Below, one piece after another: positions 1-64,000 of a stretch of DNA of 64,000 nucleotides. Below the pieces are notes generated by a model. That model was not told the origin of the DNA. It searched no databases and saw only the letters and a list, made by a program, of their open reading frames with translations. Made by a program: the position numbers and the translations under genes. The stretch comes from Lachnospiraceae bacterium oral taxon 500 (GTDB lineage: Bacteria; Bacillota; Clostridia; Lachnospirales; Vallitaleaceae). The DNA lies in assembly GCA_002999035.1 (NCBI GenBank), contig CP027241.1, positions 1,801,001 to 1,865,000 on the forward strand. Direction: 5' to 3'. Numbering within the stretch: position 1 is the stretch's first letter; each line of letters begins with the position of its first letter.

Positions 1-2
1 TA

Positions 3-239
3 AAAGAAAGTAAAAAAGATTTTAGTAATGCTATTCTTCATGTATGGGGATATTTCAAAAAAGAGGCAAGCGAAATTGAAAAACAAGGATTATTTAATAT
101 ATTAGAAGAATATATGGCAGGGAAGAATAATCAGAAATCTGTGATTGAATATATCAATACCTTACTAAAGAAATATCCAAATAAATATTTACAAGAATCT
201 ACTTTATTAACAGGAGAACAAGATGAGACTCTGGCATGA
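3..239 (+). CDS. YbgA / DUF1722 domain protein, C-terminal part (5' end off window)
   Basis: The reading frame is open from the window edge to the TGA at 237-239, giving about 78 residues. It contains HVWGYFKKEASEIEK followed by a stretch ending in KYPNKYLQES, the pattern I know from the C-terminal half of YbgA/DUF1722 proteins. These often follow a DUF523 (TudS-like) domain, which would lie outside the window. The function of DUF1722 is not settled; the E. coli member sits next to photolyase. The next gene starts 17 bases before this one ends and encodes a pyrimidine-dimer glycosylase-like protein, so the two are probably one transcription unit with a nucleobase or DNA-damage theme. The frame is AT-rich compared with the rest of the window. 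Confidence 0.6.
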   Translation, partial: KESKKDFSNAILHVWGYFKKEASEIEKQGLFNILEEYMAGKNNQKSVIEYINTLLKKYPNKYLQESTLLTGEQDETLA

Positions 240-591
240 ACAAATGATTCATCTATTGCCTAAAAATCAGCTTCTTGGACAACATAGAGAATGCTGTGCG
301 CTTAGGGGAAATGGGTGGAATAAGAAACATAAAACAGTAGATTATGTATTTTTATATTCTCCATATCACTTATTTATGTATCATTCATTAGTTATGGATG
401 AAATGGAAAAAAGAGGATATAAGGTTTCTGAAGAATGGAGAGATAAGAATTATAGAGGAAAGAAAGCAGAAAATTACTATAATCTTGAAGAAAAAAAGAT
501 AGATAGCCCAATTTACAAAGAACATAATACGGAATATCTATTTGAGTGTATAGAAAACTTACGAAAAAAAGGGATACAATTGGAACTATAA
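223..591 (+). CDS. Pyrimidine dimer DNA glycosylase-like protein (TIGR02328/Pyr_excise type)
   Basis: A 122-residue protein beginning MRLWHEQMIHLLPKNQLLGQ and then HRECCALRGNGW, a very recognisable start for the small family related to T4 endonuclease V (Pyr_excise, TIGR02328). In T4 endonuclease V the N-terminal amine attacks the sugar of a pyrimidine dimer, and the R/E-rich N-terminus fits such an arrangement; activity in this bacterial branch is not proven. It overlaps the preceding DUF1722 gene by 17 bases and has an AGGAGAAC ribosome site at 210-217. The middle (VDYVFLYSPYHLFMYHSLVMDEMEKRGY) is typical of the family. Codon use is AT-rich like the upstream partial gene and unlike the crt genes that follow, so both may be a transferred pair. 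Confidence 0.7.
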   Translation: MRLWHEQMIHLLPKNQLLGQHRECCALRGNGWNKKHKTVDYVFLYSPYHLFMYHSLVMDEMEKRGYKVSEEWRDKNYRGKKAENYYNLEEKKIDSPIYKEHNTEYLFECIENLRKKGIQLEL

Positions 592-702
592 AAGTTTTGA
601 TTGATTTTACTACTACAACTCATTGTCCCACAAGGGAGGCACGAGCCAATGATTTTTGTAGTGATTTTTTGAGCTGACAAAAAACGCTATTGAAGGAGGA
701 TT

Positions 703-2211
703 ATGAAAAAAGTATTGGTTATAGGTGCTGGAATTGGTGGACTTTCTGCTGCAATTCGTCTCCAAAATGCCGGATATGAAGTAGAGATTTATGAGAAAAA
801 TGCTGTTCCCGGCGGAAAGATGCATCGATTGGAATTTGATGGTCATTCTTTTGATGTCGGGCCGACCTTGGTGATGATGCCGTCAGTTTATCGAGAAATT
901 TTTGAAATCGCGGGGCGCAATCCGGACGACTACATTCCTATGGTCAAATTGGCTCCGATGTATGATGTATATTTTAATTCGTCGACTTTAAGATCCTATT
1001 CTATTTCGAATGATTTGGAAGAACTGCATAAAACTTTTGAAAGCAAGGGCTTTGAAAATTCGATGGGATTGTATGATTATCTCAGCTCGATTTACAAGCG
1101 CTATCAGGTTGCGTTGGAGCATTTTATTACCAAGCCTTTTAGGCATAAACGTGATTTTTACAACCCGAAGGTTCTTTGGAATGCCTTGAAATTAAAAACT
1201 TTTGACAGTGCGGATCAAATGATGGCAAAGTTCATACCGGACAAAGACTTCCAACAGATGCTCAGCTTTCAAACTTTATATATTGGGGTTTCTCCGAAAA
1301 AAGGACCTTCTTTATACAATATCATTCCCATGATTGAGTTGCTTTACGGAGTTTGGTTTATAAAAGGCGGAATGTTTACGATGGCTGGTCAGATGGCGAA
1401 ACTGTTTGAAGAACTTGGCGGGGTGATTCATTACGAGATGCCTGTGGAAGAAATTATTACGAAAAATAATAAGGTGAGAGGTATTTCGGTTTTGGGCAAA
1501 GAAATTCCGGCAGATTTGGTGGTTTGTAATGCCGATTTTCCATACGCGATGAAAAATCTGATCCGGGATGATTCCGCCAAAGGAAAATATGATTCCGCCA
1601 AGATCGATTCTATGGATTATTCCTGTTCCTGCCTTGTCTTTTATTGGGGAGTGGAAGGAGTTTATCCGGATCTTGCTGCCCATACCTTTGTCGTCGCAGA
1701 TGATTTGGATTCAAATTTGAAAAGTATTTTTGACGGAAGTAAAATCAAAGAACCATCCGTATATCTTCATATTCCTTCCAATGTCGATTCAACAATGGCA
1801 CCTGAGGGTAAATCTTCTTTTTATCTTCTGATTCCGGTCTCGGATGTGGAGGCATCGCAGTACGAATGGGATGATGCGACAGTCGGTTATTATAGAGAGC
1901 ATGCCATTTCTGCATTGGAGAAGTTGCCTTCTTTGAAAAACTTGAGAGAGAAAATCTCTTCCGAGCGCTATTTTACGCCTCGCGATTTTATGAACTCTTT
2001 CAATGCCTATCGAGGTGCGACTTTTGGATTGCAGCCTACTTTAACTCAAAGCAATCATCTGAGACCACAGGCAAAATGTCTTTCCTGCGAAGGGTTATAT
2101 TTTGCCGGCAGCAGCATGCATCCGGGAGCCGGAGTGCCTATTGTGATGCAGAGCGGCAAAATATGCGCCGAGGAACTTCGCCTTGATGTGGAAGGAGCGA
2201 ATTTCTCATGA
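703..2211 (+). CDS. crtN: Phytoene/diapophytoene desaturase family FAD oxidoreductase
   Basis: A 502-residue protein with an N-terminal dinucleotide-binding fold, VIGAGIGGLSAAIRL, then E33-type FAD contact (VEIYEKN) and the GGKMHRLEFDG segment typical of CrtI/CrtN enzymes. The C-terminus has YFAGSSMHPGAGVPIVMQSG, the second FAD motif of the family. These enzymes insert double bonds into C30 or C40 polyenes at the membrane using FAD. The start is supported by AAGGAGGA at 693-700. The stop overlaps the ATG of the synthase gene by four bases, and the kinase-fusion gene follows, so this is the first gene of a three-gene isoprenoid operon. Sequence alone cannot tell C30 (crtN) from C40 (crtI) substrate; the symbol is a best guess. 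Confidence 0.85.
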   Translation: MKKVLVIGAGIGGLSAAIRLQNAGYEVEIYEKNAVPGGKMHRLEFDGHSFDVGPTLVMMPSVYREIFEIAGRNPDDYIPMVKLAPMYDVYFNSSTLRSYSISNDLEELHKTFESKGFENSMGLYDYLSSIYKRYQVALEHFITKPFRHKRDFYNPKVLWNALKLKTFDSADQMMAKFIPDKDFQQMLSFQTLYIGVSPKKGPSLYNIIPMIELLYGVWFIKGGMFTMAGQMAKLFEELGGVIHYEMPVEEIITKNNKVRGISVLGKEIPADLVVCNADFPYAMKNLIRDDSAKGKYDSAKIDSMDYSCSCLVFYWGVEGVYPDLAAHTFVVADDLDSNLKSIFDGSKIKEPSVYLHIPSNVDSTMAPEGKSSFYLLIPVSDVEASQYEWDDATVGYYREHAISALEKLPSLKNLREKISSERYFTPRDFMNSFNAYRGATFGLQPTLTQSNHLRPQAKCLSCEGLYFAGSSMHPGAGVPIVMQSGKICAEELRLDVEGANFS

Positions 2212-3224
2212 ACTTACAGCCATCATACCAAGTCGCCGAAGAGATTATGCAAAAAAACGCATCAAGTTTCCATGCGGCATTGGAGAAAATTGAGCGAACC
2301 AAGTTTTTAGATATAACGGCGGTCTATGCATTTTGTCGATATGCGGATGATTTGGCAGATATAGAATCGCAGAGCAAGGAGACGCGGCTTCAACTCTTAA
2401 ACCTTTTGGAAGAAGATGTGAAATCTTTGTATAACGGCAGTAGTCAGAGAGAAAATTATAAAAAATATGCCTGGTGGCCTGCTTTTGAAAATGCCGTTCG
2501 AATTCGGCAAATTCCACTTGAAGCATTGCTTGAGCAAATTGACGGACAAAAAAGCGATATTGATTTTAAAATCATAGAGGACAAAGATGATTTAATCCTA
2601 TACTGCAAAAAAGTAGCCGGTACGGTAGGGCTGATGTTAGCACCGATGCTGCGAGGTGAGAACGCGGATGAGCGCTATGGATCGATGTGTGAAGAATTGG
2701 GAATTGCGATGCAGATTACAAATATTCTCAGAGATATCGGAGAGGATTTGAGAAACAGAAACAGAATCTATATTCCGCAAACTTTTATGAAAAAATATAG
2801 CGTTACAAGAAAAGAATTGGAAAATCTTTCGGCTTTACCCACCGTTTGGCAAAGATGGCATTCATTTTTTTAACCGAATTTTAAGGTGGCGGATAAAGTG
2901 GTTCATCTATGGGAGGAGATGGCTCTGCTCGCGGAGTATTACTATGATAAATTTTATAAGCATTTATATATGTTCAGTTCGGATGCGCTCTTTCCGGTGA
3001 CGGCTGCGGCTGTATTTTATCAGACGATTTTGGAAGAAGTCAGAAAAAATAATTACAATTGTTTTACCAAAAGATGCTACACCAACGCCAAGTGCAAGAG
3101 TGATTTGCTGAAAATGGTGGCGAGCAGAGTTGAGCAAGTTAAGAGGAAGAACTTCAATTGTAACGAAGGACATGAGGAAAAAGGAAAGGTGAACGAACGA
3201 GTTCAGGATAAGGAGAATCTATGA
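2208..3224 (+). pseudogene. crtM: Phytoene/squalene synthase (CrtM/CrtB family) with an internal in-frame stop
   Basis: The first 221 codons hold a trans-prenyl synthase: FCRYADDLADIES is the first Asp-rich motif and QITNILRDIGEDLRNRNRIY the second, where two prenyl diphosphates are condensed with Mg2+. A TAA at 2871-2873 ends this frame. The same frame resumes at once and gives VVHLWEEMALLAEYYYDKFYKHL and a conserved-looking C-terminal helix region, ending at 3224 and overlapping the next ATG by four bases. The 2840-2885 stretch (WQRWHSFF, stop, PNFK) looks foreign and about 15 residues too long; it contains a T7 run, so a pair of compensating indels is as likely as a nonsense change. The last about 35 residues are Lys/Glu-rich and unlike the family. 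If the stop is real, the helical C-terminus is lost or made separately from GTG 2886. Confidence 0.75.
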
Positions 3225-4672
3225 ATATTTTGTTGATAGGACTATCTTTTATATATATTTTTGCTATAATTGGTTTTTCAACATTGTTTTTTAAGAAGAA
3301 TCAAGGCGAGCTGAGCCGTAAATTTATTCATATTATGCTGGGGAATTGGGTTTTTGCTTCCGCTTTTTTTACCGATGTCAAAGCGGCAATCTTCGTCCCG
3401 GCACTGTTTGTCATTATCAATGCATTGAGCCGAAAATACAATTTGATTTCTTCAATGGAAAGACAGGATGACAGTTGGGGAACGGTATATTATTCCATCA
3501 GTCTTTGCGTGACGATCGTGGTTCGCTTTGCTACCGGATGGGATATGTTTCCGATAATCGGAGTCCTGATCATGGCTTATGGTGATGGTTTGGCGGCACT
3601 GGTTGGAGCAAAATTCGGAAAGAAAAAGCCCTATTATTTTGCGCCGGATAAAACTTTGGCAGGCAGTGTGACAGTCTTTGTTGTAGCGACGGTGGTCACC
3701 GCCATCACTCTACTGACGGTCGGAGAGGCTGAACATATCTTGCGACTCGGCATAGGCATGATTATTTTAATCGCTGTATGCAACGGATTTTTGTCTGCAT
3801 TTATCGAAGCAGCGGGAATCAAAGGCGCGGATAATTTGACACTGCCAATCGGTTCGGCGCTCTTTGCCACCTTGTCATTTTACTATGGCGATATTTTCTT
3901 TTTCATCTACTTCATATTCTCAATTGGCGTTCTTTTGGTGAGTTTCAAGTTCCGATTGCTGACATCAGATGGTGCTGTGGCTGCTATTTTGACGGCGATA
4001 ACCCTTTATCTTCTGGGTGGCGTTTGGATTGCTTTGAGTCTGTATGCTTTTTATTTTCTGGGAAGCGGTGTCAGCAAGATTAAGAATGAACGAAAGCTGG
4101 AAGCAGATCGATTTCAAGAATCTGGTGGTGCCAGGACATGGCGGCAGGTGGTATCCAATTCTTTGCCGGCTTGTATATTGGTATTTTGTAAATATTTTTC
4201 GCCGAATAATATGGTGTTTTCTTTACTGAGTTTTGTGGTTTTTGCAGCAGCAACCGCGGATACTTTTTCGTCAGAGATTGGTGTACTCGGGAAAGGAAGG
4301 GTTTTTAGCATTATCACAGGAAAAAATGTTCAGCGAGGTGTTTCGGGTGGAATAAGTTGGCTGGGATTGTGGGCAGGATTGACAGGAGGATTTTTATCAG
4401 CTTGGCTTGCTTTTCCGCAGTTTGGATATCAGGGCATGGCATTCGTAACACTTATGGCTTTTGCAGGAACTTTGATTGACAGCGTTTTGGGAGCGTTGTT
4501 CCAACGAAAATATTTAACAGCGGAAGGTGTTTTTAGCGATAAAAAAATCTATGCGGGGCAAAATCCTGTTCAGGGTTTCTCATGGATGTCCAACAATGCC
4601 GTGAATCTATTCACTCTGTTTATTATCGTTATCGTAGGGCATTTCGTAAATTTGATTTGGAAAATTGCTTAA
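3221..4672 (+). CDS. Fusion of phytol/dolichol kinase-like domain and DUF92 (VTE6-like) domain, membrane protein
   Basis: A 483-residue polytopic protein in two parts. Residues about 1-215 resemble the CTP-dependent phytol/dolichol kinase and CDP-diglyceride synthase superfamily: YGDGLAALVGAKFGKK followed by KTLAGS, and an early RKFIHI helix. Residues about 235-483 are DUF92: TSDGAVAAILT, ATADTFSSEIGVLGKG, GVSGGISWLG and GTLIDSVLGA. In plants VTE5 phosphorylates phytol and VTE6 (a DUF92 protein) makes the diphosphate, so the fusion would turn a prenyl alcohol into a prenyl diphosphate in one polypeptide. The gene overlaps the prenyl synthase gene by four bases, which suggests it feeds that enzyme by salvage. 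Domain calls rest on motif memory; the substrate is inferred. Confidence 0.75.
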   Translation: MNILLIGLSFIYIFAIIGFSTLFFKKNQGELSRKFIHIMLGNWVFASAFFTDVKAAIFVPALFVIINALSRKYNLISSMERQDDSWGTVYYSISLCVTIVVRFATGWDMFPIIGVLIMAYGDGLAALVGAKFGKKKPYYFAPDKTLAGSVTVFVVATVVTAITLLTVGEAEHILRLGIGMIILIAVCNGFLSAFIEAAGIKGADNLTLPIGSALFATLSFYYGDIFFFIYFIFSIGVLLVSFKFRLLTSDGAVAAILTAITLYLLGGVWIALSLYAFYFLGSGVSKIKNERKLEADRFQESGGARTWRQVVSNSLPACILVFCKYFSPNNMVFSLLSFVVFAAATADTFSSEIGVLGKGRVFSIITGKNVQRGVSGGISWLGLWAGLTGGFLSAWLAFPQFGYQGMAFVTLMAFAGTLIDSVLGALFQRKYLTAEGVFSDKKIYAGQNPVQGFSWMSNNAVNLFTLFIIVIVGHFVNLIWKIA

Positions 4673-5036
4673 AAAATATATTGCTTTACAGGATTGGAGA
4701 TAAGCAATGTTGTTTAACGAGGGAAGCAGAAGCCGCAAATGTTTTCCGCGTCATACGGCGTTTGGAGGCACCTCATAGATTTCCTTCCGAAAAGCAAGGA
4801 ATAAAAAAGTATTTTCCCCGGAGAGAGAACTCTCTTGCTTTTGGGGATAGCATAGAAAAGTGCTTGCAGAGCATCTTGGAGAAATCCGGGGTGCTTTTCT
4901 TTTTTGGAATCGATGTGGCGGAGACATATTTATGGAAGTACCGGATGCTGCAGCGGTCAGCAACGTTCCACCCAAAGCCGCACCGGCAGGGTGAAGAACT
5001 TTTGTACGCCGTTATATACAAAAAATAAAATGCTAT
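4673..5036 (+). other. Intergenic stretch with hairpins and probable crt terminator
   Basis: No gene is supported here. A 9-bp inverted repeat AAAAGCAAG / CTTGCTTTT encloses a small GAGAG-AA-CTCTC hairpin at about 4792-4843. Further on, GAAAAGTGC near 4855 can pair with GTGCTTTTC near 4890, followed by six T residues, a plausible terminator for the crt operon. An open frame spans 4582-5028 but it overlaps the end of the kinase fusion in another frame, has no ribosome site and no recognisable content. Confidence 0.4.
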
Positions 5037-5066
5037 TGACAATCATTCTCAAAAGTGATATCTTTT
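5037..5066 (+). promoter_or_regulatory. Promoter with Fur-like box for tetR-ABC operon
   Basis: TTGACA at 5036-5041 and TATCTT at 5059-5064 are 17 bases apart. Overlapping the -35 element is TGACAATCATTCTCA (5037-5051), which matches the 7-1-7 Fur consensus TGATAATNATTATCA at 12 of 14 defined positions. A bound Fur protein would block RNA polymerase, so the operon is probably induced by iron shortage. Confidence 0.6.
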
Positions 5067-5067
5067 A

Positions 5068-5082
5068 GTAAACATTGTTTAC
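5068..5082 (+). promoter_or_regulatory. Perfect 15-bp palindrome, probable TetR operator
   Basis: GTAAACATTGTTTAC is a perfect 7-1-7 inverted repeat lying just downstream of the -10 element and upstream of the TetR gene. Position and symmetry fit an autoregulatory operator for the TetR protein encoded next. Confidence 0.6.
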
Positions 5083-5222
5083 CAATCAAGCTTTTTTGAT
5101 GGCAGACTTTATATTTTTAGCCGTATACGCTCAGCCCTGTCAAAACGCTGCGTACAGTCAGCTTAAAAATATGATTTTTTGGCATGAGCAAGCCAAGCTA
5201 CCAAAAGAAAGAAGGGATAACT

Positions 5223-5846
5223 TTGCCTAAGGATAAAACGGATTCTCATCGGCTGATTCTGGAGAATGCGAAGCAGGAGTTTTTGCAGTGCGGCTTTGAA
5301 AAAGCATCAATCCGCTCCATCGCGAAAAAATCGGGGTTAACCGGCGGAGCGCTGTACAAGCATTTCGGCAGTAAGGAAGAAATCTTCAATGCGCTGGTTG
5401 AACCGGCTTATCGCAAGCTTTTGCGGCTGTTTGACCGGCACACAGATGCGGTGATGAATGATATGAAAGAAAATCCGGAAGAGATGTTTGCAGATTCTCT
5501 GCGGGGAACAAGAGAAGCGCTGGCGCTGATTTATGAAAACTTTGATGCGTTTCGGCTGATGTTTAACTGTGCCGGCGGAACAAGATTTGAACACATCAGA
5601 GAAACGATTGTTGATATTGAAGCGGCATCGGCCAGGCAGTTCCTTAAAACGGCGGAGAAGCACGGACTGAATCCGGCAAAGTTGTCAGATCAGGAGATTC
5701 ATATCTTTTCAACCATGTCATTAACACCGATGTTTGAGATGATAACGCATGGTTATCCGTATAAAGAAGCGGTCAAGATAGCAGAACGGATGGCCGAGGC
5801 GCAGAATTATGCCTGGGAAAAAATAATAGATTTAAAACTGAAATGA
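5223..5846 (+). CDS. TetR/AcrR family transcriptional regulator
   Basis: A protein of 207 residues with an N-terminal TetR helix-turn-helix: ILENAKQEFLQCGFEKASIRSIAKKSGLTGGALYKHFGSKEEIF. The C-terminal ligand domain is not diagnostic. I place the start at TTG 5223 because AAGAAGGG lies seven bases upstream; an in-frame ATG at 5184 would add 13 residues but has no ribosome site. It is the first gene of a unit with two half ABC exporters, a common layout in which the regulator controls an efflux or siderophore-type exporter. The palindrome at 5068-5082 and the Fur-like box at 5037-5051 suggest double control by a ligand and by iron. Confidence 0.85.
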   Translation: MPKDKTDSHRLILENAKQEFLQCGFEKASIRSIAKKSGLTGGALYKHFGSKEEIFNALVEPAYRKLLRLFDRHTDAVMNDMKENPEEMFADSLRGTREALALIYENFDAFRLMFNCAGGTRFEHIRETIVDIEAASARQFLKTAEKHGLNPAKLSDQEIHIFSTMSLTPMFEMITHGYPYKEAVKIAERMAEAQNYAWEKIIDLKLK

Positions 5847-5854
5847 TACTTTTG

Positions 5855-5878
5855 AAATCGAGCTTCGGCTCGGTTTCT
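5855..5878 (+). terminator. UUCG-capped hairpin between tetR and exporter gene
   Basis: GAAATCGAGC and GCTCGGTTTC form a 10-bp stem (one G-U pair) capped by TTCG, nine bases after the tetR stop. There is only a weak T tract after it, so it is more likely an attenuator or mRNA-stability hairpin than a full terminator. Confidence 0.45.
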
Positions 5879-5941
5879 TGCATTTTAGGAACAGTAAACA
5901 ATTTTGCAAAACGATTACTTATGATACAAGAGCATAGGAAA

Positions 5942-5973
5942 GCTTCAGCCGGAGCCATTGCATCATGGGTACC
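5942..5973 (+). promoter_or_regulatory. Leader motif copy 1 (shared with 19628 and 51814)
   Basis: GCTTCAGCCGGAGCCATTG followed by CATCATGGGTACC resembles the leader motif upstream of the CdaR-type gene and hpf (core AGCCGAAGC, ATT, then ATCATGGGT.CC). It ends 34 bases before the GTG start of the exporter. This is the most diverged of the three copies. Confidence 0.35.
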
Positions 5974-6007
5974 AAATATTTTTGACATTATAAGGAGAAA
6001 AACGAAA

Positions 6008-7723
6008 GTGAAGGTTTTAAAAAATCATACCGGTCAAATTGTATTTTCGGTTTTGACGGCAATCATCGGAGTAGCCTGCGGCGTGCTGCCGTATTACGGG
6101 TTGGCGGATATTGTGGTGAAAATCATCGGTGAGGAGAAAGTGTTTGCGGGTTATCAAAGCGATTTGCTTCTGATTTTTGGCGGATTCATTTTAAATGTTG
6201 TTTTTCATGAAATATCGACGCTGACCTCCCACAATTTGGCGTTTCGTATTATTGAAAGCCAAAGAAAAGAACTGACCGGAAAACTGAGCCGGCTGTCGAT
6301 GGGAGAGATAGAGAAAAAAAGCAGCGGCCAATGGGTGCAGTTTATGGTTGAAACCCTGGATAAGCTGGAACAACCGATTGCGCATGTGATTCCGGAAGTG
6401 CTGGCCAATGTCATTATTCCGGTAGTAATTGTAGTTATTATTTTCACGCTGGACTGGCGGATCGGGGTGGCCAATCTTTTGACTTTGCCGCTGGGACTGC
6501 TTTTTTCCATGCTGATGATGTCGGGCTATACGGAAAGGTCAAAACGCTATCAGGAAGCGGCTAAGGCTATGAATACAAGCATTGTTGAATATATTCGGGG
6601 GATTGAGGTGATTAAGGCTTTCAATCAGTCGGCATCTTCCTACGGCAAGTTCAAAGCGGCAGTTAACAATAACCGCGACGCGATGCTGGACTGGTACCTG
6701 CATGTTTGTTTTGCCATGACGGCGGCTATGGAAAGCCTGCCGTCGACCCTTTTCTTTGTCCTGCCGACGGCGCTGTACCTTTATATGACGGGCGGAATCA
6801 CAGTCAGCACGGCGGTGATGGCCATTCTGCTGTCGTATGCTTCCTACCGGCCGTTGATCAAGGCCATGAGTCATGCCGATACGATGGCCAATGTGGGTGT
6901 TATTTTAAATGAAATTAGCCGGGTAATGGAACTGCCGGAGTTAAAACGGGGAGATAAGGCGCTGGATGTTTCGTCTTACGGGGTCAGGTTTGACCATGTG
7001 GGCTTTAGTTATGACGGTGATCAGCCGGTATTTGACAATCTCTCCTTTACAGCCGGGGAAAAGAAGCTGACGGCGATTGTCGGCTATTCGGGCAGTGGAA
7101 AGTCAACGATTGCCAAGCTTCTGGCCGGGTTTTGGAATGTCAGCGCCGGTCATATTTATATCGGCGAGGCAGATTTATCAGCCATGCCGCTCAGTCAAAA
7201 CATGGATTTGGTGACTTATGTTTCGCAGGAAAACTTTTTATTTCGGAAAAGCATTCTGGAAAATATGAGATTGGCTAAGTCGGATGCGAGCCTGGCGGAG
7301 GTAAAAGCAGCCTGTCAAAAAGCCAGCTGCCATGATTTTATTATGAGCCTGCCAAGGGGCTATGATACGGTGGTGGGCGATGCCGGCGATACTCTTTCCG
7401 GTGGGGAAAGGCAGCGGATTACGATTGCCAGAGCCCTGTTAAAGGACAGTCCGATTGTGCTTTTGGACGAAGCGACGGCCTATTCCGACCCGGATAACGA
7501 GGCGGAAATCCAAAAGTCAATCAATGAGCTGATTCGGAGCAAAACGGTCATCATGATTGCGCATCGACTTTCGACCATCACTCACGCCGATAATATTTTG
7601 GTAATGGACAGGGGCAGGATTGAAAATCAGGGCACACATCCGGAGCTTTTGGCTAAAAGTCCGGTTTACAGAGAACTTTGGGAGGCTCATATCGGAACGG
7701 AAAAGCCGGAGGAGGGCAGATAA
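6008..7723 (+). CDS. ABC exporter half-transporter (fused membrane and ATPase domains), first of a pair
   Basis: About 571 residues from GTG 6008, which follows AAGGAG at 5992-5997; an upstream ATG in the same frame (5843) overlaps tetR and adds unlikely sequence. The first about 320 residues form the six-helix ABC type-I exporter domain. The nucleotide-binding domain has GYSGSGKST (Walker A), LSGGERQR (signature) and IVLLDEAT (Walker B), with a canonical glutamate. The partner gene begins two bases after the stop, so they should form a heterodimer in the cytoplasmic membrane. Paired exporters with a TetR gene and iron-type control resemble the IrtAB/YbtPQ siderophore importer-like branch, but drug or peptide export is equally possible. 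Confidence 0.88.
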   Translation: MKVLKNHTGQIVFSVLTAIIGVACGVLPYYGLADIVVKIIGEEKVFAGYQSDLLLIFGGFILNVVFHEISTLTSHNLAFRIIESQRKELTGKLSRLSMGEIEKKSSGQWVQFMVETLDKLEQPIAHVIPEVLANVIIPVVIVVIIFTLDWRIGVANLLTLPLGLLFSMLMMSGYTERSKRYQEAAKAMNTSIVEYIRGIEVIKAFNQSASSYGKFKAAVNNNRDAMLDWYLHVCFAMTAAMESLPSTLFFVLPTALYLYMTGGITVSTAVMAILLSYASYRPLIKAMSHADTMANVGVILNEISRVMELPELKRGDKALDVSSYGVRFDHVGFSYDGDQPVFDNLSFTAGEKKLTAIVGYSGSGKSTIAKLLAGFWNVSAGHIYIGEADLSAMPLSQNMDLVTYVSQENFLFRKSILENMRLAKSDASLAEVKAACQKASCHDFIMSLPRGYDTVVGDAGDTLSGGERQRITIARALLKDSPIVLLDEATAYSDPDNEAEIQKSINELIRSKTVIMIAHRLSTITHADNILVMDRGRIENQGTHPELLAKSPVYRELWEAHIGTEKPEEGR

Positions 7724-7724
7724 G

Positions 7725-9473
7725 ATGAGAGAGTTGGTACGCAAACTTTATTTGGTGGCAGGTGAACAGTCCGGCCGGATTACGCAGATGCTGATATTTC
7801 ATACCCTGAAATCTTTTTTTGAAAGTTTTATGCTGGGCGGGATTTTGTTTTTGCTAATGAAGGCATGTGCAAACATATTTGAAAGCAGGCCGGTGGTTAT
7901 AAGCGATGTTTACACGCTTGCCTTGATCGCAGCGGCTGGAGTGACGGGAAAAATTATATTCGGATATTTGGCCGATAAAAACAAAAACATTGCTTCCTAC
8001 AGTTTTGGGGCAGAAAACCGGCTGATCGTCGGTGACCGGCTGAAAAAGGTCAATATGGGATATTTCAGTGATAACGGTCCGGGCGATATTTCCGGTCAGA
8101 TGTCGGCGGCGATCACTGAGCTGGAAACGGTTGGTATTTTTATTATCACGGCGTTAATTACCGGCACGATTCAAACCGTGATGATGGGGCTGTTTTTGCT
8201 CCCCTTTGACGCCGTTACCGGTATTTTGGTCTTAGCCACTATCTTTATAGGTGTTTTTATCAATACCCTGGTTCAGAAAAAAGCGGATCAGCTGACGACG
8301 GTGCTGCTGAAAATTAAAATTAAATTAAGTGCCAAAACACTGGAATATGTAAAAGGAATCAGCGTCTTAAAGGCCTTTGGCAAAAATAAAGAGGCAGCAG
8401 CGGAACTGCAGACCGCTATTGCCGAAACCAGAAAAGGCTTTCTGGATATTGAAAAAATAACAGCGCCCATTCAGCTTGTGTATTTATCGGTCTTTAAGCT
8501 GGGCATAGTCACTATTATTGGGATTTCGCTGCTGCGTTTTATAGCTGGCGGTATTTCTGCCGAAAAAGCCATTATGCTTATCGTTTCAAGTTTTGTGGTA
8601 TTTTCCGGTATTGAAATGGTGGGCGGAATGCAGAACTTAAAAGGAATTGCGGTACAGGATTTGGATACGGTGATAAAACTCCGGTCTCTGCCGGTGATAG
8701 AGGAAGGGAAGCAAACGGAGGTAAAAGAAGCAAAGGTAGAACTGAAAAATGTCAGCTTTTCTTACGGCCAGGGCGAACTGTTTCATAATCTTAATCTGAC
8801 GATACCGGCCGGCAAAACGACCGCCATTGTCGGATTTTCCGGCAGCGGTAAGACAACGCTCTGCCACTTGGCATCGCGATTTTGGGATGTAACCGGCGGC
8901 GAGGTGCTGGTTGACGGCAAAAATGTAAAAGACTTCAATTATGATGCTTTTCTGGCTAACTTTAGCTTTGTGTTTCAGGATGTGTATTTGTTTGATGATA
9001 CGGTGCGCAGCAATATTAAGTTCGGCAGTCCGGCCGCTTCTGATGAAGAAATGATGGAAGTGGCCAAAAAAGCCAGGTGCCATGATTTTATTATGAGTTT
9101 GCCGGCCGGCTATGACACGGTTTTGCAGGAGGGCGGTTCGAACCTTTCCGGCGGGGAGCGGCAGCGGATAGCCATTGCTCGGGCGATGTTAAAGCCCAGC
9201 AAAATCGTCATTTTAGATGAAGCTACCTCCAGCATTGACCCGGAAAATGAAAAACAGCTTTTGCAGGCGCTGGCAAATCTGTTAAAGGATAAGACGACCA
9301 TAGTAATTGCCCATAAGCTGAATACGATTAAAAATGCCGATCAAATCGTGGTGCTGGGGCGGGGCGGCATTGAAAGCAGCGGCACGCATGCCGAGCTGAT
9401 GGCGAAATCGCCGATTTATCAAAGGTTTGTGGCTTACCGGGAAAGCGCGGCCGGCTGGGAAGTCGGGGTGTAG
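7725..9473 (+). CDS. ABC exporter half-transporter, second of the pair
   Basis: About 582 residues from ATG 7725, preceded by GGAGGAGGG at 7709-7717. It has an N-terminal six-helix exporter domain and a C-terminal ATPase domain with GFSGSGKTT, LSGGERQR and IVILDEATSSID. Both halves of the pair keep the catalytic glutamate, so both ATP sites look competent. The nearly identical stretch CHDFIMSLPAGYDTV in this protein and CHDFIMSLPRGYDTV in the first shows that they arose by duplication. It is the last gene of the tetR operon; a terminator follows at 9608-9639. Confidence 0.88.
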   Translation: MRELVRKLYLVAGEQSGRITQMLIFHTLKSFFESFMLGGILFLLMKACANIFESRPVVISDVYTLALIAAAGVTGKIIFGYLADKNKNIASYSFGAENRLIVGDRLKKVNMGYFSDNGPGDISGQMSAAITELETVGIFIITALITGTIQTVMMGLFLLPFDAVTGILVLATIFIGVFINTLVQKKADQLTTVLLKIKIKLSAKTLEYVKGISVLKAFGKNKEAAAELQTAIAETRKGFLDIEKITAPIQLVYLSVFKLGIVTIIGISLLRFIAGGISAEKAIMLIVSSFVVFSGIEMVGGMQNLKGIAVQDLDTVIKLRSLPVIEEGKQTEVKEAKVELKNVSFSYGQGELFHNLNLTIPAGKTTAIVGFSGSGKTTLCHLASRFWDVTGGEVLVDGKNVKDFNYDAFLANFSFVFQDVYLFDDTVRSNIKFGSPAASDEEMMEVAKKARCHDFIMSLPAGYDTVLQEGGSNLSGGERQRIAIARAMLKPSKIVILDEATSSIDPENEKQLLQALANLLKDKTTIVIAHKLNTIKNADQIVVLGRGGIESSGTHAELMAKSPIYQRFVAYRESAAGWEVGV

Positions 9474-9607
9474 GCAGGGAGCAGGCGGCAGCCAAGTTGA
9501 TGGAAAAAGGCTGCGTCAGCTTTGAGTTTATATTTTAACAAGGAAATGTTAAAAGAAAGAAGTGTTGCCAAAATCATCAAACCAGTTAGCAGATAAAACG
9601 AAATATG

Positions 9608-9639
9608 AAAAAAGCACGTTGATGGCAGCGTGCTTTTTT
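9608..9639 (+). terminator. Rho-independent terminator after the exporter operon
   Basis: AAAAAAGCACG and CGTGCTTTTTT pair around a 10-base loop, with a T run at the 3' side. The rest of the 9474-9785 gap holds no gene; a weak promoter (TTTACT 9662, TAAAAT 9685, 17-base spacing) may serve ppx. Confidence 0.8.
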
Positions 9640-9785
9640 AAATGAAATTTAGCAAAACCGCTTTACTGTTTGATAGATATGAGTTAAAATGAAAAGATAA
9701 GGATTAAAGAAAGAAATGCCGGTTGTTTTGGATTTGTGCCTATCATTAAAAAAACGGCTTTTCTTTTACAAGCAGGAGGAGAATT

Positions 9786-11333
9786 ATGCCCAGAAAACAA
9801 ATCGCAGCCATTGACGTCGGTTCGCATTCGATTCAAATGACCGTCGGCGAGATTAACCGCAAAGGCGAATATCGGGAATTGGATCATTTTTATAAAACGA
9901 CAACCTTGGGTCGGGATACTTTTAACGACGGCAAGATCAGCTTTGAGTCAGTCGATAAGCTGTGCGAGCTGCTGGAGGTTTTTGCTCAGGTGATTCGAGA
10001 CTATCAGGTCTCCTATTATAAGGCGGTGGCCACTTCCGCGCTCAGAGAGGCCGGCAACCGGGACTATATTATCGATCAGATTAAACAGAAGACCGGGATT
10101 GAGATTCAGGTAATCAGCAATTCGGAGGAGCAGTTTTATCATCACCGGGCGATTAAATCATGCATGAGCGGAATTGATAATATTTTAACAGAAAATACGC
10201 TGATGATTGCCGTGGGAGCGGGCAGTATTCAAATTACGGCGTATCATGACCAGACGCTTCATTCCACTCAAAACATCAAAATTGGAGCGCTTCGGCTGCG
10301 TGAGGTGTTCGGCACCTTGGAGAATGAGCTTCTGGATTATCAAATGGTGATTGAAGAATATATCAAGGCCAATCTGGATGCGATTGATATTTTTCAGGAA
10401 AATCTCTGCTATAAGAATTTGATTGTAGTCGGCGGAGAAATCGAGTTGCTGAACCGGATTCAGCAGTCCTTTTTTGGGCAGAGCAGCGATCGTTTTCCGG
10501 CCGAAGATTTTTACCGGCTGTATCAGTTTATTCTCCGGCAAAATGTGGAAGAACTGGGAAAAAATTATGAGATTTCTTATGAGAGAGCGGAAATTCTGCA
10601 TCCGATCGTTATGCTGTTGGGGAACCTGATTATGCAGATTGATGCCAAACAGATTATTTTGTCCAAGGCCGGTTTAAACGAAGGCATCATCAACGAAATG
10701 CATGAAGAAATTTATTCGCTGACCAGCAAAGCGGCTTATGCCGATGATATTTTGGAAAATGCCAGAGAAGTGGCGGGGCGCTTTTATTATCATGAAAAGC
10801 ATCAGAAAATATTGGAAAACTACGCCGCTTTTATCTTTAAAAAGACAAAGCGCCTGCACGGCATGAATGAAGAAGAGCTGCTGCTGCGGGCGGCCATCAT
10901 TTTGCAGGATGTGGGCAAAGCGATTGACCAAAGCAATCATTCGCTGCATTCTTATCATATTATCGGAGCGTTGGAGATTTTGGGCTTATCGGAGCGGGAA
11001 GTTAATATTATTGCACATGTGGCCGGCAATCATACCGACAGCCGACCGAAGCTGACGGACGCGGCCTACCGGGCTTTGCCGCAGCGGGATCGGATTTTGG
11101 TATCTAAGCTGACGGCGATTATCGGTTTGGCCAATGCTCTGGATAAATCGCATCAGGGCAAGTATGTGTTGCAGTCGATCAATATTAAGAATAAAGAATT
11201 GATGGTAATTGCCACGACCCGGTTTTTGACCAATACCACTTTAGAAGAATGGAGCTTTCGGTCCAAAGCCAAGTTTTTTAAAGAAGTCTTTGGTATTATG
11301 CCGATTTTAAAGATTAAAAAGGAGTATCAATGA
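9786..11333 (+). CDS. ppx: Ppx/GppA family exopolyphosphatase with HD-like C-terminal domain
   Basis: A 515-residue protein with an N-terminal ASKHA phosphatase fold: AAIDVGSHSIQMTVGEI is the phosphate-1 motif, followed by KAVATSALREAGN and AVGAGSIQITAY (phosphate-2). Residues about 310-500 form the HD-type helical domain often seen in Ppx (LQDVGKAIDQSNHSLHSYHI). It releases phosphate from the ends of polyphosphate or hydrolyses pppGpp. The stop overlaps the start of ppk by four bases (ATGA), so synthesis and breakdown enzymes are translationally coupled. The usual DxGSNS start motif reads DVGSHS here. AGGAGGAG upstream of ATG 9786 fixes the start. Confidence 0.88.
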   Translation: MPRKQIAAIDVGSHSIQMTVGEINRKGEYRELDHFYKTTTLGRDTFNDGKISFESVDKLCELLEVFAQVIRDYQVSYYKAVATSALREAGNRDYIIDQIKQKTGIEIQVISNSEEQFYHHRAIKSCMSGIDNILTENTLMIAVGAGSIQITAYHDQTLHSTQNIKIGALRLREVFGTLENELLDYQMVIEEYIKANLDAIDIFQENLCYKNLIVVGGEIELLNRIQQSFFGQSSDRFPAEDFYRLYQFILRQNVEELGKNYEISYERAEILHPIVMLLGNLIMQIDAKQIILSKAGLNEGIINEMHEEIYSLTSKAAYADDILENAREVAGRFYYHEKHQKILENYAAFIFKKTKRLHGMNEEELLLRAAIILQDVGKAIDQSNHSLHSYHIIGALEILGLSEREVNIIAHVAGNHTDSRPKLTDAAYRALPQRDRILVSKLTAIIGLANALDKSHQGKYVLQSINIKNKELMVIATTRFLTNTTLEEWSFRSKAKFFKEVFGIMPILKIKKEYQ

Positions 11334-13462
11334 TGATGCAAAAAGCAGGACAAGCCGTTGATTTATCAAATCCGCAGTATTATGAAAACAGGGAGCTGAG
11401 CTGGCTGGAGTTTAACCAAAGAGTATTGGAGGAAGCGGAAAATCCGGAAAATCCTTTATTTGAAAGATTAAAGTTCCTGTCGATTGTCAGTTCCAATTTG
11501 GACGAGTTTTTTATGGTTCGGGTTGCCTCGCTCAAAGAACAGGTTGACGCCGGTTATACGAAAGAAGATTTTGCCGGTTTTACGCCGAAAGGTCAGTTAA
11601 AAGCGATTTCGGTGCGGACGCATGTGATGGTGGAAGAACAGGTGCAGCATTTTAAAAGAGGAATTTTGCCGCAGCTGCGCAAAAAGAAGATTATTTTTCA
11701 TTCGGAGCTGCCAAAACTGACGGCCACGCAAAAAAGCTTTGTTGAGCAGTATTTTACCAATATGCTATATCCGATTTTAACACCGATGGGCGTTGATTCT
11801 TCGCGGCCTTTTCCGCTGATTATGAATAAAACCCTGAATATCGGGGTGATTGTTGAAAATAAGGGCAGGGAGGAGTTTGCCACCATTCAGGTGCCGTCGA
11901 TCATTGACCGGCTGATTAAGATTCCGGCGGCGGAGGATGGATATCATGAATTTGTGTACCTGGAAGATGTTATCACGGAATATATCGACCGCCTGTTTGT
12001 CGGCCGGCAGGTGCTGGCCTGCGGACAGTACCGGATTACGCGCAATTCTGACCTCTTGATTGATGAAGAAGAAGCCGAAGATTTATTGCTGGAGATTGAA
12101 AAGTCCATTCAGCAGCGAAAATGGGGGCAGGCGATCCGGCTGGAGCTGAAAAAAGATATTGACCAGCGGATTGTCGATCATTTGCAGAAATCCCTGGAAA
12201 TTCACCGCAAAGATGTTTATGCCATTGACGGGCCGCTGGACTTTACTTTTTTGATGAAGTTTTACGGCGACGAGTGCGGCGCTGATATGAAATATTCTGA
12301 GTTTACGCCGTGTCAGCCGTGGGCGCTGAAAGAGGATATTTTTGCGACCATAAGGGAGCGCGATTTGTTCTTGCACCATCCGTTTGAAAGTTTTCAGCCG
12401 GTGGTTGATTTTGTTAAGACGGCGGCAGAGGATCCGCGGGTGTTGGCGATTAAGCAGACGCTTTACCGGGTCAGCGGCAAATCGCCGATTATTCAGGCAC
12501 TGGCCAGAGCCGCTCAATCCGGCAAGCAGGTGACGGTGCTTGTCGAATTAAAAGCCAGATTTGATGAGGAGAATAATATTCAGTGGGCCAGAAGCTTGGA
12601 AAGAGCGGGCTGCCATGTTATTTACGGCTTGGTTGGTCTGAAAACGCATAGCAAAATTACGCTGGTCGTGCGCCAGGAGGAGGACGGGATCCGCCGTTAT
12701 GTTCACTTAGGCACCGGCAATTATAACGATGTGACGGCCCGGTTTTATACTGACATGGGCCTGTTGACTTGCAATGAATTGATTGGGGCGGATGCCTCGG
12801 CAGTCTTTAACACGCTGTCCGGTTATTCCGAACCGCCGAAGCTCCATAAGCTGACCATGGCGCCGACCGGGCTTAGGGAAAAGTTTTATCAGCTGATTCG
12901 CCGGGAAGCGGAGCATGCCCGGCAGGGGCGGCCGGCCAAAATGATTTGCAAGATGAACTCGTTGTGCGACCTCGGCATCATGAAGGAAATCTATCAGGCG
13001 GCGATGGCCGGTGTTCAGGTTGAGTTGATTGTCCGGGGAATTTGCGGCCTGATTCCGGGGATTCCGGGCGTCAGCGAAAATATCAGTGTCCGTTCCATTG
13101 TCGGCAAATATTTGGAGCACAGCCGGATTTATTATTTTTATAATGACGGCCGGGAGGAAGTTTATTTGTCGAGTGCGGATTTTATGCCGAGAAACTTAGA
13201 CCGCCGGGTGGAACTTCTCTTTCCGATTGAAGACGAAGAAATCAAGCAAGGCCTTTTTCGGATTTTAGAGATTGTTTTAAAGGATACCGTTAAAGCCAAG
13301 CTGAAAACCTTAGAAAAGCAATACCGCAATATTGACCGGCGCGGCAAGGAAGTTTTGAACTCACAGGCTAAGTTCGAAGAATTAGCCCGGGGAAAAAGCA
13401 GGCAGCTGGCGGAAAAGGAGCATGCCGATATTTTCATTCCGATTACGGCTCAAAGCGAATAA
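11330..13462 (+). CDS. ppk: Polyphosphate kinase 1
   Basis: A 710-residue protein of normal PPK1 length. It begins with YYENRELSWLEFNQRVLEEA, the N-domain signature, and has SNLDEFFMVRVASL. The two PLD-like catalytic domains show LKTHSKITLVVRQE (containing the His expected to be phosphorylated) and YVHLGTGNYND, then SSADFMPRNLDRRVELLFPI near the C-terminus. The enzyme makes polyphosphate from ATP at the membrane. It follows ppx with a four-base overlap. Confidence 0.93.
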   Translation: MMMQKAGQAVDLSNPQYYENRELSWLEFNQRVLEEAENPENPLFERLKFLSIVSSNLDEFFMVRVASLKEQVDAGYTKEDFAGFTPKGQLKAISVRTHVMVEEQVQHFKRGILPQLRKKKIIFHSELPKLTATQKSFVEQYFTNMLYPILTPMGVDSSRPFPLIMNKTLNIGVIVENKGREEFATIQVPSIIDRLIKIPAAEDGYHEFVYLEDVITEYIDRLFVGRQVLACGQYRITRNSDLLIDEEEAEDLLLEIEKSIQQRKWGQAIRLELKKDIDQRIVDHLQKSLEIHRKDVYAIDGPLDFTFLMKFYGDECGADMKYSEFTPCQPWALKEDIFATIRERDLFLHHPFESFQPVVDFVKTAAEDPRVLAIKQTLYRVSGKSPIIQALARAAQSGKQVTVLVELKARFDEENNIQWARSLERAGCHVIYGLVGLKTHSKITLVVRQEEDGIRRYVHLGTGNYNDVTARFYTDMGLLTCNELIGADASAVFNTLSGYSEPPKLHKLTMAPTGLREKFYQLIRREAEHARQGRPAKMICKMNSLCDLGIMKEIYQAAMAGVQVELIVRGICGLIPGIPGVSENISVRSIVGKYLEHSRIYYFYNDGREEVYLSSADFMPRNLDRRVELLFPIEDEEIKQGLFRILEIVLKDTVKAKLKTLEKQYRNIDRRGKEVLNSQAKFEELARGKSRQLAEKEHADIFIPITAQSE

Positions 13463-13743
13463 AAATTTGATTAGAATGAAAAGATAGACTACTCAAATTC
13501 GGTCTTTTGTGATATGATGAGTCAGGTGATTACAATGCTGCCGTTTTTAACGGCAAAAGAAAGCCGGTAATTTGGCGCTGTGCATTTTGTTCTGGCGGAA
13601 AGAGAGAAGTTCTTTCGGCAGTTTAGGCGTGCCTTGCGTTTTTGCTGCCGCATGGACGATGGTTCTTTGCAGCCGGCAAGAGGTACGGCTCTGAATTTGA
13701 CTTTCGGAATAAAGATTAAAGTATAGGAGCGTTTTTAAAGAAA
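13463..13743 (+). other. Intergenic leader of LCP genes
   Basis: No gene is supported. A TATGAT box near 13513 with a poor -35 may start the LCP transcript. TGCCGTT-TTT-AACGGCA (13539-13555) is a 7-bp hairpin without a following T run. The long leader is otherwise featureless to me. Confidence 0.35.
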
Positions 13744-14859
13744 ATGGGGAAACAAAGTAAGATATTGGCGGTGCTGTGTGGCCTGATTGTTATTTTATTG
13801 GTTGGCAGTTATGCGCTGATCCAGATGACAGACAAGGCCAAGGCAAATCAGGCGGAAACGGTTGAACCGGAGCAGGAAAAACAGTCAGAGCCGGAAAAGG
13901 AACCGGAACCGGAAAAGGAGGTTGTGCCGGAATCAAAAACCGGCTTAATGATTGGCTTTGACCAGTCCAATAAGCTGACCGATGTGCTGATGGTGGGACG
14001 GGTTGATACCGAGCAGAATAAGATTAAGGTTATCTCTGTGCCGCGGGATTTTTATATTGATTTTAGTCAGGAGCCGTTTAAAAGTATTAAAAAGGCCAAC
14101 CCGAATATTCAGATTGCCCACTGCCGGATTAATGAAATTTATATCAATATGGGCGCTAAAGAAGAGGGGCTGCAAGTACTGAAGCAGGTAATTGAGGCTT
14201 TGACCGGCCTGACCGTTGATTATATGGCGACCATCAATGTCAGCGGGTTTAAGGAAGTGGTTGATATTGTCGGCGGCGTTGAGTTTGACGTGCCGGAGCG
14301 GATGTACAAAATGGATCCGTACCAAAACCCGCCGCTGCGGATTGATTTACAGCCGGGTCTGCAGCTTCTAAACGGTGAACAAGCGCAGGGCCTGGTCCGG
14401 TTCCGTGGCTATAAAATGGGTGATTTTCAGCGGATTAAGGTGCAGCAGAGCTTCATTACGGCTCTGTTTCATAAGATTACCGCCAGCAGTACCGAGCAGA
14501 TGACGAGCCTTGTAAAGCAGGTTTTTACCATGTTTAAAGCAGATTTCGGCATCGTTGTCATCATGGATTATTTAAATTATTTTTTGGATAAAGATATTGC
14601 TCATGTTATGGATACCGACAATATGATTACTTTGGAGGGCTATAACGACAATGTTAACGGGGCGGCTATTCTGCGTTTTGATGTTGAGAAAAATCGTGAA
14701 AAGGTTAAACAGCTCCTGACCGGGGAGGCGGCCGAGACAGAAAAAGACGCGGAAAAAGCGGCAGACGAGCCGAAAACAAACGAATCAAAAAAGGCGGACG
14801 GCCAAAAGGATTCGGCCGACCGGAATAAGACAGAAGAAAAACAGCAGGAAAAGAAATGA
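13744..14859 (+). CDS. LytR-CpsA-Psr (LCP) family protein, first copy
   Basis: A 371-residue membrane-anchored protein: one N-terminal transmembrane helix (ILAVLCGLIVILLVGSYALI), an acidic Pro/Glu linker, then an LCP catalytic domain with VLMVGRVDTEQNKIKVISVP-like strand, the Arg/Asp-rich PRDFYIDF motif and a VRFRGYKMGDFQRIKVQQ motif. LCP enzymes transfer undecaprenyl-linked polymers (teichoic acid, capsule) to peptidoglycan outside the cell. The C-terminal about 55 residues are a charged Lys/Glu tail of low complexity. The second LCP gene starts one base after the stop and tagA is downstream, which supports a wall-polymer role. Confidence 0.85.
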   Translation: MGKQSKILAVLCGLIVILLVGSYALIQMTDKAKANQAETVEPEQEKQSEPEKEPEPEKEVVPESKTGLMIGFDQSNKLTDVLMVGRVDTEQNKIKVISVPRDFYIDFSQEPFKSIKKANPNIQIAHCRINEIYINMGAKEEGLQVLKQVIEALTGLTVDYMATINVSGFKEVVDIVGGVEFDVPERMYKMDPYQNPPLRIDLQPGLQLLNGEQAQGLVRFRGYKMGDFQRIKVQQSFITALFHKITASSTEQMTSLVKQVFTMFKADFGIVVIMDYLNYFLDKDIAHVMDTDNMITLEGYNDNVNGAAILRFDVEKNREKVKQLLTGEAAETEKDAEKAADEPKTNESKKADGQKDSADRNKTEEKQQEKK

Positions 14860-14869
14860 GGTGAAGTTG

Positions 14870-16246
14870 TTGGCAAATAAAAACAAAGTTCGCAGAAATA
14901 AGTTTTTTCGGGTATTTTTTATGGCCGTGGCCGTTTTTGCGGTCATCTCTGCGCTGGCAACGACGATTTATGTGCTGGTTGCCAAAAATAATTTGCTGAG
15001 CAAGGTTTTGCAGAATCCGGTCTTAAAAAATGAAGATGCCAAGACATCAGCCAAGGATAAAGCTTTTACCGTAGTTGCTTTGTTTGGGGTCGATCAGGTT
15101 GGCGCATACCGGACCGATGTCAATATGCTGGTATTTTTTAATCATAAAAATCAGGAAATCAATGTGGTTTCCGTGCCGAGAGATACCAAGTTTAATTGGC
15201 CGGAGGAACTGTATACCGAAATTTCGGCCAAGCGCAGGGACATACCGAAGATTATACCGATTAATGAGGTGCCGGCCTATGTTAATGCCGATGCCCGGAA
15301 CGAAGCTTCGGTCAAGGTACTGGAAAATGCATTTCATATGAATATTGATTATTATGTTAATTTGGATTTGACGGCCTTTAAATATATTGTTGACGTTGTT
15401 GGTCCGATTCCGTTTGAGGTGCCGGAGGACATGAACTATTCCGATCCGGCCCAGAATCTGCACATTCAATTAAGTAAGGGATTACAGAACTTGAACGGAG
15501 CCGAGGCTGAGCAGCTGGTTCGCTATCGCGGCTATCCGGACGCCGATTTAGGCCGGATTAAAACCCAGCAGGCATTTTTAAAAGCCTTTATCGAGCAGGT
15601 CTTAAAACCGGAAAACAAGGTAAATCTGCCCGGTATTATCAAGGGGATTTATCCTTATATTCAAACGAACTTTAAAGACGCGGCCGATTATTTGGTATAC
15701 TTGGATCAAATCAGTTTGGATAAGGTTCAGATGACGACGCTGCCCGGCAGCGCCACCGAAGATAAGAAATATGCTTATGATTCGGCCAAGTCCAAGGAAT
15801 TGTTTGAAACAATTCTGACAACCAAAAACTTGACGCAGGACAGTGAGAAGCCGGGAGAGGCGCCGCAGCCCGATCCGAATCAAAAACCGGATAATCAGGC
15901 GCAGCCGGTACCGGATCCGGCACCGGAAAACGATCCCAACACCGGTGTTCAGGTTAAAGAAGTATACGATGTCAAGCTGATGCCGATCGGTGTTTATAAC
16001 GGCACGGATATCAGCGGCTTAGCGGCGAAGACCAAGGAAACTTTGGAAAAAGCCGGTTATCGGGTGGTAAAAACCGGCAATTATCCGACTAAGCCGGTGG
16101 AAAAAACAATTTTAAAGGTTTACGCCGAAGCCATCGGCGAAGAATTACTGCCTTATTTTGCCGGTGCGGAGATTCAGGTCGATGAATCCCTGAAGGGCAA
16201 GGAAGAAGAAATTGTGATTGTCTTAGGTCTGACCGAAAAACGGTAA
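14870..16246 (+). CDS. LCP family protein with LytR C-terminal domain, second copy
   Basis: About 458 residues. AGGTGA at 14859-14864 points to TTG 14870 as the start, not the GTG at 14861, which is part of the ribosome site. One N-terminal transmembrane helix is followed by an LCP domain (FGVDQVGAYRTDVNMLVFF, VVSVPRDTKFNW, LVRYRGYPDADLGRIKTQQ). After a Pro/Asp/Gln linker the last about 90 residues form a LytR_C domain (IGVYNGTDISGLAAKTKETL). It should attach glycopolymers to peptidoglycan like its neighbour; the pair may differ in substrate or redundancy. Confidence 0.85.
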   Translation: MANKNKVRRNKFFRVFFMAVAVFAVISALATTIYVLVAKNNLLSKVLQNPVLKNEDAKTSAKDKAFTVVALFGVDQVGAYRTDVNMLVFFNHKNQEINVVSVPRDTKFNWPEELYTEISAKRRDIPKIIPINEVPAYVNADARNEASVKVLENAFHMNIDYYVNLDLTAFKYIVDVVGPIPFEVPEDMNYSDPAQNLHIQLSKGLQNLNGAEAEQLVRYRGYPDADLGRIKTQQAFLKAFIEQVLKPENKVNLPGIIKGIYPYIQTNFKDAADYLVYLDQISLDKVQMTTLPGSATEDKKYAYDSAKSKELFETILTTKNLTQDSEKPGEAPQPDPNQKPDNQAQPVPDPAPENDPNTGVQVKEVYDVKLMPIGVYNGTDISGLAAKTKETLEKAGYRVVKTGNYPTKPVEKTILKVYAEAIGEELLPYFAGAEIQVDESLKGKEEEIVIVLGLTEKR

Positions 16247-16334
16247 GTCAAGATTACTTTTTTTGGTCGCTCCGAGTTTGGCGGTTTGCCGGCAGAGGGA
16301 ATGGCGGCCGGAGAAAGAGGAATCAGTATAAAAA

Positions 16335-16364
16335 AGACGACCCTATCAGTGATAGGGTCATCTT
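16335..16364 (+). repeat. Perfect 21-bp palindrome resembling a tet operator, upstream of tagA
   Basis: GACCCTATCA-G-TGATAGGGTC (16339-16359) is perfectly symmetric, and AAGA/TCTT extend the stem beyond a single mismatch. The core CCCTATCAGTGATAG equals the core of the tetO2 operator. It lies 12 bases before the AGGAGG of tagA. With A residues before and few T after it, it could be a weak terminator of the LCP transcript or an operator; symmetry alone cannot decide. Confidence 0.6.
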
Positions 16365-16383
16365 GTGTTAACAGGAGGAAAGA

Positions 16384-17148
16384 ATGCAGCCCCAAAAACA
16401 GGAAAAAGAGAAAAAGACAAAAAAAATAGAAATTTTGGGCGTGGGAATTGATGTGCTGACTATGGATCAGGCGGTCAATACCGTCCGTCGCTGGCTGACG
16501 GAGCCGGAAAAAAGAATGATTTTTACGGTCAACCCGGAGATCATTATGCTGGCTAAGGATGATCCGGATTTCAGCCGGACGTTAAATCAGGCGGATATGG
16601 TGACCGCGGACGGAATCGGTGTGGTGATGGCGGCTAAAAAGTTAGGAACACCCCTGCCGGAGCGGGTAGCCGGTTATGATTTGCAGCTGCGCCTGTTTGC
16701 CGAAACAGAAGCAAGTTATTATTTTTTGGGGGCAGCCGAAGGCGTGGCGGCGGAAGCCGCCCAAAAAATCATGGCCAAATATCCGACAGCGAAGGTACTG
16801 GGAACGCATAACGGTTACTTTAAAGACATTGAGGAAATTGCCGAGGAAATTAATCGCTGTGCCCCCGATATTCTGTTGGTCGGACTGGGCGCTAAAAAGC
16901 AGGAGGAATTGATTGCCCGCTGCAAGGACCGGCTGAATGCCAAAGTTTTTATTGGGGTCGGCGGTTCCTTTGACGGTTTTTCCGGCCGGGTGAAACGGGC
17001 ACCGCAGTTTTTTATCCGCCTGCATTTGGAATGGTTTTATCGTTTGCTCAAGCAGCCCAGCCGTTGGCGGCGGATGCTGAAGCTTCCGCAGTTTTTACGG
17101 GAGGTTCAAAAATACAAAAAAAATAAATCAGGAGTAGTCAAATGTTAA
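16384..17148 (+). CDS. tagA: WecG/TagA/CpsF family N-acetylmannosaminyltransferase
   Basis: A 254-residue protein, the usual size for this family. Recognisable blocks are FTVNPEIIMLAKDDPDF, ADMVTADGIGVVMAAKK, YYFLGAAEGVA, NGYFKD, ILLVGLGAKKQE and GVGGSFDGFSGRVKRAP. TagA adds ManNAc to lipid-linked GlcNAc to begin wall teichoic acid or a similar glycopolymer, on the inner face of the membrane; the TADG aspartate is the catalytic candidate. The two LCP enzymes upstream would attach the finished polymer. It overlaps the YitT gene by seven bases. Confidence 0.9.
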   Translation: MQPQKQEKEKKTKKIEILGVGIDVLTMDQAVNTVRRWLTEPEKRMIFTVNPEIIMLAKDDPDFSRTLNQADMVTADGIGVVMAAKKLGTPLPERVAGYDLQLRLFAETEASYYFLGAAEGVAAEAAQKIMAKYPTAKVLGTHNGYFKDIEEIAEEINRCAPDILLVGLGAKKQEELIARCKDRLNAKVFIGVGGSFDGFSGRVKRAPQFFIRLHLEWFYRLLKQPSRWRRMLKLPQFLREVQKYKKNKSGVVKC

Positions 17149-18044
17149 GATGGAAGCAGAAATATAAGGCAATAGATTATGTTTTGATTATAGTAGGAAC
17201 AACTTTGCTGGCGATTGCGCTCAATGTTTATTTTGAAGCAATGGGACTGGTTATCGGCGGGGTGACGGGACTGGCTATTATCATCAAGGATTTTACACAG
17301 GGACTTTGGGCGGGCGGCATACCGCTGTCGGTGACAAACTTGGGAATCAATATTCCGCTGTTTTTCATTGCTTTTATGATCCGGGGCAAAGAGTTCGGCG
17401 GCAAGAGCTTATTTGCGACCGTCTTTTTGTCGATTGCACTGGAATATACCAAGTTTTTGCCGAAACTGACGCATGATTTTTTCTTGGGTTCTGTATTTGG
17501 CGGGCTTTTGGCCGGACTGGGGATTGGTCTGGTTTTTGCGGCTAACGCGACGACCGGCGGCACGGATCTGGCAGGCGGAATCCTGCACCATTTTTTTCCG
17601 GGCTTAAGTATGGCTCGTTGGATGCAGGTTATTGATATTTTCATCATCTTGGGCGGATTTATGGTATTCGGCAGCGAACGGACGATGTACGCAATCATCA
17701 GTGTTTATGTTTCGATGAAGGTGATTGATGCGATTTTAGAGGGCCTGAACTTTTCCAAGGCGGCTTATATCATTTCCGACCGGCACGAAGCAATCGCTGC
17801 TGAGATTATGAAGCAGATTGAGCGGGGAGTGACCTCACTTCACGGTGTCGGTAAATATACCGGCAATCAAAAAGAGGTGCTGCTGTGTGTTATGTCCAAG
17901 CGCCAGATTATTACGGTTAAGGAAATTGTCAAGCGGATCGATCCCCGGGCATTTATGATTGTGACCGATGCCAGAGAGGTGTTTGGTGAAGGTTTTATTG
18001 AGCACCCGGAAATTGCCAAGGCCGAAAGCACTATGTCAAAATGA
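17142..18044 (+). CDS. YitT family membrane protein (DUF161 with DUF2179 tail)
   Basis: A 300-residue protein with five or six hydrophobic helices in the first about 200 residues (ALNVYFEAMGLVIGGVTGLAI, ANATTGGTDLAGGIL) and a soluble C-terminal DUF2179 domain (GVTSLHGVGKYTGNQKEVLLCVM, ITVKEIVKRIDPRAFMIVTDAREVFGEGF). YitT proteins are widespread Bacillota membrane proteins of unclear function, thought to be transporters. It is translationally coupled to tagA. Confidence 0.88.
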   Translation: MLRWKQKYKAIDYVLIIVGTTLLAIALNVYFEAMGLVIGGVTGLAIIIKDFTQGLWAGGIPLSVTNLGINIPLFFIAFMIRGKEFGGKSLFATVFLSIALEYTKFLPKLTHDFFLGSVFGGLLAGLGIGLVFAANATTGGTDLAGGILHHFFPGLSMARWMQVIDIFIILGGFMVFGSERTMYAIISVYVSMKVIDAILEGLNFSKAAYIISDRHEAIAAEIMKQIERGVTSLHGVGKYTGNQKEVLLCVMSKRQIITVKEIVKRIDPRAFMIVTDAREVFGEGFIEHPEIAKAESTMSK

Positions 18045-18192
18045 CTAAAATATAACAAAGCGTGGTTCAGCGGCCGCAAAATTTGGTTGAAAGCATAAGG
18101 ATTTGTTTGCTTTTTGTGAAAAACTTTGTAAAAAAAACAGGGAGATGACATTTCCAACAGAAAGCTTTCCTTATTTTTGGGTATTTTATCCA

Positions 18193-18221
18193 TTGTCGAT
18201 TATTTGAAATTAAGGTATATT
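18193..18221 (+). promoter_or_regulatory. Putative promoter of the MsmK-type gene
   Basis: TTGTCG at 18193-18198 and TATATT at 18216-18221 are 17 bases apart, about 95 bases upstream of the start codon. The 18045-18315 gap has no gene. Confidence 0.45.
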
Positions 18222-18315
18222 AATAGCGATGAAGCTTGAAGAGCAGGGATGCGGCTGCTGGTAAGAGTTAGCGGTGTTCAGGCCAAATATTTTTTTCAGA
18301 AGGGAGCTATTGTTA

Positions 18316-19425
18316 ATGGCAAGTTTATCTTTAAGAGGTGTAAAAAAGGTGTATTCCGGTAATGTTACAGCAGTTTCGGATTTTAATCTGGAAATTGCGG
18401 ACAAGGAATTTATTATTTTCGTTGGTCCGTCCGGCTGTGGTAAGACCACTACGCTGCGGATGATTGCAGGTCTGGAAGAAATTACCGAGGGTGAGCTTTA
18501 TATCGGCGACCGGTTGGTCAATGATGTTGAGCCGAAGGATAGAGATATCGCCATGGTATTCCAAAACTATGCACTGTATCCGCATATGACCGTATATGAC
18601 AATATGGCCTTTGGTTTAAAGCTGCGGAAAACACCGAAGGAAGAAATTGAAAGAAGAGTTCGGGAAGCTGCTAAGATTCTTGGTATTGAAGCGCTCCTTG
18701 ATCGTCGGCCGAAGGCTTTGTCCGGCGGACAAAGACAGCGGGTAGCAATGGGTCGGGCCATCGTGCGGGAACCGAAAGTATTCTTAATGGATGAACCGTT
18801 GTCGAACCTTGATGCAAAACTGCGTGTCCAGATGCGGGTTGAGATTTCCAAACTTCATAAAAAGCTGCAAACAACGATTATTTATGTAACGCATGATCAG
18901 GTGGAGGCAATGACCCTGGGTACGCGGATTGTTGTTATGAAGGACGGTGTTATTCAGCAGGTGGATTCTCCGTCAACCCTGTACTCCAAGCCGGCTAATC
19001 TGTTTGTAGCCGGATTTATCGGTTCGCCGCAGATGAACTTTATTGAAGCAAAAGTATCCAAGGAAGGCGAGCGGGCGAAGTTAACCTTTGGTGCTAACGC
19101 GGTTGTTTTATCGGCCGAAAAGTCCAAGGCTGTATTGGGCGGCGGTTATGAAGGCAAGACGGTTATTTTGGGTATCCGGCCGGAAGATATTCATGATGAG
19201 GGAGAGTACATGTCCAATAAGGACGCGATTGTTAATTTTGAAGTAGCCGTTACTGAAATGCTGGGTGCGGAAGTAATCTTAATCGGAAGCATTGAAAACT
19301 TTGATACCACCGCTAAGGTTGGCCCGCGGACAGTTGCTAAGGCCGGTGATAAGATTCAGCTGGCTTTTGATTTGGAAAGAATTCATGTTTTTGATAAGGA
19401 TACGGAAAAAGTAATAACAAATTAG
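18316..19425 (+). CDS. msmX: Sugar ABC transporter ATP-binding protein, MsmK/MsmX/UgpC type
   Basis: About 369 residues from ATG 18316 (AAGGGAG at 18300-18306); an upstream in-frame start at 18274 has no ribosome site. The ATPase domain has GPSGCGKTTTLRMIAGLE, LSGGQRQRVAMGRAI and VFLMDEPLSNLDAKLR, and residues about 240-369 form the TOBE regulatory domain typical of CUT1 sugar importers. No permease or binding protein lies nearby, which fits the shared ATPases such as B. subtilis MsmX that energise several carbohydrate importers. The next gene is a CdaR-like regulator but a terminator separates them. Confidence 0.88.
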   Translation: MASLSLRGVKKVYSGNVTAVSDFNLEIADKEFIIFVGPSGCGKTTTLRMIAGLEEITEGELYIGDRLVNDVEPKDRDIAMVFQNYALYPHMTVYDNMAFGLKLRKTPKEEIERRVREAAKILGIEALLDRRPKALSGGQRQRVAMGRAIVREPKVFLMDEPLSNLDAKLRVQMRVEISKLHKKLQTTIIYVTHDQVEAMTLGTRIVVMKDGVIQQVDSPSTLYSKPANLFVAGFIGSPQMNFIEAKVSKEGERAKLTFGANAVVLSAEKSKAVLGGGYEGKTVILGIRPEDIHDEGEYMSNKDAIVNFEVAVTEMLGAEVILIGSIENFDTTAKVGPRTVAKAGDKIQLAFDLERIHVFDKDTEKVITN

Positions 19426-19437
19426 TCTGAAATATGT

Positions 19438-19484
19438 AAAAAAAAGAGGAAATGCACAAATTTTTGCTTTCCTCTTTTTTTTTT
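19438..19484 (+). terminator. Terminator after the MsmX-type gene
   Basis: AAAAAAGAGGAAA pairs with TTTCCTCTTTTTT around a 15-base loop and ends in a long T run. Confidence 0.88.
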
Positions 19485-19627
19485 GCGCAAAATGCTATAC
19501 AATATATAATGAGTAATAGTATGACATAAGTGTCAAAAGGATTTAGCGTTTTTTGACAAGCCAAACACATGAGTAAGCAGCCGTTTTTGCAAGGATTACG
19601 AATATTTTTTTTGCAAGGATGATGGGA

Positions 19628-19663
19628 GGCGTTAGCCGAAGCAATTCTGTATCATGGGTGTCC
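19628..19663 (+). promoter_or_regulatory. Leader motif copy 2
   Basis: GGCGTTAGCCGAAGCAATT then CTGTATCATGGGTGTCC lies 37 bases before the next ATG. Nearly the same string occurs at 51814-51850 before hpf and a weaker match at 5942-5973. GGC-GTTA-GCC can form a short hairpin. I do not recognise a known riboswitch. Confidence 0.5.
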
Positions 19664-19700
19664 AGGAAATTGGTTCACGGAACCGGTAAAGGAGAAGACA

Positions 19701-20795
19701 ATGATATCAAATCAAATTTTACAGACAACAATTGAGGGACTGAAAACGATCACCCGGATGGATCTGACGGTCATGGATGCCGAAGGCCGGGTACTGGCAT
19801 CGACGGAAGAGGATGCCTTTAGCGATTATAATTTTTCAGTGGTGGATTTTGTTAATTCACAGGCGGAAAGCCAGTTAGTGCAGGGCTATCAATTTTTTAA
19901 GGTGTTTGACGAAACATCGGTCGAATATATCATTACGGTCAAGGGCGAGGCCGAGGATGTTTACAAAATTGGTAAAATTGCTTCTTTTCAAATTCAAAAT
20001 CTTTTGGTGGCGTACAAAGAACGTTTTGATAAAGATAATTTTATTAAGAACCTGTTGCTGGATAACCTGTTGTTGGTTGATATCTATAATCGCTCCAAAA
20101 AGCTGCACATTGAAGTCGATACGCCCCGGGTGGCTTTGATTGTGGAAACGAAGTTAGAAAAAGACAACAGTTCGCTGGAAGTGGTTAAGAGCCTGTTTTC
20201 GCCGAAGTCGCAGGATTTTATTACGGCAGTGGATGAAAAGAATATTATTATTGTCAAAGCCTTAAAACCGACCGATACGCGCAAGGATATCATCAATTTG
20301 GCCAATATGATTGTCGATACCATTAATTCGGAAGCGATGAGTCAGGCCTATGTAGCGATCGGCACGGTGGTTAATGATATTAAGGATGTATCCAAATCCT
20401 ATAAGGAAGCCAAAATGTCGCTGGAGGTAGGCAAGATTTTTTATCAGGAATATAATGTCATTGCCTATGAGAATCTGGGGATTGGCCGCTTAATTTATCA
20501 GCTGCCGGTAGCGCTTTGCCGGATGTTTATTGATGAAATTTTCCACGGCAAATCGCCGGATCAATTTGATGAGGAAACCTTGACAACGATCAATAAGTTC
20601 TTTGAAAACAGTCTGAATGTGTCGGAAACCTCAAGACAGCTGTATATTCACCGTAATACTTTGGTTTACCGGCTGGATAAGCTGCAAAAAAATACCGGCC
20701 TTGATTTGCGCGTGTTTGAGGATGCGATTACCTTTAAGATTGCTTTAATGGTTGTCCGCTATATGCGCTATATGCAGGATAACAGCATGTATTAA
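19701..20795 (+). CDS. CdaR/PucR family transcriptional regulator
   Basis: A 364-residue protein. The first about 110 residues match the sugar-diacid recognition domain (ISNQILQTTIEGLKTITRMDLTVMDAEGRVLAST), the middle is a degenerate GGDEF-like domain of the CdaR/PucR group, and residues about 295-355 hold the C-terminal helix-turn-helix (FFENSLNVSETSRQLYIHRNTLVYRLDKL). Members sense organic acids or purines. The nearest catabolic gene is the upstream sugar ATPase, so control of carbohydrate uptake is a guess. GGAGAAGACAATG fixes the start. Confidence 0.85.
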   Translation: MISNQILQTTIEGLKTITRMDLTVMDAEGRVLASTEEDAFSDYNFSVVDFVNSQAESQLVQGYQFFKVFDETSVEYIITVKGEAEDVYKIGKIASFQIQNLLVAYKERFDKDNFIKNLLLDNLLLVDIYNRSKKLHIEVDTPRVALIVETKLEKDNSSLEVVKSLFSPKSQDFITAVDEKNIIIVKALKPTDTRKDIINLANMIVDTINSEAMSQAYVAIGTVVNDIKDVSKSYKEAKMSLEVGKIFYQEYNVIAYENLGIGRLIYQLPVALCRMFIDEIFHGKSPDQFDEETLTTINKFFENSLNVSETSRQLYIHRNTLVYRLDKLQKNTGLDLRVFEDAITFKIALMVVRYMRYMQDNSMY

Positions 20796-20800
20796 GAATA

Positions 20801-20984
20801 TACTCAACTTTCCCATGTTCGACAGAACAGTCTTTTTTAGGCTCGTTGCTTCCAGAAAGGCTACGCCTTTCGGCGGCGGGCAGGAATGAAATGCGATTTG
20901 CGAAGCAAATTGCGAGAGTGAGTCCATGCAGACCGCCCGCCCGGGCAGAAGTGCGAAGCACTTCGATCAGGGGAAAGTTGAGTA
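20801..20984 (+). repeat. 184-bp intergenic element with 14-bp terminal inverted repeats and internal hairpins
   Basis: TACTCAACTTTCCC (20801-20814) is the exact inverse of GGGAAAGTTGAGTA (20971-20984). Inside are three short hairpins with 3-nt loops: GAAAGGC-TAC-GCCTTTC (20855), a 9-bp stem around GAA at 20893-20913, and AAGTGC-GAA-GCACTT (20949). A similar degenerate string (GAAATGCGATT, then GGGCAAAGTTGAGCAT) occurs at 35530-35598, so this may be a mobile or REP-like family. It lies between the CdaR-type gene and ftsE. Confidence 0.65.
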
Positions 20985-21006
20985 ATATATCTATTAAGGA
21001 GAAGAA

Positions 21007-21708
21007 ATGATTAGGCTGGAGGATGTAAGTAAGGAATATCCGGGCGGGATTAAGGCATTGGACCGGGTTTCTTTTAAAATCGGCAAGGGCGAGTTTGTTT
21101 TTATTGTCGGCGACAGCGGTTCGGGCAAAACAACCTTGTTTAAACTCTTGCTCAGAGAAATTGAAGCCAGCAGCGGCTCAATTTATATTGAGGACGTGGA
21201 TATCGCCAGACTTCATAAAAATAAAATACCCAAGCTTCGCCGTAGTTTAGGTGTAGTATTTCAGGACTTTCGCCTGCTCAAGGACCGGACGGTTTATGAA
21301 AACGTGGCTTTTGCACTGGAAGTGACGGAAACGCCGCGCAGTATGATTCGCAAGACGGTTCCGGCGCTGCTGAATATGGTCGGTTTAAAGGGCTATGAAA
21401 AAAAGAAGCCGAACCAGCTCTCCGGCGGTGAACAGCAGCGGGTGGCTTTGGCCAGAGCGATTGCCAATAATCCGCCCATTCTTTTGGCGGATGAGCCAAC
21501 CGGCAATCTGGATTCGGAACGGTCGTGGGCCATTATTCGCTTGCTCAAGGATATCAATTTGCGCGGCACGACGGTGGTAGTGATCACGCATGACCGGGAA
21601 ATTGTCAATTCCATGAAAAAAAGGGTCATTACCATTCAGGACGGCAAAGTGATTCGGGACGACGCAAAAGGAGAATACTGGCATGAGCTTACGCACACTG
21701 GGATATAG
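21007..21708 (+). CDS. ftsE: Cell division ATP-binding protein FtsE
   Basis: A 233-residue ABC ATPase with GDSGSGKTTLFKLLLRE (Walker A), LSGGEQQRVALARAI and ILLADEPTGNLD. The opening MIRLEDVSKEYPGGIKALD is typical of FtsE. It pairs with FtsX, whose gene overlaps it by 26 bases, and the complex transmits ATP hydrolysis to a cell-wall hydrolase outside the cell. The coiled-coil M23 protein downstream is the likely partner. AAGGAG at 20997-21002 supports the start. Confidence 0.93.
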   Translation: MIRLEDVSKEYPGGIKALDRVSFKIGKGEFVFIVGDSGSGKTTLFKLLLREIEASSGSIYIEDVDIARLHKNKIPKLRRSLGVVFQDFRLLKDRTVYENVAFALEVTETPRSMIRKTVPALLNMVGLKGYEKKKPNQLSGGEQQRVALARAIANNPPILLADEPTGNLDSERSWAIIRLLKDINLRGTTVVVITHDREIVNSMKKRVITIQDGKVIRDDAKGEYWHELTHTGI

Positions 21709-22591
21709 CTTTTCCAAAGGCTTGCAGAATATGTTTAAAAATGGCTGGATGTCAGTGATTTCCATTATGACGATTGCGGTCAATGTCTTTGTCATTATCG
21801 TATTTTATACCGTCGTGACCAATGTTGACTTTATGATGACGGAGTTTGAGAAAAACATCGGCGTAGCCGTATTTTTTGAAAAGAATACGACCGAAGAGCA
21901 GATTTTGGAACTGAAAGCCAAGATGGAAAAACGAGCCGAAGTGTACCGGGTAGAATATATTTCGGCGGCGGAGGCATGGGAAAGCTTTAAAAGTCAGTAT
22001 TTCGATCAAAGAGAGGAGCTCCTTACCGGTTTCGGCGAGGATAACCCGCTGGCCGAATCGGCTTCCCTGCAGATTTCACTGGCTGATATTTCTAAGCAGG
22101 GAACTTTGGTTCAGGTTTTAAAAGCGGAAAACATTGTCCGCTATGTCCGTGAAACCAGAGATGTTACCTATGTGGTCGAGGCGGTAAATAAGCTGGTTAC
22201 TTATATCAGCGTCGGATTGCTGACTATTTTGATTTTGCTGGCGCTGTTTTTGATTTCCAATACGATTCGATTGGCGGTGACGCTGCGCAATGAGGAGATT
22301 GGAATTATGCGCTATATCGGTGCCAGAAATATGATGATTCGCGGGCCTTTTTTAGTGGAAGGAATTTTGATCGGCTTGATTGGTGCCAGTATTCCGCTGA
22401 TTTTGTTTTATTATGTCTATCCGGATGTGGTCATTCAAATTCAAAAGAGTTATGCGATTTTAAGCGATTATCTTATCTTTTTAAGCCGTGACCGGATTTT
22501 GCAGACATTGATTCCGATTGCCCTGCTTTCAGGCGCGGGAATCGGCTATTTAGGCAGTCGGTTTACCGTTGGAAAATATTTAAAGGTCTGA
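21683..22591 (+). CDS. ftsX: Cell division protein FtsX
   Basis: A 302-residue membrane protein with four helices: one near residues 20-45, an extracellular domain of about 125 residues (EKNIGVAVFFEKNTTEEQ to VVEAVNKLVTYI) and three C-terminal helices (VGLLTILILLALFLISNTI onward). The layout equals Gram-positive FtsX. The extracellular loop would hold the EnvC-like protein encoded downstream. The start lies inside ftsE (26-base overlap), so translation is coupled. Confidence 0.92.
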   Translation: MSLRTLGYSFSKGLQNMFKNGWMSVISIMTIAVNVFVIIVFYTVVTNVDFMMTEFEKNIGVAVFFEKNTTEEQILELKAKMEKRAEVYRVEYISAAEAWESFKSQYFDQREELLTGFGEDNPLAESASLQISLADISKQGTLVQVLKAENIVRYVRETRDVTYVVEAVNKLVTYISVGLLTILILLALFLISNTIRLAVTLRNEEIGIMRYIGARNMMIRGPFLVEGILIGLIGASIPLILFYYVYPDVVIQIQKSYAILSDYLIFLSRDRILQTLIPIALLSGAGIGYLGSRFTVGKYLKV

Positions 22592-22671
22592 GCAGTTGTT
22601 GCAGTTTTGGGCAGTGCCGTGGTGAAATTTGGCGCTTTGGCTGACCGGCGGCGATGCCGGTAGGCGGCTCA

Positions 22672-22720
22672 GCCAGCAGGCGGCGTGCCAGCAGGCGGCA
22701 ATGCCAGCAGGCGGCAATGC
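22672..22720 (+). repeat. Three tandem 15-16 bp GC-rich repeats upstream of the M23 gene
   Basis: GCCAGCAGGCGGC plus two or three bases is repeated three times (22672, 22687, 22703), with a more diverged unit just before. The unit length is not a multiple of three throughout and no frame continues ftsX into it. Confidence 0.65.
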
Positions 22721-22800
22721 TTTAACGAGAGTGAGGGGAGCCGGAACGCTTGAGTTGAACAGGGAAGCGGCCGTGATTTTAGCCGGAAGGAGGAAACAGT

Positions 22801-23985
22801 TTGAAGCGAGTTTTTTGGCGAGCGGGACTGGCGCTGGTAATTGCTTTGGCTTTTTCCAGTATTATATATGGAACAAGTACCCTGAAAAATATGCAGGAGC
22901 AAAAAAAGGCGATTCAGCAGCAGATTAAGAAAGAGTACGAGGAACTGAAAGCCAAGAAAGATGAAATTTCTTTGGTTTATCAGGAAATTTTGAAATATGA
23001 TCAGCAGTATTTTGAGGTGCAGCAGGTGCTGGATGTACTCGAGACCCGGCTGACGGAAAAAAAGACGGAAATTGAAACTACGCAGGCGCAGTTGGTGACA
23101 GCCAAAGAAAAAGAGGATGTTTATTATAAAAATACCAAGGAACGGATTAAAGTCATGTACGAGTACGGCAATACCGAATATATTGCGGTACTGCTTGAAT
23201 CCAGCAACGCCATGGATTTTTACAATCGGCTGGAGTATTTAAATAAGGTTGTTGAGTATGACAAGACCATGCTTCGGCGCTTAGAGGATATCCGTGAGGA
23301 AATTGAGGAAACGGAAGGCCGGCTGATTATTGAAAAGGCGGAAATGGAGCACACGCAAGCGGAGGCTCTTATTCGCAAAAATGATATTGAAAATATCCGG
23401 GTCTTAAAATCGCAGCAGATTGCGGCAGCCAATAAGAAAAAAGAATTTATTGAAAGCGAGATTAAGGAGCGCCAGCGGGAAGAAGCGCTGCTGGATAAAA
23501 AAATTGAGGAGCATATCGCGGCCATTGAGCGGGAGCGGCAAAAACAGAACAATAACGCGCTTAAGTTTAAAGAAGGGTTTTTAAAATGGCCTTTACCGGG
23601 ACATTATCGAATTACCTCGCCTTTTGAAAAGAGGGAAGACCCTTTCACACACAAAATTGCCATGCATAATGGTACCGATATTGGCGCGCCGAACGGCACG
23701 CCGATTTATGCGGCGGCTGACGGCGAGGTGATTTACGCGGCTTGGATGAACGGCTACGGCAATACGATCATGATTGACCATGGCAAGAATTCGAGCGGCC
23801 AGCATGTAATTACGCTTTATGCCCATTGTTCCAGTTTAGTGGCGACCAAGGGCGCGCAGGTGGTCGGCGGCCAGACGGTGGTGGCCAAGGTCGGCAGTAC
23901 CGGCCGGTCAACCGGCAATCATTTGCATTTTGGCCTGAAAATCGGCGGCGCTTGGGTTGATCCGATGAAGAATACCAAGAAATAA
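22801..23985 (+). CDS. EnvC-like murein hydrolase activator / M23 peptidase with coiled coil
   Basis: A 394-residue exported protein starting at TTG 22801 after AAGGAGG (22787-22793). Residues 1-25 form a signal or anchor helix, residues about 28-255 a long coiled coil rich in Lys/Glu (QQQIKKEYEELKAKKDEISL), and residues about 260-394 a LytM/M23 domain (HNGTDIGAPNGTPIYAAADG, HVITLYAHCSSL, STGNHLHFGLKI). The zinc ligands HxxxD and HxH appear present, so it may be an active endopeptidase and not only an activator like E. coli EnvC. Coiled coil, position after ftsEX and a ctpA protease downstream all point to FtsEX-controlled wall cleavage. Confidence 0.9.
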   Translation: MKRVFWRAGLALVIALAFSSIIYGTSTLKNMQEQKKAIQQQIKKEYEELKAKKDEISLVYQEILKYDQQYFEVQQVLDVLETRLTEKKTEIETTQAQLVTAKEKEDVYYKNTKERIKVMYEYGNTEYIAVLLESSNAMDFYNRLEYLNKVVEYDKTMLRRLEDIREEIEETEGRLIIEKAEMEHTQAEALIRKNDIENIRVLKSQQIAAANKKKEFIESEIKERQREEALLDKKIEEHIAAIERERQKQNNNALKFKEGFLKWPLPGHYRITSPFEKREDPFTHKIAMHNGTDIGAPNGTPIYAAADGEVIYAAWMNGYGNTIMIDHGKNSSGQHVITLYAHCSSLVATKGAQVVGGQTVVAKVGSTGRSTGNHLHFGLKIGGAWVDPMKNTKK

Positions 23986-24001
23986 TATGGAAGGAAATAA
24001 A

Positions 24002-25288
24002 ATGAAAGCAAAATACTATGGACTTGGGGTACTGTCCACCTTGTTAGTGGCGGCCGTGATTTGGCTGGGCGTTTTGGTGGTCAGCAATACCCGCGATATT
24101 TTAGAGCAGCTGCCGGCGGCTGAAACCGGAAAAACAGCAGCAAGCGCTTCGGCCGAAGGCAAAACGGCCGAGAGCAAAACCGACAAGTGGTTTCGAGCCA
24201 AGATAAGAGATATTGATCAGCAGTTAAATTTGCGCTACATTGAAAAAATTGATAAGAATCAGATGTATGAATCGGCTTTGAAGGCTTATGTTGAGGGCTT
24301 AGGCGATCCTTACACCAATTACTTTACCAAAGAAGAATATCAGGCCTTTGAGCAGGATATGTCGGCTACCTATGACGGAATCGGTGCGCCTATATCGAAG
24401 GATCAGGAAACCAAGCTGGTGATGATTGTTTCGCCGTATAAAGATTCTCCGGCGGAAAAAGCGGGTTTGAGGACTGGCGATATCATTTTGGCAGTCAACG
24501 GAGAGGACGCAACGGCGCTGGATCCGGACGAAGTGGCGAAAAGAATTCGGGGCAAGAAGGGGACACAGGTAACACTGACCATTCAAAGAAAAGCGGGTGA
24601 GAAGACGACGATACTGGAAGTTCCGATTATTCGCGATACCATTGAGATTCCGACAATTGCGGCCAGAATGTTAGAGGATAAAATCGGTTATATTGCCATT
24701 TACGGCTTTGATGCGCCGACGGCCGATCAGTTCAAAAAAGAGCTGCGCACTTTGAAAAGTCAGGGTATGAAAGGGCTGGTGATTGACCTGCGGGGTAATC
24801 CCGGCGGATATTTAGAGATGGCGGTGGAGATTGCCGATGAAATCATATCTCAGGGTCTGGTCGTTTATATTGAAGATAAAAACGGCAACAGGGAGGATTT
24901 TTCGGCGGTTAATGCGGCTAAACTGGATATGCCGATTGCCGTCTTAGTCAATAAAGGCAGCGCTTCGGCTTCGGAAATTTTGGCCGGTGCGCTGAAAGAT
25001 CATGGTTTGGCTACGATTGTTGGTACGACCACTTTTGGTAAGGGGCTGGTGCAAAATACTTTCCCGTTTGCCGATGGTTCGGCGCTGAAGGTCACCATTG
25101 CCAAATATTATACGCCAAACGGCAATTATATTCACAGTAAAGGAATTGAGCCGGATGTGACCGTCGAGCTGAAAACAAGCCAAAACGGGGAAGATACGGA
25201 AAAACCGGAAAATACGCAGACCGATCAGAAAAAAATGGACAATCAGCTGCAAAAGGCTTGGGAGATATTAAAGAAAAAGCTGAAGTAG
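24002..25288 (+). CDS. ctpA: Carboxy-terminal processing protease, S41 family
   Basis: About 428 residues from ATG 24002, preceded by GGAAGG; the ATG at 23987 lies on the ribosome site and is less likely. One N-terminal transmembrane helix, a PDZ domain at about 115-200 (YKDSPAEKAGLRTGDIILAVNG) and the S41 core with LVIDLRGNPGGYLEMAVEIA and the nucleophile segment NKGSASASEILAGALKD, where Ser and a downstream Lys (TFGKGLVQ) form the dyad. It acts outside the membrane. It follows the M23 gene by 16 bases and ends the ftsEX unit. Confidence 0.93.
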   Translation: MKAKYYGLGVLSTLLVAAVIWLGVLVVSNTRDILEQLPAAETGKTAASASAEGKTAESKTDKWFRAKIRDIDQQLNLRYIEKIDKNQMYESALKAYVEGLGDPYTNYFTKEEYQAFEQDMSATYDGIGAPISKDQETKLVMIVSPYKDSPAEKAGLRTGDIILAVNGEDATALDPDEVAKRIRGKKGTQVTLTIQRKAGEKTTILEVPIIRDTIEIPTIAARMLEDKIGYIAIYGFDAPTADQFKKELRTLKSQGMKGLVIDLRGNPGGYLEMAVEIADEIISQGLVVYIEDKNGNREDFSAVNAAKLDMPIAVLVNKGSASASEILAGALKDHGLATIVGTTTFGKGLVQNTFPFADGSALKVTIAKYYTPNGNYIHSKGIEPDVTVELKTSQNGEDTEKPENTQTDQKKMDNQLQKAWEILKKKLK

Positions 25289-25363
25289 CGCGGGAAAAAA
25301 ACCACGGTCTATGAGTTGGCTTGGGACGAAACAGAGCGCCTGCGCTTGAGTCAGGGAAAAATG

Positions 25364-25400
25364 AAAAGCCTTGCGGGCTTCTTATCCGCAAGGCTTTTTT
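25364..25400 (+). terminator. Terminator of the ftsEX-envC-ctpA operon
   Basis: AAAAGCCTTGCGG and CCGCAAGGCTTTT form a 13-bp stem around a 9-base loop and end in T6. Confidence 0.92.
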
Positions 25401-25516
25401 GTGTGCCTGGCAACGCATATTTTTAAGGGGTAAAAGTCCTGAATGCATCGGACAGTGGAAGGAGTCGCTGAACCCCAATTTAAAATCCTTTGTATGGCTA
25501 ACGATAACAGGGCTTT

Positions 25517-26469
25517 TTACAGCATCAGTCCGGTTACCTTTTGAATATCATCCAAGGAAAAGCCCATGCGTTTCATCTTTTGGGCGATACTCTGTTTTTC
25601 ATCATTTCGGCCTTCCTCGCGGCCTTTTTCCATTCCTTCTGCCAAAAGATCGTCTCGAGCAGTATCTATTACTTCCGCTCGAATCCGCTCTTCCCACCTC
25701 TCTATACTGGTTTTGCTCATAGAATCGACTCCTTTCAAAAGGTCAAGTAAATCTTTGTTTTCTTCTTTTAAATCGTTTCTGGTATTTTCTGCATAAATCA
25801 AGATGCGCCGGAAAATAGTGATAAATGTCGCCGAATCTTCACCGGCTGCTTGGTTAATGAAATATAATATCTCAATTAACTGTTTTAAAAAGGTTTCCTT
25901 ATCTTCTAAATATACGGTTTGAATTATCTGCAATAGCTTTTTAATTCGATGCTTTCCGGCAATTTTTGCAACTTGTTTTCCAAGGAAAAATCAAAAAACA
26001 AGGTTTCATACAGTGGTAAATATGCTTTCCACTCATCCGGCAAGTCTTTAAAATATTCCCCTATCTGCGGGTAATTCCATTTGTTTTTGCCTTCATAAAT
26101 CACGACCGGCAAAATCGGTGTCAGTTTCTCTTTTTTCGCTAACTGGCTTTCCCAGATATCAACAAAATAACGCAAAATCTGAAACGGTGTTTTTCGGTCT
26201 TTATAGCTTTTATGTTCCATCAGAAATAGGATATAAATCGGTTTGCCCATCGCCTGTACTTTAACCAGCAAATCCGATTCATTTAGTTGAAAGGTTTCAC
26301 TGATAAAAGATGGGTTGACCTCTTCAACGGTTGATAAATCAATTTCTTTGGATAGTTCCATCGGCAGATAAGTCTGAAGAAAGCTTTCTTTTACACCTTT
26401 GTCTGTAAAAGTTAACTTAAAAAACTTATCATGTGCCTGATACACGGATGGTTTCTTTGCTTTGGCCAT
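25517..26469 (-). pseudogene. Rpn family PD-(D/E)XK recombination-promoting nuclease, frameshifted
   Basis: Two minus-strand frames overlap by ten bases. The upstream one (26469-25924, 181 residues) has the Rpn start YQAHDKFFKLTFTDKGVKESFLQTYLP and the nuclease core ESDLLVKVQ followed by YILFLMEHKS, giving the D and E-x-K residues. The downstream one (25933-25517) supplies the usual C-terminal helical part ending EEGRNDEKQSIAQKMKRMGFSLDDIQKVTGL. Reading ELK then KLLQII requires a -1 shift at an A5 run (25936-25940), as if one A was lost from A6. It may be a broken gene, a sequencing slip, or a -1 frameshift. Rpn proteins cut DNA and promote RecA-independent recombination. The gene is alone and AT-rich. 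Confidence 0.8.
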
Positions 26470-26554
26470 GTTTGGATTCCTTTCTGTATCTTTATTTTAA
26501 GCATTTTCAGCGTTTTTGTCAAGAAAATTGATGGGGTATAGAGACCCGTTATAA

Positions 26555-26712
26555 TTCTAGTTCAGGCAAGCCATTCGCAATTTGCCGAAATAAATTTCGT
26601 CAAATTGCTCATGTATGCGTTAAGCAAATGGGTATTTATGCTTGATATGCCCTTGGAGAGCAAGCTCTCCAGATGCAAATCAATCATAAATACCCGCTTG
26701 CCTGAACTAGAA
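26555..26712. mobile_element. Nested-palindrome intergenic element A (MITE-like)
   Basis: 16-bp ends TTCTAGTTCAGGCAAG (26555-26570) and CTTGCCTGAACTAGAA (26697-26712) are exact inverses. Inside: GCAATTTG/CAAATTGC (26577/26601) with an inner CGAAAT/ATTTCG; 17-bp arms at 26630-26646 and 26679-26695 (GGGTATTTATG/CATAAATACCC core); and GGAGAGC-AA-GCTCTCC at 26655-26670. The linker between the two hairpins, read on the minus strand, is ATTTGCTTAACGCATACA. It has the same plan as element B at 33638 in opposite orientation. No protein is encoded. Length 158 bp. Confidence 0.75.
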
Positions 26713-26721
26713 CAAACATTC
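26710..26721 (+). promoter_or_regulatory. Possible LexA (SOS) box upstream of uvrB
   Basis: GAACAAACATTC differs from GAAC-N4-GTTC at one position and lies about 35 bases before a TATGAT -10-like box (26755-26760). It overlaps the right end of element A, which may have supplied part of the site. Confidence 0.45.
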
Positions 26722-26801
26722 GCTTTGGTGCTGTACTTTTTATTTTTTTTGTGGTATGATAGTCGAGGCATAGAAAAGTGTGCGGCGCAAAGGAGAAAAC
26801 A

Positions 26802-28784
26802 ATGGAGCATTTTAAATTACATTCCGAATTTCAGCCGACCGGCGATCAGCCGCAGGCAATTGATACGCTGGTTAAAGGCTATCAGGCCGGTAAAAAGAAC
26901 GGTACTCTTTTGGGTGTGACCGGTTCGGGCAAGACATTTACCATGGCCAATGTGATTGAGCGGCTGAATGTGCCGACGCTGGTGATTGCTCATAACAAAA
27001 CACTGGCTGCCCAGCTTTACAGCGAGTTTAAGGATTTTTTTCCGGAAAATGCGGTTGAATATTTTGTATCCTATTATGATTATTATCAGCCGGAGGCCTA
27101 TGTTCCGTCCTCGGATACTTATATTGAAAAGGATTCGTCGATTAACGATGAAATTGATAAGCTGCGCCACTCGGCTACGGCGGCGCTGAGCGAGCGGCGG
27201 GATGTCATCATTGTGGCGTCGGTGTCGTGTATTTACGGCCTGGGTTCGCCGATTGATTATCAGCAAATGGTGATTTCACTGCGGCCGGGGATTGAAAAAG
27301 AACGGGACGAGTTGCTCCGTAAGCTGATTGATATTCAGTATACCCGCAACGACCTGGACTTTAACCGGACGAACTTTCGGGTGCGTGGTGATGTGGTTGA
27401 AATTTTTCCGGCCGGGTCAAGTGAAAATGCGATTCGGGTGGAGTTTTTCGGTGATGAGATTGAGCGCATCAGCGAAATCAATTCCCTGACCGGCGAGATT
27501 GTTTGCGAGTTAAGCCATGTGGCTATTTTCCCGGCCTCGCATTATGTTATTCCGCCGGATAAGATGGAAAAAGCAATTGTTGAGATTGAGCGGGAAATGG
27601 AAGAAAGAATTGCTTATTTTAAAGCCAATGATAAATTGATTGAGGCACAGCGGATTAAGGAAAGAACGCGGTTTGATATTGAAATGCTGAAAGAAACCGG
27701 CTTTTGTTCGGGAATTGAAAACTATTCCCGGGTGCTGGCCGGCAATCCGCCCGGAGCCAAGCCGCATACTCTGCTGGATTATTTTCCCGATGATTTTTTG
27801 CTGATTGTCGATGAGTCGCACATGACGATTCCACAGGTCGGGGCAATGTACGCCGGTGACCGGTCACGCAAAACGACATTGGTGGAATATGGTTTTCGGC
27901 TGCCGTCAGCACTGGATAACCGGCCGCTGAACTTTGCCGAGTTTGAAAAAATGATTGGTAAGGCGCTGTATGTGTCGGCTACACCGGCCAAATATGAGCG
28001 GGAGCGGGAAGAAATTTTTGCCGAGCAAATCATTCGGCCGACCGGCCTTTTGGATCCGGAAATTGATGTTCGCAAAATTGAAGGACAGATTGACGATTTG
28101 TTAAATGAACTGCAAAAAACGATTGGAGCGGGCGGTAAGGCGCTGGTAACAACTTTAACCAAAAAAATGGCGGAAAACCTGACCGACTTTTTAAAAGAAG
28201 CGGGTGTGCGGGTGCGCTATTTGCATTCCGATATTCAAACCTTGGAACGGGTTGAGATTGTGCGTGATTTGAGAATGAATGTGTTTGATGTGCTGGTCGG
28301 CATTAACTTGCTGCGCGAGGGCTTAGACATTCCGGAAGTGTCCTTGATTGCTATTTTGGATGCGGATAAAGAAGGTTTTTTGCGGTCGGAAACCTCGTTG
28401 ATTCAAACCATTGGCCGGGCGGCTCGAAACGTTGACGGACATGTGATTATGTATGCCGATACGATTACCGGTTCTATGGAGCGGGCCATGAAAGAAACCG
28501 AGCGGCGGCGGAGCTTGCAGCAGGCATATAACGATGAGCATGATATTACGCCGCAGTCAGTACGCAAGGCGGTTCGGGATTTGATCAGTGTTTCCAAGGC
28601 GGCGGAACCGAGGGCGAAATATACCTTGGATAAAGATGTGGAATCCATGTCGGCCAAGGAGTTGGAGGCACATTTGTTGAAGCTGACCAAGGCGATGAAA
28701 AAAGCATCCGATAACTTAAACTTTGAAGAAGCCGCCCTGATTCGGGACGAGATTTTGGAGATAAAAAAGAGCCGGCTGGGCTGA
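26802..28784 (+). CDS. uvrB: Excinuclease ABC subunit B
   Basis: 660 residues from ATG 26802 after AAGGAG (26791-26796); an in-frame GTG at 26778 has no ribosome site. Helicase motif I is [13 protein letters not shown], then the beta-hairpin region [34 protein letters not shown] (motif II), and [20 protein letters not shown] with QTIGRAARN (motif VI). The last about 40 residues form the UVR domain ([19 protein letters not shown]) that binds UvrC. UvrB verifies the lesion handed over by UvrA in nucleotide excision repair. uvrA follows 16 bases downstream. Confidence 0.97.
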
Positions 28785-28800
28785 TAAAAAGGAGAATAAG

Positions 28801-31620
28801 GTGTCTAAAAACGAAATAAAAATTAACGGAGCAAAAGAAAATAATTTAAAAAATATCAGTTTGGCGGTGCCCAGGGATAAGCTGGTCGTCTTTACCGGCC
28901 TATCCGGTTCGGGCAAAACCTCACTGGCTTTTGATACGATTTACGCCGAAGGGCAAAGGCGCTATATGGAGTCCTTATCTTCCTATTCCCGCCAGTTTTT
29001 GGGGCAAATGGAAAAACCGGACGTAGAAAGCATTGAGGGACTTAGCCCGGCGATCTCCATCGACCAGAAAACAACTTCCAAAAACCCGCGTTCGACTGTG
29101 GGGACAGTCACCGAGATCTATGATTATTTTCGGCTGCTGTATGCCCGTGTCGGTCGGGTATACTGCCCCAAATGCGGCAAGCCGATTGCACGGCAAACCA
29201 TTGACCAGATTGTTGATCAGGTCATGGCACTGCCGGAAAAAACCAGAATTCAGCTGCTGGCACCGATTGTCAGGGGGCGTAAGGGTCAGCATGAAAAGGT
29301 GCTGGAGCAGGCTAAAAAAAGCGGTTATGTCCGGGTGCTGATTGACGGGCAGATGTATGAACTGTCCGAGGAAATTGCGCTGGAAAAGAATAAAAAACAT
29401 AGCATTTCGATTGTGGTTGACCGGCTGATTATGAAGCCGGGGATTGAAAAACGGCTGACCGATTCGATTGAAACGGTAATGAAGCTGAGCGGCGGCCTGC
29501 TGGAAGTCGATCAAGGCGATAAAATCAGCACTTACAGCCAAAACTTTGCCTGTGTGGATGATGATATCAGTATGCCGGAGTTGGAGCCGCGTTTATTTTC
29601 GTTTAATAATCCGTTCGGCGCGTGTAAGGAATGTCATGGTTTGGGTTTTAAAATGGAGTTTGACCCGGATTTGATTATTCCGGATCCGGGTAAAAGCATC
29701 AGCGGCGGAGCAATTCAGGTTTTGGGGCAAATGGGGACGCATGAACAAAGCCATACCCGCCGCTTATATGAAGCGCTGGCTCAAAAATATCATTTTTCTC
29801 TGGATACGCCCTTTGCCGATTATCCGCAGGAAATCAAGGACTTGCTGTTTTACGGGAGCGGGACGGACACGCTGGAGATTCATTACGAAAACCGAAGCGG
29901 TCAGGGCGTTTACAAGACGGTCTTTGAGGGGATTATCCCGATTTTGGAACGGCGCTACCGGGAAACTTCATCGGAATATGCCAAGCAGGAATATGAGTCG
30001 CTGATGACCAACTATGACTGTACGGCCTGCCACGGTGCCAGATTAAACGAAGCGGCGCTGTCGGTCCGGGTCGGCAGCAAAAACATTGCAGAACTGATGA
30101 ATGATTCGATTGTCGAAATTCAAAAGTATGTGAAAAACTTGGAATTAAGCGACCGGGAAAAGCTGATTGGCGAGCGGATTTTAAAGGAGATTACTGCCCG
30201 GATTGATTTTTTGGTTGATGTCGGACTGGATTATCTGACGCTTTCCCGCTCGGCCGGTACCCTGTCCGGTGGCGAGGCGCAGCGGATCCGGCTGGCGACG
30301 CAAATCGGTTCCGGTCTGATGGGGGTTTTGTATATTTTAGACGAGCCGTCCATCGGTCTGCACCAAAGAGATAATAAAAGGCTGCTGGCGACGCTGAAGC
30401 ATTTGCGGGATTTGGGCAATACGCTGATTGTGGTTGAGCATGACGAGGAAACGATGTTAGAGTCCGATTTTATTGTAGATATCGGGCCGGGAGCGGGCGT
30501 GCATGGCGGGGAAGTGGTTTATGCCGGAACGCCGAAAGGGATTTTAAAATGCAAAAAATCCATTACCGGCGCATATTTAAGCAAGAAAATTGAAATTGCC
30601 GTACTGCCGCGCCGTCAGCCCGATGACCGCTGGCTGACGATTGTCGGGGCGGCGGAAAACAATCTCCAAAATATTGATGTCGCCATTCCGCTGGGAGTGC
30701 AAACCTGTGTGACCGGCGTGTCCGGCTCCGGCAAATCGTCTTTGGTCAATGAGATTTTGTATAAGCGCTTGGCTCGGGATTTAAACCACGCCAAGACCAA
30801 ACCGGGCGCGCATCGGGATATTTTGGGACTGGAGCATTTGGATAAGGTGATTGCCATTGACCAGTCGCCAATTGGCCGGACGCCGCGCTCCAACCCAGCT
30901 ACTTATACGGGTGTTTTTGATGCGATCCGGGATTTGTTTGCCGAAACAAATGACGCCAAGATGCGGGGCTATAAGAAAGGCCGATTCAGCTTTAATGTCA
31001 AGGGCGGCCGTTGTGAGGCGTGTGGCGGTGACGGCATTATTACGATTGAAATGCATTTCCTGCCCGATATTTATGTGCCCTGCGAGGTCTGCGCCGGCGC
31101 CCGATACAACCGGGAAACACTGGAGGTTCGCTATAAGGGCAAAAATATCTCCGATGTTTTAAATATGACAGTAGAAGAAGCATTGGCTTTTTTTGAAAAT
31201 ATTCCGTCGATTCAGCGCAAGATGCAGACTCTTTATGATGTGGGTTTAAGCTATATCAAGTTAGGGCAGGCCTCGACTACCTTGTCCGGCGGCGAAGCGC
31301 AGCGGGTTAAGCTGGCAACGGAACTGTCTAAGCGCTCGACCGGTAAAACGCTGTATATTTTGGATGAACCGACGACCGGCCTGCATTTTGATGATGTCAA
31401 TAAATTAGTCGGCATTTTGCGGCGCCTGGTTGATCAGGGCAACTCGGTCGTGGTCATTGAGCATAATTTGGATATTATCAAGACTTCCGATTATATCATT
31501 GATATCGGGCCGGAGGGCGGCAATCGCGGCGGTACAGTGGTAGCAAAAGGTACGCCGGAAGAAGTGGCCAAGGTCAAGAATTCGTATACCGGCCAGTTTT
31601 TGCGGGATTTACTGAATTAA
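28801..31620 (+). CDS. uvrA: Excinuclease ABC subunit A
   Basis: 939 residues starting at GTG 28801 after AAGGAG. Two ABC-type ATPase modules are visible: [19 protein letters not shown] and [19 protein letters not shown] in the first, [19 protein letters not shown] and [19 protein letters not shown] in the second. Cys pairs CPKCGK, CKECHG, CTACHG and CEACGGDG...CEVCAGAR supply zinc sites. UvrA scans DNA as a dimer, detects distortions and loads UvrB. It forms an operon with uvrB, as is usual in Bacillota. Confidence 0.98.
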
Positions 31621-31629
31621 TTGTTTAAC

Positions 31630-31715
31630 AAAGCCCGAAAGCCTAATCGAAAAATTGCTAATGTTGCGGGGAAAACGCAAGTGGCAAGAAACCAGTGATT
31701 TTGAGTCGGGCTTTT
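31630..31715 (+). terminator. Probable terminator after uvrA
   Basis: AAAGCCCGA near 31630 pairs with TCGGGCTTTT at 31706-31715, enclosing a 67-base loop with further possible pairing. The long loop makes it weaker than usual. Confidence 0.45.
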
Positions 31716-31755
31716 CTACGTAAGGTTTTTAGCGTGAATTGATTTTTGGGGAGGA

Positions 31756-32259
31756 ATGGCTAAAAAAATGGAATCAATAGAAATAAAACTTTTATATGGA
31801 GTCTTATTGTTGGGCTTGGGTTTCTTTTTTCTGCGTAAGATGCTAAATCCGCCCCAAGGGCCGAAATATACTTTGAAGTCTATTGCTTTTCGCTCCGGCC
31901 GGCTGCCGGCAGATGTTCTTGGCAGTTTGCTCTATACGGCGAAGGGAGCCGGTTTGATTTTGCCGACGGAGTTGGATTTATGGAGCGAAGTGCGCCTGTA
32001 TGAACATGGGCTTGTTCTGCGTCGAAATAAGAAAGAAAAAACACTTTTTTTCAGTGAAATAGCAGCCATTGAGCCGTTCCTGGTTAATTCCTTATTTGTT
32101 AAAGGCAAGTATTACGGCTATGATATTCAGTTGCGGAATAAAGACAGAGGTGGTTCTATCCTGTTAAAAAGTAGCGATATTCCACAGCTGGGAGAGTTGA
32201 TAGACAAATTGATAGAAACAGCGGGAGAAGAAATAGAGGAAATTGTTAAAATCGGTTGA
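31756..32259 (+). CDS. Hypothetical protein with one N-terminal membrane helix
   Basis: 167 residues; I do not recognise the family. Residues about 8-30 form a hydrophobic helix (IKLLYGVLLLGLGFFFLRKML), followed by a soluble domain with alternating strands (LWSEVRLYEHGLVLRRNKKEKTLFFSEIAAIEPF) that recalls PH-like membrane-associated folds, and a C-terminal amphipathic helix (LGELIDKLIETAGEEIEEIV). It stands alone between uvrA and the infC leader; GGGGAGG lies before ATG 31756. Confidence 0.6.
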   Translation: MAKKMESIEIKLLYGVLLLGLGFFFLRKMLNPPQGPKYTLKSIAFRSGRLPADVLGSLLYTAKGAGLILPTELDLWSEVRLYEHGLVLRRNKKEKTLFFSEIAAIEPFLVNSLFVKGKYYGYDIQLRNKDRGGSILLKSSDIPQLGELIDKLIETAGEEIEEIVKIG

Positions 32260-32271
32260 CGAAAAAATTGC

Positions 32272-32300
32272 TTGACAAACCGAAACGAATCTGATAAGAT
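32272..32300 (+). promoter_or_regulatory. Strong promoter of infC-rpmI-rplT
   Basis: TTGACA (32272-32277) and TAAGAT (32295-32300) with exact 17-base spacing, upstream of the attenuator leader. Confidence 0.85.
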
Positions 32301-32307
32301 ACAAAAA

Positions 32308-32440
32308 GCAAGAAGCAGAGATATTCCTCTCACCTAAGGGTAAAGGCGCGCTTGGGTTCATAGATTCCGGTTTCCTTATTTTATTAAGGAAGTTTTTGTG
32401 AGCATATGAGAGGATAGAAATATCCTCTTTTTTTGCGGGA
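32308..32440 (+). promoter_or_regulatory. L20-type autoregulatory leader of infC-rpmI-rplT
   Basis: The untranslated leader ends in a terminator: GAGGATA-GAAA-TATCCTC followed by T7 (32410-32434). An upstream CCTCTCA (32326-32332) can pair with TGAGAGG (32407-32413), which forms an alternative structure that blocks the terminator stem. This is the layout of the Bacillota L20 leader, in which excess ribosomal protein L20 binds the leader and stops transcription. Confidence 0.75.
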
Positions 32441-32470
32441 AAAATCAAATCAAAACAGGAGGTGCTTACC

Positions 32471-32983
32471 ATTAGCGAACACATCATTAACGAACAAATC
32501 AGGGATAAGGAAGTAAGAGTTATCGGCGCGGATGGAGCGCAGTTAGGAATTATGTCCTCGAAAGAAGCCCAAATGTTAGCCAGAGAAGCTAATTTGGACT
32601 TAATTAAGATCGCTCCGAAAGCGGTTCCGCCTGTATGCAAAATCATTGATTACGGTAAATACCGCTATGAACAGGCTAAGCGGGAAAAGGAAAACCGTAA
32701 GAAGCAAACCGTGATCAGCGTCAAAGAAATTCGCCTGTCACCAAACATTGAAGATCATGACATCAATACCAAAATGAATATGGCGACCAAGTTCTTAAAT
32801 AATGGCGACAAAGTAAAGGTAGTTGTTCGTTTCCGTGGACGCGAAATGGCACATACTGAATTTGGCAGAGAGATATTAACAGATTGCTTTGCAAAATTAG
32901 AGGAAATTGCTGACATCGAAAGCCAGCCGAAGCTTGAAGGCAAGAATATGGTGATGGTTTTGATGCCCAAGAAGACAAAGTAA
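32471..32983 (+). CDS. infC: Translation initiation factor IF-3 (AUU start codon)
   Basis: 170 residues. The ribosome site AGGAGGTG (32457-32464) lies six bases before ATT 32471, and ATT begins the conserved IF-3 N-terminus ([18 protein letters not shown]). A GTG at 32462 in the same frame is part of the ribosome site itself. AUU starts are the known basis of IF-3 self-control: IF-3 rejects non-standard starts, so high IF-3 lowers its own translation. The protein has the N-domain, a Lys/Arg linker ([16 protein letters not shown]) and the C-domain ([39 protein letters not shown]). Confidence 0.93.
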
Positions 32984-33009
32984 ATTGCAGAAAAAAGGAG
33001 GTTATCATT

Positions 33010-33207
33010 ATGCCTAAGATTAAAACACATAGTGGTGCAGCAAAAAGATTTAAGAAGACGGGAACCGGCAAGTTCAAGAGAAGCCAAGCTTTTACCAGCC
33101 ATATTCTGGAAAAAAAGAGCCCGAAAAGAAAGCGTAATCTGAGAAAGAACGTTGTTGTTTCGGAAGCCGATCAAAAAGAATTGAAGAGATTATTACCATA
33201 CTTATAG
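33010..33207 (+). CDS. rpmI: 50S ribosomal protein L35
   Basis: 65 residues, the standard length: [20 protein letters not shown] and then [17 protein letters not shown]. It sits between infC and rplT with AAAGGAGG upstream, as in nearly all Bacillota, and shares the L20 leader control. Confidence 0.98.
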
Positions 33208-33219
33208 GAGGAAATCAGA

Positions 33220-33573
33220 ATGGCAAGAGTAAAAGGTGCAATGCACACCAGAAAAAGACGCAAGAGAATAATGAAGTTAGCCAAGGGCTATTATGGCGCC
33301 AGAAGCCGCCAATTTAGAACCGCGAAACAAGCGGTAATGAAAGCAGGCGTATACGCTTACGCCGGCCGGAAAATGAGGAAGCGGGATTTCCGTCAATTAT
33401 GGATTGCCCGGATTAACGCCGCTGCCAGAATCGGCGGTCTGAGCTACTCCAAGTTTATGCATGGCTTGAAGTTGGCCGGAATTGAAATGAATAGAAAAAT
33501 GTTGGCTGAGATGGCAGTAAACGACAGCCAGGGCTTTGCTTCGCTGGTAGAAACAGCCAAAGCGGCGCTCTAA
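33220..33573 (+). CDS. rplT: 50S ribosomal protein L20
   Basis: 117 residues: [40 protein letters not shown] and [15 protein letters not shown]20 is an early assembly protein of the 50S subunit and the regulator of this operon through the leader at 32308-32440. AGGAGG precedes ATG 33220. Confidence 0.98.
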
Positions 33574-33586
33574 AAAAGAAAAGTAT

Positions 33587-33633
33587 AAGCCGGTTCTGAT
33601 AGTGAAACCCCTATCCGAACCGGCTTCTTTGTT
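33587..33633 (+). terminator. Terminator of infC-rpmI-rplT
   Basis: AGCCGGTTCTGATA and TATCCGAACCGGCT form a 14-bp stem with one mismatch around a 10-base loop and are followed by TTTGTTT. Confidence 0.82.
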
Positions 33634-33637
33634 TCCA

Positions 33638-33826
33638 GTTCTGGCAAGCAGATATTTAGACGTGCTACGACAAGGGAGAGCGTGCTCTCAATTGTCGTAG
33701 CATGGATAAATATCTATTTGCGGAACGCATACACCGATAATTCGCAGCAAGCGAATTATCGGTGCAGCTTGCCTGAACGATAGAGGCAGACAGTTAGGTG
33801 GATACGCGGGGAGAGCTTGCCAGAAC
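33638..33826. mobile_element. Nested-palindrome intergenic element B (MITE-like)
   Basis: Left end GTTCTGGCAAG (33638-33648); right ends CTTGCCTGAAC (33768-33778, one mismatch) and CTTGCCAGAAC (33816-33826, exact inverse), so it is 141 or 189 bp. Inside: AGATATTTA/TAAATATCT (33650/33707), TGCTACGACAA/TTGTCGTAGCA (33663/33692), GAGAGC-GT-GCTCTC (33676-33689), then linker ATTTGCGGAACGCATACA and a perfect 14-bp hairpin CACCGATAATTCGC / GCGAATTATCGGTG (33732-33764). Same plan as element A; the stem sequences differ but remain paired. Confidence 0.75.
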
Positions 33827-33864
33827 ATTAGGGACGACAGCCTTGTGGTTGAATGGAGGTACCA

Positions 33865-34275
33865 ATGAAATTAAGATTGGAAAATATAGAATCAAAAAGA
33901 ACACAAGAACTGGGAGATTTGATCAGAGCATATAATAAATCAAAGAGAGAACCGTCGAAAAAGGAACCTCTTAATATCTATGTGGAAGATGAACAAGGAA
34001 ATCTAATAGCCGGTGTGGCAGCGGAAACTTTTGGAAATTGGCTTGAGATTGAATATTTGTATGTGAGAGAGGATTTGCGGAGACAAGGAATAGGTTCGAA
34101 AATTTTAAACAGGGCAGAAAAGGAGGCCGAAGAAAGGAAGTGTAAATATTCATTTGTGAATACTTTTAATTTTCAGGCACCGGTTTTTTATAAAAAGCAC
34201 GGTTATAAAGAAGTGTTTGCATTGAAAGAATACCCCTATACCGGCGAAAGATACTATTATACAAAAGAGTTATGA
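33865..34275 (+). CDS. GNAT family N-acetyltransferase
   Basis: 136 residues from ATG 33865, placed after GGAGGT (33855-33860); the ATG at 33853 overlaps the ribosome site. The acetyl-CoA loop is REDLRRQGIGSKILNRAEKEA (R-x-x-G-x-G/A), preceded by the beta-4 strand EIEYLYV and followed by the beta-5/alpha-4 region (FVNTFNFQAPVFYKKHGYKE). The substrate cannot be read from sequence. Single gene, AT-rich compared with its neighbours, directly after element B. Confidence 0.82.
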   Translation: MKLRLENIESKRTQELGDLIRAYNKSKREPSKKEPLNIYVEDEQGNLIAGVAAETFGNWLEIEYLYVREDLRRQGIGSKILNRAEKEAEERKCKYSFVNTFNFQAPVFYKKHGYKEVFALKEYPYTGERYYYTKEL

Positions 34276-34500
34276 TTTGGCTGCAAAAATATAGAATCAA
34301 TTAAGGAAGAAAAGGCAATAATCTGTCGGCAAAGCTCGGATTGGCAATAGTTTGAACTGAATTTCGGTGATTGTACTTGCGTCGTAAAGCGCTTTCGGGT
34401 AAAATAAAGAGGAAAATCGATAAACAGGCGGTTAGGCAGGGGAGTTGCCGCGCTGCCGGTTATTTTATGAAACGGCGGTTTGCGGGGAAAGGAGAACGAG

Positions 34501-35484
34501 ATGGTTCGATTTGGCGTAGTGGGAACAAACTTTATTACCGATGAATTGATTCGCTGCGGCCGGCAGGTACAGGATTTTCAGCTGACGGCAGTATATTCCA
34601 GGACGGAAGAACGAGCGCGGGAGTATGCCGGCCGGCACGGAGCGACGCATTGGTTCACGGACTTGGCGGCGATGGCGCAAAGCCAGGAGGTGGACGCGGT
34701 ATATATTGCCAGTCCCAATTCGTTTCACGCATCGCAGGCAATCCTGTGCATGCAGCAGGGCAAACATGTGTTATGTGAAAAGCCGCTGGCTTCCAATGTC
34801 AGGGAGGCGGAGGCCATGTTTCAGGCGGCTCGGGAAAACGGCGTTTTGTTAATGGAAGCAATGAAAACCTTATTTTTGCCTAATTTTCAGGCGGTGAAAG
34901 ATGCCCTGCCGGAAATCGGACGGGTGCGGCGCTATATGGCGCAGTTTTGTCAGTATTCTTCCCGGTATGACCGCTATTTGCAAGGGGAAAGGCCAAATAC
35001 TTTTCAGCCGGAGTTTTCTAACGGTGCGTTGATGGATTTGGGAGTATACTGTATTCAGCCTTTGATAGCCCTATTTGGCCGGCCGAAAGAAGTAAGGGCC
35101 AATGCCGTTATGCTGCCGACGGGGGTTGACGGTGAGGGGAGTCTGCTTTTAAATTATGGGGAAATGGAAGCGGTTATTTTTTATTCCAAGATATCCGATT
35201 CGGCTCTGCCGGCTGAGATTCAGGGCGAGCAGGGACGGCTGCAAATGGATAAAGTTTCCCGGCCGGATAAAATCACTTTGATTAAGAACGGACAAAGTTT
35301 TGACCGGTCGCGGCAGCAGGCCGATCACATGACTTATGAAATTGCCGAATTTATTCGTTTAATACAGAATGGACAAACCGAATCGCCGGTGCAGAGTTTT
35401 GACCAAAGCCTGGCGGTTATGGAAATTGTCGAAGCAGCCAGAAGGCAAACCGGAATTCGCTATCCGGCGGATTTGGATGATTAG
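34501..35484 (+). CDS. Gfo/Idh/MocA family oxidoreductase
   Basis: 327 residues from ATG 34501 after AAAGGAG; an in-frame ATG at 34480 has a poorer site. The N-terminal Rossmann fold starts FGVVGTNFITDEL (G-x-x-G-x-x pattern), with YIASPNSFHASQA and the family-typical HVLCEKPLASN, whose Lys is catalytic. The C-terminal domain includes NGALMDLGVYCIQP. These enzymes oxidise or reduce sugars and polyols with NAD(P). No sugar gene neighbours it; the GH3 lipoprotein begins about 150 bases later. Confidence 0.88.
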   Translation: MVRFGVVGTNFITDELIRCGRQVQDFQLTAVYSRTEERAREYAGRHGATHWFTDLAAMAQSQEVDAVYIASPNSFHASQAILCMQQGKHVLCEKPLASNVREAEAMFQAARENGVLLMEAMKTLFLPNFQAVKDALPEIGRVRRYMAQFCQYSSRYDRYLQGERPNTFQPEFSNGALMDLGVYCIQPLIALFGRPKEVRANAVMLPTGVDGEGSLLLNYGEMEAVIFYSKISDSALPAEIQGEQGRLQMDKVSRPDKITLIKNGQSFDRSRQQADHMTYEIAEFIRLIQNGQTESPVQSFDQSLAVMEIVEAARRQTGIRYPADLDD

Positions 35485-35632
35485 GCTGCAATTTGTCGCG
35501 GGAAGGCTTTGGCGTTTTTGTTGGTGTGCTAGGAGCGAAATGCGATTGCCGGATTTGGTCAAAAAGGGGAAGCCTTTCGATAGGGCAAAGTTGAGCATAG
35601 AAAAATTCAGTTAGGGAAAATGGTGAAAAGCT
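35485..35632 (+). repeat. Gap with degenerate relative of the 20.8 kb element
   Basis: GAGCGAAATGCGATT (35533) and GGGCAAAGTTGAGCAT (35583) recall the strings AATGAAATGCGATT and GGGAAAGTTGAGTA of the 20801-20984 element. No terminal inverted repeat is kept here, so the relation is tentative. Confidence 0.3.
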
Positions 35633-36877
35633 ATGAAAAAAAAGAAAATGATAAAAACGGCCGGTTTGCTGCTTTTATGCCTGCTAATCAGCGCCTGCGG
35701 GAAAATGATTGCCGATGAGCCGTTTACACCGATGCCGAAAAAAGAGGATTTGAGGAGTACGAAGCAAAAACAGGCGGATAATAAGGCACAAACACCGGTT
35801 CAGGAAACGAAAAAGACACCGGAGCAAACTCCTCCGGATGAATCGCTTTCATCTGACCCCAATTTGGCATTGGCGGATATTGAAACGCTTTTAGCCGGAA
35901 TGAGTTTGGAACAAAAGGTGGGACAAATGTTTCTGGCCAGATGTCCAGAAACTGGAGCAGCCGAATCGTTAAAAAAATATCATTTGGGCGGTTATCTTTT
36001 ATTTGGCCGAGATTTTAAGGATAAAAGCAAGGAAGAAGTGATTGCGGTGATTGCCTCTTATCAGAAAGCGGCTGCTGTTCCGCTGTGGATTGCAGTTGAC
36101 GAGGAGGGCGGCGTGGTTAATCGGGTCAGCCGAAATCCGGCACTGCGGCTGACGCCGTTTGCTTCCCCGCAGTTTTTATACCAAAACGGCGGCTGGGACC
36201 GGATTAAAAACGATACTGCCGAGAAAGCCGAACTGTTGAAGTCCTTGGGGATTAACCTCAATATGGCACCGGTTTGCGATATTCCGGAAAAAGAAACGGA
36301 TTTTATCTATGACCGGGCGGTCAGTACGGATCCCCAGGTGGTTCAGGAATATGCGGGGCGCGTGGTGGCGGTGATGAATGAAGGAAAAATGGGGTCGGTG
36401 CTGAAACATTTTCCGGGCTATGGCAATAATATTGATACCCATACCGAGTTTGCCTATGATCAGCGTCCGCTGGAAACCTTTAAAACCCGTGATTTTTTGC
36501 CGTTCTTGGCCGGAATTAAAAATGGTGCCGGAGCGGTTTTAGTATCGCATAATGTGATGACAGCGGTGGATGACCGGATGCCGGCTTCTTTATCGGCGCC
36601 GGTGCATCAGCTTTTGCGCAAGGATTTAGCCTTTAAAGGAGTGGTTATAACCGACGATTTGATGATGGATGCTGTTAAAAAGCTGATGACGGAGGAAGAA
36701 GCAGCGATTTTGGCGGTATTGGCCGGAAATGACATGCTGTGCGCCACTTCCTTTGAAGTACAGGTGCCGGCAGTTATTGAAGCAGTCCGTTCCGGCCGGA
36801 TTCCGTCAGCCCAAATTGACGCCTCTGTCCGCCGGATTCTTTTATGGAAGCAAAGTTTTTTAAAGGCACAGGATTAG
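35633..36877 (+). CDS. Lipoprotein glycoside hydrolase family 3 (NagZ-like beta-N-acetylhexosaminidase)
   Basis: 414 residues. The lipobox is LISAC (Cys22 region) after a short hydrophobic segment, then a Lys/Pro/Thr linker to about residue 80. The GH3 TIM-barrel has GQMFLARCPE, GGYLLFGRDFKD, WIAVDEEGGVVNRVSR, VLKHFPGYGNNIDTHTE (the H/D motif of NagZ-type enzymes) and VVITDDLMMDAV, where the first Asp is the usual nucleophile. It should remove GlcNAc from muropeptides or glycans on the cell surface, in keeping with the wall genes in this window. No signs of damage. Confidence 0.87.
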   Translation: MKKKKMIKTAGLLLLCLLISACGKMIADEPFTPMPKKEDLRSTKQKQADNKAQTPVQETKKTPEQTPPDESLSSDPNLALADIETLLAGMSLEQKVGQMFLARCPETGAAESLKKYHLGGYLLFGRDFKDKSKEEVIAVIASYQKAAAVPLWIAVDEEGGVVNRVSRNPALRLTPFASPQFLYQNGGWDRIKNDTAEKAELLKSLGINLNMAPVCDIPEKETDFIYDRAVSTDPQVVQEYAGRVVAVMNEGKMGSVLKHFPGYGNNIDTHTEFAYDQRPLETFKTRDFLPFLAGIKNGAGAVLVSHNVMTAVDDRMPASLSAPVHQLLRKDLAFKGVVITDDLMMDAVKKLMTEEEAAILAVLAGNDMLCATSFEVQVPAVIEAVRSGRIPSAQIDASVRRILLWKQSFLKAQD

Positions 36878-36915
36878 GATTCGATTAAAGCCGGATTAGG
36901 AATCGCCGCCCGCCA

Positions 36916-36944
36916 TTGACAAGCCACCAGAAAAAAGCTATGAT
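36916..36944 (+). promoter_or_regulatory. Promoter upstream of the 37064 lipoprotein gene
   Basis: TTGACA (36916-36921) and TATGAT (36939-36944) with 17-base spacing. Confidence 0.75.
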
Positions 36945-37063
36945 AAAAATATGGATATTTTATTCAGCTTTTGTCCGGTGAAATGCTGCGCTTTTGGCAG
37001 CTTGTCTGAAAAAGAGAAAGCTGAGGTATTATTGACAGGCGAAAGAAGCGGAAAGGAAAAGAA

Positions 37064-38335
37064 ATGCGGAAGATCAGCCGAAAGGGCGAAAAGAAGAGAA
37101 CTTTGCTGAGGCAGAGTAAGGGCTTTTTTTGGCTGTGTCTGTTTTTACTGCCTTTGCTGGCCGGCTGCGTTCAGGAGAAGAAGGCTGAGGCTTCGGATTT
37201 CAAGGGGAGCACCGCAGCAGCGGAATCAAAAGCGGCGGATCCGGTTATGCGGGAGCGGAGCCTGAAAGCGCAGGAGCAAATCGGAACGGAAATAGACAGC
37301 ACACCGGTTACGGAGACGGAATTTCGGCCGGAACAGGCAGACGGAGAGCAAAAAGAAAAAAAATATATCCGGTCCGTTTATTTAAACGGCAATAAGAACT
37401 GGATTGCGCCGGTTTTTTTGCTGGGGTCAGAAGCCGCTGCCGCAGCGAATCGGGAAATCAGAGCAGAGCTTCAGGAAATTACGAAAAACAGCGGCAAAGC
37501 CGGGAAAATGCGGATAACATACCAGTCATGGGTTAAAGAAAATATATTGTCAGTTCTCATTCAAGCAGAAAACGGGACGGAAGCCGAGACCTATTTTTCG
37601 GCTTACAATTTTGACATCGGCACCGGAGAAAAACTGACGGTTGATCAGCTTTTGCAGACAGCGGGTATGGACTGGCAGGCAGCCGGAGAAATTTTTGCCG
37701 GTGAGCGGAAAGCGTATTGGCGGGCAGTAGCCGTTCAAAATGGCCGAATGCAGGACAGCTATCTGCCTTATGCGGAAAAAGAAATAGAAACCTTACGGAA
37801 CTTTTATGCGGAAGGCCGGTTGGCGATTGTTTTGGATGAAGATAAGCTCCTCAATTTACTTGTTTTTTTAGAGGATGGATACGGGGAATCCTATTGGCGG
37901 CTGTATTGCCTGACGACGAACCGGACAACGCTGCTGCAGCGCAACGCTTACGGCGGCGATTTTCCGGCGGTTGTGCTGGCTGATCCGAGTGCGGAGGAGC
38001 TGGCCAATGTCAAGATTGTTAAGAAGTTTTTGGAATCGTCCGGAGGTAAGAAAAAGACATATTTACTTTTGCCTTTGTGGGATGGTTTGAGCTTTGAGTG
38101 GAGCAAGAAAAATGCGGCTTTGGTCAGATCCGGGGCGGAAACCAAGCTGCTTTGGATGTCAGGCGAGCTGCCTGGTGAAGATACGATTTATATTGAATTA
38201 AACGCGGAGAATGAATCCGATGCCTATTATTACGGAGTTTTTCGCCAGTATGGAGAGAAGAGTATCTTTGAGCCAAAAGATTTTCGAACACTGAGTCAGG
38301 AAGAAAGAGGAATTTTATATCTGCCGGTACAGTAA
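37064..38335 (+). CDS. Hypothetical lipoprotein, possibly DUF4163/DUF3298-like
   Basis: 423 residues. An N-terminal basic stretch is followed by a hydrophobic segment ending in the lipobox LLAGC. The mature part begins with an Ala/Glu/Lys-rich linker and then a domain with FSAYNFDIGTGEKLTVDQLL, a phrase reminiscent of DUF3298 (the family of RsiV-type and lysozyme-binding lipoproteins), which I cannot confirm. The second half (YGESYWRLYCLTTNRTTLLQ onward) is unrecognised. It has its own promoter at 36916 and ends at a terminator shared with rpmB. Confidence 0.65.
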   Translation: MRKISRKGEKKRTLLRQSKGFFWLCLFLLPLLAGCVQEKKAEASDFKGSTAAAESKAADPVMRERSLKAQEQIGTEIDSTPVTETEFRPEQADGEQKEKKYIRSVYLNGNKNWIAPVFLLGSEAAAAANREIRAELQEITKNSGKAGKMRITYQSWVKENILSVLIQAENGTEAETYFSAYNFDIGTGEKLTVDQLLQTAGMDWQAAGEIFAGERKAYWRAVAVQNGRMQDSYLPYAEKEIETLRNFYAEGRLAIVLDEDKLLNLLVFLEDGYGESYWRLYCLTTNRTTLLQRNAYGGDFPAVVLADPSAEELANVKIVKKFLESSGGKKKTYLLLPLWDGLSFEWSKKNAALVRSGAETKLLWMSGELPGEDTIYIELNAENESDAYYYGVFRQYGEKSIFEPKDFRTLSQEERGILYLPVQ

Positions 38336-38346
38336 GGCCGGCAAAC

Positions 38347-38428
38347 AAAAAAGCGGGAATATCTTGCGCGGTTAAGCATAGCCTAAAATCTAATGCTTGA
38401 AAACCGACACAAGAAGCCCGCTTTTTTT
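38347..38428. terminator. Bidirectional terminator between lipoprotein gene and rpmB
   Basis: AAAAAAGCGGG (38347-38357) pairs with CCCGCTTTTTTT (38417-38428); CTTG/CAAG extend the stem inside. A and T runs flank both sides so it can stop transcription from either direction. Confidence 0.75.
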
Positions 38429-38487
38429 GATTCCCTGCCAAGGCAGTTTTTGCCTGAACGCCAAATCCGCTTTAATTGCCCGGCGGC

Positions 38488-38673
38488 TTATACTCTTTCT
38501 ACTAAGCCGGAACGCAATGCCTTAGTTGAAACATACATTCTCTTGACTTGTCCATCAATCTTAACCCGAACCTTCTGCAAATTTGATTTCCATTTACGTC
38601 TTGATTTATTGACGGCATGGCTTACCTTATTTCCGAATGCCGTAGTTTTTCCGGTGATCGCACATCTTGCCAT
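38488..38673 (-). CDS. rpmB: 50S ribosomal protein L28
   Basis: 61 residues: [20 protein letters not shown], then [20 protein letters not shown] and a C-terminal [24 protein letters not shown] precedes the start on this strand. L28 is usually monocistronic in Bacillota and it is so here; it is the only complete minus-strand housekeeping gene in the window. Confidence 0.97.
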
Positions 38674-38838
38674 TTTCCCACCTCCTTGCTCTCAATCTAC
38701 ATAACTTCTATATAATATCAAAAAAAGCGCTAAATAGCAAGAAAAAAATTAAAATCCCTCAAAAAAAGTAATGGCTCCGGCAAGACATTTGTAATCTGCC
38801 TGCCGAACCGGAAATAAAATTTTTTTTAAAAAAAGGGG

Positions 38839-38867
38839 TTGACAATTTTCATTATATGGTATATAGT
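38839..38867 (+). promoter_or_regulatory. Promoter of the NatAB/YtrA operon
   Basis: TTGACA (38839-38844) and TATAGT (38862-38867) with 17-base spacing. Right after it GTTAGTTA-N6-TAATTAAC (38867-38888) is an imperfect inverted repeat that could be the operator for the GntR protein encoded in the same operon. The 38674-38989 gap has no gene. Confidence 0.7.
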
Positions 38868-38992
38868 TAGTTACACAAGTAATTAACCACTTAACGAAAT
38901 AACAAGTAAACCATGAGAATAATTAAAGCCGGTTCCGATACTGAAACAGCATGCGTTCTCAGTGGGGAAGCGGCATCAGGAAGGAGAAAATG

Positions 38993-39769
38993 ATGTTAGA
39001 AGTAAAAGATTTTACCAAAATATATAAGCTCAGCCAAAAGCAGAGAAAAGAAATGCGGACGGACGAGCACAACAAAATAGCGGCTAATCATATTAGCTTT
39101 CAGGCCCAGAAGGGTGAGATTTTTGGTTTGCTCGGGCCGAATGGAGCCGGCAAGACCACAACGCTGCGCAGCGTAGCAACACTCCTGGTTCCGACCGAGG
39201 GAGAAATTACCGTCGACGGTATCAATGTGGTCAAGGAACCGGATAAAGTCAGAAGTATGATTGGTTTTTTAACCAATGAAATCAAATTAGATGAGCATTT
39301 TACCGCGGAATATATGTTTGAGTTTTTCGGCCGACTGCGCGGTATGAGCAAGGAACAGATTGAAAAGCGGAAGCAGGAGTTATTTACTTACTTTCAAATT
39401 AATGAATATAAGGACAAAAAGATTGAGGAGCTGTCAACCGGCATGAAGCAAAAGCTGGCGATTGCCGTATGCATCATCCACGATCCGGAACTGATTATTT
39501 TTGATGAGCCGACCAATGGACTGGATATCATTACTGCCAGAGCGGTGACGGACTATTTGCAGGAACTGCGGACCCGGGGCAAGACGATCATTATTTCCAC
39601 ACACATTATGGGAGTGGCGGAAAAGATTTGTGACCGGGTGGCAATCATTATTCAGGGCAAAAAGATTGAGGACGGAACAATTCCGGAAATACTGGAACGT
39701 TGGCAAAGTGATGATTTAGAGGATGCTTTTTTCAAAATGTATGTGACCCACGGAAAGGAAGATAAATAA
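38993..39769 (+). CDS. natA: ABC transporter ATP-binding protein, NatA-like
   Basis: About 258 residues; ATG 38993 has better spacing to AAGGAG (38981-38986) than ATG 38990. Motifs: LLGPNGAGKTTTLRSVATLL (Walker A), ELSTGMKQKLAIAVCIIHDP (signature) and LIIFDEPTNGLDIITARAV (Walker B), with IISTHIMGVAEKICDRV (H-loop). The 40-residue insert before the first strand is typical of NatA-type proteins. With NatB it would extrude Na+ or another small solute. Confidence 0.88.
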   Translation: MLEVKDFTKIYKLSQKQRKEMRTDEHNKIAANHISFQAQKGEIFGLLGPNGAGKTTTLRSVATLLVPTEGEITVDGINVVKEPDKVRSMIGFLTNEIKLDEHFTAEYMFEFFGRLRGMSKEQIEKRKQELFTYFQINEYKDKKIEELSTGMKQKLAIAVCIIHDPELIIFDEPTNGLDIITARAVTDYLQELRTRGKTIIISTHIMGVAEKICDRVAIIIQGKKIEDGTIPEILERWQSDDLEDAFFKMYVTHGKEDK

Positions 39770-39770
39770 A

Positions 39771-40985
39771 ATGTTAAAAACAATTATCGATAAAGAATTA
39801 AAACGGATTTTTTCGGACCGGAGGATGGTATTTTCGGTATTTTTATTACCGGCGCTCAGCATTTTTTTGATTTATAATTTAATGGGTATTTTGGCCAGCA
39901 ACCGCATTAATGAGATTAAGGAGCATCAGGCCAGAGTGGCCGTTGTCCGCGCACCCGAATCTTTTCAGAACTTTTGGGCGGGCTATGAGGAAAAAGAAAA
40001 GTATGACCTTAGCTATGATACGCAAATCAGTGCCGAACTCAAAGAAATGGTCAGAAGCGGTGAAGTGGAGGCAATTGTTGAGTTCCCGGCTGACTTTGGC
40101 GAAAAGATGACGGCTTATGAGCGGGAGACGACACCGGACATTCATATTTATTACAATCCGACCGAGGATTATTCAGCTACAGCCAATCAGCAGCTGCAAA
40201 CTTCGCTGCTGAAAAATTATCAGGATGCTTTGCTTCAGGAAAGATTTGGTGATTTAAAAAAGATTAGAGCCTTTACCACCAACGAAGACTTTAAAAATAA
40301 GCCGCAGGAATATGAGATTAAAAATGAAAAGAAATCTTCCGGTTTTGGTATCGCTCAGCTTTTGCCGATGATGCTGTCGATTATGCTTTTTGCCAGCGCT
40401 ATGGGCATTGGCTTGGAAACGATTGCCGGGGAGAAGGAGAGAGGGACGATGGCGGCGCTCCTGTTGACACCGGTCAGCCGCAATACGATTGCCTTGGGCA
40501 AAATGATCAGTTTAGGGATATTGGCGATTATCAGCACCTTGACCTCAGTGATAGCGCTGGTGGCCGCATTTCCAAAATTAGCGGCTATTTCCGGCACTAT
40601 GCCAACCAACCTGATGTATGGTATGACGGATTATCTGCAAATATCTGTTATTCTTCTGTTGGAAGTGGGGATTTTTGTCGGGATGATTTGCCTGATATCG
40701 GTCCTTTCCCGCACGGTCAAAGAAGCAAGTACATATGTTACGCCGGCTTATATGGTGGTCATGATGGGAGCATTTGCAGCTATGTTTTCTTTCGGAAAGC
40801 CCGGACTTTATGTCTTTGCCATTCCGGTAGCCGGCAATATTTTCGCTTTGAAGTCGGCACTGAACTTTGAGTTGACATTGTCCCAGCTCCTGCTGACCTG
40901 CGTGGTTTCGCTAATCAGCATTGCTCTGTTGGTGCTGGCTACGGCGAAGGCCTTTAAGAGCGAAAAAATTATGTTTAACGCATAA
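39771..40985 (+). CDS. natB: ABC transporter permease, NatB/ABC-2 type
   Basis: 404 residues. One helix near the N-terminus (FSVFLLPALSIFLIYNLMGI), a large external domain of about 150 residues and five or six helices from residue about 195 (QLLPMMLSIMLFASAMGIGL, then GEKERGTMAALLLTPVSR, the ABC-2 coupling-helix signature). It starts one base after natA, so both act together in the membrane. Confidence 0.88.
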   Translation: MLKTIIDKELKRIFSDRRMVFSVFLLPALSIFLIYNLMGILASNRINEIKEHQARVAVVRAPESFQNFWAGYEEKEKYDLSYDTQISAELKEMVRSGEVEAIVEFPADFGEKMTAYERETTPDIHIYYNPTEDYSATANQQLQTSLLKNYQDALLQERFGDLKKIRAFTTNEDFKNKPQEYEIKNEKKSSGFGIAQLLPMMLSIMLFASAMGIGLETIAGEKERGTMAALLLTPVSRNTIALGKMISLGILAIISTLTSVIALVAAFPKLAAISGTMPTNLMYGMTDYLQISVILLLEVGIFVGMICLISVLSRTVKEASTYVTPAYMVVMMGAFAAMFSFGKPGLYVFAIPVAGNIFALKSALNFELTLSQLLLTCVVSLISIALLVLATAKAFKSEKIMFNA

Positions 40986-41101
40986 CTCAGTTTTCCGTAC
41001 TTGCCGGATATTTCGGAAATATGCAGTTTGCGCAGTCTGAATGTTCCGGCAAGGGAAAGAAAGAGATAAGAGGTGTATGACTTATGAAAGGAGGAGTTGT
41101 T

Positions 41102-41473
41102 TTGATTGATGAAAAGTTGACGATCCCGATTTATCAGCAGATCGCCAATGAAATCGAAGATATGATACTAAACGGAGAATTAAAGGAAGAAAGTCAAGCG
41201 CCGTCAATGAATCAGCTGGCCGATCATTACAAGATCAACCCGGCGACGGCCAGAAAAGGGCTGGAGCTGCTGACCAATGAAAATATTTTGTACAAAAAAA
41301 GAGGAATTGGCATGTTTATCAGCCTGGGCGCGGCTGACCGGATTATTCTAAGCCGCCGGGAAGCGTTTATGCAGGATTTTATCATTAAATTATTGGAAGA
41401 AGCGCAAAAACTGGGATTTAGCAAAGCGGAAGTTATTGCGCTGATTGAAAAAAGCGGAGAAGGAAGGAAGTGA
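41102..41473 (+). CDS. GntR family transcriptional regulator, YtrA subfamily
   Basis: 123 residues from TTG 41102, seven bases after AAAGGAGG (41087-41094); the ATG at 41084 lies on the ribosome site. The winged helix is PIYQQIANEIEDMILNGELK and MNQLADHYKINPATARKGLELL, followed by the short all-helical C-terminus that marks the YtrA subfamily (REAFMQDFIIKLLEEAQKLGFSKAEVIALI). YtrA-type regulators repress ABC operons of which they are part; here it sits between the NatAB and the YtrBC-like pairs. Hairpin CTTGCCGGA/TCCGGCAAG at 41000-41053 lies before it. Confidence 0.9.
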   Translation: MIDEKLTIPIYQQIANEIEDMILNGELKEESQAPSMNQLADHYKINPATARKGLELLTNENILYKKRGIGMFISLGAADRIILSRREAFMQDFIIKLLEEAQKLGFSKAEVIALIEKSGEGRK

Positions 41474-41477
41474 TAAC

Positions 41478-42350
41478 ATGGATCAGTCCTGTATTTTAGA
41501 AATCAAAGAATTGACGAAGCAGTTTGAAGAAACAATGGCGCTGGATCATATTAACCTGAAGCTGGAAAAAGGAAAGGTATACGGTCTGATTGGCCGTAAC
41601 GGCGCCGGCAAAACCACTCTGCTGAAGTTGATCGGTCGATTGCTTTTTCCGACCGAAGGAGAAGTTGCCGTCAACAGCGATTGGATAAAGGAAAAGACGG
41701 AAATTTCTTTTGGCCGGGCGTACAGTATTAAATATTTTTCCTATAAAATAAAAGATATTTTGAAAATTGCAGCGTTGTCTTGTCCGAATTGGAATGAGGA
41801 ATACGCTGGAGAATTAATTGAGCGTTTTGAGTTGAATACCAAAAAATATTATCACAGCGCCTCGGCCGGGATGCAGACGATGACCAGCTTAGTGCTGGCA
41901 CTGGCAGCTGATCCGCAGCTTTTGCTGCTGGATGAGCCATATATCGGGCTTGACCCGATTAACCGGGAAGTGCTGTATGACTTTTTGCGACATCATTATT
42001 TTGACGGCGAAAAAACGGTGGTCATCTCCAGCCATATGATTAAGGAGATTGAAGGCTATTTTGAACGGGCGGTTATCCTTGATAAAGGCCGGTTACTTTT
42101 AAATGAAGAAGTAGAAACTTTGAAAGAGCAGAGCTTTATTATTTCCGCCGATGCGGTGCTGGCCGGGGTAGTGGAGGAAAGCTGCAAGGTGCTGGATCGG
42201 GAGAGTCTGGGGCGGCGCAGCACTTATTATGTTTACGGGCGGTTAAGCGAGCAGCAGCGGGAACAAATTTTAGCCGGCGGCGGTGAGCTGCAGAGCATGG
42301 ATTTGCAGACTTTGATGATTAAAATGCTGACCCGGAAGGAGAGAATATGA
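41478..42350 (+). CDS. ABC transporter ATP-binding protein, YtrB-like
   Basis: About 290 residues from ATG 41478; the longer frame start at 41445 overlaps the GntR gene. Walker A is LIGRNGAGKTTLLKLIGRLL and Walker B LLLLDEPYIGLDPINREVL. The signature is altered: SASAGMQTMTSLVLALA replaces LSGGQ-type sequence, as is common in YtrB-like subunits. The H-loop is VVISSHMIKEIEGYF. It pairs with the membrane protein that overlaps it by four bases. Confidence 0.85.
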   Translation: MDQSCILEIKELTKQFEETMALDHINLKLEKGKVYGLIGRNGAGKTTLLKLIGRLLFPTEGEVAVNSDWIKEKTEISFGRAYSIKYFSYKIKDILKIAALSCPNWNEEYAGELIERFELNTKKYYHSASAGMQTMTSLVLALAADPQLLLLDEPYIGLDPINREVLYDFLRHHYFDGEKTVVISSHMIKEIEGYFERAVILDKGRLLLNEEVETLKEQSFIISADAVLAGVVEESCKVLDRESLGRRSTYYVYGRLSEQQREQILAGGGELQSMDLQTLMIKMLTRKERI

Positions 42351-43042
42351 GTTTAGCGGCACAATTTAAGATTTTATTCAAGATTATGAAATTAAAAGTG
42401 TTTTTAAGCGTGACGGCGATTTATACCATAATTTACGGCCCGATATTTAGCCTGCTGGGAAGAAAAGGATTAAAAGTTGCGATATTTCAAACTTTAGTAC
42501 AGATGATATTTTTTACATTCATATTTTTGGGCACGGCTTTCGGCTCGGGGATTTTATCTGCGTTTTATATGATGACTTCCTTCGGCTGGGAACGCAAGAA
42601 AATCTTTAAACTGTGGTCCAAGGCGATATGGCTTAATTTGCTGATCGGGGGGCTGGTGAGTGGCTTGCTGGTGCTGGTCGGGATTACCTTAAACGCGGAT
42701 ACCAGAGGGGCACTCAACCTTCTTCCGTGGCTGACCATTAATTGGATGGCTAAGCCCGGCGTGCTGGCGGCGATGCTGCTGTTGGGGATGGGCTGCAGTT
42801 TGCTGCTGATGCTGCTGATTGCTTTTTTCTGTGTGCTCGGCGGGCGATACGGCTGGCAGATTACAGTCGGGGCGATATTACTGGCACTTGCTTTATTCCT
42901 GGTGACTTTTGTGGCTAATATTAATATTTTAGTACTGACCGGTTGCTTTTTGTATCATTATTTAGCCGGAGTTTACGCGGCCTCAGCCCTGCTTTATACG
43001 GCCATTTATTTTTTGAGTCAAAAATTGGAGGTGAAAAGCTGA
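42347..43042 (+). CDS. Membrane protein, probable ABC permease of the YtrB-like ATPase
   Basis: 231 residues with about six predicted membrane helices (for example IMKLKVFLSVTAIYTIIYGP, LIGGLVSGLLVLVGITL, LAAMLLLGMGCSLLLMLLIA). The family is not one I can name with certainty. Its four-base overlap with the ATPase gene and position in a GntR-controlled operon indicate the permease of the second transporter. Confidence 0.72.
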   Translation: MSLAAQFKILFKIMKLKVFLSVTAIYTIIYGPIFSLLGRKGLKVAIFQTLVQMIFFTFIFLGTAFGSGILSAFYMMTSFGWERKKIFKLWSKAIWLNLLIGGLVSGLLVLVGITLNADTRGALNLLPWLTINWMAKPGVLAAMLLLGMGCSLLLMLLIAFFCVLGGRYGWQITVGAILLALALFLVTFVANINILVLTGCFLYHYLAGVYAASALLYTAIYFLSQKLEVKS

Positions 43043-43563
43043 TGAATCGGAATGTGGTCAGATATCTTTTTTTATCGGTCAGTATGCTATTGCTTGGCCT
43101 TAGCATTTGGTGGCTGGTGCTTCATTTCCAAAAGCCCAATCTGCGGACGGTTAAAATTGAGCAGGATTTTTATGGGGAAGTTCTTAGGCAAAAGGAAAAA
43201 GAGAAAGCCGAAGCGCCCATTCTCGTGGAAAACGAAGAGGAGTTTGCAGTTCATGAAAATGAGCGGGTTTATCTAACATTTCGCAAGGGCGGGCAGCTGG
43301 CAGGATTGATAGACAGCGGTAAGCTGACACTGCAAAATGCAGAGGGCATTGTCTTTGAACAGGATTTGCTGGCCGATGCTTTCAGCGGAGAAATCCGGCT
43401 GGCGGCGGGAAAGTACCGATTGACGGAAAAAGCGGTTATCAATCCGCAGTATTTTGCCAAGGTGGTTTGGCAGGAAGGACAAAGCATGATGCCCGGGGAA
43501 AAGAAAAGCGGCGGTTTTGAGCTTTATCCGGAACAGTATGAGCTGGTAATTCAAATTTTTTAA
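43042..43563 (+). CDS. Hypothetical single-pass membrane protein
   Basis: 173 residues from ATG 43042, which shares one base with the previous stop (TGATG); GGAGGTG lies ten bases upstream. An N-terminal helix (LFLSVSMLLLGLSIWWLVLHF) is followed by an extracellular part rich in Glu/Lys and beta strands (ENERVYLTFRKGGQLAGLID). I do not recognise it. Coupling to the YtrBC-like pair suggests an accessory subunit. The operon ends here before the tRNA promoter. Confidence 0.6.
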   Translation: MNRNVVRYLFLSVSMLLLGLSIWWLVLHFQKPNLRTVKIEQDFYGEVLRQKEKEKAEAPILVENEEEFAVHENERVYLTFRKGGQLAGLIDSGKLTLQNAEGIVFEQDLLADAFSGEIRLAAGKYRLTEKAVINPQYFAKVVWQEGQSMMPGEKKSGGFELYPEQYELVIQIF

Positions 43564-43581
43564 AGAAAATGAAAAAATGGG

Positions 43582-43610
43582 TTGACAAATTGGTCAAACT
43601 TTTATATAAT
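43582..43610 (+). promoter_or_regulatory. Consensus promoter of tRNA-Pro
   Basis: TTGACA (43582-43587) and TATAAT (43605-43610) are both perfect and 17 bases apart, about 31 bases before the tRNA. Confidence 0.92.
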
Positions 43611-43641
43611 GCTACTTGTCGCTGAGAAATCAGCTGACAAT

Positions 43642-43715
43642 CGAAGTGTGGCTCAGCTTGGTAGAGCGCTGCGTTCGGGACGCAGAGGTCGTGGGTTCGA
43701 ATCCCGCCACTTCGA
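43642..43715 (+). tRNA. tRNA-Pro (anticodon CGG)
   Basis: The acceptor stem is CGAAGTG/CACTTCG with discriminator A43715. The D arm contains GCTCAGCTTGGTAGAGC, the anticodon arm CTGCG-TTCGGGA-CGCAG with anticodon CGG, and the T arm GTGGG-TTCGAAT-CCCGC. CCA is not encoded. It has its own promoter and terminator. Confidence 0.95.
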
Positions 43716-43736
43716 CTTATTATATATTTGAGCTTT

Positions 43737-43772
43737 AAAGAGGAAATCTGCTTTCAGGTTTCCTCTTTATTT
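43737..43772 (+). terminator. Terminator of the tRNA-Pro transcript
   Basis: AAAGAGGAAA and TTTCCTCTTT pair around a 12-base loop followed by ATTT. Confidence 0.85.
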
Positions 43773-43775
43773 ATC

Positions 43776-43856
43776 GTTCAGGCAAGAGGCAGTGATGCTT
43801 AATGCTGGTATTTGCAATTTACCGCAAACGAATTGCAAGTGCATACCTGAAGGGGA
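43776..43856. repeat. Partial copy D of the nested-palindrome element family
   Basis: GTTCAGGCAAG at 43776-43786 equals the end of elements A and B. GGTATTTGCAATT and AATTGCAAGTGCATACC (about 43812-43853) form an imperfect hairpin. A full right end is missing (CATACCTGAA only), so it looks like a truncated or rearranged copy. Confidence 0.45.
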
Positions 43857-44074
43857 GCCGGTAATGAGTACAGCGCTATTTTGAACTTTCTAATTATTTT
43901 CTAATCGTTTCATAATAAGTATTTAACCAAATTCCACAATCAGCGGACGACTTTTGTAAATTGATTTGATATAATCAGCCTAAAGCATGAGAGATATTCA
44001 AATCAAAGCAAGTTCTTTGCTTTACCGCTTTTTTCTGGGCGCCAGCCATATCGGGGAATAAAAGAAAGACAAGC

Positions 44075-44226
44075 AGATAGTTATGCCTGATACGACCGGA
44101 AAGTTTACTTTCACGGGAAGTATCAGGCATAACTATCTATTTGCGTGAGTGAAAGCATTTTTCCGAACAGACTATATGAGCGCTGATGCGGAGAGAAAAT
44201 CCGTAAGGATTTTCTCGCACTCACGC
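44075..44226. mobile_element. Nested-palindrome intergenic element C
   Basis: A perfect 19-bp inverted repeat AGATAGTTATGCCTGATAC / GTATCAGGCATAACTATCT (44075-44093 / 44120-44138) surrounds GAAAG-TTTA-CTTTC. It is followed by ATTTGCGTGAGTG, then a perfect GAGAAAATCC-GTAA-GGATTTTCTC (44193-44216), with GCGTGAGTG (44143-44151) and CACTCACGC (44218-44226) closing the second part. The CAAGCAGATA left border and CTATTTGCG linker are shared with element B. The rest of the 43857-44269 gap has no gene; an extended -10 (TGGTATAAT, 44230-44238) probably starts the next gene. Confidence 0.65.
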
Positions 44227-44269
44227 TGAGTTTGTGGTATAATGATAAAACACAAACGGAGGATGCCTA

Positions 44270-44668
44270 ATGAAAGAACGGGAAAAAATCATCAACTTGT
44301 GGTTTGATATGTGGCTGCAACAAAAAGATTTGGGAATAGACGATATTTTTACTGAAGATACCATTTATACGGAAAGCTGGGGTCCGAAATATGAAGATCG
44401 GCGGACGGTAAAGCATTGGTTTACTGAATGGAATACCCGAGGGAAGGTAGTGGAGTGGGATATCAGACAATATTTTCACGGCGAAAATCAAACCGTAGTG
44501 GAATGGTATTTTAAAGCCGAGATGAATGATAGCAGGGTAGATGAGTTTGACGGTATGACCCTGATTGAGTGGACGAAAGACAACAAAATCAAAAGCTTAA
44601 AAGAATTCGGCTGCGATATCGATAATTATAACCCCTATCAAAATGGCGAGATCCCTCGGTTTAGATAA
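44270..44668 (+). CDS. Nuclear transport factor 2 / SnoaL-like protein
   Basis: 132 residues of the NTF2-like fold: N-terminal helix EKIINLWFDMWLQQKDLGID, then IFTEDTIYTESWGPKYEDR, a helix around VKHWFTEWNTRG and strands TVVEWYFKAEM, FDGMTLIEWTKDNKIKSLKEF. Such proteins are small enzymes, binding proteins or toxin-immunity-like folds; no catalytic residues can be assigned. It is AT-rich, follows element C and has its own GGAGGATG site. Confidence 0.78.
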   Translation: MKEREKIINLWFDMWLQQKDLGIDDIFTEDTIYTESWGPKYEDRRTVKHWFTEWNTRGKVVEWDIRQYFHGENQTVVEWYFKAEMNDSRVDEFDGMTLIEWTKDNKIKSLKEFGCDIDNYNPYQNGEIPRFR

Positions 44669-44792
44669 TAATTCAAAACGGCGAAGCTTTCCGTGGGGGA
44701 AGGTTTAGATATTCATTTCCATTGCCGATAAGCTGCATTTGGTGCTGGAAGCAAAGGTTAAAAGGCGCAAGGCCGATAAAAGGACAAAAAAG

Positions 44793-45956
44793 ATGACAGG
44801 AAAAGAGCAGGAACAGGATTTAACCGCTGCGATTTTGACGCATTATGACCGGCATAAGCGAAAGCTGCCGTGGCGGGATACCGGCAATCCCTATTATATC
44901 TGGCTGTCGGAGATTATGCTCCAGCAAACCAGAGTGGAGGCGGTAAAAGATTATTTTACCCGCTTTGTGGCTGAACTTCCGGATATTAAAGCCTTGGCGG
45001 CCTGTGAGGAAGACCGGCTGCTTAAGTTGTGGGAAGGGCTGGGTTATTATTCCCGGGCGCGTAATTTAAAAAAAGCTGCCGGTCAGATTATGGCAGAGTA
45101 TAACGGGCGCTTGCCGGAAACCAAAGCGGAGTTGCTGCAATTAGCGGGAATCGGTGAATATACGGCGGCGGCGATTGCGGCGATTGCCTTTGGCCAGCCG
45201 GAGGTGGCATTAGACGGGAACCTGATTCGGGTGTTTAGCCGGATTTGGGCGAGGGAAGAGGACTTTAGCCGGCAAGCGGCCAAAAATGAACTGCGGGCTA
45301 GGATTTCTGTGTATTTGCCGGAAAATCGTGCCGGTGATTTTAACCAAGCGGTGATGGATATCGGTGCGCTGATTTGTCTGCCGAACGGCCGGCCGTTATG
45401 CGGAGAGTGTCCGGCGGCTCATTTTTGCCGGGCGAAGGCGGCCGGAGAAGTGATGCGCTATCCCTTAAAAAAAGAAAAGAAAAGCCGGAAAATTGAGGCG
45501 AGAACGATTTTAATTATTCAGCGGGGGGAAGCGGTCAGGCTCTGCCGGCGCGGAAACAAAGGTGTGCTGGCGGGATTATGGGAATTTCCGGGATTATCGG
45601 GTCATTGCAGTCAGGAAGAGATTCGGGAACAGTTAGCCGAGGAATTTTCGGTACTGGCGGCGGTAACTGCGGAAATAGAAGCGCTGCCGCCCGCAAGGCA
45701 TATTTTCAGCCATTTGGAATGGGATATGACGGCATATTGGATTTATTTGCCGGAGCCGGATTTGGTGGCGGAAACGGGCGGAGATTATCATGCGAGTGCG
45801 GACGGACCGGCGGTTATAGCGGCGGCTGGGCAGTCCTTTGAATTGACCGGGCAAGCAGCAGTCTGGGCAGACAGCCGGATGATTCGGCAGGAGTTATCTT
45901 TGCCGTCGGCTTTTAAGCCCTATCAGCAAGAAGCGCTGAAGCGGCTGGACGGGTAA
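44793..45956 (+). CDS. mutY: A/G-specific adenine glycosylase MutY
   Basis: About 387 residues taking ATG 44793; the frame stays open to 44739, so the start is uncertain. The helix-hairpin-helix Gly/Asp core is LLQLAGIGEYTAAAIAAIAF with the downstream catalytic Asp region FNQAVMDIGALIC. The early PWRDTGNPYYIWLSEIMLQQ motif contains the catalytic Glu. Four Cys (CLPNGRPLCGECPAAHFC) form the Fe-S loop. A C-terminal NUDIX-like domain (about 245-380) recognises 8-oxoG. MutY removes A paired with 8-oxoG. It precedes mutL without mutS. Confidence 0.92.
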   Translation: MTGKEQEQDLTAAILTHYDRHKRKLPWRDTGNPYYIWLSEIMLQQTRVEAVKDYFTRFVAELPDIKALAACEEDRLLKLWEGLGYYSRARNLKKAAGQIMAEYNGRLPETKAELLQLAGIGEYTAAAIAAIAFGQPEVALDGNLIRVFSRIWAREEDFSRQAAKNELRARISVYLPENRAGDFNQAVMDIGALICLPNGRPLCGECPAAHFCRAKAAGEVMRYPLKKEKKSRKIEARTILIIQRGEAVRLCRRGNKGVLAGLWEFPGLSGHCSQEEIREQLAEEFSVLAAVTAEIEALPPARHIFSHLEWDMTAYWIYLPEPDLVAETGGDYHASADGPAVIAAAGQSFELTGQAAVWADSRMIRQELSLPSAFKPYQQEALKRLDG

Positions 45957-46116
45957 GCAATAGAAAAAAACGGCAATCCGGTAGTTATGGGCTAAGCAGC
46001 GGAAAACAGGCGGAAAGTCTTAAAAAGGCTAACACCAAGCGGCAGAATCAAAGGACAAAGTTAGAGGCAGCCGGGTAAGCAAAGCCGGTAAAAAGCGGCG
46101 AATAGAAAGGGAAGCA

Positions 46117-48078
46117 ATGAGCAAGCAAATTCGAGAATTAGACGCGCTGACGGTTAATCAGATTGCGGCCGGCGAGGTGGTGGAGCGCCCGCTGTCGGTG
46201 GTTAAAGAGCTGGTAGAAAACGCGATTGATGCGGGAGCCACGGCTATTACTGTGGAAATCAGAGAAGGCGGGCTGAAGCTGATTCGCGTGACCGATAATG
46301 GCAGCGGGATTGATAAGGAACAGGTCAGAATGGCTTTCCGCCGGCATTTTACCAGCAAACTCCAAAAAATTGAAGATTTGTATGCGATTGAAAGTCTCGG
46401 CTTTCGGGGTGAGGCTTTGGCGGCGATTGCCGGGGTCTCGGTCAGCGAAATTATTACCAAAACCGAAGAGGCGCTGACCGGTGTGCGGCTGGTTCAGGAA
46501 GGAGTCAGCGAAACGGCGTTTGAGGAAATCGGTGCCCCGAAAGGAACAACACTGCTGATTAAGGAGCTTTTCTTTAATACGCCGGCTCGTAAAAAGTTTT
46601 TAAAGTCGGAAAAAACGGAAGGCTCTTATGTGATTGAGTTTATGCAGCGGATTTCATTGGCCTATCGCCAGATTGCCTTTAAGCTGATTACCGACGGCAA
46701 GGTCAGGCTGCAAACAAACGGCGACGGTGATTTGCGGGCGGCGATTCTGTATATTTTCGGTGCCGAAACAGCCAAAAAATTAAAGGAAGTCCAATATTCA
46801 GAAAAGGGCGTTACAATCAATGGTTTTGTCGGTACGCCGGAATTAAACCGGGGCAACCGCAGTTATGAGATTTATTTTGTTAACGGCCGCTATGTGAAAA
46901 GCAAATGGATTCAGGAGGGCATTGAAGAGGGCGCATTTGGCTATGTGATGCAGCATCAGTTTCCGTTTGCGGTTTTGGAAATTGAAGTTGAGCCGGACAA
47001 GCTGGATGTCAATGTTCATCCGCAAAAAGCCGAGGTGCGGTTCGAAAACGGCTATTTGGTTAAAGAAGCAGTACGGCGGGCAGTAGCGCAGGCATTTGCG
47101 GAAAAAGAAGTTATTCCGGCGGTTCGGCTGGAGGACCGGCCGGCGCCGCATTTTCAACCGGATCAGGCGCAAAAAGCGGCCTATAACCGAGCGGAGCCGT
47201 TTGAAATCAATCGGCTGAAAGCGGAAGAAACTAGGACAGATTTTGCGCCAAATCAGAGCAATGCACCGGATTTTGGCAGAGAAGCATTTCCGGTGCCGGC
47301 GGAAGGAAAACCGGAAGCACCGAATGAAGCGGGCGCTTTTATCCGTGAGCCGGCAGGAAGCTTTGTGCCTGAATTTTCGGAGTATTCCACCCAACCGGTG
47401 GTTATACCGGCCGAGCAGCGCGCCGACCTGCCTTCAAGGGGAAACCAAATGACGCTTTCCGGGCCGGAGGCGACTCAGGAGTTCATTGATTTGAGCAGTG
47501 TCAAAAGCCACAAGGTGATTGGTCAGTTGTTTGATACTTATTGGCTGATTGAGTTTCAGGGCGCTTTATACATTATCGACCAGCATGCGGCTCATGAAAA
47601 GGTGCTGTATGAGCGGTTTGTTAAGCGCTTTAACGAGAGTGATATTCATACGCAGCAGCTGCTTGAACCGCTGGTGATTGAAGTCAGTGCCGGAGAAATG
47701 CAAAACTTTTTGGCGGCGCAGCCCTTTTTTGATCGGCTCGGCTTTGAAACAGAGCCGTTCGGTGCGGGGGCAATTAAAATCAGCGGTGTGCCGTATTTAT
47801 TCAATCAGGCTATGAAAAAAGAGAACTTCATTTATTTGCTCGATCAAATGGAAGAAAAAAACTTTAAGCTAAATGCCGAAACCATTGACCATGAGCTGGC
47901 GACAATGGCCTGTAAAGCGGCGGTCAAGGGCAATGACCGTTTGAGCCGGCAGGAATACGAGGGCTTAATCAGCGAACTTTTAACCTTGAAAAATCCCTAT
48001 CATTGCCCGCATGGGCGGCCGACTCTGATTAAAATGACGAGGTACGAGCTGGACCGGAAGTTTAAACGAATCCTGTAA
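46117..48078 (+). CDS. mutL: DNA mismatch repair protein MutL with endonuclease motif
   Basis: 653 residues. The GHKL ATPase domain has VKELVENAIDAGATAI, RVTDNGSGIDKEQV and ESLGFRGEALAAIAGV, and YFVNGRYVKS at about 250. A Pro/Glu-rich linker spans about 345-455. The dimerisation domain holds DQHAAHEKVLYERF, the endonuclease motif DQHA-x2-E-x4-E, and CPHGRPT near the end supplies metal ligands. This is the latent nuclease type found in bacteria without MutH. The order mutL-miaA-hfq is typical of Clostridia. Confidence 0.97.
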   Translation: MSKQIRELDALTVNQIAAGEVVERPLSVVKELVENAIDAGATAITVEIREGGLKLIRVTDNGSGIDKEQVRMAFRRHFTSKLQKIEDLYAIESLGFRGEALAAIAGVSVSEIITKTEEALTGVRLVQEGVSETAFEEIGAPKGTTLLIKELFFNTPARKKFLKSEKTEGSYVIEFMQRISLAYRQIAFKLITDGKVRLQTNGDGDLRAAILYIFGAETAKKLKEVQYSEKGVTINGFVGTPELNRGNRSYEIYFVNGRYVKSKWIQEGIEEGAFGYVMQHQFPFAVLEIEVEPDKLDVNVHPQKAEVRFENGYLVKEAVRRAVAQAFAEKEVIPAVRLEDRPAPHFQPDQAQKAAYNRAEPFEINRLKAEETRTDFAPNQSNAPDFGREAFPVPAEGKPEAPNEAGAFIREPAGSFVPEFSEYSTQPVVIPAEQRADLPSRGNQMTLSGPEATQEFIDLSSVKSHKVIGQLFDTYWLIEFQGALYIIDQHAAHEKVLYERFVKRFNESDIHTQQLLEPLVIEVSAGEMQNFLAAQPFFDRLGFETEPFGAGAIKISGVPYLFNQAMKKENFIYLLDQMEEKNFKLNAETIDHELATMACKAAVKGNDRLSRQEYEGLISELLTLKNPYHCPHGRPTLIKMTRYELDRKFKRIL

Positions 48079-48095
48079 CAGAAAGCGGAGAGATT

Positions 48096-49037
48096 ATGGC
48101 AAAACAACCATTGATTATTATTGCCGGGCCGACGGCGACCGGTAAGACCAAGCTGGCAGTGATGCTGGCCAAACAATTAAACGGAAGTATTATTTCCGCT
48201 GACTCAATGCAGGTTTACCGCGGCATGGATATTGGCTCGGCCAAAGCCAGTGCCGAGGAGCAGGCAGCAGTGAAGCACTATTTGCTGGATATTCGCGAAC
48301 CGGAGGAGAGTTTCAGCGTTTGGGAGTTTCAAAAAGCAGCCAAGGAGGCAATCGCTGAAATTACGGCGGCCGGGAAGATTCCGATCTTAGTCGGCGGAAC
48401 GGGTTTTTATATTCAGGCGCTGCTCTATGATATTGCCTTTGAGGAAAGCGGACCGACACAGGTCAGGGAAAAATGGGAAGAAATCGCAGCTGACAGGGGG
48501 TATGAATATTTATACGAAGAGCTAAAGCGGATTGACCCGGAATCAACGTCTAAAATTCACGCCAATAACCACAAGCGGATTTTACGGGCGCTGGAGTATT
48601 ATGACCTGACCGGTGAGAAAATCAGCCTGCACAACCAAAGGGAAAGTCAGAAAGAAAGCAGCTATCAGGAGTTATTTTATGTTCTTACCATGGATCGGGC
48701 GATGCTGTATCAAAGGATTGAGCAAAGAGTGGATGCGATGCTGGCCGGCGGGCTGATTGAGGAAGTGCAGAAGCTGTATGACCGGGGCTGCCGCCGGGAA
48801 ATGACGGCAATGCAGGGCCTTGGTTATAAGGAAATTTTAAATTACTTATCCGGCGAGTGGAGCTTGGAAAAGGCGGCCGAGGAACTTAAAAAAGGAACCC
48901 GCCATTTTGCCAAACGGCAGATTACTTGGTTTAAGCGGGAAAAAAATGTAGAATGGATTGATTTAAACAATTATACATTTGACTATCAGCAAATATGTGA
49001 TAAAATAAAGAGAGATTATGCAGTTATTAATAGATAG
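48096..49037 (+). CDS. miaA: tRNA dimethylallyltransferase MiaA
   Basis: 313 residues with the P-loop IAGPTATGKTKLAVMLAKQL, the ISADSMQVYRGMDIGSAK block that binds the tRNA base, LVGGTGFYIQALLYDI and the C-terminal AMQGLGYKEI and THFAKRQITWFKRE-like segment (RHFAKRQITWFKREKN). It adds a dimethylallyl group from DMAPP to A37 of tRNAs reading UNN codons, using an isoprenoid precursor. It lies 18 bases after mutL and 24 before hfq. Confidence 0.97.
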   Translation: MAKQPLIIIAGPTATGKTKLAVMLAKQLNGSIISADSMQVYRGMDIGSAKASAEEQAAVKHYLLDIREPEESFSVWEFQKAAKEAIAEITAAGKIPILVGGTGFYIQALLYDIAFEESGPTQVREKWEEIAADRGYEYLYEELKRIDPESTSKIHANNHKRILRALEYYDLTGEKISLHNQRESQKESSYQELFYVLTMDRAMLYQRIEQRVDAMLAGGLIEEVQKLYDRGCRREMTAMQGLGYKEILNYLSGEWSLEKAAEELKKGTRHFAKRQITWFKREKNVEWIDLNNYTFDYQQICDKIKRDYAVINR

Positions 49038-49060
49038 ACTAAAAGAAAGAGAGAAAAACT

Positions 49061-49300
49061 ATGAATAAAACGGTTAATTTACAGGATATATTTTTAAATC
49101 AGGTCAGGAAGGAAAAAATTTCAGTTGTGCTTTATTTGACAAATGGCTTTCAAATGAAAGGCTATGTCAAAGGCTTTGACAATTATATTGTGATTTTAGA
49201 GGCGGACGGCAAGCAGCAGCTTATTTTTAAGCATGCGATTTCAACGGTTATGCCGTCGCGGGATATTCATTTATCCCTGACGGCTGAGGACGGAGAATAA
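49061..49300 (+). CDS. hfq: RNA chaperone Hfq
   Basis: 79 residues, a short Gram-positive Hfq. Sm1 motif: [20 protein letters not shown], followed by YIVILEA; Sm2: [15 protein letters not shown]. Residues [14 protein letters not shown] form the N-terminal helix. It forms a hexameric ring that pairs small RNAs with mRNAs. Position after miaA is the classic one. Confidence 0.96.
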
Positions 49301-49302
49301 TA

Positions 49303-51102
49303 ATGGGGCAAGCTATGAAATTTCATGAATTGGTAACGAATCCGAAACTGTTAAGAGCAATTAAGGAAATGGGATATGAGGAAGCGACACCGATTCAGGA
49401 AGCCGTTATTCCCATGATTGCGGGCGGCGGTGATGTCATTGCCCGGTCGCAGACCGGTACCGGCAAGACGGCAGCTTTTTCTATTCCGGTGTTGGATAAA
49501 ATTGACGAGAATTTATCAAGACCTCAGGTTTTGATTTTATGCCCGACCAGAGAATTGGCCGTGCAGGTAGCCGGAGAAATTCGAAAGCTGCTTAGCTTTT
49601 CCCATAATATTAAGGTTTTGCCGGTTTATGGCGGCGAGCCGATTTATAAGCAGATTATGGCGCTGAAAAAAGGCGTGCAGGTGATTGTCGGCACGCCGGG
49701 GCGGATTATGGATCATATGGAGCGGAAAACCCTGCGCTTTAGCGAAGTACATACCGTTATCCTGGATGAGGCGGATGAAATGCTGAAAATGGGATTTCGT
49801 GAGGATATTGAGTTCATTTTGACGGCAGTTCCGGCAGAGGTGCAAAAACTGCTCTTTTCGGCCACTATGCCGGCAGAAATTATTGAACTGGCCGGCAAAT
49901 ATTTGAAAGAACCGGGCGAGGTCAAAATCGAGGCCAGCGGCATTACTACCGATACGGTGCTGCAAAGCTACTGCGCGGTGAAAAAGGAATTAAAGCCGGA
50001 GGCGCTGTTTCGGATTTTGGATGATAAATCGCCGGAGCGGTGCATGGTATTCTGCAATACGAAAAAAATGGTTGATGAGATCACCGATGCTTTGCAGGAA
50101 AGAGGCTTTTGGGGCGATAAGATTCATGGTGATTTAAAGCAGGAACTGCGCATGGGCGTGCTGGAAAAGTTCAATAAGGGTATTTTGCATATTTTGGTCT
50201 GCACCGATGTCGCGGCCAGAGGGCTGGACATTCAAAATGTTGATCTGGTAGTCAATTATGACGTACCGGATAAGGAAGAATACTATGTTCACCGGATTGG
50301 TCGTTCCGGCCGGGCAGGCAAGGCGGGCGAGTCGATTACGATTGTGACGCGTCCTGACCGGATTCGCTTCCGTAACGTGGAGATTTATATTCAAAAAAAG
50401 ATTGAGCGGATGGAGATTCCTTCCAGAGTTGAAGTGCGGGAGAAGCAAATTACCCGCTTTACCGAAAACCTGCTAAGTAACATGGAAACCGAGCTTTTGT
50501 ATGATTATGAAGAAATGGTGGAAAAGTTACAGGCCAAGGGCTATTCGGCCAAGCAGATAGCAGCTGCGCTTTTGAGGCAAACACTGGCCGTTGAGGCAGC
50601 GGACGAGGAAAGAGATGTCAATGACTATCGTTTTGACGCGCCCAAACGGGAGCGCTCTGTGCCGGAACGCGGCCGGGAGCGGGGAAAGGAACGCGAACGC
50701 AGCAAAGACGGAGGTGCAGAGCGAAAAAGAGAGCGGGCGGAAAAGCCGGCCGGCAGTGAGCGCCGGGAGCGGCCGTTTGAGGAACGGAGTAAGCACGGTA
50801 AGCGGAAAGGAAAACCGGAAGAAGTATTTTTCGAGCGGGGCAAAAGAAAGGGGAAAGCGGTAGCCGAGCAGGTTCGGTTGTTCCTGTCGGCCGGCAAGAA
50901 GCACAAGGTATCAGTTGGTGATGTGGTCGGTGCGATTGTCGGCGAAGCCGGTATTGATGCGGCACATATCGGTACGATTGATATGTATGATAAGTTTTCC
51001 TTTGTCGATGTCAGCAAGGAAAGCGCCAAAAAAGTGCTGAACTCTTTGCAGAATAAGCGGATCAAAGGCCGTAAGCTGAATGTAGAGATTGCCAAGGGCT
51101 AA
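49303..51102 (+). CDS. DEAD-box RNA helicase with DbpA-type RNA-binding domain
   Basis: 599 residues. Q motif and motif I: EATPIQEAVIPMI, ARSQTGTGKTAAFSIP; motif II DEADEML; motif III FSATMP; motif VI HRIGRSGRAGKAG. Residues about 445-525 are an Arg/Glu-rich low-complexity linker, and the last about 75 residues form a DbpA-like RNA recognition domain (VRLFLSAGKKHKVSVGDVVG, IGTIDMYDKFSFVDV). It probably remodels rRNA or mRNA, often in the cold. The start could also be ATG 49315. It begins two bases after hfq, an RNA-metabolism pair. Confidence 0.92.
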   Translation: MGQAMKFHELVTNPKLLRAIKEMGYEEATPIQEAVIPMIAGGGDVIARSQTGTGKTAAFSIPVLDKIDENLSRPQVLILCPTRELAVQVAGEIRKLLSFSHNIKVLPVYGGEPIYKQIMALKKGVQVIVGTPGRIMDHMERKTLRFSEVHTVILDEADEMLKMGFREDIEFILTAVPAEVQKLLFSATMPAEIIELAGKYLKEPGEVKIEASGITTDTVLQSYCAVKKELKPEALFRILDDKSPERCMVFCNTKKMVDEITDALQERGFWGDKIHGDLKQELRMGVLEKFNKGILHILVCTDVAARGLDIQNVDLVVNYDVPDKEEYYVHRIGRSGRAGKAGESITIVTRPDRIRFRNVEIYIQKKIERMEIPSRVEVREKQITRFTENLLSNMETELLYDYEEMVEKLQAKGYSAKQIAAALLRQTLAVEAADEERDVNDYRFDAPKRERSVPERGRERGKERERSKDGGAERKRERAEKPAGSERRERPFEERSKHGKRKGKPEEVFFERGKRKGKAVAEQVRLFLSAGKKHKVSVGDVVGAIVGEAGIDAAHIGTIDMYDKFSFVDVSKESAKKVLNSLQNKRIKGRKLNVEIAKG

Positions 51103-51259
51103 TCCTCCATGTTTGTAATTGCTGTAGATGAGCAAGGCTGATGAGCCGAACTTGCAGCCTTTGAGATTGCGGGGGCTTGTATTTACAGGCACAATTCCTT
51201 GATATTTCAATGGATTATCAGCGGCTTATCTCATGGCTGCAATTTTTTAAAATAAGTAG

Positions 51260-51289
51260 TTGACGAAATACCGCTTCATGCGATATAAT
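51260..51289 (+). promoter_or_regulatory. Promoter and long leader of rpsU
   Basis: TTGACG (51260-51265) and TATAAT (51284-51289) are 18 bases apart. The transcript would have a leader of about 200 bases that contains an AAAAAAGCTTTTTT palindrome near 51305 and CGGCAAATTTGCCG (51347-51360). The rest of the 51103-51496 gap has no gene. Confidence 0.75.
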
Positions 51290-51496
51290 AAACAAAGTGC
51301 TTGAAAAAAAGCTTTTTTGTAGAGTTTTGTTTCGAGGCTTGACGGGCGGCAAATTTGCCGTATCCATCAGAGTTGCAAAGCTTTCTTGAGCTGAGTAACA
51401 GCGCAGAGCTTTTTGAAGTCGTAAGGGAATGCTTTGGGTTTGCCGGAGTTTTACCAAGCGGCCAAGCATAAATCGTAACCGGAGGGGGTGTAAAAG

Positions 51497-51673
51497 GTGT
51501 CAACTGTAAAAGTCAAAGAAAACGAGAGCTTGGACAGCGCATTGCGTCGTTTTAAGAGAAACTGCGCCAAGGCCGGTATCATGCAGGAGTTGCGTAAACG
51601 CGAGCATTATGAGAAGCCGAGCGTTCGCCGCAAGAAAAAGTCAGAAGCAGCCAGAAAACGGAAGCATAAATAA
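51497..51673 (+). CDS. rpsU: 30S ribosomal protein S21
   Basis: 58 residues starting at GTG 51497, after GGAGGGGGTG (51481-51490). The sequence [40 protein letters not shown] and a C-terminal Arg/Lys-rich tail ([17 protein letters not shown]) is a complete S21. S21 helps start translation on the 30S subunit. A terminator follows at 51707-51746. Confidence 0.96.
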
Positions 51674-51706
51674 GCTGGCTTGGTTTCGATGAAATATGCT
51701 GAAAAA

Positions 51707-51746
51707 TAAAGAACTCTTTTCCGATTACGGGAAGGGGTTCTTTTAA
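51707..51746 (+). terminator. Terminator of rpsU
   Basis: AAAGAACTCTTTTCC pairs imperfectly with GGAAGGGGTTCTTTT around ATTAC-type loop and ends in TTTT. Confidence 0.78.
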
Positions 51747-51813
51747 AATTTAAATCTGAAAAAAGGATTTTCAGTGTGTAAAGAGAATATTAAAATGATA
51801 TAAGAATTGCGAA

Positions 51814-51850
51814 GGCGTTAGCTGAAGCAATCCTGTATCGTGGGGACACC
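51814..51850 (+). promoter_or_regulatory. Leader motif copy 3, upstream of hpf
   Basis: GGCGTTAGCTGAAGCAATC then CTGTATCGTGGGGACACC matches copy 2 at 19628 at about 30 of 36 positions. It lies 79 bases before the hpf start. A shorter echo, GCGTTAGCCGAAAG, is at 52532-52545. Confidence 0.5.
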
Positions 51851-51929
51851 ACATTATATAATAGGGAAGCCGGCGCAAGCGGCAAGGCTGACATTTTCTC
51901 GGAACACGGAGAGGTGAAAGGAGTTTGTT

Positions 51930-52472
51930 ATGAGGTATATTATCAGTGGTAAGAACATGACCGTAAAAGAGGGATTAAAGGAGAGAATCGAGGAAAAGCT
52001 GAATAAGCTGGATAAGTTCTTTTCCGAAGAAACAAAGGTGCAGGTAACATTAAGCACCGAAAAAAGAGATAGTATCATTGAAGTAACGATTCCAATCCGT
52101 GGGTCGGTGATTCGAGCCGAAGAGCGCGGCGAAACCATGTATATTGCCCTGGATAATGCGGTTGATAAGCTGGAGCGGCAAATGGTTAAGCACCGGAAAA
52201 AATTGGTTGACGGTCATCGTCAGGCCAAGGAATTAAAAATTGATTATTTTGAGCAAATCAGCGCTGAGCCTGAGGATGCCATCAATATTGAGCGGACGAA
52301 AAAAATCAGCGTGAAGCCGATGGATCCGGAGGAGGCCTGCTTGCAGATGGATTTGCTGGGACATGATTTTTATGTTTTCCGTAACCGCTATACCAATGAT
52401 ATCAATGTAGTTTATAAAAGAAAGAATACCGGTTACGGCCTGATTGAAACAGATGGGGAAGAGGCCGAATAA
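51930..52472 (+). CDS. hpf: Ribosome hibernation promoting factor, long form
   Basis: 180 residues. The N-terminal domain (YIISGKNMTVKEGLKERIEE, KLNKLDKFFSEETKVQVTLS) is the HPF/RaiA fold that binds the decoding centre, and residues about 120-180 form the long-form dimerisation domain (VKPMDPEEACLQMDLLGHDF, YVFRNRYTNDINVVYKRKNT). Long HPF joins two 70S ribosomes into inactive 100S particles in stationary phase. It follows rpsU after a terminator and has an unusual leader motif at 51814. AAGGAG precedes the ATG. Confidence 0.95.
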   Translation: MRYIISGKNMTVKEGLKERIEEKLNKLDKFFSEETKVQVTLSTEKRDSIIEVTIPIRGSVIRAEERGETMYIALDNAVDKLERQMVKHRKKLVDGHRQAKELKIDYFEQISAEPEDAINIERTKKISVKPMDPEEACLQMDLLGHDFYVFRNRYTNDINVVYKRKNTGYGLIETDGEEAE

Positions 52473-52583
52473 GCCCAGCCGTTTATCGGAAAATTAAGCG
52501 GGCCGCGAATATCATCACAAGGCTGCGGCAAGCGTTAGCCGAAAGATAGAGGCCTGCGTAATTTTATAAAAAATCAGAAAAAC

Positions 52584-52685
52584 AAGGGGCTGTTGCACTT
52601 TAAGTCCATTATACAAGATATTGAAAAGATTTATCTGTACCAAAGCAATATCTTGATATCAATCTTAATTATGCAACAGTCCCTT
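52584..52685. mobile_element. 102-bp palindromic element with GGGGCTGTTGCA ends
   Basis: AAGGGGCTGTTGCA (52584-52597) and TGCAACAGTCCCTT (52672-52685) are inverse with one mismatch. CAAGATATTG and CAATATCTTG are exact inner arms (52614/52646). GGGxCTGTTGCA is a typical end of several IS families, so this may be a MITE left from an IS. It lies in the 414-base gap before secA, which otherwise holds no gene. Confidence 0.65.
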
Positions 52686-52792
52686 TTCCGTGTCAAAGTT
52701 TGGCAGTCAAGTATCGGCCGGCCTAAGCAGTAACGGCTGTGGGAGTGTCAGGGCATTCCCCGCCGGAAAATTTGCCTCCGGAAAACTTTTGC

Positions 52793-52821
52793 TTGCAAGT
52801 CAAAAAGGATAGTGTTAAAAT
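52793..52821 (+). promoter_or_regulatory. Putative secA promoter
   Basis: TTGCAA (52793-52798) and TAAAAT (52816-52821) with 17-base spacing, 66 bases before the ATG. Confidence 0.55.
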
Positions 52822-52886
52822 AGAAATAATTATGATTATATGAAGTTTGAAAGCGAAAAGTAAGATAGAGAAAAGAAAGGGAAGGC

Positions 52887-55463
52887 ATGAAACTACTGGA
52901 AAAAATATTTGGAACCCACAGCAGCCGGGAGCTGAAAAGAATAGAGCCGATTGTTGAAGAAATTGAAGGGCTGCAGGCGGAATACCGGCAAAAATCCGAT
53001 GAGGAACTGTTAGCCAAGACAGCAGAGTTTAAAGAAAGACTAAGCAAGGGGGAAACCCTGGATGATATTTTGCCGGAGGCTTTTGCCACGGTCAGAGAAG
53101 CGGCGACGCGTACCTTGCAGATGACACCTTACCGGGTTCAGTTGATCGGCGGTATTGTTTTGCACCAAGGCCGGATTGCGGAAATGAAGACCGGTGAAGG
53201 TAAGACTTTGGTTGCGCCGCTGGCGGCGTACTTAAATGCGCTTGAAGGCAAAGGCGTACATGTCGTGACGGTCAATGACTATCTGGCTGCCCGTGACGCT
53301 GAATGGATGGGAGCTATTTATCGCTTTTTGGGTTTGAGCGTCGGCGTGATTTTAAATGATATGGATAATGACAAGCGTCGGGAAGCCTATAACTGCGATA
53401 TTACTTATGGCACGAACAATGAGTTCGGTTTTGACTATCTGCGGGATAATATGGTGGTGTATAAGGAAAATCGGGTGCAGCGGGATTTGCATTATGCCAT
53501 CATTGACGAGGTTGACTCGGTGCTGATTGACGAAGCCAGAACGCCGCTGATTATTTCCGGCAGTTCCAGCAAGTCAACGCATTTGTATGATCAGGCCGAT
53601 ATGATTGCCCGCCGTTTGAAAAAAGGCCGGGTCATCGGTGAGGTCAGTAAATTAGCAGCCGTACTGAATGAAGAAGTAACCGAAGAAGGCGATTTTGTGG
53701 TTGATGAAAAATCAAAGCAGGTCAGTCTGACGGCCGAGGGTGTTGCCAAGGTGGAAAGCTTTTTCCAGATTGAAAATCTGTCCGATCCCAATAATATGGA
53801 GATTCAGCATCATATCAATTTGGCCTTAAAAGCCAATAACCTGATGCATTTGGATAAGGACTATGTAATCAAAGATGATGAGATTATCATTGTGGACGAG
53901 TTTACCGGCCGTCTGATGCCGGGACGGCGGTACAGCAACGGCCTGCATCAGGCAATTGAAGCCAAGGAAAAGGTTAAGGTAAAAAGAGAGTCAAAAACGT
54001 TGGCGACGATTACGTTTCAGAATTATTTTAACCGTTATGTCAAAAAGGCCGGTATGACCGGTACGGCGCAGACGGAGGAAGAAGAGTTCCGGGAGATTTA
54101 CGGCATGGATGTTATTGTCATTCCGCCGAATCGGCCGGTAATTCGGGTGGATCAGGACGATCAGGTTTACCGTAGCCATGAGGAAAAGATCAACGCCATT
54201 GTGGAAGCGGTTAAGGAAAGCCATGCCAAAGGTCAGCCGGTGCTGGTCGGCACGATTACAATTGACGCCTCGGAGGAATTAAGCAATCGCCTGCGCAAGG
54301 AAGGAATTCAGCATAATGTCTTAAATGCCAAGTTCCATGAAAAGGAAGCCGAAATCGTGGCGGATGCCGGTCAGTTCGGAGCGGTCACGATTGCGACCAA
54401 TATGGCGGGCCGCGGTACCGATATTAAGCTGGGTGATAAGGTAGTCGAGGCCGGTGGGCTGCGGATTATCGGTACGGAGCGGCATGAGTCGCGGCGGATT
54501 GATAATCAGCTGCGGGGCCGGGCCGGACGGCAGGGTGATCCCGGCGAGTCGATTTTTTACATTTCGATGGATGATGAGTTGATGCGCCTGTTTGGCAGCG
54601 AGCGGATGAAGGGCACGATTGAACGGCTGCGGCTGCCGGAAGGCGAGCCGATTGCGGCCGGAATTTTAAGCAATACGATTGAAGGTGCCCAGAAGAAGGT
54701 GGAAGCCAATAACTTTAGTATCCGTAAGCATTTGCTGGAATACGACCAGGTTATGAACGACCAGCGTGAGATTATTTATGAGGAACGGCTGAAAGTGCTG
54801 GGCAATCAAAATCTGCGCCATGTTATTTTGCAGATGATGGATGAAGTCATTACCCGCATGGTTAATAAATACTCTGCTGGTGTCGATGAAATAGATGAAT
54901 GGGATTTAGCGGGATTAAACGACGCGCTGCGGGAAATTATTCCTTTCCGGACGCTGACCCTGCCGGATACCGAGAAAGAGGACATTACCAGAGAAAAGTT
55001 TATTGAATTTTTAAAAGAAGAAGCGCATAAGCTCTATGAGAAGAAAGAGCAGGAGTTTGACGATATTGAAGAGTTCCGGGAAGCGGAAAGAATTCTGCTG
55101 CTGAAGGTGATTGACCAGAAGTGGATGGATCATATCGATAACATGGATCAAATGCGGCAGGGCATTGGTTTGCGCTCTTTTGGACAAAAGGATCCGCTGG
55201 TTGAGTACAAGTTTATCGGTTTTGAAATGTTTGACGAAACGATTGAAAGTATTCAGGAAGACACCGTGAAGGTGCTGTACCGGGTTGTGCCGAGGGAAAA
55301 ACTGGAAAGAGAACAGGTTGCTAAAAATATTACCACCAACCGCGGCGGAGAAGAAGTCAGGAGAAGACCGGTTCGCCGGACAGCCGAAAAAATCGGTCGG
55401 AATGACCCGTGTCCTTGCGGCAGCGGCAAGAAATACAAGCAGTGCCACGGCCGGGAGGCGTAA
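52887..55463 (+). CDS. secA: Preprotein translocase ATPase SecA
   Basis: 858 residues. DEAD motor: [20 protein letters not shown] (Walker A), [19 protein letters not shown] (motif II), [14 protein letters not shown] and [22 protein letters not shown] (motif VI). The C-terminal zinc motif [13 protein letters not shown] that contacts SecB/lipids or the ribosome is present. SecA drives proteins through SecYEG. prfB follows closely, the usual Bacillota order secA-prfB. AAAGGGAAGGC precedes ATG 52887. Confidence 0.98.
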
Positions 55464-55537
55464 AGCAACAGAAAGCGATAACATAATATAACATAACTCA
55501 AATAAAACAAATTGACTCTGAAGAAGGAAGTGATTTT

Positions 55538-56657
55538 GTGCTGGAACTGGAACAGTTAAACGACAGTTTAAAGACCTATACCGACAAGCTTAAAGAATTG
55601 GGTGTTTCCCTTTGACCTCGCCGGGATTAGGGAAAGAACAAAAGAATTAGAAGAAAAAATGCTGGCGGACGGCTTTTGGGATGACCCGGAAGCGGCCCAG
55701 AAAGTAAATCAGGAGTTAAAGTCGCTGAAAGCCAAAGCTGCCCGGATGGATAAGCTGACCGGTGATTTTGAAGATATGCAGGTGATGATTGAGCTGGGAA
55801 TCGAGGAAAACTCCGAAGAAATGGTGCGGGAAGTGACGGAGATGCTGGCGGACTTTGAACGGGAAATAGAAAGCCTGCGGGTGGAAACGTTGCTAAACGG
55901 CGAGTTTGACCGGGGATCGGCCATTGTTTCGCTCCATGCCGGTGCCGGCGGAACAGAGTCTTGCGACTGGGCATCGATGCTTTACCGGATGTACTGCCGC
56001 TGGGCGGAAAACAAGGATTTTCAGGTTGAGGTACTGGATTATCTGGACGGGGAAGAAGCGGGTATTAAATCGGTTACTTTTCAGATTAACGGGGAAAATG
56101 CTTACGGCTATTTACAGGCGGAAAAAGGCGTGCACCGTTTGGTTCGGATTTCACCATTTGATGCTTCGGGGCGGCGCCATACTTCTTTTGCTTCCTGCGA
56201 CGTCCTGCCGGATGTGGAAGCGGACAGCGATATTGAGATTAAAGAAGAAGAAATTCGGGTGGATACTTATCGAGCCAGCGGAGCCGGCGGTCAGCATATC
56301 AATAAGACTGATTCGGCCATTCGAATTACGCATTTGCCGACCGGAATTGTGGTGCAGTGCCAAAATGAGCGCTCTCAGCATAAGAATAAGGAAAGAGCCA
56401 TTAAAATGCTGAAGGCCAAGCTCTATGAGATTAAAGAACGGGAGCACTTGGAAAGAATTCAGGATATTCGCGGCGAAATGAAGGACATCGGCTGGGGCAG
56501 CCAAATTCGCTCGTATGTGATGCATCCTTACAGTTTGGTCAAGGATCACCGTACAAACGAAGAGACAGGTAATGTTGATAAGGTAATGGACGGCTACATA
56601 GATCCGTTTATCAATGCTTATCTGATTTGGAAATCACAAAAAAATATAGGGATATAA
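55538..56657 (+). CDS. prfB: Peptide chain release factor 2, with programmed +1 frameshift
   Basis: About 372 residues made from two frames. GTG 55538 (after GAAGGAAG) opens 25 codons that end CTT TGA (55610-55615); a +1 shift to GAC at 55614 joins the long frame beginning FDLAGIRERTKELEEKM. CTTTGAC is the standard prfB slip site, at which low RF2 lets the ribosome shift past the UGA. The body has the SPF tripeptide (RISPFDASGRRH) for UGA/UAA reading and the GGQ motif (GAGGQHINKTDSAIRI). The upstream SD-like stimulator is weak (GGGTG). A plain gene caller would start it wrongly near 55602. Confidence 0.95.
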
Positions 56658-56683
56658 GACATTTGCTTAAAGGAGGTATAAAA

Positions 56684-57151
56684 TTGGCGTCAACCAAACA
56701 AGTAGTATTTCATTTGGATAATGAAGAATATGGCGTAGATATTATGAAGGTCAATGTGATTGAAAAATATCAGGAAATTGTGAAAGTCCCGAACAGCCCG
56801 GAGTATGTCGAGGGAATCATCAATTTGCGCGGTGAAATTCTGCCGATTTTTAATCTGCGCAAAAAGTTTGGCTTGAAAGAAAAGCCGGTTGATGAAAATA
56901 CCAAGATTATCGTAGTTTTTTTGGGGCAGATGAAAGTCGGTTTTATTGTGGATTCGGTTTCGCAGATTATTAATATTGATGATACGCAAACCGAAGCGGC
57001 ACCACGGATTGTAACCGGTGTCAGCCGCCGCTATATTCAATCGGTCGCTAAGGTTGACGAGCGGATGATTGTGCTGCTGGACGTTGATTTGATGCTGGAA
57101 GATGAGGAAAAGCTTTCATTGGGAGCCATTCTTGAAGAAGACAGTAAATAA
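56684..57151 (+). CDS. cheW: Chemotaxis coupling protein CheW
   Basis: About 155 residues from TTG 56684, seven bases after AAAGGAGGT; earlier in-frame starts overlap prfB. The fold is complete: KQVVFHLDNEEYGVDIMKVN, VIEKYQEIVKVPNSPEYVEG, IINLRGEILPIFNLRKKFGL and VGFIVDSVSQIINIDD. CheW links chemoreceptors to CheA at the membrane. No other che or flagellar gene lies in the window; it stands between prfB and aspartate kinase and may belong to a scattered chemotaxis set. Confidence 0.92.
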   Translation: MASTKQVVFHLDNEEYGVDIMKVNVIEKYQEIVKVPNSPEYVEGIINLRGEILPIFNLRKKFGLKEKPVDENTKIIVVFLGQMKVGFIVDSVSQIINIDDTQTEAAPRIVTGVSRRYIQSVAKVDERMIVLLDVDLMLEDEEKLSLGAILEEDSK

Positions 57152-57219
57152 CTCTCAAGATAACAATAACTAAGGATAGTAGGCCGGAAATCCTATATTT
57201 TCGGCGGTTGGAGCAAAGA

Positions 57220-58431
57220 ATGTTAATTGTAAAAAAGTTTGGCGGCAGTTCGGTGGCGGATGCCGTAAAGATAAAAAACGTAGCAAATCGAATTATTGAA
57301 GACTACAATAAAGGGCATCAGATTGTAGTTGTGTTGTCGGCGCAGGGAGATACGACCGATCTTTTACTGGAAAAAGCGGCGGAGATTACGGAAGTACCAT
57401 CCAAGCGGGAGTTGGATATGCTCCTGACGACCGGCGAACAGCAGTCGGTCGCTTTGATGGCGATGGCGATTAAAGCAGCGGGGTATCCGGCGATCTCGTT
57501 GAATGCGTTTCAAACCGGGATATCGACGACCCGGGTTTACGGCAATGCCCGAATTAAAAATATTGAAGTGGAGCGGCTGCAAAATGAGCTGGAAAGACGC
57601 AGTATTATTTTGGTCACGGGCTTTCAGGGAATCAATCGTTACGAGGATTATACGACTCTGGGTCGGGGGGGCTCTGATACGACGGCAGTGGCACTGGCAG
57701 CAGCGCTCAATGCCGATTTATGTGAGATTTATACAGATGTGGACGGCGTTTACACGGCTGACCCCAGAGTGGTTCCGGATGCTCGCAAGATTGAGGAGAT
57801 TACCTACGATGAAATGCTGGAACTGGCCTCGCTGGGCGCCAAGGTGCTGCACAACCGTTCGGTTGAATTGGCGAAAAAGTACAAGGTCAATTTGGTGGTG
57901 CGTTCCAGTCTGAATAATCATAGCGGAACTTATGTTAAGGAGGAAACAAAAGTGGAAAGAATGTTGATCAGCGGCGTGGCAAGCGATGCCAATGTTTGCC
58001 GGCTGGCGGTATCAAATATTAAGGACGAGCCGGGAAAAGCATATGCAATTTTCTCCCTGCTGGCCAGAAACAATGTCAATGTGGATATTATCCTGCAGTC
58101 AATCGGCCGGGCGGATAAGAAAGATATTTCCTTTACGGTTGAAAAGAAGGACAAAGACGAGGCTATCCGACTGTTGCAGGAGCATCAGACGACAATTGGC
58201 TTTGAAACGATTGAGGCCGAGGACAATATCGCCAAGGTATCCATCGTCGGCGCCGGGATGGCGGCTAATGCCGGCGTAGCATCCAAGATGTTTGAAGCAC
58301 TTTATGATGCGGGTGTTAATATCAATATGATTTCCACCAGTGAGATTAAGATTTCGGTGCTGGTTAGTGCCGAGGACGAAGAGAAAGCCGTGACGGCGAT
58401 TCACAATGCCTTTTTCCGCAAGGAGAAATAA
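57220..58431 (+). CDS. lysC: Aspartate kinase
   Basis: About 403 residues from ATG 57220; an upstream TTG at 57208 lies on the ribosome site. The kinase domain begins VKKFGGSSVADAVKIKNVAN and includes GFQGINRYEDYTTLGRGGSD and DVDGVYTADPRVV. The last about 150 residues form two ACT domains (KDEPGKAYAIFSLLARNNVN, VSIVGAGMAANAGVASKMFE) that bind lysine or threonine. It catalyses the first step to Lys, Thr, Met and diaminopimelate, the last also a wall building block. Terminator at 58458-58494. Confidence 0.95.
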   Translation: MLIVKKFGGSSVADAVKIKNVANRIIEDYNKGHQIVVVLSAQGDTTDLLLEKAAEITEVPSKRELDMLLTTGEQQSVALMAMAIKAAGYPAISLNAFQTGISTTRVYGNARIKNIEVERLQNELERRSIILVTGFQGINRYEDYTTLGRGGSDTTAVALAAALNADLCEIYTDVDGVYTADPRVVPDARKIEEITYDEMLELASLGAKVLHNRSVELAKKYKVNLVVRSSLNNHSGTYVKEETKVERMLISGVASDANVCRLAVSNIKDEPGKAYAIFSLLARNNVNVDIILQSIGRADKKDISFTVEKKDKDEAIRLLQEHQTTIGFETIEAEDNIAKVSIVGAGMAANAGVASKMFEALYDAGVNINMISTSEIKISVLVSAEDEEKAVTAIHNAFFRKEK

Positions 58432-58457
58432 GTAATTGCTAGTTTTAAACTTAACAA

Positions 58458-58494
58458 GACCTATTCCTTTAAAGATAAGGGATAGGTTTTTTTT
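58458..58494 (+). terminator. Terminator of lysC
   Basis: ACCTATTCC pairs with GGGATAGGT around an A-rich loop and ends in T8. Confidence 0.82.
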
Positions 58495-58612
58495 GTTAGA
58501 AAAGATGAGAGAAATATAATAAAGTATTACCAATAACGTTAACAAAAGATAATCAAAAATATATAAAAATAGCAGAATAAAAAAGCAAAAATGTAGAAAA
58601 GTTGGAAAATAC

Positions 58613-58641
58613 TTGACGAAAGATAATAAAAAATATATTAT
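58613..58641 (+). promoter_or_regulatory. Promoter of the GH85 gene, AT-rich leader
   Basis: TTGACG (58613-58618) and TATTAT (58636-58641) with exact 17-base spacing. The leader to 58822 is very AT-rich and contains AGGAAGGAGG (58695) not followed by a gene, and GTTTAC repeats near 58741. Confidence 0.7.
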
Positions 58642-58822
58642 CTTACATAAGAGATAAATTAGAAATGCAAAAAAATACAAAAATGATTTAGAAAAGGAAG
58701 GAGGAAATTTATACTAAAACAAAATAATTTGTTATGTTTTTGTTTACGAAAAGTTGTTTACAAATATTCAAAGAACTGTAAGCAATGAAAGAAATTATGA
58801 TTCAAGATTTAAGGAGAAATTG

Positions 58823-61800
58823 ATGAAAAAGCACTTAAACTGGAAGAAAAAGACGAATAAGATAGTATCCTTACTATTAGCGGTGCTGCTTTTGGCAGGA
58901 ACTTTTGCCAATAATGCTTATGCGGTCAAGGTCAGAGAAAATGAAGAATATAAAGCCGGCTTGACTTTAAGGCCAATCTCGGAGATGTTTTATTTGGATA
59001 GAATCTTAGAGTGGACAGCTTGGAAAAACCCGGACGATAATTTAAATCGAGCTAGTGTGCCGCTCAGAGAGAGATTTACCGGTCATGTGGTCAATCCTCT
59101 GGCCAGCGCCGAAGCCAAGGTGCAGTCGGTGCCACTGATGAACTCCAAAAATGATGAAGACAACTCGGTCAACGGTGATGAGTTTGACTGTTTTGCTTTT
59201 GATTTTTGGCAATATGTTGATCAAATGGTCTTTTGGGATGGCCCGATTCCGACGGCCGATGTAATTGACGCCGGTCATAGAAATGGGGTTCCGGTTTATG
59301 GCACTTTGTTTTTTAACTGGTCAAGTTCAGCGTCTGATCGGGAAATTTTGAAAAAGTTTTTAACGAAGCAAATCGTTGATGGAAAAACAATTTTTCCGGT
59401 AGCGGATAAACTGATTGATATGGTTGAATTCTATGGTTTTGACGGTTATTTCATCAATCAGGAAACTGATATGTTTGAGCCGTGGGGTGAAACCATGCGT
59501 GAGTTTATGCTGTATGCACAGCGTAAAGCTAAAGAACGCAAAGGCCGGATTCGTTTTTCTTGGTATGACGCAATGTCGAACAGTGGTGATAGATTTCATT
59601 ACGATGGGGTAACGACCGGCAATGATTATTTTGTCAAACCCTATGGTGCGGATCAGCAGTATGCCGCTGATGAGTTTTTTGCTAACTTTAACTGGTCAAG
59701 TGCGAAAAATGACAATACGGTCAGACATATGGAAGAAATCGGCCGCAATCCGTTTGATGCCTATGCTGGTTTTGAATTACAGCAAAGAAGCTATAACACG
59801 GGTATCAGTTATAGAAGCCTATTGGATGGTGAAGGTAAATTGAAGCTGTCAATCGGTCTTTATACGCCGGACTCGATTCGGGGAATGGCGGTTAGTCCAG
59901 AAGATTATCATGAACAGGAAAGAAACTTCTGGGTGGGCTTTGATGGCGATCCGACAACCAGCGGTGATTCTAACAGCAAGGGAAAGATGTGGCGGGGAAT
60001 TGCCCGATTTGTAGCCGATAAGTCAGCGGTGATGGAGCTGCCGTTTAATACCTATTTTAATACCGGACATGGCCGGCAATGGTTTATCGACGGACAAGTA
60101 TCCAAAGATGCCGAATGGAACAGCCGCGGCGTGCAGGATATTCTGCCGACTTGGCGCTGGTGGATTCGGACGGAAACAGGAGCCGGGGAGGCGCTAGCGG
60201 CCAAATATGACTTTACCGATGCTTATAACAGCGGCGATTCGGTTCAGTTTTACGGGAGCCTGGAAAAGGACAATGCCAATCAGATTATGCTGTACAGCAC
60301 TCATTTGGAAGCGGGAGCCGATACCAAGCTGAAGGTAGCCTATAAGGGCGGCAAAAACAGCAAAGCATATCTTGAACTGGGAACAGCCGAAGATTATGCT
60401 GAGGATGGATTTTATTCCTTTGAACTGCCGCAGGCAGCAGATGAAAACTGGCAGACAGCGGAGATTGGCGTGGGTTCTTTGGCCGGTCAAACGATTCACT
60501 CCATTCGGCTGCGTTTGGAAGCCACGGAAAATGAAGCGGATTACCGTTTTAACTTAGGCCAGTTGGCGCTATATGACGATGGGGAAAAGCCGGAGAAAGT
60601 GGAAGATTTGCAGGCGGATGAGGTTATGTTCCGCACTTCCGCCAATGCCGAAGCAAGACTTTCTTGGACTCCGGTCAAAGACGCGGAATATTATGAGGTT
60701 TATCAGGAGAATGCCGATGGAAGCAAAACCATCGTCAATGCGACCTCCAGTCAATATTTTTACGCTGAAAAGATTTTTCGGACAGCCGATATGACCGGAA
60801 CAACACAAAAACTTTTTGTGGTAACGGTCGGCAAAAACGGCGTTAAATCCGATCCGGCGGAAATGATACTGGACTGGCAGATGGAAGTAGCGGATACCGA
60901 TGCACTGCCGAAGAAAAATCCTAATCTTTGCTTAGAAGCGGAAGTAACGGATAAATCACATGAAAATGATTCGGAACCGGCGCGCAATGCTATCAACGGA
61001 ACAATCAGCGGTAATACGGATAAGTGGTGTGCATCGGGAGCGTCTGGCTGGATGAGCATTGCTTTTCCGGAAGCAAAAACGGTGCGCCGGGTAGCGGTTT
61101 ATCATGCTGAAGCCGGTGGTGAAGGCGCAATCATGAATACACGTGATTTCAGTATTCAGTATAAGGACAACAATGGCCAGTGGCAGATTGCGCATAGTAT
61201 TTGGGGCAATACTCAGGCGGTAACGGACTTTGATTTGAGCGAACCGATTACGGCCAAGGAATGGAAACTGGATATTACGCGGGGCGATATGTCCCCATGG
61301 ACAGCAATTCGGATTTATGAATGGCAGATGTTTGAGCAGGCCAAGGACAATAAGACGAATTATATCCCAATGCGCTGGGTAGAGGCCAAGAATATAGCTG
61401 ACGATCAATATCAGGTTACTTTCAAAAATATCGAAAAAGATATGGAAGTGAGGATTTATAAAGATAAGGATTTGACGGAACTCTTAGCGGAAAAAACGGC
61501 GGATCAAAAGGGCGATTTGGTATTTGACGACCTGACACTGACGATACCGGCCGGTGAAAAATACGGCAAGGTCTATTATGTGTCCAAAGCAGCAGGGATG
61601 CTGGACAGTATCCGCATGACTTTGATTTATCATAAGAAAGAAACAGAGATTAAAGAAGTTGAGTTGGTAAAGGTACCGGAAAAGAAGATTTATGCCTTTG
61701 GCAGTCCGCTGCGGGTTGGTGACGGAAGATTGAAGTTGATTTATGAGGATGATTCGGAGCAGGAAATTGCACTTACCCCGAGTATGGTAAAAGGCTTTAA

Positions 61801-63607
61801 CTCCAATTCTCCGACCGAGCAGGAACTAACAGTTGAGTACAAAGGCTTTACCGCACCGCAGACTTTTACAGTCACAGTAAAGGCCAAGACGGAAACGATG
61901 GCTGTTACAGGTTTAACGATTAAGGAAGAACCGAAAAAGAATTATTTCTTAAATGAACCGCTGGATCTGAGCGGCGGCAAGCTGGAAATAATTTATGAAG
62001 ATTTGGAAAAAGAAGTGATTACCATGACCGGTGCCGGCATTGAGGTCAGTGGTTTTGATTCGACCACAGAGGGCGAAAAGCAGTTGACATTTACTTATAT
62101 GGATGTGCAGGCGGTTATGACGATTTATGTCAGCAAGAAGGAACCGGTTAATAAAGAAAAGTTGCAGGAAATCATTGGTCAAGTCCGCCTCTTGATGGAA
62201 GAAGAAATGTTTGAAAAAGCGGAAGAAGACTTGCAGCAGGATTTAAAAGCAGCACTTGCCGCAGCGAACGCTGTTTTTGAAGATGAGGACGCAGACAAAG
62301 ACCAGGTGGCTGAAGCGGCAGCGAGCCTTCAGCAGGCGATTGACCGCTACCTGCAAAGAGTAATCAAGAGCGTCGAGTTGAAACAGGCTCCGGCTAAGAT
62401 AGAATATGATTTTGGCGAAGAACTGGATCCGGATGGCGGCGTACTGATGCTGACTTATGGCAATGGCCGAACGGAAGAGGTGCCGATGACCAAGGGCATG
62501 ATTCGGGGCTATGAGGCAGAAAAAGCCGGATATCAGACGTTGACGGTAGTTTATGAAAGCTACTTGGCCGGAGAAATTAAGATTCGGGTCAGAATTGAAC
62601 AAACCGAAAAAATCAAAGCCCTGAAAGCGGCAATCGAAGCAGGCAAGGCGGCCAAAAACGGTCCGGAATATGAAAGAGCAAGTCGGTTGGCCAAAGAAGC
62701 GCTGGATAATATTCTTGACCGAGCCGAACTTTTGGCTGAAGAAGGAGCGGACGAAAATACGCTGACGCAGGTAATTCGTGAAATTGAACAGGCAATTTTG
62801 GATTTATCAAGAGAAATTGCGCCGTTGGTACCGTATACGCCTTCGGAAAGCCAAGAACCGCAAACTCCGAGTTTCCCGATTCTTCCCGGTAAAAAAGAGG
62901 AAAGAATTGAAGATGAGAAAATCGCACAGGCTTCCGCAGAAACTTTGCGGGCGCAGGAATTATCCAAGACACTGAGTCAGGAAGACGATAAAAGCCGGAT
63001 TATGGATTGGGCGGCGAAGAGGATTACCGATCGTCAGCTGATTCAAAGTCTGAGTGATACGGCATTAACGGAGTTGGCGGAAAATGTGGCAGCCAAGTTT
63101 AAAGACGAAGCCAAAACCAATTGGTACGCCAAGGAATTAAGTGCAATTCAGTTGATCGGCTTGGTAAATGGTTATGAGGATGGTACTTTTGGAGCGAATA
63201 AGGAAGTAACCGGTAAAGAATTGACGGCAATATTGCTACGGGCAGCCGGAATGGCACCGGCGAAAGGCGAAAAGGCCGGTGACTGGTTTGCTCCGTATTT
63301 ACAGGCAGTGGAAAAAGCGGGCTTGCTGAAGAAAGTTTCCTTTGATTTAAGCAAGGAATTGACCCGGGAAGAGGTTGCAGCTTTAGCCTATGCTTTTGCA
63401 GAGCTTATCGGCAAGAAACCGTTGGTAGCCGGAACAGAAGTGAAGTTTACGGATAAAGAAATGTTTAGTGCCGGTTATGAGGAAGCAATTACTTATCTGA
63501 CACAAAACGAAATCCTAAAAGGCTATGAGGACGGCAGCTATCAGCCGAAAGCGCCGGTAAAACGGTCGGAAGTTGTTGCGATTGTATACCGTTTGCTGAA
63601 AAAATAG
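58823..63607 (+). CDS. Secreted S-layer-anchored endo-beta-N-acetylglucosaminidase, GH85 family
   Basis: 1594 residues from ATG 58823 (AAGGAG at 58811-58816; a longer in-frame ATG at 58754 has no ribosome site). Signal peptide to about residue 34 (ANNAYA). The GH85 barrel covers about 60-400: FNWSSSASDREILKK, then YGFDGYFINQE with catalytic N212 and E214 (N-x-E motif of substrate-assisted cleavage). Next come a galactose-binding-like region and an Fn3-like segment (to about 690), an F5/8 (discoidin) domain about 697-836, Ig-like domains with GSPLRVGDGRLKLIYEDDSE-type strands at about 943-1022, 1028-1106 and 1182-1259, FIVAR-like helical spacers about 1110-1181 and 1260-1329, and three SLH repeats about 1433-1594. 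It should cut N-glycans between the two core GlcNAc residues at the cell surface. Confidence 0.9.
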   Translation: MKKHLNWKKKTNKIVSLLLAVLLLAGTFANNAYAVKVRENEEYKAGLTLRPISEMFYLDRILEWTAWKNPDDNLNRASVPLRERFTGHVVNPLASAEAKVQSVPLMNSKNDEDNSVNGDEFDCFAFDFWQYVDQMVFWDGPIPTADVIDAGHRNGVPVYGTLFFNWSSSASDREILKKFLTKQIVDGKTIFPVADKLIDMVEFYGFDGYFINQETDMFEPWGETMREFMLYAQRKAKERKGRIRFSWYDAMSNSGDRFHYDGVTTGNDYFVKPYGADQQYAADEFFANFNWSSAKNDNTVRHMEEIGRNPFDAYAGFELQQRSYNTGISYRSLLDGEGKLKLSIGLYTPDSIRGMAVSPEDYHEQERNFWVGFDGDPTTSGDSNSKGKMWRGIARFVADKSAVMELPFNTYFNTGHGRQWFIDGQVSKDAEWNSRGVQDILPTWRWWIRTETGAGEALAAKYDFTDAYNSGDSVQFYGSLEKDNANQIMLYSTHLEAGADTKLKVAYKGGKNSKAYLELGTAEDYAEDGFYSFELPQAADENWQTAEIGVGSLAGQTIHSIRLRLEATENEADYRFNLGQLALYDDGEKPEKVEDLQADEVMFRTSANAEARLSWTPVKDAEYYEVYQENADGSKTIVNATSSQYFYAEKIFRTADMTGTTQKLFVVTVGKNGVKSDPAEMILDWQMEVADTDALPKKNPNLCLEAEVTDKSHENDSEPARNAINGTISGNTDKWCASGASGWMSIAFPEAKTVRRVAVYHAEAGGEGAIMNTRDFSIQYKDNNGQWQIAHSIWGNTQAVTDFDLSEPITAKEWKLDITRGDMSPWTAIRIYEWQMFEQAKDNKTNYIPMRWVEAKNIADDQYQVTFKNIEKDMEVRIYKDKDLTELLAEKTADQKGDLVFDDLTLTIPAGEKYGKVYYVSKAAGMLDSIRMTLIYHKKETEIKEVELVKVPEKKIYAFGSPLRVGDGRLKLIYEDDSEQEIALTPSMVKGFNSNSPTEQELTVEYKGFTAPQTFTVTVKAKTETMAVTGLTIKEEPKKNYFLNEPLDLSGGKLEIIYEDLEKEVITMTGAGIEVSGFDSTTEGEKQLTFTYMDVQAVMTIYVSKKEPVNKEKLQEIIGQVRLLMEEEMFEKAEEDLQQDLKAALAAANAVFEDEDADKDQVAEAAASLQQAIDRYLQRVIKSVELKQAPAKIEYDFGEELDPDGGVLMLTYGNGRTEEVPMTKGMIRGYEAEKAGYQTLTVVYESYLAGEIKIRVRIEQTEKIKALKAAIEAGKAAKNGPEYERASRLAKEALDNILDRAELLAEEGADENTLTQVIREIEQAILDLSREIAPLVPYTPSESQEPQTPSFPILPGKKEERIEDEKIAQASAETLRAQELSKTLSQEDDKSRIMDWAAKRITDRQLIQSLSDTALTELAENVAAKFKDEAKTNWYAKELSAIQLIGLVNGYEDGTFGANKEVTGKELTAILLRAAGMAPAKGEKAGDWFAPYLQAVEKAGLLKKVSFDLSKELTREEVAALAYAFAELIGKKPLVAGTEVKFTDKEMFSAGYEEAITYLTQNEILKGYEDGSYQPKAPVKRSEVVAIVYRLLKK

Positions 63608-63656
63608 GATTTGGCTGGTATGGCGAGTTTAACAGCAAAAAAATAAAAAACTAAAA

Positions 63657-63703
63657 TAAAAGACGCCGGTTGTTCTGGTAAAAAGAGAACAATCGGCGTT
63701 TTT
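63657..63703. terminator. Bidirectional terminator between GH85 gene and regulator
   Basis: AAAAGACGCCGGTTGTTCT and AGAACAATCGGCGTTTTT form a long stem with one mismatch around a 9-base loop; A and T runs flank both sides. Confidence 0.88.
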
Positions 63704-63718
63704 GGTCTTAACTGATCT

Positions 63719-64000
63719 TTAATCTCCGGTTGAAGCCTTAAATATCAATTCGGACAGAACGTAGGTTACCGCGTAGGCGGAGGTCGGGTATTTCATCCGA
63801 AATAAAAGCTGGGCAGCTAAGCGCTTGCCTAAGTTGTCGGTCTGAACCAGCGCTGTGGTCAGCATATCGGCTACATTGCTGTATTCCTTTCGGCCGTCAA
63901 AGCCGGTCATAAGAATGTCGCCCGGAATCGAATAACCGTTAGCGGATAAGTAGCTTTCTACATATTGAGCAACAAAATCACTGACGCAGACAAAGGCTTC
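63719..64000 (-). CDS. LacI/PurR-type regulator or sugar-binding protein, C-terminal part (5' end off window)
   Basis: The minus-strand frame is open from the window edge to TAA at 63721-63719, 93 residues. AFVCVSDFVAQYVESYLSAN, GYSIPGDILMTGFDG and a following TTALVQTDNLGKRLAAQLL match the C-terminal part of LacI-family effector domains. The DNA-binding N-terminus is outside the window. The ending YVLSELIFKASTG is like LacI proteins, so a repressor is more likely than a periplasmic binding protein. Being next to the GH85 glycosidase, it may control glycan use. Confidence 0.7.
   Translation of the reverse strand, partial: EAFVCVSDFVAQYVESYLSANGYSIPGDILMTGFDGRKEYSNVADMLTTALVQTDNLGKRLAAQLLFRMKYPTSAYAVTYVLSELIFKASTGD

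Follow-up and report, generated by a model that had tools for sequence, protein, structure and literature searches.

The carotenoid-type cassette and its fusion gene

The window, a stretch of 64,000 nucleotides, belongs to the genome of Lachnospiraceae bacterium oral taxon 500 (G000), which is assembled as one contig and is 99.98% complete. Near the start of the window is a cassette composed of a crtI-like gene, an SQS_PSY synthase frame and a gene encoding a fusion protein, in that order (Table 1). The crtI-like gene product is a predicted FAD-dependent desaturase, and the gene exhibits a dN/dS of 0.066 against Lachnoanaerobaculum (L024). The next frame is the only SQS_PSY match found by a profile search of the whole genome. 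The first-pass annotation had placed a CrtM/CrtB-type synthase and a desaturase beside the fusion; both families are matched, but the in-frame stop codon of the synthase had gone unmentioned. With this stop and no other SQS_PSY match in the genome, carotenoid-type synthesis is probably interrupted in this bacterium, unless the TAA is a sequencing error. The dN/dS of crtM after and before the stop was 0.21 versus 0.14, 0.19 versus 0.17 and 0.11 versus 0.10 in three comparisons, a difference too small to tell.

Table 1. Features of the cassette region, in window coordinates
Feature	Position	Strand	Basis or remark
Pyrimidine-dimer glycosylase-like gene (PF03013)	223..591	+	Follows a DUF1722 gene ending inside the window
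Cassette crtI-crtM-fusion	590..4672	+	~4.1 kb
crtI-family (phytoene/diapophytoene desaturase-like) FAD enzyme	703..2211	+	TIGR02734, 432.6 bits, cut-off 238.1
crtM/crtB-like SQS_PSY synthase frame	2208..3224	+	Pfam; broken by in-frame TAA at 2871-2873
Fusion ORF, 483 aa	3221..4672	+	Single open frame, intact; predicted polytopic membrane protein, proposed prenol kinase and prenyl-phosphate kinase
N domain, aa 1-225, phytol/dolichol-kinase/CdsA-like	3221..3895	+	Profiles, models, alignment
Codon of D122 (YGDG), first candidate catalytic Asp of N domain	3584..3586	+	Invariant; putative role after the accessible text of PMC5898192
Codon of D204 (KGADN), second candidate catalytic Asp of N domain	3830..3832	+	Invariant; putative role
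C domain, aa 229-483, DUF92/COG1836	3905..4669	+	Pfam, alignment
Codon of D347 (ADTFSSE), first candidate catalytic Asp of C domain	4259..4261	+	Invariant; putative role
Codon of D420 (DSVLG), second candidate catalytic Asp of C domain	4478..4480	+	Invariant; putative role

The final gene of the cassette encodes the fusion protein, and its start codon (ATG) shares bases with the TGA stop of the SQS_PSY frame. The translational coupling that had been proposed is not a general feature: the intact crtM genes of L027, L024 and L025 end 14, 31 and 79 bases, respectively, before the fusion ORF as called. Both halves of the fusion gene exhibit a dN/dS of 0.13-0.14 against two Lachnoanaerobaculum genomes, and the values against L023 are 0.20 for the N half and 0.07 for the C half; the gene is under purifying selection. 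No match to the fusion protein was found in plasmids or phages (E 1e-5).

The cassette is accompanied by a module of a DUF1722-type ORF (130-150 aa) and a PF03013 gene, which lies upstream of the cassette in the window and downstream of it in Lachnoanaerobaculum. This placement resembles a circular permutation, and the gene pair travels with the cassette.

Domains of the fusion protein

The two-domain, kinase-like protein described by the first-pass annotation is encoded as one polypeptide in a single frame, and the motifs quoted for it (YGDGLAALVG, KTLAGS and ATADTFSSEIG) are present in the ORF. The profile check proposed for both halves separated them, with DUF92 scoring above its cut-off and CTP_transf_1 below. 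The DUF92 domain (PF01940) is matched at aa 234-468 and scores 189.2 bits, where the cut-off is 27.5; the C half scanned alone scores 192.2 bits. This family also matches 11 of 11 DUF92 rows in the alignment of C halves at E<=1, and D347 and D420 are invariant among these 11 sequences. TIGR00297 gave 128 bits on the fusion, which is below the NCBIfam cut-off of 205.85. Judged by its sequence, the C half is a member of DUF92/COG1836, the VTE6 family. In the accessible text of PMC3223725, COG1836 appears in a table under phytol-phosphate metabolism.

The N half is more remote. Residues 1-225 match PF01148 (CTP_transf_1) at 18.9 bits (E 0.0014), below the Pfam cut-off of 24, and the match is absent when the half is cut as aa 1-230 (Pfam, E up to 10). 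Five of 28 N halves match PF01148 at E<=1, with a best value of 1.9e-4. NCBIfam provided only single-member matches of unrelated families for the 28 sequences (best E 0.012), and PF03908 (Sec20) hits in 12 of the 28, all at E 0.056 or worse, were taken as chance. Solved structures searched with the profiles of both halves returned a best E of only 0.31. In a profile comparison by hhalign, the profile of 28 N halves aligned with a CdsA profile at 83.8% (E 7.9e-6), the latter built from 30 ORFs labelled by gene order, two of which were scanned and matched PF01148 at 199 and 201 bits. The same N-half profile reached no more than 1.3% with the unrelated controls RseP, UppS, PyrH, FPPS and a transporter. 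It also aligned at 99.0% with a pair of 450-aa relatives; the C part of these kinase-like proteins (G037/G046) gave 4.3% against DUF92. The phytol/dolichol-kinase-like nature claimed earlier for this half is thus not carried by Pfam, but the profile comparison places it, as a case of remote homology, in the phytol/dolichol-kinase/CdsA superfamily despite the sub-cut-off score.

Invariant residues in the 28 N halves are R33, K34, H37, G87, T88, D122, G148, E196, D204, N205 and P209, with K144 nearly invariant. The RKxxHI and DG motifs among them are, we presume, comparable to those of VTE5-type phytol kinases.

Structural prediction with AlphaFold2 provided a full model with a pLDDT of 83.9 and a pTM of 0.83, and a model of the N half alone with a pLDDT of 88.8. 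Foldseek ranked CdsA first and second for the N-half model (probability 0.92 and 0.69), but with E-values of 0.12 and 0.25. VIA placed CdsA at ranks 1 and 3 (Z 7.3 and 7.0), while rank 2 was taken by a designed, unrelated protein (Z 7.1). For the full model, VIA matched CdsA to the N half (Z 7.5) and to the C half (Z 6.4) and CarS to the C half (Z 8.0), and an unrelated row reached Z 7.0; Foldseek ranked a complex I subunit first and CdsA second, with nothing at E<=0.001. Scores of Z 6-8 in such models can be just a common helical arrangement, and the fold matches alone prove little.

The two halves may also be related to each other. Aligned by hhalign, they gave 17% (E 0.0015) and 8% (E 0.0043); these values exceed those of the unrelated controls, and the motifs of the two halves fall in register. 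For an archaeal query, the available part of PMC5898192 gives an HHpred probability of 97.57% between COG1836 and PF01148; the DUF92 and CdsA profiles used here gave 1.3% (hhalign). This evidence for a common ancestor by internal duplication is not decisive.

Distribution of fusion genes and lone N halves

Nine fusion genes were found, six of them beside crt genes or their remnants (the window, L024, L025, L027, G002 and L023). The synthase and desaturase are both intact at three of the nine loci (L024, L025 and L027), which do not include the genome studied here. At the G002 locus crtI is internally shortened, crtM is cut and the N half of the kinase is lost, and at L023 there are only crt fragments at the contig end. 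The other three fusions, a paralog in G000 and those of COT-073 and Facklamia hominis, showed no crt genes in the surrounding sequence examined. The link with crt genes proposed in the first-pass annotation is therefore real in that it recurs in other species, but it is not general. The DNA identity of 81-82% between the cassette and two Lachnoanaerobaculum genomes, together with the swapped position of the accompanying module, suggests horizontal transfer among mouth bacteria. Lachnoanaerobaculum and COT-073 are both taken here to live in the mouth.

The fusion paralog of G000, at 2061683-2063128 of the contig, represents a second type, which is shared with G001, a genome of the same genus, and is 35-37% identical to the fusion of the window. 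It has the same gene order in both genomes and adjoins a glycosyltransferase gene; the copy in G001 has a frame of 478 codons, the stop counted within the match being the frame end. This second type was not seen in G002, a further genome of the genus that is only 89% complete. In G032, the N half and DUF92 are encoded by separate adjacent genes, which are followed by one of three UppS-family matches. A Cys-rich ORF (L015:8403-9368) considered as a radical SAM protein was dropped, as Pfam finds no family for it.

A scan of genome contigs gave 33 loci, 27 of which encode an N half on its own, 214-223 aa in length. The genomes carrying these are named as Clostridia MAGs, three from sheep or goat gut, and one is named Gastranaerophilales. 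No ORF for DUF92, crt or UppS was found in the 388 kb around the lone N halves. At six of the 27 loci (L036, L045, L048 and L050-L052) a Cytidylate_kin-type gene immediately precedes the lone N half, four of the six having been scanned. PF00348, the FPP/GGPP-synthase family, is absent from 22 of the 27 genomes and present in five, in a set selected for N-half presence in which most members form one clade. Since UppS is kept in all 27, incompleteness is unlikely to be the cause of the absence for most of them. This also rules out the lone N half as a polyprenol kinase replacing UppS. The PF00348 gene lies directly before uppS in four of the five positive genomes; the fifth (G068) may be a mixed bin, because its uppS neighborhood differs. 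Among the 22 negative genomes frr and uppS are adjacent in 21, and the remaining one has its contig end at this point. A quickly made UppS-CdsA tree, in which long branches were flagged, covers 34 genomes and shows at least six switches between presence and absence of the synthase; four sister pairs of MAGs differ in this respect. MDD was above cut-off in none of the 27 genomes.

Isoprenoid supply and a proposed salvage role

No PF00348 match was found in G000, while 14 of 14 controls matched. Across this genome and 58 relatives, the family is present in 57 of 59 and absent only from G000 and its congener G001, both of which carry a fusion, including one of the second type; it is present in G002, the third genome of the genus searched. 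By these profile searches, G000 seems to lack the usual FPP-making enzyme of known family. As G000 and G001 are sisters, the loss was probably one event. An FPP synthase is usually regarded as indispensable for the undecaprenyl carrier, and UppS is present in 41 of 41 genomes where it was sought (9 + 32), including G000.

IspG (PF04551) was found in none of the three genomes of the genus and in six of six other genomes tested, and HMG-CoA reductase in none of nine genomes tested, six of which have IspG. A missing dxr next to rseP cannot serve as a marker of MEP loss, since L123 and L124 show the same gap yet have ispG, so the claim about the MEP pathway in this genus rests on PF04551. MDD is above cut-off in all three genomes of the genus, and in G000 it sits between two GHMP-kinase genes, which were read as MK and PMK. 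A type 2 IDI is present in G000 and G001; its predicted loss along with the FPP synthase thus failed, and DMAPP can be made. With the lower mevalonate genes and IDI kept, IPP and DMAPP could come from mevalonate, itself either external or produced by an undetected route.

The first-pass annotation had proposed a salvage route, and that idea is strengthened by these profile searches, in which G000 gave no match to the FPP/GGPP-synthase family, IspG or HMG-CoA reductase and has kept UppS. Polyene synthesis as the main destination is not supported, as three of nine fusions are without crt genes, the crt genes are broken here and damaged or fragmentary at two other loci, and UppS was found wherever it was sought. 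On balance, we favor the fusion as a bifunctional intramembrane salvage kinase converting a prenol to a prenyl diphosphate, with its FPP going to UppS and, where the cassette is present, also to the carotenoid enzymes; we infer catalysis, substrate, nucleotide, flux direction and farnesol source. A free prenol, most likely farnesol and possibly geranylgeraniol, would enter the membrane, where the N domain would act as a prenol kinase of the COG0170 type and phosphorylate it, probably with CTP. The second phosphate would then come from the C domain as a prenyl-phosphate kinase of the COG1836/VTE6 type, so that a single polypeptide yields the prenyl diphosphate. The first step is proposed because of the kinship with VTE5, FOLK and Sec59 (accessible text of PMC9782597 and PMC5898192), and the second because of the assignment of COG1836 to VTE6 (accessible text of PMC9782597, PMC5898192 and PMC3223725).

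In the mobile crtI-crtM-fusion cassette, FPP from the kinase would feed the carotenoid-type pathway via CrtM-type joining. The cassette hosts L123, L124 and L125 have the MEP gene ispG, and G059, G060, G061 and G063 have the synthase family, so crt function in those hosts does not depend on the kinase. The synthase is also present despite kinase genes in G032 (split halves, with IspG) and in Facklamia G064 (fusion). For G000 and its congener, the stand-alone second fusion would offset the missing FPP synthase, with FPP priming UppS and IPP derived from the lower mevalonate pathway. As the usual FPP-making enzyme is seemingly lost from the genome, scavenged prenols may be what the cell depends on to make its pigment and the lipids of its wall. 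A wider and more tentative proposal, which we hold slightly more doubtful than not, is that some mouth Clostridia, and a group of uncultured Clostridia with lone N halves, dropped the FPP synthase. They would make the undecaprenyl carrier of the cell wall from prenols scavenged from neighbors or host, in the mouth perhaps farnesol of Candida, via a one-polypeptide or split kinase, with the mobile crt-kinase cassette extending salvage to carotenoids.

Other functions can be considered for the fusion. UppS might start from DMAPP or GPP, leaving FPP unneeded and the fusion to serve another lipid, for example in polyprenyl-phosphate recycling; the retention of UppS, and of a type 2 IDI that makes DMAPP available in G000 and G001, would fit such a cell. 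However, DMAPP is also required by MiaA for tRNA modification, and no UppS column separates 24 synthase-less from 13 synthase-bearing genomes at the 85% level, a weak test on diverse sequences that argues mildly against a changed primer. We regard this alternative as unlikely. Somewhat less likely still is a protein that resembles a CDP-lipid synthase, or a dolichol/undecaprenol-kinase-like pair, acting on long polyprenols rather than on C15 or C20 substrates. The resemblance to CdsA and CarS in fold and profile, and the presence of dolichol kinases in the same superfamily (PMC5898192, accessible text), are in line with it, but G000 already has a typical cdsA (PF01148, 198.9 bits), and the lone N half is no substitute for UppS in the 27 genomes discussed above. 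CrtM/CrtB-type enzymes and UppS take FPP or GGPP, and no tocopherol- or phylloquinone-type gene was noticed beside the fusions, most neighbors being judged by eye, which makes it improbable that the substrate, in place of farnesol, is phytol or some other prenol from the diet or from chlorophyll, even though the nearest characterized enzymes are the phytol and phytyl-phosphate kinases VTE5 and VTE6 (PMC9782597, accessible text).

If the salvage kinase is the correct reading, farnesol salvage would be a dependency between neighbors in microbial communities. A UppS-bearing genome without the FPP synthase family and with two fusion genes makes bacterial farnesol salvage directly testable, and the fusions are testable candidates for bacterial prenol kinases, including a natural one-polypeptide version.

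In C30 and C40 carotenoid operons, crtM and crtN or crtB and crtI lie side by side. The cassette described here shares the adjacent synthase and desaturase genes and differs in containing the proposed prenol kinase; we know of no description of a prenol kinase within a carotenoid cassette. A literature search on Lachnoanaerobaculum and carotenoids, covering titles and abstracts, gave no sign of a kinase in a cassette. Within the searched literature, to which most subscription papers do not belong, no report turned up of a fusion linked to crt genes, nor of bacteria that have UppS and such a kinase but not the FPP synthase family, and the available part of PMC5694494 has nothing on fusions.

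The CdsA/CarS intramembrane CDP-lipid synthases (PF01148 superfamily) resemble the fusion in conserved Asp pairs, in a distant profile relation to the N half and in weak fold matches for both halves. CdsA makes a CDP-lipid, and the sequence similarity of the fusion to it is remote and below the Pfam cut-off. The biochemistry and CTP preference of the VTE5 phytol kinase, the VTE6 phytyl-phosphate kinase and the FOLK farnesol kinase are described in PMC9782597 (accessible text), and a prenol kinase of the malaria parasite was described in 2024 (PMC10849223, accessible text). Plant and cyanobacterial VTE5, plant VTE6 and FOLK share with the fusion the two successive prenol phosphorylations proposed here, and its C half belongs to the VTE6 family (COG1836). 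VTE5 and VTE6 are two independent enzymes, and phytol or farnesol was demonstrated experimentally as substrate (PMC9782597, accessible text), whereas the fusion is one polypeptide with a putative substrate.

The closest described system is archaeal. The combination had been called unfamiliar in the first-pass annotation, but an N-terminal Sec59-like domain fused to COG1836 was published by Makarova et al. 2015 for Mbar_A3310 of Methanosarcina barkeri, and archaeal COG1836 was linked there to isoprenoid metabolism and to the uppS gene context (PMC5898192, accessible text). Both the fused architecture and the link between COG1836 and uppS are thus already known from archaea. Mbar_A3310 shares with the present protein a dolichol-kinase-like N domain joined to DUF92/COG1836, a likeness by published description. 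It differs in being archaeal and with no crt genes mentioned in the accessible text, whereas the fusions described here occur in Bacillota-type bacteria, some within a crt cassette and two in genomes without an FPP-synthase match.

Apparently damaged crt genes beside the fusion

The crt genes of three genomes appear damaged (the source genome, its congener G002 and the fusion locus L023), and in two of these three the entire frame of the kinase fusion is still open.

Coordinates of the features described
Feature	Locus	Position
crt-kinase cassette, source genome	window	590-4672
DUF1722-PF03013 module, source genome	L020	4812-5590
Cassette and module, Lachnoanaerobaculum	L024	5372-10347
Cassette and module, Lachnoanaerobaculum	L027	5371-10237
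Transposase-like ORF	L027	11199-12524
Repeated stretch, upstream of window start	L020	2712-3325
In-frame stop in crt gene	window	2871-2873
crt deletions, G002	L013	6172-8187
crt fragments at contig end	L023	1-620
Cys-rich ORF and two more ORFs, followed by N half, DUF92, extra UppS (these three consecutive)	L015	6269-10711
Cys-rich ORF	L015	8403-9368
DUF3419-type gene and longer N-half relative	L016	6781-9308
DUF3419-type gene and longer N-half relative	L017	862-6556

The N half outside the fusion

The split-gene locus L015 is perhaps a cluster having its own polyprenyl supply; its Cys-rich ORF matched no Pfam family. Among the 27 Clostridia-type MAG genomes with a lone N half (G065-G091; L029-L055, L096-L122), 22 gave no match to the FPP/GGPP synthase family and these 22 carry UppS; MDD was above the cut-off in none of the 27. 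A Cytidylate_kin-type P-loop gene immediately precedes the lone N half in L036, L045, L048, L050, L051 and L052, and could encode a nucleotide supplier or partner kinase. An N-half relative of 440-450 aa, whose C part differs, lies after a DUF3419-type gene in two loci: L017, where that gene matched PF11899, and L016, where it was judged by eye. The neighbours of this relative in L017 include a UbiA gene as well as a PEP-synthase-like ORF.

Order of the cassette and its neighbouring module

Upstream of the window start, two overlapping minus-strand frames in a repeated stretch read as near-identical repeated peptides. Beyond the cassette and module in L027 lies an ORF that is transposase-like in appearance, as judged by eye. 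Locus comparison showed that the order of the crt-kinase cassette and the two-gene DUF1722-PF03013 module is reversed between the source genome and Lachnoanaerobaculum, and this swapped order resembles a circular permutation.
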